Virus record (IMG/VR): IMGVR_UViG_3300027880_000021
Location: 1-24,715 of that record
Length of the DNA stretch: 24,715 nt
Origin: a virus
Reading direction: 5' to 3' (one strand)
Shown: one piece after another, positions 1-24,715 of the stretch
Numbering within the stretch: the first letter of the stretch is position 1
How the letters are laid out: the number at the start of each line of letters is the position of its first letter
Notes under the pieces: model-generated
Seen by the model: only the letters and a program-made list of their open reading frames with translations
Told to the model about the DNA's origin: nothing
The model's database searches: none
Made by a program: the position numbers and the translations under genes

Positions 1-446
1 TAGATCCGGGCCCGAAGGACAGCCTCGGCGCCCATCCCTCGCGCCCGAGCACGGAGGCGCTCCTCGTAGGTGGCCTCCCGCTCGGCGACAGCCCGGTAGA
101 CCTCGTGCATCCTCTCCTGGGTCAGCGGTGGCGCGGACTCGGCCGTGTTGCGCCACAGGTAGCCGCTGAGCTCTCGGATAAGTTCCCCTTCGAGGGCCTC
201 GACCGCGTCGCCGAACTGCTCGGCGATCGACGGGCCGCTCAGGTCGTAGACGGCGACGACACGCCCGGTCTGTCCGGGTTGGAGGTCGCTCACTTCCATC
301 ACGGTTCCCTCGGGGTCGTAGGTCCCGGTCGGCGGCGGGTTGATCCTCACCTCGGGGTTGCGGGGGTCTTCGTCGCTGTCCTCGAGCAGGTAGGCCCGGC
401 AGCCGGCGCACAGGTCCAGGTCGAGGATGCGGTCGACCTGGCTCAC
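1..446 (-). CDS. Hypothetical phage protein, C-terminus cut by window edge
   Basis: An open frame enters the window at base 1 and begins, on the minus strand, at a GTG at 446-444 whose last bases share a GTGA overlap with the stop of the upstream gene. About 148 codons are visible without a stop. Near the N-terminus is a single CxxC pair (LCAGC), followed by an acidic Pro-rich stretch and then a charged helical C-terminal half rich in Glu and Arg. The 4-nt overlap matches the translational coupling used by the rest of this operon, which supports both the frame and the start. I do not recognise the family. The CxxC alone is too little to call a zinc site. Confidence 0.6.
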   Translation of the reverse strand, partial: MSQVDRILDLDLCAGCRAYLLEDSDEDPRNPEVRINPPPTGTYDPEGTVMEVSDLQPGQTGRVVAVYDLSGPSIAEQFGDAVEALEGELIRELSGYLWRNTAESAPPLTQERMHEVYRAVAEREATYEERLRARARGMGAEAVLRARI

Positions 447-832
447 GCGTTGAACATCCGGTCGATGTCGTTGAGGACTTCCTCGGGCCGGGCGGCGCCG
501 CACGCCCAGGCGTGGACGCTGGTGCGGATCTGCTCGAGGAGCGCGTCGGTGCTGTCCTCGGTGACGTCTGCTGGCTGGGCCGTCACGACGTACTTCGGCC
601 ACAGGACGTCCGGGTTGACGGTCGCCAACGTGGCGTGAACCTGGGCCTCACGGACGCAACGGTCGCGGGCCTCCATGCGCTGGAAGGTGGGGGTCGTCTC
701 CACTGCATGGTCATCGAGCAGGCGCTGGTTCGGCGTGCTCATCACCAAGACCGCGACAGCCAGTAGCCGTTCGGCTTCGGCGTAGTGCTCGGCCGGGGTC
801 AGTTGCCGTGCGGCGTCGGTGACGTCACGCAT
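443..832 (-). CDS. Small hypothetical phage protein
   Basis: 129 residues starting at an ATG. The N-terminal segment TPAEHYAEAERLLA is an amphipathic helix of a kind often seen in short accessory proteins of actinobacteriophages. The rest looks alpha-helical, with no membrane segment and no catalytic motif. Its start overlaps the end of the upstream gene by 8 nt and its stop overlaps the next start by 4 nt, so it sits inside a coupled operon. The function is unknown; the helix similarity is an impression from memory, not a search result. Confidence 0.65.
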   Translation of the reverse strand: MRDVTDAARQLTPAEHYAEAERLLAVAVLVMSTPNQRLLDDHAVETTPTFQRMEARDRCVREAQVHATLATVNPDVLWPKYVVTAQPADVTEDSTDALLEQIRTSVHAWACGAARPEEVLNDIDRMFNA

Positions 833-1121
833 CGGGTTGCATCTCCCGGTCCGCCGGCTCGTCGCGCTTCGTGTAGACCGGCTCGCACAGCCGGTGGGAT
901 GCCGCCGACCAGCTGCGGCCGGGGTTGTCCGGGTGGTCGTGCACCCGGCCGCTGACGACGTTCGGGTGCCACCAGCCTTCGCAGACCAGGACCCCGGCCG
1001 TCTCGTAGCGGGTCAGGATCTCGGCGAGGGTCGTGAGCACGGCGCCGTCGCGGGAGTGCTTCTTGCCGGCACGTTCGTCGAGGAGGTCGACGAGTTCCTG
1101 GGGGATCTGCTCGGGGGTCAC
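825..1121 (-). CDS. Hypothetical phage protein (TPEQIPQELVDLLDERAG type)
   Basis: 98 residues. I chose the GTG at 1121-1119 because it forms a GTGA overlap with the stop of the upstream gene. A start about 14 codons further upstream is possible but would overlap much more. The opening TPEQIPQELVDLLDERAGKK resembles a short protein seen repeatedly in actinophage accessory regions, for which I know no function. The middle holds a Trp-Trp-His segment (CEGWWHPN) and two Cys that are not arranged as a clear metal site. The protein is probably soluble. It lies between an HTH/zinc protein upstream and a helical protein downstream. Confidence 0.65.
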   Translation of the reverse strand: MTPEQIPQELVDLLDERAGKKHSRDGAVLTTLAEILTRYETAGVLVCEGWWHPNVVSGRVHDHPDNPGRSWSAASHRLCEPVYTKRDEPADREMQPDA

Positions 1122-1444
1122 GATGTCTTGGCCTCCACGTACTCGTCGTCTTCCACCAGCCACCCGCCGGCTTCGCAGTACCGCTGCCGGCGCTCCCCCT
1201 TGGCGAGGTGCATCGGGTAGGTGTCGCCCCGGTCGGCGCGCACGGGCTCCATGACGATGCAGCGCCGGCCGCAGAGGGGGCAGATGGCCCGGCGTTCCTC
1301 GGCGACTGACTCGTCGATCCAGCGGTGCACGGTCTGGGCGCTGACGCTGAGCATCTTGGCGATCTCGGTGTGGCTGTACTGCCGGCCGTTGACATCGCCG
1401 AGGTGGAGCGCTCGGGCGTAGCGGACTCGGGGCTTCAGGTCCAT
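1118..1444 (-). CDS. HTH and Cys-rich DNA-binding protein
   Basis: 108 residues from the ATG at 1444-1442, which overlaps the upstream stop by 10 nt. A longer frame exists upstream but would run almost through the preceding gene. Residues about 20-45 read as a helix-turn-helix (YSHTEIAKMLSVSAQTVHRW), the layout used for DNA recognition in MerR, resolvase and small-terminase-like proteins. It is followed by CPLCGRRC, a probable half of a zinc site, and one further Cys near the C-terminus. The combination suggests a small DNA-binding regulator. Target and role are not visible from the sequence. Confidence 0.65.
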   Translation of the reverse strand: MDLKPRVRYARALHLGDVNGRQYSHTEIAKMLSVSAQTVHRWIDESVAEERRAICPLCGRRCIVMEPVRADRGDTYPMHLAKGERRQRYCEAGGWLVEDDEYVEAKTS

Positions 1445-1692
1445 GCCGCCAGGACCTCGGCGGCGGCCGGGACTTCGCAGACGCCGAGCCACCGTGCTCC
1501 GAGGTGGTTCATGGTGCGGATCATGCAGCGGGCCTGGGTGGTGGGCCAGGCGACGGGCACCTCGTCGTCTCCGCAGAAGATCAAGGCAACCTCCTTGCTC
1601 GGCTTGCACCTGTGCAGCTCGACGATCGCCTCAGCGGCCAACGCGAGGTAGTACGCGTCGGCCGGCGGCCGAGCTTCGATCTCACCGCCCAT
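1435..1692 (-). CDS. Small hypothetical phage protein
   Basis: 85 residues from an ATG at 1692-1690. The minus-strand leader carries GAAAGG about 8 nt before the start, a good ribosome binding site. The N-terminal half is an Ala-rich helix; three Cys are scattered (HRCK, IFCGDD, ARCM) without a recognisable motif. It lies 14 nt downstream of the HNH-AP2 gene and is the first conventional gene of this left operon. I do not recognise the family. Confidence 0.6.
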   Translation of the reverse strand: MGGEIEARPPADAYYLALAAEAIVELHRCKPSKEVALIFCGDDEVPVAWPTTQARCMIRTMNHLGARWLGVCEVPAAAEVLAAWT

Positions 1693-1706
1693 GGCTGAGA
1701 CCTTTC

Positions 1707-2192
1707 TTAGGGAAAGTTGACGCGAGCGAACTCGCCGAATGCTTCAAGGGCTGCCGCGTCGTAGGCACGGGCGGCTTCTTCCTCGGTCGGAAAGCTGCCG
1801 AGGTAGACCTGCTGATGGTTGATGTAGATGTGGGCGCGAGGTCGCCGTCCGAGGCGGACGTTGACACCGCGGTAGCGACTTGTAGTAGCGCACCTCGAAG
1901 GACGTCGATTCGCTCCGTTGAGGCTTCGCGTAGCAGCACGCAGATTGGCCTTGCGGTTGTCGAGGCCGTAGTTGTTGCGATGGTCGACCTGGAGTCCGAC
2001 TAGATCCTTGTGACGCCCGAGAATTACGCGGTGCATGAGGATCGTGGACGGTCCTGGTCCGTCAGCCTTGTGGCGGTGTCGTCCCGCGTAGGGCCCCGTC
2101 TGACGGTGCCATGCCCATCGGCTAAGCCAGTCGTAGTCCTCGGCGTCAACGATGGCGACGTTGCCGGAGGTCAGACGGATCAGCTTTGCCAC
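1707..2192 (-). CDS. HNH homing endonuclease with C-terminal AP2 DNA-binding domain
   Basis: 161 residues from the GTG at 2192-2190, set by AAAGGA 8 nt upstream; the in-frame ORF runs further upstream to 2264 but has no ribosome binding site there. Residues about 50-90 form an HNH nuclease core (LMHR, then QVDHRNNYGLDNR and NLR), with His54, Asp70-His71 and Asn79 as the expected metal and catalytic residues. Residues about 105-155 match an AP2/ERF DNA-binding fold (YRGV ... YLGSFPTEEEAARAYDAAA). HNH-AP2 proteins are typical free-standing mobile endonucleases of phages. The gene is visibly less GC-rich than its neighbours, which fits horizontal insertion. It sits between the immunity control region and the left operon. 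Confidence 0.88.
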   Translation of the reverse strand: MAKLIRLTSGNVAIVDAEDYDWLSRWAWHRQTGPYAGRHRHKADGPGPSTILMHRVILGRHKDLVGLQVDHRNNYGLDNRKANLRAATRSLNGANRRPSRCATTSRYRGVNVRLGRRPRAHIYINHQQVYLGSFPTEEEAARAYDAAALEAFGEFARVNFP

Positions 2193-2259
2193 AGGGGAAG
2201 TCCTTTGAGGGAAGTAGGCCGGGGGTTGCGGGGGGCGCAGCTCCCCGCTGTGGACTTCC

Positions 2260-2289
2260 AGCATGGCCCCACGGCAGGTTTCCTGTCAA
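2260..2289 (-). promoter_or_regulatory. Candidate leftward promoter of the left operon
   Basis: On the minus strand a perfect -35 box TTGACA (plus-strand TGTCAA at 2284-2289) is followed after 18 bp by CATGCT (plus-strand 2260-2265) as a weak -10. It would transcribe the HNH-AP2 gene and the operon below it. The -35 lies inside the palindromic motif at 2281-2291, so a protein bound there would block RNA polymerase. The -10 matches consensus at three of six positions, so this is tentative. Confidence 0.35.
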
Positions 2290-2374
2290 GACTTCTGGCA
2301 AGAGGTCTTTGGGGGTGGTCCGTCAGGAGTGACTAGACATACCCCTAGGGTTACTGCCAGACTTCTTGCCAGGA
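2281..2374. promoter_or_regulatory. Cluster of repressor-operator-like sites between HNH gene and repressor
   Basis: Three related elements lie in this divergent spacer. TCTTGACAGGA is on the minus strand at 2281-2291, TCTTGCCAGAA on the minus strand at 2293-2303, and TCTTGCCAGGA on the plus strand at 2364-2374. The outer two form an inverted pair about 70 bp apart. A CCCTAGGG palindrome (2343-2350) sits between them. The same core recurs at 2792, 2898, 2918, 7471, 9931 and 14138. The position beside the XRE repressor gene suggests operators controlling divergent transcription. Confidence 0.45.
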
Positions 2375-2407
2375 CAGTGGGCGGCTGACGTGATGGGAGC
2401 ACGGAGG

Positions 2408-2770
2408 ATGCCTCGAGGCGTGTACGCGAGGTCGCAGTCGCAACCTTCGACGGAGTTCGGTCGGCGGTTGCGCAGGGCCCGCGAGGAGGCTGGCTTCAGT
2501 CTGGCGCGTGTCGCCGGGCTGATACAGGAGAAGTTGGGCAACACGGAGCGGGGGCGGGGGAACCCGTCGCACGAGCAGATCCGCCAGTACGAGATGGGTG
2601 TGGTGGCCGAGGAGCGGGCGGATCTGGTGGTGGTTCTGGCTCTGGCGGAGCTGTACGGGGTGCCGTTGCGGTGGTTGTCGCCGTCGCTGGCGCGCCAGGC
2701 CCGGGTGGCGTTGGACATGCTGGACCGTGAGGACCTGAACGACCTGCTGGAGGAATGCAAGGAGCCCTAA
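2408..2770 (+). CDS. XRE-family (Cro/CI-like) transcriptional repressor
   Basis: 120 residues. The ATG at 2408 is preferred: GGGAG lies about 8 nt upstream, whereas the ATG at 2393 and the TTG at 2366 lack a ribosome binding site and the latter would overlap an operator-like site. Residues about 15-70 read as an XRE helix-turn-helix (FGRRLRRAREEAGFSLARVA ... SHEQIRQYEMG), with a Gly/Asn/Arg-rich insertion inside the fold, followed by a leucine-rich helix (VVLALAELYGVPL) and an acidic C-terminus (EDLNDLLEECKE). There is no peptidase domain, so it is not a self-cleaving CI. With the divergent operator cluster upstream and the integrase downstream, it is the natural candidate immunity repressor. 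Binding to those sites is inferred. Confidence 0.75.
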   Translation: MPRGVYARSQSQPSTEFGRRLRRAREEAGFSLARVAGLIQEKLGNTERGRGNPSHEQIRQYEMGVVAEERADLVVVLALAELYGVPLRWLSPSLARQARVALDMLDREDLNDLLEECKEP

Positions 2771-2791
2771 ACGGCTCTATCACCACAGTCG

Positions 2792-2810
2792 ACTTGGCAA
2801 GATCCCTGTC
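2792..2810 (+). promoter_or_regulatory. Operator-like palindrome between repressor and integrase
   Basis: ACTTGGCAAGATCCCTGTC carries the dyad CTTG-G-CAAG followed by CCTGT. It belongs to the same family as the elements at 2918, 9931 and 14138. It starts about 20 bp after the repressor stop codon. It may be a repressor binding site or a roadblock to transcription; there is no direct evidence of binding. Confidence 0.45.
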
Positions 2811-2829
2811 GTATTCCTACTGGGAATAC
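2811..2829. repeat. Perfect inverted repeat after the repressor gene
   Basis: GTATTCC at 2811-2817 and GGAATAC at 2823-2829 pair perfectly around a 5-nt loop. No T-run follows, so it is a poor intrinsic terminator. It could be a second type of operator, or part of an attachment site between repressor and integrase; neither can be shown here. Confidence 0.4.
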
Positions 2830-2897
2830 GGACGGCGCTCGTCGAGCGTCATCGCAGGTCAGCGCACGTGAAGCGGCGGAAACGTCCTTCTCCGGGC

Positions 2898-2936
2898 GAC
2901 AGGGATTCAGGCAAGTCTCTTGACAAGATTCCTGTT
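2898..2936. promoter_or_regulatory. Head-to-head operator-like pair upstream of integrase
   Basis: TCTTGACAAGATTCCTGT on the plus strand at 2918-2935 is a perfect 11-bp dyad (TCTTG-A-CAAGA) followed by CCTGT. Just upstream, 2898-2915 carries a degenerate minus-strand copy (CTTGCCTGAATCCCTGTC). The pair lies 22 bp before the chosen integrase start and inside the unused N-terminal extension of that frame, which argues that this stretch is regulatory rather than coding. Confidence 0.5.
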
Positions 2937-2957
2937 ACCCGAGGAGGATGTTTCCCG

Positions 2958-3872
2958 ATGAGCGGCTATCCCCCACTCGAGGAGCTGATCCGGGCGTTCC
3001 GTGCCCACGAGCGACGCTGCGGCGACGGCGACTGGACGATCGGCCAACGGATCGCCCAGGTCCGCGCCCTGGCCCGCGACGCCGAGCCCCGCCACGTCCT
3101 CGAGCTCGACACGTTGGACCTGGAGGAGTGGCTGGACGGACGGCGAGGCCGCCGAGGCCGGCTCGCCCCCGGCTCCCGGCACACGTACCGCAGCCACCTC
3201 CGGGCGTTCTATGGGTGGGCCCAGGGCGCCGGCCAGGCCAAGTCGAACCCGGCGGCCGACCTCGTCGACCCGAAGGTGCCCCGGCGCCTCCCCCGCCCCG
3301 CCGACGACGCGGTGGTGGCCGAGGCCATGGACCGGGCCGACGACCGGATGCGGGCATGGCTGGCACTCGGTGCCTACGAGGGCCTGCGCTGCGTCGAGAT
3401 GTCCCGGCTGACCCGCGAGGACATCTCGATCCCGGACATGACGCTCCGCGTGGAGGGCAAGGGCGACAAGGTCCGCTACGTGCCGCTGCACCCCGAGACA
3501 CTCGAGGCCCTGCGACGCCATGGCCTGCCGCGCTCGGGCCCGGTGTTCACTCGGCAGTGGCTCCTGGACGGCCGGGGGGCGGCACCGCTGCACCCCCAGA
3601 CGATCAGCCGCTACATCAACCTGCACCTGCCGCCGGGCACGACGGCGCACCAGCTGCGCCACTGGTTCGGGACGCACTTCTACCGCGAGGAGCGGGACAT
3701 CCTGCTGACCGCCGAGGTGATGGGCCACGCCAACATCAAGACGACCGAGGGCTACGCGGCGGCGGACACGACCCGGGCGGCGGCGGTGGTCGCCAGGTTG
3801 AGCGTGCGGCGGCCACCGGCAGCGTGGGATCTGTCAGCGCTGGACGAATCCGACCAGCAACTTGCGCACTGA
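2958..3872 (+). CDS. int: Tyrosine-family site-specific integrase
   Basis: 304 residues from the ATG at 2958, which follows GAGGAGG at 2941-2947. The frame is open 30 codons further upstream, but that part covers the operator-like sites and lacks a ribosome binding site. Residues 1-105 form the N-terminal core-binding (SAM-like) helical domain. The catalytic domain shows Arg144 (EGLRCVEMSR), Lys168 or Lys171 (EGKGDKVRYVPL), His231-x-x-Arg234 (AHQLRHW), His257 (MGHANI) and nucleophile Tyr266 (TTEGYAAAD), a complete R-K-HxxR-H-Y set. It is short, like XerC/D-type and small phage integrases, and lacks an arm-type DNA-binding domain. It should catalyse phage integration and, with a partner, excision. 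No attP core could be identified by eye nearby. Confidence 0.95.
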   Translation: MSGYPPLEELIRAFRAHERRCGDGDWTIGQRIAQVRALARDAEPRHVLELDTLDLEEWLDGRRGRRGRLAPGSRHTYRSHLRAFYGWAQGAGQAKSNPAADLVDPKVPRRLPRPADDAVVAEAMDRADDRMRAWLALGAYEGLRCVEMSRLTREDISIPDMTLRVEGKGDKVRYVPLHPETLEALRRHGLPRSGPVFTRQWLLDGRGAAPLHPQTISRYINLHLPPGTTAHQLRHWFGTHFYREERDILLTAEVMGHANIKTTEGYAAADTTRAAAVVARLSVRRPPAAWDLSALDESDQQLAH

Positions 3873-3984
3873 CAGTCGTGATCGTAACGCGATCGCAATT
3901 GCAGGCAACGTGCACGTCTGTAAGCGTGATACGACGTCAAGGGCATCTGGTGGTGGGCTGGATCAGACCAGAAAGGCGGACCGA

Positions 3985-4296
3985 ATGGGACGGCGGAGCA
4001 TTGTCGTCATCATCGTGGCCGGCGTCACAGCTGGGGGAGTCCTAGCCCGAGGAGGTAAACGTCCCACTGGGGAGCGTTCCCTGCCGAGGCGATTTGCCGG
4101 GCTGATCTCCTGGCGCCTCGACCGCCACGGCCGCTACCTGCGGATACGCCAGCTCGGCATCATCGCCTGGGTGAACGATTTGCAGAAATCGATCTTCCGG
4201 ATGCTCGACCGCATGGAGGCGATGCGGGACTACGAGAAGATGCTCTACGAGAAGTGCGAGATCCTGGAGGAGCGGGTCGACGAACTCGCCAGGTAA
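3985..4296 (+). CDS. Small membrane-anchored coiled-coil protein
   Basis: 103 residues from the ATG at 3985, preceded by AAAGG 8 nt upstream. An in-frame extension begins inside the integrase gene and lacks this signal. Residues about 5-22 (SIVVIIVAGVTAGGVL) form one transmembrane helix, followed by a basic region and a charged C-terminal helix, about 65-103, with heptad-like spacing (MLDRMEAMRDYEKMLYEKC). The predicted topology is a short outside N-terminus with the coiled coil in the cytoplasm. Its place beside integrase and repressor suggests expression from the prophage, where small membrane proteins often affect superinfection; that is only positional inference. A strong hairpin terminator follows. 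Confidence 0.6.
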   Translation: MGRRSIVVIIVAGVTAGGVLARGGKRPTGERSLPRRFAGLISWRLDRHGRYLRIRQLGIIAWVNDLQKSIFRMLDRMEAMRDYEKMLYEKCEILEERVDELAR

Positions 4297-4307
4297 CAAG
4301 GTCATTC

Positions 4308-4360
4308 GAGGCCCGGGGCCGGTCGCCAGAGTTAATGACGATCGGCCCCGGGCCTCCTTT
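4308..4360. terminator. Strong hairpin terminator between convergent genes
   Basis: GAGGCCCGGGGCCG at 4308-4321 pairs perfectly over 14 bp with CGGCCCCGGGCCTC at 4343-4356 around a 21-nt loop, followed by CTTT. It starts 12 nt after the membrane-protein stop and lies 40 nt from the end of the convergent minus-strand gene, so it probably stops transcription from both sides. The short T-run is usual in high-GC genomes. Confidence 0.75.
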
Positions 4361-4399
4361 CACAGCGGAGCCGACGGCGGAGAGCCGGCTGCGCCGCGG

Positions 4400-4738
4400 T
4401 CATATGGCTCTAGTTCTCCCGCCGGTCCATGCCTTGTAGGTCAGCAAGATGGACACGACCACCGCGGGCACGAGCCCCCACTGCCGCGTGGCGCTCAGCA
4501 TGACGAGCGACGCGACAGCACCACCGGCGAAGACGACGGTGAAGAACGAGTCGCAGGCCCGCCCTATGCGGTGACGCTTCCGGGCCTCGGCCTTGCGCTG
4601 CTCGAACGCCTTGCGCATCCCCGGCGTGATCGTCAACGGCGACCGCGAGTTCCGGATCTCGTGCAGCAGCGCCCGTCTCCGGTCCTCGTTGGTGATGCGA
4701 CGGGTCCCCGACATCAAGTGCCTGGGTGTGTCACTCAT
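4400..4738 (-). CDS. Small two-helix membrane protein
   Basis: 112 residues. The ATG at 4738-4736 is chosen because AAGGAGG lies 8 nt upstream; the frame extends further but with a proline-rich, signal-free leader. The N-terminal 60 residues are basic (RRRALLHEIRNSR, AFEQRKAEARKRHR). Two hydrophobic helices follow: FFTVVFAGGAVASLVMLSA and WGLVPAVVVSILLTYKAW. The basic N-terminus predicts that both ends face the cytoplasm. It is the last gene of a three-gene minus-strand unit. Function unknown; in this setting a holin-like or exclusion role is possible, but no lysis gene is adjacent. Confidence 0.6.
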   Translation of the reverse strand: MSDTPRHLMSGTRRITNEDRRRALLHEIRNSRSPLTITPGMRKAFEQRKAEARKRHRIGRACDSFFTVVFAGGAVASLVMLSATRQWGLVPAVVVSILLTYKAWTGGRTRAI

Positions 4739-4851
4739 TCCGCCAGCCTCCTTGCCGGTGGATGAGCGGGACGAGGTAGGCGGGGGTTCCCCGTCCCGCT
4801 CCCGGTGGCAGGCCGGTGTCCCCACCATGGGCTGCCATGGTGCCGGTCTGC

Positions 4852-5118
4852 TCACGGCTCATTCGCAATCACTCCCCCCTGAGGGAATGCGGTTTGCGAC
4901 CGGGTCGGACCCCACGGCGGTATGCGGCCCCCAGCGACCTTGCCCGGATCGGGGATGTCGAGCCGGAGCTTCACCAGAGCGCCCTCGAGCCGTCGGGACT
5001 CCTCGCGCAGCTCCGGGCAGGTGTCCCACAACTCGGCGGGAACGTCCTTGAGCTCGTCGGCCAAGGCGCCCATCCGGCGGGCGAGCTCGGGGCCCGAGGT
5101 CTTGCGTGCTTCGGTCAT
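4852..5118 (-). CDS. Small helical hypothetical protein
   Basis: 88 residues from the ATG at 5118-5116, which shares an ATGA overlap with the upstream stop and has GAGGGG 5 nt upstream. The protein is charged and helical (ELARRMGALADELKDVPAEL, then ELREESRRLEGALVKL), with a Gly/Pro-rich tail and no membrane segment. It is translationally coupled to the 52-residue membrane peptide before it. No family recognised. Confidence 0.6.
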   Translation of the reverse strand: MTEARKTSGPELARRMGALADELKDVPAELWDTCPELREESRRLEGALVKLRLDIPDPGKVAGGRIPPWGPTRSQTAFPQGGVIANEP

Positions 5119-5273
5119 GGCATCCCCTCGCAGATAACGACGCCCGCCTGGACGCACTCGATCGGTAGCTCGTCAACCTTGTCGCCGGTGGGGCCGTGGG
5201 TGACCACGTGCACTCCTCCGAGGAAGGCCAGGGCCGCTAGGACGACCCACGCCATGCCGACGACTAACCTCAT
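5115..5273 (-). CDS. Short secreted or membrane-anchored peptide
   Basis: 52 residues from the ATG at 5273-5271, with GGAGGAG immediately upstream in the minus-strand leader; the frame stays open further upstream without a comparable signal. Residues 2-25 (RLVVGMAWVVLAALAFLGGV) form an uncleaved signal anchor or signal peptide. The rest is short and acidic, with two Cys (ECVQAGVVIC) that could form a disulphide if exported. It heads the 5273-4400 unit, whose promoter should lie in the divergent spacer before 5417. Function unknown. Confidence 0.55.
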   Translation of the reverse strand: MRLVVGMAWVVLAALAFLGGVHVVTHGPTGDKVDELPIECVQAGVVICEGMP

Positions 5274-5374
5274 GCTCTCCTCCTGCGGGGCTGGTCCGGG
5301 GGCACGGAGACTGGCAGGCCAACGGCCCCCGGACAGCAGCGCCCAGCTATCCGGGCGGGCCCTACCTTGCCCCC

Positions 5375-5390
5375 GATTGCGTACGCAATC
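5375..5390. promoter_or_regulatory. Perfect 16-bp palindrome upstream of AlpA-like gene
   Basis: GATTGCGTACGCAATC reads identically on both strands. It lies in the divergent spacer, 26 bp before the GTG of the HTH gene at 5417 and about 100 bp from the minus-strand start at 5273. It would cover the region just upstream of the candidate -10 at 5404, so it is a good operator candidate, possibly for that HTH protein itself. Confidence 0.55.
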
Positions 5391-5403
5391 AAGGGCCTCG
5401 CCG

Positions 5404-5409
5404 TAGTTT
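5404..5409 (+). promoter_or_regulatory. Candidate -10 box for a leaderless transcript
   Basis: TAGTTT fits the TAnnnT pattern and ends 7 nt before the GTG start at 5417, so transcription would begin at or next to the start codon. No ribosome binding site is present, which agrees with leaderless translation, common in actinobacteria. No convincing -35 box sits at the usual distance; the palindrome occupies that area. Confidence 0.35.
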
Positions 5410-5416
5410 CTGGGTC

Positions 5417-5620
5417 GTGGCAGGCCAAATCGATCCGCGCGACCTCGTATCGGCGGCGGACATCGCCGACCGGCTCGAGCTGTCGCACGCGAACGTCGTG
5501 CACTCCTGGAGGCGCCGACACCCCGAGTTCCCCGAGCCGATCGTCGTCCGCGAAGGGATGCTGCTGTGGCTGTGGCCGCAGGTGGAGGCATGGCTGAGAG
5601 AGACCGGCCGACTGGAGTAA
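5417..5620 (+). CDS. AlpA/excisionase-like helix-turn-helix protein
   Basis: 67 residues from a GTG. The sequence SAADIADRLELSHANVVHSW followed by RRHPEFPEPIVV and LWLWPQVEAWLRETGRLE is the winged-HTH pattern of AlpA and phage excisionases (MerR-like helix, then a strand pair ending in the W-x-x-x-V-x-x-W-L helix). Such proteins bind att sites to direct excision or regulate prophage genes. It is the only plus-strand gene in a minus-strand region and has its own palindrome and -10. It could be the directionality partner of the integrase 1.5 kb away, or a separate regulator; the sequence does not decide. Its stop is 4 nt from the stop of the convergent gene. Confidence 0.75.
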   Translation: MAGQIDPRDLVSAADIADRLELSHANVVHSWRRRHPEFPEPIVVREGMLLWLWPQVEAWLRETGRLE

Positions 5621-5624
5621 CGCT

Positions 5625-5957
5625 TCACCGAGTGACCCGCTCCGCACGTCGCTTGCGCCGGTTCTCCGCCGCGGTTACCGCCTCACCCCGGAACCGGGCG
5701 ATCATGCGCGACACGGCGCTGTGGTCGCGCAGCCCGAACACGCGGGCGATCTCGGTCTGCTCGACGCCGACGTCGTTGGCGTGGGCGGCGGCGGCCTGGC
5801 GCTCCCGGATGGCCTGCCAGTAGGGGTCTGACGCCGCTGTGAACGCCGCCTGGGCGACCCTGAGCCGGCGCCGGGCCATGTCGCGTTCGGCGTCGGTGTG
5901 GGCGACGAGACGCTCTCGGAGCGGGCCGAAGGTTGATTGCCTGTCGCTACGGGCCAT
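5625..5957 (-). CDS. HTH-containing hypothetical protein
   Basis: 110 residues from an ATG that overlaps the upstream gene by 11 nt. The N-terminal two thirds is a long Arg/Ala-rich helix (RDMARRRLRVAQAAFTAASD, AIRERQAAAAHANDVG). Residues about 65-90 (VEQTEIARVFGLRDHSAVSR) read as a helix-turn-helix, and the C-terminus is basic. This layout occurs in small phage DNA-binding proteins that sense or mark DNA. It is the last gene of the twelve-gene minus-strand operon and converges on the AlpA-like gene. The specific function is unknown. Confidence 0.65.
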   Translation of the reverse strand: MARSDRQSTFGPLRERLVAHTDAERDMARRRLRVAQAAFTAASDPYWQAIRERQAAAAHANDVGVEQTEIARVFGLRDHSAVSRMIARFRGEAVTAAENRRKRRAERVTR

Positions 5958-6216
5958 GACGCTCTCCGGGGTCGATCGGGGCCAGGGCCGCGATCATGCG
6001 GTCGATGGCGTGGATGTGGGCGTGGATGCGCTCCTCGGGGTTCGTGACGAACACGCCGGCCAGCACGTCGAGGAGCTGGGACACCTCGACGGCCAGCTCG
6101 GCAAGGTCACGCTCCTGGGCGATGAGCTCCCGGCTGAGGTAGGCGACATGAGCCGCGCCGCCCAGTGATCGGGCGACGCGGTTCATGGTTTCGACGGCGT
6201 TGGGGTGCGTGCTCAC
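5947..6216 (-). CDS. Small helical hypothetical protein
   Basis: 89 residues from the GTG at 6216-6214, chosen because it forms a GTGA overlap with the preceding stop; the long upstream extension of this frame runs antisense-like through other genes. The protein is helical throughout (RELIAQERDLAELAVEVSQL, then IHAIDRMIAALAPID), with leucine spacing that may support a coiled coil. No motif or family recognised. Confidence 0.6.
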   Translation of the reverse strand: MSTHPNAVETMNRVARSLGGAAHVAYLSRELIAQERDLAELAVEVSQLLDVLAGVFVTNPEERIHAHIHAIDRMIAALAPIDPGERHGP

Positions 6217-6488
6217 GGCTGATCGCCCAACGTGTATCCGAGACGACTCGCGGCCTGCCTCAGCCTCCATTCCAGAAGCGCCATCGCCGCGATCGTCTCG
6301 GATTCGGCGTCCTCGTAGTTCTCTGGCTGGTCGGCCCAGTAAGTGACAGCCGCGTGCAGCAACGTAACGTCGCGGATGGTGAAGCCGAGCGTCGTGCGCT
6401 TCGTCTTCGAGGGCACGCGGGCGATAGCGGTCCCACGTAGGGGGCACGGGCCGGGCCCGTGGCTGCCGCGGCACCGGGGGCAGCTCAT
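6213..6488 (-). CDS. Small protein with N-terminal Cys motif
   Basis: 91 residues from the ATG at 6488-6486, which shares an ATGA overlap with the upstream stop. It begins SCPRCRGSHGPGPCPLRG, a CxxC followed by a third Cys and a His, a plausible small zinc-binding knuckle. The rest is helical (ESETIAAMALLEWRLRQAAS). Many phage accessory proteins open this way; no function is assigned. Coupling on both sides marks it as part of the operon. Confidence 0.62.
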   Translation of the reverse strand: MSCPRCRGSHGPGPCPLRGTAIARVPSKTKRTTLGFTIRDVTLLHAAVTYWADQPENYEDAESETIAAMALLEWRLRQAASRLGYTLGDQP

Positions 6489-6718
6489 GGTGCTGCCCCC
6501 GCCCATGGGACGTACAGCCAAGCGGTAAACGTCTGGTTCTCTCCGTCGGCTCGGAGTCGTGCCGTCCATCGGCCGGGCCGCCCGGGCTGCACCTCGACAA
6601 CCACCAGCCAGCGGCCACCGATGAGCTTCACCCGGTCGCCGGCCGTGGGTGGGTCAGCGATCCAGAGCGCGGGTGTGGCGCTCAGCCAATCCTCGCGGGT
6701 GACCCGGTGCTCAGCCAT
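6485..6718 (-). CDS. Small beta-rich hypothetical protein
   Basis: 77 residues from the ATG at 6718-6716, with GGTGG 5 nt upstream; a GTG three codons earlier is the alternative. The sequence alternates strands and turns (AGDRVKLIGGRWLVVVEVQP, TARLRADGENQTFTAWLYV), suggesting a small SH3-like or other beta barrel. This is inferred from pattern only. No family recognised. Confidence 0.6.
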   Translation of the reverse strand: MAEHRVTREDWLSATPALWIADPPTAGDRVKLIGGRWLVVVEVQPGRPGRWTARLRADGENQTFTAWLYVPWAGAAP

Positions 6719-6950
6719 CGGTGCCACCCACGCGGGCGATAGCGGTCGTGGCCGGCTCGGACGGGGCCAGGCCGCCCACCAGCGCGACCGGCCGCACGAT
6801 GCGATGCCGGCCCATACAGCACGCTTCCGCGTGGTCGTGGGCCGCAGTCAGGCTCGGGAACGTGCCGCGATGGCGGACGACTCCATCGGGGCAGAGAGCG
6901 ACGTATGGGCCGCCGAAGTGGGCGGCCCGGTACGTCTGTGCATCGTTCAC
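6711..6950 (-). CDS. Small hypothetical protein
   Basis: 79 residues from a GTG (6950-6948) in a GTGA overlap with the upstream stop. The middle (VALCPDGVVRHRGTFPSLTA then AHDHAEACCMGRHRIV) looks like a short beta hairpin followed by a helix, with three Cys and four His that are not in a standard spacing. Metal binding is possible but not demonstrable. It is coupled to the LPD29-like gene before it. Confidence 0.58.
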   Translation of the reverse strand: MNDAQTYRAAHFGGPYVALCPDGVVRHRGTFPSLTAAHDHAEACCMGRHRIVRPVALVGGLAPSEPATTAIARVGGTDG

Positions 6951-7396
6951 TGTCCGCTCTCCGCTGGCGCGACGTACTCCGGCACTCCGGCGGTTGTCGT
7001 GATCGACACCTGTCCGTAGAACTTGACGTCGAAGTAGTCGACCTGGATTTCCGACCCGTCGTGGTTGTGACCGTTGTGCAGGTCGGTCAGCGCGTCGCGG
7101 ACGGCGCGAGCCTGACGCGTGTACTTGTCAATCCACGCGTGGACATGCTCTCCGGTCTCAGCATGTAGCTCCCACTCCTGGCTTCGCGGATCCGCGGCGT
7201 AGATGGGCCGCGGTGACGTTGCCTGCACGTCAATCGAGCATCCACCGGAGAAGGTGCGGTAGCGGACGGAGTAGGTCCAATCCGCGGGCAACATCCCACC
7301 CTTGACCAGGCTTCGGATGTGTCGACGGATGTTGGCGGCATCGTCCTTGACCGTGCGATCACGGTCGTAGAGATAGCCGTAGTGTCGCTCATACAT
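6947..7396 (-). CDS. LPD29-like phage protein
   Basis: 149 residues from the ATG at 7396-7394, with AAAGGAG 7 nt upstream in a leader shared with other genes of the operon. The sequence pattern (helical start DDAANIRRHIRSLVKGGML, then WTYSVRYRTFSGGCSIDVQA, then an acidic region ending VDYFDVKFYG) resembles the domain catalogued as large polyvalent protein associated domain 29: a short helical entry, an F/Y-S-V-R strand, an S-GG-S-I-D-V strand, and a late strand. That domain occurs in phage and conjugative-element proteins, with unknown biochemical role. The likeness is from memory and needs a profile search. A palindromic site lies upstream at 7471. Confidence 0.6.
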   Translation of the reverse strand: MYERHYGYLYDRDRTVKDDAANIRRHIRSLVKGGMLPADWTYSVRYRTFSGGCSIDVQATSPRPIYAADPRSQEWELHAETGEHVHAWIDKYTRQARAVRDALTDLHNGHNHDGSEIQVDYFDVKFYGQVSITTTAGVPEYVAPAESGQ

Positions 7397-7470
7397 GGTT
7401 GCTCTCCTTTCTGGCGACAGAGCCGCGGTCCGAACCAGCCGGGCCGCGGGCGACCGTCAGAACGTCAAGC
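7397..7470 (-). promoter_or_regulatory. Shared leader with ribosome binding site and GC hairpin
   Basis: The 5-prime leader of the 7396 gene carries GAAAGGAGAGCAACC directly before the ATG (plus-strand 7397-7411). Nearly the same leader precedes the starts at 9313 and 9912. Upstream of it, two self-complementary CCGCGG blocks at 7423-7428 and 7444-7449 can pair into a GC hairpin. This may be an internal re-initiation or attenuation point of the operon. Confidence 0.4.
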
Positions 7471-7483
7471 GACTTGGCAAGTC
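7471..7483. promoter_or_regulatory. Operator-like palindrome inside minus-strand operon
   Basis: GACTTGGCAAGTC is a perfect 13-bp dyad around a central G. It contains the same CTTG-N-CAAG core as the sites near the repressor and integrase, but lacks the CCTGT extension. It overlaps the stop codon of the 7925-7482 gene and precedes the leader of the next gene, the kind of intra-operon position stoperators occupy in cluster A mycobacteriophages. Confidence 0.4.
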
Positions 7484-7925
7484 AGCCGAGCGTCGCTGAC
7501 CAGGGTTCACCGGGCGATACCCACAGATCGCCGCCTCCGAAGGTCGTCGCGGCATCGCTGAGCCGATCTCCTGCGATGCCTAGGCCGCGATCCCAGAAAC
7601 CCGCGCCGTGACCTTCGCGGGTCAGCCAGAAATCGTGACCGGCCCGCTCAGGGGCCATGTCGCGGAGCGCGTCGCGTGCCTGCCACCACTGACGGCCGGT
7701 GTCGTCTTCGTTCTCATCGGCTTGGTCTTGCACGTAGTCGCAGAACGCCATGCAGTCCTGAATGGCGCTCACGATGGATCGAAGGTCGAACACTTCGGTC
7801 ACGTCCACGTATCCCTCGTCACCAGGGAAAGGTGCTCCGCCGTCCTCGTCAAGCCAGGTCCAGAGCGCAGCCCGTAAGTAGCTCTCGACCATGGCAGTCA
7901 TGTCGTCGGTATCGGTAGGGTTCAT
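7482..7925 (-). CDS. Hypothetical phage protein with HDFWLTREGHGAGFWDRG motif
   Basis: 147 residues from an ATG in an ATGA overlap with the preceding stop. The C-terminal third carries HDFWLTREGHGAGFWDRG followed by a Gly-rich strand and PGEPW. I recognise this motif from small proteins recurring in many phages and plasmids, for which I know no established function. The N-terminal part is acidic and helical (TAMVESYLRAALWTWLDEDG). No membrane segment or enzyme motif is evident. Confidence 0.68.
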   Translation of the reverse strand: MNPTDTDDMTAMVESYLRAALWTWLDEDGGAPFPGDEGYVDVTEVFDLRSIVSAIQDCMAFCDYVQDQADENEDDTGRQWWQARDALRDMAPERAGHDFWLTREGHGAGFWDRGLGIAGDRLSDAATTFGGGDLWVSPGEPWSATLG

Positions 7926-8188
7926 CGGTACTGCCTCCGCCCGTAGTTGCGGATGATGTGGGCCACGTCGTCGTGGTTGTTGACGACTAGTTCCATGGCG
8001 TGGTCGAGATGGTCAGTGGTTACCTGGTCGCCGATCTCGCGGGCGACCAGATAGGCGTAGCGCCACGCCACGGGAGCGCAGTCCGCGCCGTTCCATCCGT
8101 AGCGGGAGCACGGCGTGCGCAGGTGGCCAGTGTCTTCGCCGGTCTCAGGGTCGGTCGTCAGGTAGGCGATGCCTTCTGAGCGCTTCAT
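7922..8188 (-). CDS. Small hypothetical protein
   Basis: 88 residues from the ATG at 8188-8186, which has GGAGGG just upstream and shares an ATGA overlap with the preceding stop; an ATG four codons earlier sits before that ribosome binding site and is less likely. The C-terminal half is helical (VAWRYAYLVAREIGD, LDHAMELVVNNHDDVAHI). Two Cys (TPCSRYGWNGADC) are present but not paired in a known motif. No family recognised. Confidence 0.6.
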   Translation of the reverse strand: MKRSEGIAYLTTDPETGEDTGHLRTPCSRYGWNGADCAPVAWRYAYLVAREIGDQVTTDHLDHAMELVVNNHDDVAHIIRNYGRRQYR

Positions 8189-8529
8189 GTCTCCCTCCAT
8201 TCGGTCGGCAGGTTGTCGATCGCGGACGTGGGCAGGCCCAACGTCGTGACGAGGTAGGCGAGCTCCTGCTCCGCGATGTCATCGAAGTAGGCGTCGTCAG
8301 AGTCCGATTCGATCCCCCACAGACCGGGGGACTCAGCGACCGTGCAGCCGTCGTCAGCGACTAGCGCGGCGCGGATGCCGACCATCCACCACCCATCGCC
8401 GTAGGTGGCGAGCCGATGCTTCGCGCTGTTCGCGAACCCTTCGCCCATCTGCTCGTCGGTCTGCTCCAGCCATGAGAGGTCGGGGTCAGTGTCAGTGATG
8501 CGCCAGAATTCGACGCGTGCGAGGCTCAC
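8185..8529 (-). CDS. Acidic hypothetical protein
   Basis: 114 residues from the GTG at 8529-8527, set by a GTGA overlap with the upstream gene. It is strongly acidic (TDTDPDLSWLEQTDEQMGEG, ESDSDDAYFDDIAEQE), with a central WWMVGIRAALVADDG strand-like segment. The acidity and small size would fit an anti-host or DNA-mimic-like role, but there is no specific evidence for that. It is coupled on both sides within the operon. Confidence 0.6.
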   Translation of the reverse strand: MSLARVEFWRITDTDPDLSWLEQTDEQMGEGFANSAKHRLATYGDGWWMVGIRAALVADDGCTVAESPGLWGIESDSDDAYFDDIAEQELAYLVTTLGLPTSAIDNLPTEWRET

Positions 8530-9041
8530 GACGCACCCACTCGGTAGGTGCGGACTCCATCGCCCCACTCAGTGACGAAACCGAGGTCGACCAGCACGCT
8601 TTCGACGTCGTCGGCAAGCTCGGAGATGAACTCACAGGGGCAGGCAAGGGAGCCGTCGTCATTTCTGGAGCAATCGCTTCCGTACTCGCCCTGCTGGTCA
8701 GGGTCCGCCCCAACGAGGTCGTTGTGCGCGTGGTACCGGGCCCACGCTTCGTTCGCTTCGCTCTTGAGCCGCTCGACGCGGTCGCGCAGGGCAAAGCGCT
8801 CAGGGTCGTCCAAGTGGTAGGTCGCACAGTCGAGCTGGCACGTCTCGAGCAGGTCGGCCGCTGCGCTCAGCCAGTCGGCCGTGATGTAGTGGCCGCGGTG
8901 GCCCCCGAGGTCGATGATGAGCTCGGCGGGCACAACGCCACGGTCAGCCAGCTCGTCGGCGGTGAACATCTCGCGCGCCTCGGACTCCTCCCAAATCGGT
9001 CCGTACTCGGAGTCGTCGTCGGGGACGTAGAGGTAGGTCAC
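8526..9041 (-). CDS. Acidic Cys-containing hypothetical protein
   Basis: 171 residues from the GTG at 9041-9039, chosen for its GTGA overlap with the preceding stop; the upstream extension of the frame is a proline/arginine-rich shadow. The protein is acidic. It has a central helix (ALRDRVERLKSEANEAWARY) and five Cys, three of them close together (DCSRNDDGSLACPC). A metal site is conceivable, but the spacing is not one I know. No family recognised. Confidence 0.6.
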   Translation of the reverse strand: MTYLYVPDDDSEYGPIWEESEAREMFTADELADRGVVPAELIIDLGGHRGHYITADWLSAAADLLETCQLDCATYHLDDPERFALRDRVERLKSEANEAWARYHAHNDLVGADPDQQGEYGSDCSRNDDGSLACPCEFISELADDVESVLVDLGFVTEWGDGVRTYRVGAS

Positions 9042-9313
9042 GACGTCACTCCCTGGTGGCCCCAGTCGTTGCGAGGGCCGATCATGTTGTCGGTCTGGGC
9101 GGGGAAGTAGCGGATCCCGGCGCGGACCACGCGGCTCCAGCGTCGGAAGTCGGGTAGCGCCACGGCGCGGGGCAGAACGTCCACCGCGTAGGCGGAAGCT
9201 TCCTCGCGCAGCGCTTGCGCCTCGCGCTCGCAGTGGGGGCGGGTCCACGCTCCCTTGTACGTGCGGGAACCGTCGGAGCGGTCCACACGCACGTAGAACC
9301 TCGCTCTGGTCAT
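9038..9313 (-). CDS. Small basic hypothetical protein
   Basis: 91 residues from the ATG at 9313-9311, preceded by AAGGAG and the shared leader AGGAGAGCAAC. It opens with a strand-turn-strand (RARFYVRVDRSDGSRTYKGA), then a helix (CEREAQALREEASAYAVDVL), then a basic segment. The protein is compact, soluble and unrecognised. Within 65 bp upstream a GC hairpin (CCCGCG at 9348, CGCGGG at 9361) separates it from the operon's first gene. Confidence 0.6.
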   Translation of the reverse strand: MTRARFYVRVDRSDGSRTYKGAWTRPHCEREAQALREEASAYAVDVLPRAVALPDFRRWSRVVRAGIRYFPAQTDNMIGPRNDWGHQGVTS

Positions 9314-9378
9314 GTTGCTCTCCTTCTTCGTAACTCCAGTCGCGCGGCCCGCGGTCGCATCGCGGGAGCGCTCAGGGG

Positions 9379-9912
9379 TCACGCGCGGAGATCGATCCGA
9401 CCGTGAGCGACCTGGTCGAGGCAGCGGAACGTCAGACGGCGGTAGCCGTCGCTCTCGCTCTCGCTCGCGTCGATCTCGACGTCGTGGCACTCCAGCGCGG
9501 GGAACGGCACACCGGTTAGCCCGTCGCTCTTGACGACCAGCCCCCACAGCCGAGTGGAGATCGACATGCCGGAGTGCCGCGCCACTTCGTAGGCCCGGCG
9601 GTAGTCGTCCAGCGTGCCCGTGTGAGGCTCTCCCTCGACCAGGTAGACGAACGTCCGCGGTTCGGCCCACGAATCGACTTCCGCGGCGTACTCATCCCAG
9701 TAGGTCGCGTCATCGGGCCGGCCTGCCTCGCGGCGGACCTGGGCGCGCCGGCGAGCCTCGTCGGCCGTGACGTGGCAGCCGTGGTCGCGTTCGTGGCGGG
9801 CGTCGCGCTGTGCCCCCTCGGCGCGGTGGTGCTCGCGGTTGTGGGTGACGGGCTGGTCGAAGACAGGATCGTGCAGCGTGTCGAGATGCTCGCGGTAGTC
9901 GTGGTCGCTCAT
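9379..9912 (-). CDS. First gene of minus-strand operon, hypothetical
   Basis: 177 residues from the ATG at 9912-9910, with GAGGAGAGCAACC directly upstream; an ATG nine codons earlier precedes that signal. The N-terminal third is rich in His, Asp and Arg (SDHDYREHLDTLHD, REHHRAEGAQRDARHERDHG). The remainder alternates strands and helices (RTFVYLVEGEPHTGTLDDYR, SISTRLWGLVVKSDGLTG). Being first in a twelve-gene operon behind an operator-like palindrome at 9931, it is probably expressed early. The function is not recognisable. Confidence 0.62.
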   Translation of the reverse strand: MSDHDYREHLDTLHDPVFDQPVTHNREHHRAEGAQRDARHERDHGCHVTADEARRRAQVRREAGRPDDATYWDEYAAEVDSWAEPRTFVYLVEGEPHTGTLDDYRRAYEVARHSGMSISTRLWGLVVKSDGLTGVPFPALECHDVEIDASESESDGYRRLTFRCLDQVAHGRIDLRA

Positions 9913-9930
9913 GGTTGCTCTCCTCATGCT

Positions 9931-9948
9931 TCTTGACAAGACATCTGT
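9931..9948 (+). promoter_or_regulatory. Operator-like palindrome upstream of minus-strand operon
   Basis: TCTTGACAAGACATCTGT holds the perfect 11-bp dyad TCTTG-A-CAAGA followed by a CTGT tail, matching the site at 2918. It lies about 19 bp before the start codon of the operon's first gene, where a bound protein would block transcription into all twelve genes. Confidence 0.5.
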
Positions 9949-10342
9949 GACGTACTCTCACATGGCGTGACCTGGGAAGTCAAGGTAGGTAACGGCGTTA
10001 ACCTGAGAAATCCGGGCCAGGCTGAGCTCGCCTCGAGCCCTATCCGGAGGGGGAAGGGCATCGGCGCATGGTGACTAGCTGGCACTCTCACCGCGATAAG
10101 TGATGCGCGTGCATTAATCTGGCCCACACACCGTTCCGTATTGCGGCGCGAATACAGAATGTGCAGGTCAGAGCCCTAATTTCGCGCATCGCGAGCGCTT
10201 GCTAGCCCGAGTTAGCGCGCATCACGGCGGATTTCGGGGCCGCTCGGTGTCGTCCGACCCCCCACTGTGCCGACCCCGGGCCCCCTCCCCCACCCATGGG
10301 GTCGCCTCACGGATGCGCGCTACAACATGGCAACTTACTTGG
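9949..10342. other. Gene-free divergent region
   Basis: About 400 bp lies between the divergent starts at 9912 and 10357 with no convincing gene. The short ORFs crossing it lack start signals. It must hold the promoter of the minus-strand operon; a possible minus-strand -35 is TTGACT (plus-strand AGTCAA at 9978-9983), without a good -10. Also seen: TAACGGCGTTA (a 4-bp dyad), an imperfect dyad GTATTGCGGCGCGAATAC at about 10137-10154, and a C-rich tract near 10258-10295. No tRNA or terminator was found. Confidence 0.5.
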
Positions 10343-10348
10343 CATAAT
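10343..10348 (+). promoter_or_regulatory. Candidate -10 box for leaderless RHH gene
   Basis: CATAAT (five of six consensus bases) ends 8 nt before the ATG at 10357, so transcription should start at or just before the start codon. No Shine-Dalgarno sequence is present. No good -35 box is seen upstream. ACTTGGCA, which shares the first half of the operator core, overlaps the -10 directly. Confidence 0.5.
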
Positions 10349-10356
10349 AGTTGTCT

Positions 10357-10524
10357 ATGCCCCGTCCGAAGACGACGACCCACCGCGACCGCGAGGTCGC
10401 CACCTACCTGAACCGCGCCGAGCTCGCCAAGCTCGACGTCAGCGTCAACCGCGCCGGCCTGACCAGGTCCGCGATTCTGCGCATCGCCCTGCTCGAGTAC
10501 CTCCAGCGCCGTGCCGCGGCATGA
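10357..10524 (+). CDS. Ribbon-helix-helix (CopG/Arc-like) DNA-binding protein
   Basis: 55 residues: a short basic arm (MPRPKTTTHRDR), a strand (EVATYLNR), helix A (AELAKLDVSVNRAG), the turn LTRS, and helix B (AILRIALLEYLQRRA). This is the standard layout of CopG/Arc/ParG-type dimers, in which the strand pair enters the major groove. The length fits a minimal RHH repressor or partition protein. It appears leaderless behind the -10 at 10343. Directly after its stop begins a cluster of dyad repeats with TTCCG/CGGAA arms spaced 12 bp start to start, the kind of array such dimers bind. Autoregulation or a centromere-like role is inferred. No ParA- or ParM-type ATPase gene is visible. Confidence 0.78.
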   Translation: MPRPKTTTHRDREVATYLNRAELAKLDVSVNRAGLTRSAILRIALLEYLQRRAAA

Positions 10525-10525
10525 G

Positions 10526-10687
10526 AACTTCCGGCTTCCACGGAATAGGGGGGAACCCCGAAACTTCCGGCTTTCGCGGAATAGGAGTTGATCTCTATTC
10601 CGCAGAAGCCGGAAGTTCGGCCGCTCGGGCCGTCCCGTGACGCACACGAAGAAGCCGGAACTTCCTATTCCGCGAAAGCCGGAATTT
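10526..10687. repeat. Cluster of 24-bp dyad repeats (two direct, two inverted)
   Basis: Four near-identical copies occur at 10526-10549 and 10562-10585 (plus) and at 10595-10617 and 10664-10687 (minus). Each has the inner dyad TTCCG-N7-CGGAA, flanked by AAC on one side and TAGG on the other. The arms are identical in all copies, while the 7-bp centre varies (GCTTTCG, GCTTCCA, GCTTCTG). An extra CGGAA half-site at 10656 continues the 12-bp phase into the last copy (10656, 10668, 10680). Copies two and three can fold into a 23-bp near-perfect hairpin. The last copy lies inside the start of the next gene. Confidence 0.85.
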
Positions 10688-11428
10688 CCATGGGAGGACG
10701 ACACCCTCACAGCCCACCGCCAGGGCTGCCGGCGCTTCATCGAAGGCGTCACGCGCGGGGCGTTCCGCATGATCGCCACCTACCGCAACACCTGGGCCTG
10801 CCCCGGCTGCCGACACTGGCGCATCCGGCAGACCACGCGACGGGTCTACGACCAAGCCGCCCGCGACAACCTGTGGCTCGGGCCGATCGACGACAAGGCC
10901 CGGGACGCGGCGACACGGCTCGCCCGGCTCCATGGCGTCAACCACGTCTACGTGCGACGCACCGACCTCCCCTACCTGTTCCTCGCGGAGTCCAACCTCC
11001 GGCCCCGGGGACGCGAGCTCCAACTTCTCCCGCTCCTCGAGGCGCTCGAACTCTGGGAGCAGGAAACAGTCCGGGGCGCGGTCGAACGGGTCACAGCCTG
11101 CAAGGCATGGCGCTGGCGCATCGACCAGCACGACACCGACTGGATCACGGCGCAGATCGGACGGCCCGACCGCCTCGTCGTCGCCCGCTACCTTGCCGGC
11201 TTCCCGGACCGTCAGCTCAACGGGGTCCAGGAGGAGATCGCCGTCGCGCGCTTCATCGACGCCTACGAGGAGATCGCCGACCTCGACGACGACGACATCA
11301 AAGAGCTCCGCGGGCTGCTCAACGAGGTCCCCGCGGAGCGGCTCCTCGACCACGACATGCCCGCCTGGTCGACCCGCTCCGGCCAGCTGATCCTGAATCG
11401 TGCCCGCCGCCTCGCGGAAGGAACCTAG
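10637..11428 (+). CDS. CxxC protein of unknown function, possible replication or partition partner
   Basis: 263 residues from the GTG at 10637, the only usable start before the upstream in-frame stop at 10589; no ribosome binding site is visible. Codons 6-17 lie in the dyad repeats, which therefore encode the KPELPIPRKPEFP leader. A CxxC knuckle at Cys55-Cys58 (TWACPGCRHWRIRQ) is followed by basic residues and helices, then a strand (VNHVYVRRTDLPYLFLAES). The C-terminal part is acidic and helical (ADLDDDDIKELRGLLNEVP). The CxxC plus basic helix recalls small zinc sites in replication initiators, and the repeats recall iterons, but no HUH, helicase or primase motif is seen. Rep-like function is only a hypothesis. 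Confidence 0.65.
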   Translation: MTHTKKPELPIPRKPEFPWEDDTLTAHRQGCRRFIEGVTRGAFRMIATYRNTWACPGCRHWRIRQTTRRVYDQAARDNLWLGPIDDKARDAATRLARLHGVNHVYVRRTDLPYLFLAESNLRPRGRELQLLPLLEALELWEQETVRGAVERVTACKAWRWRIDQHDTDWITAQIGRPDRLVVARYLAGFPDRQLNGVQEEIAVARFIDAYEEIADLDDDDIKELRGLLNEVPAERLLDHDMPAWSTRSGQLILNRARRLAEGT

Positions 11429-11429
11429 A

Positions 11430-11981
11430 ATGAGAACCATGTGGGAGACCGCGACCCCACTGCTCGACTGCGACGCCGTGGGCTTCTACCGCCGGATGGA
11501 CGACGACGACGAGCTCAGCCTCCAGGTCTTCTACGTCCAGTGGAACCGGGGTCACACCGGCCGCTACGCGCAGCTCATCACCCCGGGTTCGTGGCGCGAC
11601 CGCTCCGACGGCGAGCGCTACCACAAGCTGCGGCTCCACTACGACGCCGACATCTCGCGGGACGCGCTGCGCAACCTGTCGACCGCCGACCGGTTCCCCA
11701 TCGCCTCCGCGCTGCGCTTCTTCGCGGCACACGGCCCGTTCGAGCGGTGCATGTTCTGCAACCGGCCCCTCGAAGAAGACCTCGTACGCGGCCTCGGCCT
11801 CGGGGTCCACTGCGCCCGCAAGCGCCTCGGCGTCGGCCGCAGGTTCCTCCAGGTCGTCTGGTCGCGGACCACGCCGCCCCCGAACGGCGGCCAGCCGGTC
11901 CGGCCCCCGAAGCGCCAGCAGGCCGAGGCACCACAGCGCCACCTCCAGCTCGTCGCAGTCAACGGCCGCCGGGTGGCCTGA
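11430..11981 (+). CDS. Phage protein with DUF6011-like zinc motif
   Basis: 183 residues from the ATG at 11430, 7 nt after AAGGA and 1 nt past the stop of the upstream gene. The C-terminal half contains CMFCNRPLEEDLVRGLGLG followed by HCARKRLG. This is a CxxC pair, an R-P-L-x-x-x-x-x-x-x-G-x-G-x-x-C run and a final C-x-R/K, close to the pattern of the small zinc-binding DUF6011 family common in actinophages. The N-terminal half is beta-rich (SLQVFYVQWNRGHTGRYAQL). The tail is Pro/Gln-rich. DNA or RNA binding is plausible; the biochemical role is unknown. Confidence 0.7.
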   Translation: MRTMWETATPLLDCDAVGFYRRMDDDDELSLQVFYVQWNRGHTGRYAQLITPGSWRDRSDGERYHKLRLHYDADISRDALRNLSTADRFPIASALRFFAAHGPFERCMFCNRPLEEDLVRGLGLGVHCARKRLGVGRRFLQVVWSRTTPPPNGGQPVRPPKRQQAEAPQRHLQLVAVNGRRVA

Positions 11982-12006
11982 CAAGACCCCGCCGACATGA
12001 GATCAT
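11978..12006 (+). promoter_or_regulatory. Candidate promoter for leaderless 36-residue gene
   Basis: CTGACA at 11978-11983 (five of six -35 bases) is followed after exactly 17 bp by GATCAT at 12001-12006 (four of six -10 bases). This puts the start of transcription at about 12013, the A of the ATG. The -35 lies in CCTGACAAGACC, which resembles the operator core. Moderate to weak evidence. Confidence 0.4.
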
Positions 12007-12012
12007 CCCCCC

Positions 12013-12123
12013 ATGCCTGAGCTCGTCTGGGTCGCCCTCATCGTCCTGGCCGTCGTCGCCTGGGTTGCCTGGGTGCGCGACCACGACCGGCGTATGATCG
12101 ACGACGTCAAGCAGGGCCGGTAG
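12013..12123 (+). CDS. 36-residue single-helix membrane peptide
   Basis: The frame encodes MPELVWVALIVLAVVAWVAW, a single transmembrane helix, followed by a charged cytoplasmic tail (VRDHDRRMIDDVKQGR) and a TAG stop. There is no Shine-Dalgarno sequence, but a promoter-like pair places the transcript start at the ATG. The peptide could be a spanin- or holin-like or superinfection-related membrane protein; position just ahead of the virion genes is the only hint. The gene is short, so chance is not excluded, but the clean helix-plus-charged-tail design supports it. Confidence 0.5.
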   Translation: MPELVWVALIVLAVVAWVAWVRDHDRRMIDDVKQGR

Positions 12124-12154
12124 CGCCCTAGGCTGGGCCCCTGCGAAACCCGGT

Positions 12155-12210
12155 GTACGGCGTTCGGCTTCCTACGGGTTGCTCTCCTTTCGGGAGTCGA
12201 ACGCCTGTAC
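12155..12210. repeat. Long inverted repeat ahead of terminase
   Basis: GGCGTTCGGCTTCC at 12159-12172 pairs with GGGAGTCGAACGCC at 12192-12205 over 14 bp, including two G-T pairs. GTAC at 12155-12158 and 12207-12210 extends the stem by four pairs with one bulged base. The 19-nt loop contains GGTTGCTCTCCTTTC, which on the minus strand is the ribosome binding leader used at 7396. No T-run follows. It may be an operator, an RNA structure in a leader, or part of a packaging site. Confidence 0.55.
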
Positions 12211-12213
12211 CCT
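12208..12213 (+). promoter_or_regulatory. Candidate -10 box for leaderless terminase transcript
   Basis: TACCCT (TAnnnT type), preceded by TG, ends 7 nt before the GTG at 12221. No Shine-Dalgarno sequence lies near that start. The right arm of the inverted repeat overlaps this box, so folding or protein binding there could control it. The -35 position is unconvincing. Confidence 0.3.
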
Positions 12214-12220
12214 CGGCGAC

Positions 12221-14131
12221 GTGCCCTGGGCCACCGACCGATCCGGCCAGCCCCTCGACCAGATCGAAGGCTGGGGCATCGACGGCTACGACGACGTCAT
12301 CGCCCTGAGGGCCCGGCTGAAGCGCGAGCCTGACACCCCCGAATGGTCGTGGGACTACATCGCCCCGATCGGCCGGCCCAAGCGCGGCGACTACTACTCG
12401 GCCCAGCGCGAGGGCCTCACCGCGCTGGCGCGGCGCAAGATCGCTGACTCAGAACGCCGTCGCGCCGAGTTCCTGCGGGTGCTGTCCCAGTCCCGCACGA
12501 TCCGCCAAGCCTGCGAGACCGTCGGCATCAAGCCGGCGACCTACACGCAGTGGCGCACCCGCTACCCGGACTTCCGCAACAAGGTCGACCGCATCCGCCA
12601 CGGCCTGCCGGAGACCGAGGACGTCAACGCCGACTTCGTGTCGCGGCGCCGGTACTACTTCGGCTACGAGACCTACGTCCACCACCAGCTGATCGTCGAC
12701 GCCATGGACGACACCCCCGAGGGCGGGATCACGATAATCCTGCTGGCCCCAGAGGCCGGCAAGACGCAGCTGCTCACCGACGTGATCTGCGACTGCCTCG
12801 CTCAGGACCCCAACGAGCGCATCCTCTACGTGTCGGAGGCCGCGGCCGGCCACTCCCCCGCCATGAAGGTGCTCGGGGCCATCAAGGACCGGATGACCGA
12901 CCCGGACTACGTCGACCCCGACGCCCAGCACCCCACCCACATCCCCGAGTGGGTGAACCGGTTCGGCCCCTTCCGCGACGACACCCTCGACCGCGACAAG
13001 CCCTGGAACCAGAACTACATCAAGGTGCACAGCGCGGTCGGTCGACGGGACTGGAGCTTCCAGGCGTGCTCGTGGCGGTCGAAGGTCTACGGCGCCCGAT
13101 GCGACAAGCTCATCATCGACGACGTCCAGTCGATCGGCTCCCTCAACCTCACCGAGCAGATCGTCAACAACCTCCGGCTCACGTTCTTCACCCGACCTGG
13201 CAAGAAGGGCAAGACCTTCATCATCGGCACCCGGGTCGGCATCGGCGACGTCTACGAGCGGCTCGTCGAAGTCCTGCCTGACGAGGTCCTGCGCGTCGTC
13301 CAGATCCCCGCCCTCGACGAGGACGGCAACTCGTACTGCCCCGAGATGTGGCCCGACGACGCGCTCAACATCAAGCGGATGGTCGTCGGCGAGGTCATCT
13401 GGGCGACCGGCTACATGATGGCCCCGCTGTCCGCCGGCGCGAACACCTTCACCGAGGAGATGCTCAACGAGGTCCGCGACCCCAGCCGGGTGTACGGGAA
13501 GCGCCTCGACGTCGCCGTCTCCCTCACGCTGGCCAGCCTCGACCCGGCCCTTGGCGGCGGCAACGCGCTCATCTGCGCCCAGACCACCCAGGCCCGCTTC
13601 AACGTCCTCGCCGCGAAAGTCAGCTACGGCCTGGCCCGCAACGAGGACATCCTCGAGCACATCCGGATGCTTGCCTACCTGCGGTTCAGCGAGCTCGTCG
13701 TGGAGCGCAACAGCCAGCAGCGCGGCCTCGCCCGGGACCAGCGCCTCCGCGACATGGCCAAGCTGCTCGGGTTCAAGATCGTCGAGCACGAGACCGGCCA
13801 GAACAAGTGGGACTTCATCTTCGGGGTCGGCGCCATGGCCTCGAGCTTCATCCTGCGGGAGATCACCTTTCCCGACGGCGACGACGAGTCCCGCCGACTG
13901 ATGGAGCCGTTGCGTGCCGAGCTGCTGGCGTGGCGGCCGAACGTCGACCCCAAGCTCCTCCGCCAGGATCTCGTCATGGCCCTGTGGTTCGGCTGGTTGA
14001 AGTGGATGGAGCGCCGCAAGCGGGTCGGCCAGACGACCCGCTGGAAGGTCGGCGGCACCCCCTGGAAGCCCGGCGACATGACCGGGGCCTGGGCCCGCAA
14101 CGGACGACGCAGCCCGCTGGCTGTACGCTGA
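12221..14131 (+). CDS. terL: Phage terminase, large subunit
   Basis: 636 residues. The GTG at 12221 is chosen because the in-frame TTG at 12179 lies inside the inverted repeat and no ribosome binding site serves it. Residues about 83-125 form a helix-turn-helix (SRTIRQACETVGIKPATYTQ) of the kind found in small terminase subunits. The ATPase domain shows Walker A APEAGKT (176-182), Walker B LIIDD (297-301) and the motif III region FIIGTR (333-338). The nuclease domain starts at SLTLASLDPALGGG with catalytic Asp441, followed by ERNSQQRG. It cuts and pumps DNA into the prohead through the portal encoded downstream. No separate small terminase gene is seen, so the N-terminal HTH may supply DNA recognition. 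Confidence 0.93.
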   Translation: MPWATDRSGQPLDQIEGWGIDGYDDVIALRARLKREPDTPEWSWDYIAPIGRPKRGDYYSAQREGLTALARRKIADSERRRAEFLRVLSQSRTIRQACETVGIKPATYTQWRTRYPDFRNKVDRIRHGLPETEDVNADFVSRRRYYFGYETYVHHQLIVDAMDDTPEGGITIILLAPEAGKTQLLTDVICDCLAQDPNERILYVSEAAAGHSPAMKVLGAIKDRMTDPDYVDPDAQHPTHIPEWVNRFGPFRDDTLDRDKPWNQNYIKVHSAVGRRDWSFQACSWRSKVYGARCDKLIIDDVQSIGSLNLTEQIVNNLRLTFFTRPGKKGKTFIIGTRVGIGDVYERLVEVLPDEVLRVVQIPALDEDGNSYCPEMWPDDALNIKRMVVGEVIWATGYMMAPLSAGANTFTEEMLNEVRDPSRVYGKRLDVAVSLTLASLDPALGGGNALICAQTTQARFNVLAAKVSYGLARNEDILEHIRMLAYLRFSELVVERNSQQRGLARDQRLRDMAKLLGFKIVEHETGQNKWDFIFGVGAMASSFILREITFPDGDDESRRLMEPLRAELLAWRPNVDPKLLRQDLVMALWFGWLKWMERRKRVGQTTRWKVGGTPWKPGDMTGAWARNGRRSPLAVR

Positions 14132-14137
14132 CCGCAC

Positions 14138-14155
14138 TCTTGTCAAGAGACCTGG
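14138..14155 (+). promoter_or_regulatory. Operator-like palindrome in the late operon
   Basis: TCTTGTCAAGAGACCTGG contains the perfect 11-bp dyad TCTTG-T-CAAGA followed by CCTG. It starts 6 nt after the terminase stop and ends within 10 nt of the next start. In this short gap, in the direction of transcription, a bound repressor could halt polymerase. It is the only copy found inside the virion block. Confidence 0.5.
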
Positions 14156-14164
14156 GAGGTCGCC

Positions 14165-14290
14165 GTGAAGGTGAACCGTCGCAACTCGCCGACCCGTCGC
14201 AAGACGGCTCGGCCACGCCGCACCACCACCACCGCCCGGCGCTCGACGCGGGCGACCACCCGGACCGCGCGGCCGAGAGGTAGCTACTGA
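14165..14290 (+). CDS. 41-residue Arg/Thr-rich basic peptide
   Basis: The frame starts at a GTG, has GGGAGG 5 nt upstream, and ends in a TGATG overlap with the next gene. Its composition is extreme: about one third Arg and one quarter Thr, with no acidic residue (KVNRRNSPTRRKTARPRRTT). Such peptides bind nucleic acid non-specifically. A protamine-like DNA-compacting or packaging role between terminase and portal is conceivable but not shown. The ribosome binding site and coupled stop support it as a true gene despite its size. Confidence 0.6.
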   Translation: MKVNRRNSPTRRKTARPRRTTTTARRSTRATTRTARPRGSY

Positions 14291-14511
14291 TGGCGATTGA
14301 CCCGAACTCGCAGCACCAGCCGAACAAGGTCCGGCCCGCCCGCGAGCACGCCCCGGCCGGTCTCGTCAACGCGTCCCAGGCCGCGTCCGGTGGCCAGGTG
14401 GAGCAGCCGGGCGACGTGAAGCCCACCCCGTCGATGCGGCCCACCCACTCCAGCGGCGGTACGTGGCGCGGCCCGTCGGGCGCGAGCGCGGGTGATCCGC
14501 CGGCCGACTGA
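14290..14511 (+). CDS. Small disordered hypothetical protein
   Basis: 73 residues from an ATG in a TGATG overlap. It is rich in Pro, Gly, Ser and Gln (NSQHQPNKVRPAREHAPAGL, TPSMRPTHSSGGTWRGPSGA) and probably unfolded. No motif is recognised. The one-base coupling to both neighbours places it firmly in the late operon. Confidence 0.6.
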   Translation: MAIDPNSQHQPNKVRPAREHAPAGLVNASQAASGGQVEQPGDVKPTPSMRPTHSSGGTWRGPSGASAGDPPAD

Positions 14512-14807
14512 TGGGGCGCTACCGGAAGAAGCCGGTCGTGGTCGAGGCGATCCAGTGGCCGGCTGTCGCCGACGGGGTCCCGCCCGAGGTCGAGGAGTTC
14601 CTCGAGCAGCACGCGCCGCCTTCGCACGCCAAGTCGACCGCGCTCTACAAGATCGACGCAGTCGGCGAGCTGTGGATCTACGTGGTGAAGTCGGAGACGT
14701 TCTGCCACGTCGAACATGGCGGCTGGATCATCGCTGAGCCCGACGGCCGGGGCGTCTACCCCTGCACGGCGGTCGACTTCGTCACGACCTACGAGCCGGC
14801 CGACTGA
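14511..14807 (+). CDS. Small phage protein of the YRKKPVVVEAIQW type
   Basis: 98 residues from an ATG in a TGATG overlap. The opening MGRYRKKPVVVEAIQW is a well-known start of a family of small phage and prophage proteins. In these the middle often carries a W-I/L strand and the end a V-x-D-F-x-x-T-Y-E motif, both seen here (HGGWIIAEPDGRGVYPCTAV, DFVTTYEPAD). The family is soluble and without a proven function to my knowledge. Its position between terminase and portal may be incidental. Confidence 0.75.
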   Translation: MGRYRKKPVVVEAIQWPAVADGVPPEVEEFLEQHAPPSHAKSTALYKIDAVGELWIYVVKSETFCHVEHGGWIIAEPDGRGVYPCTAVDFVTTYEPAD

Positions 14808-15004
14808 TGCTCGGCCTCGTCCTCGCGTCCATCGGCGTGCTGGCCGCCGTCTACGAGTGGGTGGCGGTCCGCACCAGCCGGCTTCCGACCATCACCCGCA
14901 TGGTGAGGGCCACCCCGGTGCCCGTCCGGGCCCTGGTCTTCACCGCGCTGCCCGCCTACCTGTGGGTCGACCACGTGTGGCTCACGCACTGGGGGGTCCC
15001 CTGA
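14807..15004 (+). CDS. Small membrane protein
   Basis: 65 residues from an ATG in a TGATG overlap. It has one clear transmembrane helix at 2-20 (LGLVLASIGVLAAVYEWVAV) and a second hydrophobic segment at about 42-60 (ALVFTALPAYLWVDHVWL), separated by a basic loop, so both ends are probably on the outside. The stop overlaps the portal start. Two-helix membrane proteins in phages are often holins, but no lysin is adjacent, so no function is assigned. Confidence 0.55.
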   Translation: MLGLVLASIGVLAAVYEWVAVRTSRLPTITRMVRATPVPVRALVFTALPAYLWVDHVWLTHWGVP

Positions 15005-16923
15005 TGCCTGCCGTCGAGCGCTTCGCCGGGTTCGAGGACCGCTGGCACGACGCCGTCTCCGTGGTCCAGCACCGCCGGCTCATGGACACACCCGGCAAGC
15101 GGCAGATGATGGAGGCCGCCGAGCGGTACAACAACGCGATCGTCTTCCCGCTCGAGGACGTCGACGGCGAGCCCGACTTCCCGGCGATCGCGGCGTCGAT
15201 CATCGCCGACTCGATCGACGGCTTCGCGACGAAGGCGAACGACACGACGCCGGTCATCACCGCGCCGGCGGTCGACCCGAAAGTCGACCTGCACCGCAAC
15301 CGGGCCGACTCCCGCCGTCACGCGTGGGGGGCCACCTACCACTACTCGAAGCTGCCGCTGGTGATGGGCCGGTCGTACCGCCAGCTGTTCGGCTACGCGA
15401 CGTTCTGCATGTTCGCCGAACCCGTCCACCGCGACCAGTACGGCCGGGAGGTGAACCGGCCCCGGATCGCGACCCGGGACCCGATGCTCGCCTACCCCGA
15501 GCCGATGGGCAACGACGAGATCCGGGCTCCGGCCGACATCGGCTTCATCTACGGCCGGTCGCCGCAGTGGATCAGGAAGACCTACCCGGAGGCCGCGGCG
15601 TTCATCGACGACTACACCTCGGCCGACAACGACCTGTGGGATGTCCTCGACTGGACCGACGGCCAGTGGTGCATGGTCGGCGTCATCGGCCGGCGCAGCT
15701 CGCAGTCCGGTGGCCGGCGCTGGGACTCCTCGGGCATGTACTCGACGATCGGCGACGCCCCGATGGATGAGACGCTGCTCGTGCGGGCCTACCCGAACCG
15801 GGCTGGCATGGTCCCGGCGGTCTGTCCCCAGCAGGTCACCTTGGACCGGCTGGTCTCGGCCATCTCGCGCATCGTGCCGACCACCGACCTGATGAACAAG
15901 CTCGCGGCCCTGAACTTCATCTCGGCCGAGAAGGGCGTGTTCCCGCACATCGTCGTCGTCGGCGAGAACGGCCAGACCCCCGAGGTCGAGGGCGGCACGT
16001 TCAAGGACGGCCGGTCGGGCGAGGCGAACCTGCTCTCGAACACGAAGGCCGTGACGACGCTCACCCAGCAGCCGTCGCCGGCCGCGCAGACCCTCCTGTC
16101 GGACCTCGAGCGCTCGGCCCGGCTGTCGACCGGCAACCCGTCGGTCTTCCAGGGCGAGTTCCAGGGCTCGGTCCGCTCGGGCCAGACGATCAGCCAGCTG
16201 GCCGGCTACTCCGTCGACCCCCGGCTCACCGAGGCGCACCACACGATGGGCTACGCGCTCGGCGTCATGAACGAGGCCACAGCCGCGATCTTCGAGGGCT
16301 ACTGGCCACGCCGGAAGTACACCGTCTTCTCCGGCTGGGCGGGCGCGAACCGCCACGTCAGCTTCGTCCCCGAGAAGATCTGGGCCGAGACCAAGGAGTC
16401 GGTGGTCTCCTACCCGATGCCGGGGATGGACGCCCAGAACGCCACCATCGCCATCGCGAGCCTCAACCAGGCCCGGATGCTGTCGCGCCGCACCGGCATG
16501 AAGAAGCATCCGCTCGTCGACGACGAGGTCGGCGAGGAGCGGTACATGATCGAGGAGTCCCTCGACGACGCGATCGTGATGGTCGCTGTGGAGCTCGTGC
16601 GCTCCGGGCAGCTCGCCTGGACCGACCTGGCCATCGTCCGGGAGAAGGTCCGCTCCGGCCTGACGATCGAGGTCGCGATCGCCGAGGCGCAGGAGGAGGC
16701 CCAGGAGCGCCAGGCCACCGAGGCCCCCGCGCCCGAGCAGGGCATGGTCGCGCCGCCCGAGGCGATGCCCGGCCTGAACGCCCCTGGCGCCGGAGGTGAG
16801 ATGGCCATGCCCCAGGCGGGCGCGCCCCCCGGGACCCCCGTCGAGCAGTTCGACCAGGTCGCCGCGGCGCTGATGTCCCAGCCGGGGGCGATGGCCCAGC
16901 CGGGGGCGACCAGTGCCGCGTAA
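15004..16923 (+). CDS. Portal-like virion protein
   Basis: 639 residues from the ATG at 15004 (TGATG overlap). A longer in-frame ORF begins inside the upstream genes and is rejected. The length, the position after terminase, and the alpha/beta body with a long helix region in the second half (DLERSARLSTGNPSVFQGEF, then GYALGVMNEATAAIFEGYW) fit a portal protein, the dodecameric ring through which DNA passes. From about residue 565 the tail becomes Pro/Gly/Ala/Gln/Met-rich and is probably disordered, as in some actinophage portals. The identification rests mainly on context and size; structure comparison would be needed to confirm it. Confidence 0.75.
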   Translation: MPAVERFAGFEDRWHDAVSVVQHRRLMDTPGKRQMMEAAERYNNAIVFPLEDVDGEPDFPAIAASIIADSIDGFATKANDTTPVITAPAVDPKVDLHRNRADSRRHAWGATYHYSKLPLVMGRSYRQLFGYATFCMFAEPVHRDQYGREVNRPRIATRDPMLAYPEPMGNDEIRAPADIGFIYGRSPQWIRKTYPEAAAFIDDYTSADNDLWDVLDWTDGQWCMVGVIGRRSSQSGGRRWDSSGMYSTIGDAPMDETLLVRAYPNRAGMVPAVCPQQVTLDRLVSAISRIVPTTDLMNKLAALNFISAEKGVFPHIVVVGENGQTPEVEGGTFKDGRSGEANLLSNTKAVTTLTQQPSPAAQTLLSDLERSARLSTGNPSVFQGEFQGSVRSGQTISQLAGYSVDPRLTEAHHTMGYALGVMNEATAAIFEGYWPRRKYTVFSGWAGANRHVSFVPEKIWAETKESVVSYPMPGMDAQNATIAIASLNQARMLSRRTGMKKHPLVDDEVGEERYMIEESLDDAIVMVAVELVRSGQLAWTDLAIVREKVRSGLTIEVAIAEAQEEAQERQATEAPAPEQGMVAPPEAMPGLNAPGAGGEMAMPQAGAPPGTPVEQFDQVAAALMSQPGAMAQPGATSAA

Positions 16924-17452
16924 CCGCAAGCCGGGCCCACGGCAGAACCGCACCGACCTGCCGCCTGTCGCTGCACCCGGTGGGCCCACCCAGCCACAGC
17001 GGAACTTCACGGGCGCCGCCTACGGCGAGCGGGCCCGCAACGCCGCTCTCCAAGGCGCCGTGGCGCTGCCCGACCGTTCCCCCGAGGCGATGATGTCCAG
17101 CGGCGGTGGTGCCCCGGCGCCCATGGAGGCGCAGGCCCAGGACCCGATGGCCGCGTTCGTCGCCGCCGCCCAGGCCGCGCAGTCCCCCGGCCAGGGCCTC
17201 CTCACCGCCGACTCGGCCCGGCCTGCCGAACCGGTCACCGCCGGCCTCGACGTCGGAACCGGGCCCGGCTCGGGCTCGCTACCGCCGCTGGCCACCACCG
17301 GCCAGGACCCGTCCATCGCTCTGTGGGCGCGGTGGCTGCCCGCGCTCGGCCTCCTCGCGTCGTCGCCCGGGTCGTCGCCCCAGGTCCGCCAGTACTACCG
17401 ACGGCTTCGCTCCCAGCTCCCCGCCGACTACTACGCCACCACGGAGACGTAG
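16913..17452 (+). CDS. Low-complexity virion-associated protein
   Basis: 179 residues from the GTG at 16913, overlapping the portal end by 11 nt. The first 40 residues are basic and Pro-rich (PRNRKPGPRQNRTDLPPVAA), the middle is Ala/Pro/Gln/Gly-rich (QDPMAAFVAAAQAAQSPGQG), and the C-terminal 50 residues may fold (ALWARWLPALGLLASSPGSS, QYYRRLRSQLPADYY). It is probably a head accessory or scaffold-like protein by position. No family is recognised. Its stop directly abuts the GTG of the next gene. Confidence 0.6.
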   Translation: MPRNRKPGPRQNRTDLPPVAAPGGPTQPQRNFTGAAYGERARNAALQGAVALPDRSPEAMMSSGGGAPAPMEAQAQDPMAAFVAAAQAAQSPGQGLLTADSARPAEPVTAGLDVGTGPGSGSLPPLATTGQDPSIALWARWLPALGLLASSPGSSPQVRQYYRRLRSQLPADYYATTET

Positions 17453-20400
17453 GTGGGCTGGGGTCCGCTCGACCGCCTGCACGACGTGGTGACAGGTGTT
17501 GGAGGTGCCGTCCAGGCCCCGCTCGGTCTCGTCTGGGACCTGACCCGGGCGCCGTTCGTCGACGACGACGTCGACGGCATCCTCGGCACAATCAACGCGA
17601 CGACGATGTCCCGGACCGGCCAGCTATTCGGCAACCTGCTCGGCCCCCAGGAGGGCCTCGGCGCCGTCATCGGCGGCATCCCCGGCCGGGAGCACCTCCG
17701 CGGCCCCGTTCACGGCATCCAGACGGGCCTCGAGACCGCCTACCGGGAAGGCGTCGCCGAGCCCATCTCGACGTTCGCGACGGCGACGTCGCTCGCGTCG
17801 TCGCCCAGCTACCAGGAGGGTCGAGGTTCGCTCGAGACCCTGTTCGACCCCGACACCTGGCGGGTCGCCGACCACATCGCCGAGCATCGCTCCCCTGGCC
17901 AGGCGATCACCCTGGCGTTCATGGCGAAGGACATCCTCGACGAGGAGGAGGTCGAGCGCTTCATGGGCACGGACCTCTACCAGTCCGCGTCCGGGACCCT
18001 CGACGCGCTCGGCCGACTGTTCCTGTCCCCTGACGTCGTGGCGCTCAAGGCCGGCGGTGCGTACCGGGCCGCGAGCCTCGGCGCGGCACGTGGCGGCCTC
18101 CTCGGCAGCATCGCCGAACGGACCGCCCCTCAGATCGGTGAGCGCGCCGAGCGCCTCGGCCAGCTCGTCGAGAGCGGCTCCGGCGGCCGACTTCGCCTCG
18201 CCGAACGGATCACCGCCATCAACAACGCGATCGACCGCACCTACGAGCGGCTCCCCAGCGGCATCCAGGCGATCGTCGGGTCCGAGCGGGACTTCACCGG
18301 GGCCGACATCTCCCGACTGGAGCGGCTCGAGACCACCCGCCGGCAGCTCCGCACCGAAGCCCTCGCCGATCGGGCCCGGCGCTCCAGCGACCCCACCGAG
18401 ATCGGCGTCCTCCAGAACGTCGTCGAGAGCCGGCGTGCCAGCGAGGCCCGCATCGCCGCCGGGGAAGTGGCCGCGCCGTCAGCGTTCCGGGGCCGGCTCG
18501 CCGAAGCGCTCCGGGCCGACATCGACTCGTACTTCGCGGCGCCGCCCCGCAAAGGCGTCGTCGGCCAGGTGCTCAGCACGCCCGGCTGGCGGCGCGTCGA
18601 CGACTTCATCGAAACGCTCCCCACCGACGTCGACACCCGGGCCGGCCTGATCCGCGACCGCCTGTTCCCCACCCACCACCGCGGCGACATCCTGGGCCGC
18701 TACCTCGCCGAGGCGCAGGGCCCCGCCGAGCGGGAAGCCGTGATGCGGGTAGCGCTCGGCGACATGCGGGGCCTCGAAGCCCTCGGCCGCTCCAACTACG
18801 CGCTCGGCCAGCGGATGACGGACCTGATGCTCGACCAGGCAACCATCCGGGCCGAGCCCGCGGTCATGGCCCTCACGCCGCTCGGCGGCCGGTTCACCTC
18901 CCAGATGATGCGCCTCGTCGACCCCGACCGCGTCGACCCCCTCTATGCCGACTGGCGGAACTACAGCGAGCGGCTGTCCCGCATCGGCGAGGAGATCGAT
19001 GGCGTCGTCACCGAGCAGGTCCGCAACGAGCGGCTGGCCCAGGCGTACGGCTCGCTGCCGGCCGGACCGACCTTCGCCCGCGGTGAGCAGATCCGCAACG
19101 TCATCAAGTCGTCGTCCTTCTACCAGACGTCACGCGTGGGCAAGGCCGTCCGGCTCGTCAGCGACATGCGGCCTCACCACATCGTCAACGCCGAGGACTC
19201 GGCCGCCGACGCGCACCTCACCCGGATGATGCGCGAAGCCGGCTACGACGACATCGCGATGGCGCAGGCCCGGGGGCAGTTCATGGCCCTCGACCCCGTC
19301 CAGCGCGGCGCTGCCTTCGAGCGGTGGGTTGATCGGTCCGAGCGCCGCATCCTCGCCGACCACGGCCTCGACGACGACGAGATCGCCGAGATCCTTGCCC
19401 ACGCCCACCTCGGCCGCAACCAGGCCCAGTCCCTCATCCGGGGCGCCAAGTACGACGCCGAAGGCCGGGCCCGGGTCCGATTCCACGACGGCGACGAGAT
19501 GCTCGACATCGAGCTCCCGCTCAGCGTCACGCAGCTCCAGAACACCGTGGCGGTCCCGAACTTCCACCTGCTGCGCAAGCACGCCGCCCGCTACGCCCGG
19601 CTCAAGTACGGCGACGACTGGCGCTCGGCGATCACTCGGGGCGCCTCCCCGGCCTGGACCGCCAAGGAGTACGGGCTCGACGCCCTGCGCGGGGTCATGG
19701 AGGTCTGGCGGCCGGCGGTCCTGCTCCGTCCGGCGTGGACCCTGCGGGTCGTCGGCGACGAGCAGCTGCGCATGATGGCCAAGTTCGGCGCCCTGTCCGT
19801 CATGCTCGGCCACCGCGACGCCCTCCACAACTACATGGCGGCGCTCAAGGAGAACCCGATCATCCGCCGGGTGCTGCGCGTCGACTCCAACGAGCGGCTC
19901 GGCCAGCGGCTCTCCACCGTAGGGGCAGCCGCGGCCGGGGGCCTCGTCGCCGGGCCGTTCGGAGCGATGGCCGGCGGCGCGCTCGGCAACAAGCTGGTGC
20001 GGGCCATGGCCGACGTCGAGGAGGCCGGCTGGACGAACGTGCGCTTCGGCGGCCACAGCCTCTCGGGCCCCTTCGGCGACGCCGGCTCCTCGGCCGAGTT
20101 CTATCGGGCCCACGTCTCGGCACGTGGCGCCGTCGACGAGCTGTTCGGGCGGCACGAGAACCGGTTCCTCGGCGCGCTCAAGCGGGACCCCAGCCGCTAC
20201 CGCACCTACGTGTGGGGCGAGTCCGACCAGGCCAATGCTGTCTACCGGTCCGAGTGGGCCCGCAACCTCCGCTACCAGATCGGCCAGGACAGGATGGGCC
20301 GCCAGTTCCTCGCCGGCAAGTCCACCGACGAGGTGCTCGACTGGCTCGACAACACGATGGAAGGCAGGCGCTACGCGGCGATGGTGCCGTGGCGCTCCGA

Positions 20401-22402
20401 CCACCGGGCATGGGTGGAGGCGTACGCCAACCAGGTCGAGGCGTACACCGGCGGCATCGACGGGGTCAAGCAGGCGTTCCTCGATCTGTCCGAGAAGGCC
20501 GACGACGCCCAGGTGCAGAAGCTCCTCGACCAGATCCCCGAGGCGCGGCGCTCCCCCGTCCACGGCGCCGAGACCGAGCAGCTCCAGGCCCGCTCCCCTA
20601 TCAACCAGCTCATCAACGGCTTCGTCGACAACGCCTTTGAGATCCTCGGCACGATGGCCACCGACAGCCTGTCCCGCAACCCGACGTTCGCCCGGTTCTA
20701 CAACGCCGAGGTCCGCCGGCTGTTCTCCACGCTCGCCCCCGGCCAGGTGTCCGGCAAGCTCATCAACAACCTCGAGAACCAGGCCCGTGCCTTCGCGCTG
20801 CGCGAGACCCGCTACCTGCTCTACGACCTCGCCGAGCAGTCCGAGTTCGCTTCCATGACCCGCCTGCTCATGCCCTTCTACAACGCGTGGCAGGAGGTCC
20901 TCACCCGCTGGACCGGCCTGGCGATCGAGAACCCGCTGTTCATCGCTCGAGCCAAGGAGGTCTGGCAGGCGCCCGACCGGCTCGGCTGGACCTACACCGA
21001 CGACCGGGGCAACAACTTCCTGCGCATCCGCATCCCCGGCTTCGCGAAGGCCCTCGTCAACCAGGGCGTGTTCCACTCGGCGCTCGACAGCCAGGGCTAC
21101 ATCTTCCTGGACAAGAAGGGCTTCAACCTCGTCGCGCAGGGCACCCCCGGCTTCGGCCCGATTGTGCAGCTCGGTGTCTCCGAGGCCGTGAAGGCCAACC
21201 CGTCGCTCGAGGACTCGGTCCGCTTCATCATCCCGTTCGGCCCGGTCTCCGGCCCCGTCGACGCCTTCACCCCGCCGTCGGTGAAGCGAGCCCTGGCCGC
21301 CAGCGGCAACGACGAGGGTGGGGCACGCGCCAACGCCCAGGCCCGCATCCTGGTGACGAAGCTCACCCAGATGCAGACCGGCGATCTGCCGATGGTTGAC
21401 TTCTCGGACCCGGCGGCCCGAGCCGAGTTCCTCGAGTCGGTCGACAAGGAGACCGACGCGTTCATGGCGCTGCGGATGTTCACCGGCTACGTCTCGCCGG
21501 TCGCCCCGCTCTACGAGTCGCCCTACAAGCCCTACATCGACATCTACCGGGCGCTGCGCGACGGCGACTACGAACTGGCCCGGCGGATCGGCGGCGAGTT
21601 CGACGTCCCCGGGGTCCAGGGCCTCCCTGCCGAGCCGGCCGCAGGTGATCGCGCCAACACCGCCGACGACGTGTTCCTCAACACCTTCGGCGAGGAGTAC
21701 TTCGCTCTCACCCAGGCGTTCACCGAGTCGGTCAACGGGGTGCCGCCCACCGTGGAGGGCCTCGAGGCCAGCGAACGCTACGGGGACCTCATCACCGCCT
21801 ACCCCGAGTGGGGCGGGGTCATCGCCGGCTACGACGGCGGCGGCACCGCGGCCCAGTTCTCCCGGGCCGTCTACGACCGCCAGATGGCCCGGGGCGAACG
21901 GCGCCGGCTCGAACCCGACGAGATCCTCGACGGCCCCCAGATCCGGCTCGGCTGGGCCCAGTACTCGCGACTCTCCGACCTGCTGGAGACCGTGCGGGTC
22001 GCCCGGGGCCTGCCGAACATGCAGGTCAAGGCGGCCGAAGACCTGCGCCTCATCAAGGACGCGATCGTCACCTCGCTCGCCGCGAAGTATCCGGCCTGGT
22101 ATCAGGAGTACGCCGTCACCGATGCCTCGAAGTGGCAGACCCGCATCGAAGGCGCCCGCGCCCTCACCACCGAGGACAGCCTGTCGGGCCGCCCCGACAT
22201 CGCCGGCCTCGCCGAGTACCTCCGGATCCGCGACGCGATCTCGGCCGTGTTGACCGTCCGGGAGTCGCACAGCCTCGACTCGACCGCGAACCAGGACATC
22301 GCGCTGATGTGGCAGTCCGCGGTCGGGGCCCTCGTCGAGCGCAACCCCGAGTTCGCCGATCTTTACTATAGAAAGTTGGAGCATGACCCTGTTGCCGCTT
22401 GA
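17453..22402 (+). CDS. Very large virion protein, possibly internal or ejected
   Basis: 1649 residues from the GTG at 17453, directly after the preceding TAG. The product is largely helical, with charged helices throughout. It has a Gly/Ala-rich hydrophobic stretch at about 822-850 (AAAAGGLVAGPFGAMAGGAL) that could insert into a membrane, and a segment near 1132-1165 (SMTRLLMPFYNAWQEVLTRW) resembling the PF-N-A motif of large phage polyvalent or internal proteins. Size and place before any tail gene suggest an internal head protein ejected with DNA; a tape-measure role is less likely here. No polymerase, protease or lysozyme motif was found. The last 14 or so codons change codon use abruptly where the HNH gene begins, so the original C-terminus may be altered. 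Confidence 0.7.
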   Translation: MGWGPLDRLHDVVTGVGGAVQAPLGLVWDLTRAPFVDDDVDGILGTINATTMSRTGQLFGNLLGPQEGLGAVIGGIPGREHLRGPVHGIQTGLETAYREGVAEPISTFATATSLASSPSYQEGRGSLETLFDPDTWRVADHIAEHRSPGQAITLAFMAKDILDEEEVERFMGTDLYQSASGTLDALGRLFLSPDVVALKAGGAYRAASLGAARGGLLGSIAERTAPQIGERAERLGQLVESGSGGRLRLAERITAINNAIDRTYERLPSGIQAIVGSERDFTGADISRLERLETTRRQLRTEALADRARRSSDPTEIGVLQNVVESRRASEARIAAGEVAAPSAFRGRLAEALRADIDSYFAAPPRKGVVGQVLSTPGWRRVDDFIETLPTDVDTRAGLIRDRLFPTHHRGDILGRYLAEAQGPAEREAVMRVALGDMRGLEALGRSNYALGQRMTDLMLDQATIRAEPAVMALTPLGGRFTSQMMRLVDPDRVDPLYADWRNYSERLSRIGEEIDGVVTEQVRNERLAQAYGSLPAGPTFARGEQIRNVIKSSSFYQTSRVGKAVRLVSDMRPHHIVNAEDSAADAHLTRMMREAGYDDIAMAQARGQFMALDPVQRGAAFERWVDRSERRILADHGLDDDEIAEILAHAHLGRNQAQSLIRGAKYDAEGRARVRFHDGDEMLDIELPLSVTQLQNTVAVPNFHLLRKHAARYARLKYGDDWRSAITRGASPAWTAKEYGLDALRGVMEVWRPAVLLRPAWTLRVVGDEQLRMMAKFGALSVMLGHRDALHNYMAALKENPIIRRVLRVDSNERLGQRLSTVGAAAAGGLVAGPFGAMAGGALGNKLVRAMADVEEAGWTNVRFGGHSLSGPFGDAGSSAEFYRAHVSARGAVDELFGRHENRFLGALKRDPSRYRTYVWGESDQANAVYRSEWARNLRYQIGQDRMGRQFLAGKSTDEVLDWLDNTMEGRRYAAMVPWRSDHRAWVEAYANQVEAYTGGIDGVKQAFLDLSEKADDAQVQKLLDQIPEARRSPVHGAETEQLQARSPINQLINGFVDNAFEILGTMATDSLSRNPTFARFYNAEVRRLFSTLAPGQVSGKLINNLENQARAFALRETRYLLYDLAEQSEFASMTRLLMPFYNAWQEVLTRWTGLAIENPLFIARAKEVWQAPDRLGWTYTDDRGNNFLRIRIPGFAKALVNQGVFHSALDSQGYIFLDKKGFNLVAQGTPGFGPIVQLGVSEAVKANPSLEDSVRFIIPFGPVSGPVDAFTPPSVKRALAASGNDEGGARANAQARILVTKLTQMQTGDLPMVDFSDPAARAEFLESVDKETDAFMALRMFTGYVSPVAPLYESPYKPYIDIYRALRDGDYELARRIGGEFDVPGVQGLPAEPAAGDRANTADDVFLNTFGEEYFALTQAFTESVNGVPPTVEGLEASERYGDLITAYPEWGGVIAGYDGGGTAAQFSRAVYDRQMARGERRRLEPDEILDGPQIRLGWAQYSRLSDLLETVRVARGLPNMQVKAAEDLRLIKDAIVTSLAAKYPAWYQEYAVTDASKWQTRIEGARALTTEDSLSGRPDIAGLAEYLRIRDAISAVLTVRESHSLDSTANQDIALMWQSAVGALVERNPEFADLYYRKLEHDPVAA

Positions 22403-22829
22403 TCGCAGGGTTCAACGAAAGTTGCGCTCTCTGGGGAAGAAGCGATGCCGCACGTGTAAACGCGTGAAGTTGCTTACGGATTTCCATAGGGCGAGACGAC
22501 AGGGTGGTGGTCACCAATCCTCTTGCAAGACGTGTCAGAACACATTGACCAAGCAGTGGCAACGCTCGGGGAAGTACGGACTTGAACCCGGCGAGTATGA
22601 GGTCATACTCGAACGTCAGAATGGGGTTTGCGGAATCTGCCAAGGGCTTCCAGTGGGGAACCACACGCGCCTTGCCGTCGACCATGACCATCTAACGGGA
22701 CGCATCCGAGGGCTTCTCTGCACAAACTGCAATACGGCACTTGGCAAGTTCCGAGATGACCCCGAACTTCTTCGTCGGGCGATTGCTTGGCTTGCACATA
22801 AGTCGACCGCGCTCCAGGAGTCGTACTAA
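22383..22829 (+). CDS. Free-standing endonuclease VII-like HNH endonuclease
   Basis: 148 residues from an ATG that overlaps the end of the giant gene by 20 nt. Two Cys pairs near the N-terminus (Cys22-x-x-Cys25, Cys48-x-x-Cys51) are followed by the recombination endonuclease VII core: Cys83-x-x-Cys86, DHDH at 100-103 and Cys113-x-x-Cys116 with Asn118 (CTNCNTALGKFRDDPELL). T4 gp49-type enzymes resolve branched DNA, but free-standing copies of this family in structural operons usually act as mobile homing endonucleases. Base composition and codon use (AAG, GTT, TTG, ACA) are clearly less GC-rich than in both neighbours, which points to recent insertion. The stop overlaps the next start (TAATG). 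Confidence 0.9.
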   Translation: MTLLPLDRRVQRKLRSLGKKRCRTCKRVKLLTDFHRARRQGGGHQSSCKTCQNTLTKQWQRSGKYGLEPGEYEVILERQNGVCGICQGLPVGNHTRLAVDHDHLTGRIRGLLCTNCNTALGKFRDDPELLRRAIAWLAHKSTALQESY

Positions 22830-23848
22830 TGCCACCGAACCCGCCCCAGATCCCGCCCGAGCTCGTCGAGCAGCTCAACGAACTCGGTATCGACCCGAAC
22901 GTCCTCATCGAAGGCGGTGGTGGCGGCGGCTCGGGCTTCGACGTCTTCATGGGCGAGATCGGCGTCGACCAGCGCGTCGCCACCCAGTACCGGCCGCCGC
23001 CTCCGCCCCCCGGTGTCGGTGGTCGCCCTGGAGCGTCGCCGCCCGGTCTCGGCGGCCAGATCGGTGCCCCGCAGCCCGGCGGGATGCAGTACTCGACGGT
23101 CGGCCAGCTGCTCCAGCGCTTCTACCGGATGTCGTCATCGCACATGCGGCGCATCCAGGCGCTCCTCTACGCGGGTGGCTTCTACGGTGACATGGACGTC
23201 ACCGATGTCCGCTGGGGCGAAGCCGACGAGGACTCCTTCGCGGCGTGGGCGCAGCTCATCCAGCGCACCGCCCGGTTCAACGCTGCCGGCGAGGACATCA
23301 CCTACACCCAGGTGCTCGACCGGGCCGCCGAATCCGCCGGCCTCGACCCCGAGACCTTCAACGACGTGTTCCGCTCCGGCGACGACGCCGCGCTCGAGGA
23401 CTACCTCGACTCGGAGACCGGCCAGGGTGACCTCATCCAGATCATGCTGTCGGACCCCAACGCGCTGCGGGCCACCGCAGACAGGGCGGCCACCGCGGCC
23501 CTCGGCCGGCGTGCCAACCCCGCCGAGCAGCAGATGATCATTTCGGTCATTCACGACATCCAGCGCCGGGGCCAGACCGCGATCCAGCGGGGCCAGGCGA
23601 CAGCGACGCTCGGGGGCGACTACTCCGGCGCCGTCGACGTGCCCTCAGAGCTCGGTCTCGGCAACGACTTCCCCACCGCGGGCGACAGCGTCGTCGAGTA
23701 CGCCGCCCCCGACGAGGCCGCGACCGCCGAGGCGCTGCTCCGCCAGGAGAACCCCGGCGAGGCCGGCGCCCACGACGTCGCGATCCAGTACGCCAACCTG
23801 CTCCAGATGCTCGGCGCTCCCGTCGACGTGCCCCGGTTGACGGTGTGA
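22829..23848 (+). CDS. Hypothetical virion protein with Pro/Gly-rich N-terminus
   Basis: 339 residues from the ATG at 22829 (TAATG overlap), with GGAG 8 nt upstream. The first 90 residues are Pro/Gly-rich (MPPNPPQIPPELVEQLNELG, then a Gly6 run and a Pro6 run) and likely flexible. The rest is helical and acidic (QLLQRFYRMSSSHMRRIQAL, ALRATADRAATAALGRRANP). Position in the virion block between the giant protein and a lysozyme-like protein suggests a structural or assembly role. No family recognised. Confidence 0.65.
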   Translation: MPPNPPQIPPELVEQLNELGIDPNVLIEGGGGGGSGFDVFMGEIGVDQRVATQYRPPPPPPGVGGRPGASPPGLGGQIGAPQPGGMQYSTVGQLLQRFYRMSSSHMRRIQALLYAGGFYGDMDVTDVRWGEADEDSFAAWAQLIQRTARFNAAGEDITYTQVLDRAAESAGLDPETFNDVFRSGDDAALEDYLDSETGQGDLIQIMLSDPNALRATADRAATAALGRRANPAEQQMIISVIHDIQRRGQTAIQRGQATATLGGDYSGAVDVPSELGLGNDFPTAGDSVVEYAAPDEAATAEALLRQENPGEAGAHDVAIQYANLLQMLGAPVDVPRLTV

Positions 23849-23849
23849 C

Positions 23850-24715
23850 ATGGCCGGCGCCGACGTTCTCGCTGCCGCCGCCTACCAGGCGGGGCTGCGC
23901 GGCCAGGCGCTCATCATGGCCGTCGCCATCGGGCTCGGCGAATCCGGCGGTAACCCCCGGGCCCACAACCCGAACCCGCCCGACGATAGCTACGGCCTGT
24001 GGCAGATCAACATGCTCGGCAGCATGGGCCCGGCGCGCCGCCGGCAGTTCGGGATCAGCTCGAACTCGCAGCTGTACGACCCGGTCATCAACGCCCGGGC
24101 CATGTTCGCCATCTCGTCGGGCGGCTCCAACTGGCGGCCGTGGACCGTCTACACGTCGGGCCGCTACTGGGCGCACCTCGGTGAGGCGACGAACGCGGCG
24201 AACACGGTCACCCGGCGTGGCGGTGGCATCGGCGCGCTGCTGATCCCCCTCGGCGCCTACGCGTCCGGTGGCGGCGGTGGCGGCGGGGGCGGTGGCGGCT
24301 ACGGGGGTGCCGGCCAGGACCTTGGCTACATCAGCCAGGGCACCGACGCGGACCGCGCCAAATCGCTCTACGGCTACCTCGGCTGGTTCGTGGACCACCC
24401 CGAGGTCGGCCCCATCATCCTCCGGGCCGCCCGCGAAGGCTGGGATCAGGCCCGGTTGCAGGGCGCGCTGGCCGGGACCCACTGGTGGCAGGCCACCTCC
24501 GAGTCGGCCCGGCAATGGGACGCGCTGCGTGGCATGGACCCGGCGACCGCGGAACGCCGCGTCGACGAAACCGCCCTGTCGATCGCGATGCAGGCCGGCA
24601 AGTTCGGCGTCGTCATCGTCCAGCCCCGGCTCGCCCAGCTCGCCGTCAAGGCGCTGCGCTTCGGGTGGAACCCCGCCGAGATCCAGCTCGCGATTGCCGC
24701 CGAGATGCGCTACAA
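23850..24715 (+). CDS. Lysozyme-like (transglycosylase-fold) virion protein, 3-prime end cut by window
   Basis: At least 288 residues from the ATG at 23850; the frame is still open at the window end. The N-terminal domain follows the soluble lytic transglycosylase pattern: a leading helix, catalytic Glu31 in ESGGNPRAHN, then YGLWQIN at 48-54. A Gly-rich linker (about ten consecutive Gly near residue 145) leads to a Trp-rich helical segment (EGWDQARLQGALAGTHWWQA) and then further helices. A peptidoglycan hydrolase carried in the virion would help DNA entry through the cell wall. A separate lysis role is less likely because the gene lies in the structural block. The remainder beyond the window is unknown. 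Confidence 0.8.
   Translation, partial: MAGADVLAAAAYQAGLRGQALIMAVAIGLGESGGNPRAHNPNPPDDSYGLWQINMLGSMGPARRRQFGISSNSQLYDPVINARAMFAISSGGSNWRPWTVYTSGRYWAHLGEATNAANTVTRRGGGIGALLIPLGAYASGGGGGGGGGGGYGGAGQDLGYISQGTDADRAKSLYGYLGWFVDHPEVGPIILRAAREGWDQARLQGALAGTHWWQATSESARQWDALRGMDPATAERRVDETALSIAMQAGKFGVVIVQPRLAQLAVKALRFGWNPAEIQLAIAAEMRY

Follow-up and report, generated by a model that had tools for sequence, protein, structure and literature searches.

A ribbon-helix-helix gene, an array of inward-facing repeats and a putative zinc-protein gene form a conserved cassette in two uncultivated phage lineages

In arc-ant of phage P22, the first cistron encodes a ribbon-helix-helix (RHH) repressor of 53-55 residues and is followed by a larger regulatory gene. 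ParG and other centromere-binding RHH proteins recognise short repeats next to the genes that encode them. The iterons of the lambda O gene are repeated imperfect palindromes inside a gene, direct repeats within that of the initiator, and cos and pac typically have repeated sites in the neighbourhood of terminase genes. In pMV158 the RHH protein CopG autoregulates the copG-repB operon, and in R1 CopB represses a second promoter, which lies 3' of copB; in both copG-repB and copB-repA the small repressor gene is cotranscribed with, and lies directly 5' of, the gene it controls (PMC5717011). MobC, another RHH protein, exerts autoregulation of mobC-nic by binding to an imperfect palindrome (PMC4175270). 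The stoperators of Cluster A mycobacteriophages are asymmetric sites away from promoters, where the bound phage repressor blocks elongation; from one phage to another, site consensus and repressor have changed together (PMC6550527). The ESAS of Cluster K mycobacteriophages are 17-bp imperfect inverted repeats before translation starts, with a consensus that differs between subclusters, and were judged likelier to be DNA-binding sites than RNA hairpins (PMC3203893).

The DNA analysed here (the window) is a 24,715-base IMG/VR virus record with 69% GC, probably a viral genome fragment. It encodes an AP2/HNH endonuclease, and a leftward block of small genes extends to about 9.9 kb. The rightward block begins with a cassette of an RHH gene, a repeat array in the order forward-forward-reverse-reverse-reverse (FFRRR) and the gene of a protein with a CxxC motif (the CxxC protein), followed by terminase, portal and lysozyme-domain genes. 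Judged by the systems above, each element of this cassette is covered by something known and the combination is matched by none. As in arc-ant, a small RHH first cistron precedes a larger gene; however, the operator bound by Arc is at the promoter, 5' of arc, and the window array lies between genes, and the CxxC protein is no antirepressor by sequence. CopG acts at the operon promoter, whereas the array lies after the RHH gene, and the genes downstream of copG and copB encode replication initiators, to which the CxxC protein shows no resemblance. We know of no multi-unit FFRRR array in either of these operons. Stoperators are many, genome-wide and mostly in one orientation, in contrast to the one FFRRR cluster beside the RHH gene. 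ESAS occur several times per genome, are tied to a 13-bp SAS and have no linked RHH gene described, whereas the window units overlap a coding start. The lambda O iterons are likewise repeated imperfect palindromes within a gene, but the window units are inverted and the CxxC protein has no initiator match.

The RHH gene (10357-10524, plus strand) encodes a CopG-type protein of 55 residues. A sequence-only reading of the window had called it an RHH protein, and its match to PF01402 (RHH_1; E 1.4e-5, 25.3 bits) exceeds the curated cut-off of 20.5. A single-sequence AlphaFold model (mean pLDDT 73, with the first 30 residues at 60-68) contained two helices and no strand. The start had also been described as leaderless-looking, which appears reasonable from the letters: a putative extended -10 promoter (TGG-CATAAT, 10340-10348, plus strand) would place the transcript start 0-2 nt 5' of the ATG at 10357. 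A stricter sigma-70 scan did not recover this promoter.

Exact TTCCG-N7-CGGAA was found four times in the 24,715 bases (at 10529, 10565, 10598 and 10668) and nowhere outside the array, against 0.024 occurrences expected in the window from base composition; the clustering is far beyond chance. The array unit is an asymmetric 24-bp sequence, AA(C/A)TTCCGGCTT-NNN-CGGAATAG(G/A), and its 9-mer AAGCCGGAA is present in five copies, all within one 163-bp cluster and in both orientations. Units F1 (AACTTCCGGCTTCCACGGAATAGG, 10526-10549) and F2 (AACTTCCGGCTTTCGCGGAATAGG, 10562-10585) lie on the plus strand, and the inverted units R1 (10595-10618), R2 (10641-10664) and R3 (10665-10688) on the minus strand. 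Four of the five are full; R2 is half-degenerate and retains AAGCCGGAA only, and R3 lies within the first codons of the CxxC ORF. The previously reported four repeats with an extra half-site thus correspond to the four exact motifs and to this fifth unit. The arms are invariant, as had been reported, but the centre is less variable than supposed, with only three free bases and an invariant GCTT beside the left arm. Units keep a 12-bp phase internally, and F1 stays in phase with F2 (36 bp), as does the half-degenerate unit with the last one (24 bp). Across the centre the half-sites are 21 and 46 bp apart, and the array is therefore not phased as a whole. A dispersed host repeat (REP/BIME) was considered and rejected, as CTTCCGGCTTNNNCGGAATA occurred as 65 stretches in 84,980 genomes, with one match each and scattered over phyla, although the true host is possibly not among them.

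The CxxC ORF (10637-11428, plus strand) encodes an orphan protein of 263 residues, for which no match was found in Pfam, NCBIfam, PHROGs or PDB, Rep and initiator families included. GTG 10637 is the sole ATG, GTG or TTG in its frame before 10769. The first codons do lie inside the last repeat, as noticed earlier, and with this start they cover the last two units. Third-position GC is about 0.6 over the codons that overlap the array and 0.94 after them. A single-sequence structure model (pLDDT 38) was too poor to use. A weak PHROG match to a late activator (E 0.19) was taken as chance. Searches of 396 Actinomycetota genomes, of phage and plasmid records and of genome contigs gave no credible CxxC gene (profile searches of genomes were run without a positive control), and none of the cultured phages, plasmids and sequenced genomes searched carries one. 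A candidate relative in L006 was spurious.

Searches with single proteins recovered only L005, which is 99.8% identical to the window over 9905-14513, without a SNP between 10063 and 11700. It is the same phage and provides no test. To the left of this block L005 is only about 80% identical to the window, and it lacks the small gene at 14511-14807. Terminase alignments led to L129/L209, L208 and L210, with 60% terminase identity; among these the environmental contig L210 alone reaches far enough upstream. Its gene order is RHH gene, array, CxxC homologue, DUF6011 gene, one small ORF and terminase. The L210 RHH gene (202-354, GTG start; 50 residues) matches PF01402 (E 5e-10, 39.3 bits), and the two RHH proteins share 30% identity over 40 residues. 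The CxxC homologue (start 525 or 597, end 1298) is 31% identical to the window protein in alignment A4 and 32% over 193 residues by tblastn (E 7e-12). H27, C31, C55 and C58 are invariant in A4, and these four Cys and His residues form a putative zinc site, so that the CxxC protein may be a zinc protein. The DUF6011 gene of L210 (1302-1790) is above the Pfam cut-off. Its window counterpart (11430-11981, plus strand; PF19474, E 7e-4) is below it, is 37% identical to the L129 homologue and is a conserved cassette member.

The L210 array consists of ATGTCCGCTTT with a variable right half, in five copies and again in the order FFRRR. The gaps between the 9-mer anchors are 36, 41, 46 and 24 in the window and 67, 38, 45 and 105 in L210; the middle two agree (41/46 versus 38/45) whereas the outer two differ. 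In both phages the arms are spaced by 12 bp (TTCCG-N7-CGGAA in the window, TGTC-N8-GACA in L210), 9-11 nt separate the inner inverted pair and the array overlaps the first CxxC codons, with about 27 nt (window) or 17 nt (L210) from the last unit to the codons of the conserved HRxxC motif. Third-position GC is low over the array-CxxC stretch and normal afterwards in both, as if a DNA signal constrained the codons or translation began later. Shared ancestry of the two repeats (TCCG..TTTCG in both) was not significant, since 1298 of 20,000 shuffles reached their similarity on the same strand and 2286 did so on either strand. An FFRRR order would be matched by chance about once in 16, and the case therefore depends on parts, order, spacing and overlap recurring together. 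This comparison gives good support for a single module made up of RHH gene, array and CxxC gene. The compact module proposed from the window letters thus held up, its three parts recurring in order with FFRRR and the overlap of the CxxC start kept. Absence of the array beside homologous genes had been named as evidence against that proposal; an array is present beside the L210 homologues, with a different sequence. L210 also has a half-site, TGTCCGC, at 176, just 5' of the RHH start at 202, and a second motif, GGCACAAC with CCTGTCCG close by, at 163-182, before the RHH start, and again at 392-419, within the array.

Among 63 terminase-family loci, 54 of them with at least 1.5 kb of upstream DNA, the RHH-array-CxxC cassette was found only in L005 and L210. 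It is not a general part of the terminase family, being absent from L048, L125, L126 and L211 and from relatives with a 40-46% identical terminase. Either the cassette occurs rarely or its other relatives have diverged beyond detection. As far as gene order and repeat layout tell, it is a conserved, regulatory-looking cassette that is genuine in two uncultivated phage lineages. An array in L173 was rejected, as it consists of unrelated C-rich repeats. At L173:5116-5954, directly 5' of the terminase, a sigma-factor-like gene and two short ORFs, one RHH-like and one CxxC/CxxC, were seen by eye, a different set of small regulators at the equivalent position.

The same distribution makes it very improbable that the array is a packaging signal, that is, the recognition part of cos or pac, bound by the RHH protein, the CxxC protein or the terminase HTH. 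In both phages the array does precede the terminase, at a distance of about 1.5 to 2.1 kb. However, a comparable array is lacking from nearly all of the 54 loci with sufficient upstream DNA (the exceptions being L005, L210 and L173), the relatives with 40-46% terminase identity lack the module, and the terminase has a small-subunit-like HTH of its own. The large terminase of the window (12179-14131, plus strand; phrog_38, E 6e-41) is the next gene downstream, and its N-terminal HTH matches small-subunit families, which suggests a fused packaging protein. Its matches among cultured phages are mostly Streptomyces phages (23-26% identity), and two Actinomycetota genomes contain relatives (37-38%). 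The structural block includes a 1649-aa ORF (17453-22402) that is 33% conserved in L048 and has marginal family matches only. A weak PHROG match to a late activator (E 0.19) was taken as chance.

Iterons that overlap an initiator start would suit a replication origin with copy control, in which the CxxC protein is the initiator and the RHH protein limits its synthesis as CopG does for RepB. As copG does in the copG-repB operon (PMC5717011), the RHH gene immediately precedes a larger gene, imperfect-palindrome repeats overlap the downstream gene in both phages, and no other replication genes were recognised among the proteins scanned, though in a fragment their absence means little. The array regions are somewhat AT-richer than their flanks (GC about 0.6 versus 0.7), but a strongly AT-rich unwinding region is absent. 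DnaA-box-like sites (TTNTNCACA) are also absent from the window and from L210 1-1400, the CxxC protein matches no Rep or initiator family, and the cassette stands at the head of packaging genes. With no positive evidence for replication control, one of the roles first proposed for the locus, we consider an origin unlikely.

A partition site, with the RHH protein as centromere-binding protein of an extrachromosomal prophage, is extremely improbable, even though the repeats adjoin the RHH gene in both the window and L210. The sequence-only reading had noted that no ATPase partner was visible, and indeed no ParA- or ParM-like gene was found among the Pfam-scanned proteins of this fragment. The window also encodes a tyrosine integrase (2868-3869; PF00589, E 9e-18). 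In Cluster A mycobacteriophages an integrase marks the integrating phages and parA the extrachromosomal ones (PMC6550527). The missing ATPase and the integrase together disfavour the segregation role that had been suggested.

The inverted repeats could also act in RNA if the FFRRR order made the CxxC leader fold into long nested hairpins, with a block to translation or termination of transcription as the result. Folding of the window and L210 leaders is much stronger than that of shuffles (z -7.0 and -6.9), the inner inverted pair is closely spaced in both phages, and no Shine-Dalgarno-like stretch lies immediately 5' of either CxxC start. However, any inverted repeats fold, so strong leader folding is expected. 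Nested partners are no more alike or complementary than non-partners in either phage, the variable centres are not compensated, and no terminator-like U-run follows the window hairpins on the plus strand. An RNA switch is accordingly a decidedly improbable explanation. Fixed arms, a varying centre and nested partners without added complementarity argue for protein sites over RNA hairpins, the same argument that was made for the ESAS repeats (PMC3203893).

We prefer to read the array as an RHH operator array within an operon, which would control passage from the RHH cistron into the CxxC, DUF6011 and terminase genes, and regard this reading as about evenly balanced between right and wrong. We infer that the RHH protein binds the array and represses by doing so, and that the CxxC protein acts as a regulator downstream. 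As binders, RHH proteins are the obvious candidates: they are adjacent, belong to a DNA-binding family and, like the sites, have strongly diverged. Divergence of both repeat and RHH protein would be expected if the array had changed in step with its own binder, though with two independent examples it is a single comparison. The binder could instead be the CxxC protein, the product of the repressor-like HTH gene (2366-2767) or a host factor.

Under the operator reading, a leaderless first cistron would yield the 55-residue repressor, whose dimers would bind the five inward-facing 24-bp sites between the cistrons, reaching into the first CxxC codons, and several dimers probably cooperate there. 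Bound dimers would lower transcription of the CxxC gene and then of the DUF6011 and terminase genes, either as a roadblock to polymerase that started at the RHH promoter or by occluding a promoter too weak to be recognised by eye; no promoter was recognisable inside either array (by sigma-70 scan in the window, by reading in L210). With its operator 3' of its own gene, the repressor could remain on while the downstream genes are off. Autoregulation or operon control, as first suggested, remains the most economical reading, but, unlike in classical autoregulation, no window unit overlaps the RHH promoter.

The cassette is probably a real genetic switch rather than a single-genome curiosity, and its recurrence in L210 makes the finding no accident of one genome. 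More tentatively, and with somewhat more doubt than belief, we suggest that it is a self-contained switch in which a leaderless RHH repressor acts on five inward-facing sites reaching into the start of a zinc-protein family, site sequence and repressor specificity changing together and being private to each phage type while site number, order and central spacing are kept, and which controls entry into the packaging operon; switch and zinc-protein family would both be previously undescribed. If so, the layout would be unusual, with operators 3' of the repressor gene and inside the codons of the next gene, and with orientation and central spacing conserved though sequence is not. The two diverged repressor-array pairs would offer a ready test of how RHH specificity changes, and an orphan family with conserved Cys and His residues would gain its first context.

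TTCCG-N7-CGGAA was also found in 41 stretches of other viral contigs; none of those inspected is the same module, and several are coding repeats. In three unrelated viral contigs, TTCCGG-rich 22-bp repeats were seen by eye inside genes of winged-helix, replication-initiator-like proteins (L024:3166-3204, L028:325-363 and L045:5949-5987). Pairs of TTCCG-N7-CGGAA at a 22 bp spacing were present in GC-rich prophage-like contigs (L007:1856-1894, L029:11993-12031 and L036:10337-10407), those of L007 and L029 apparently outside the main genes.
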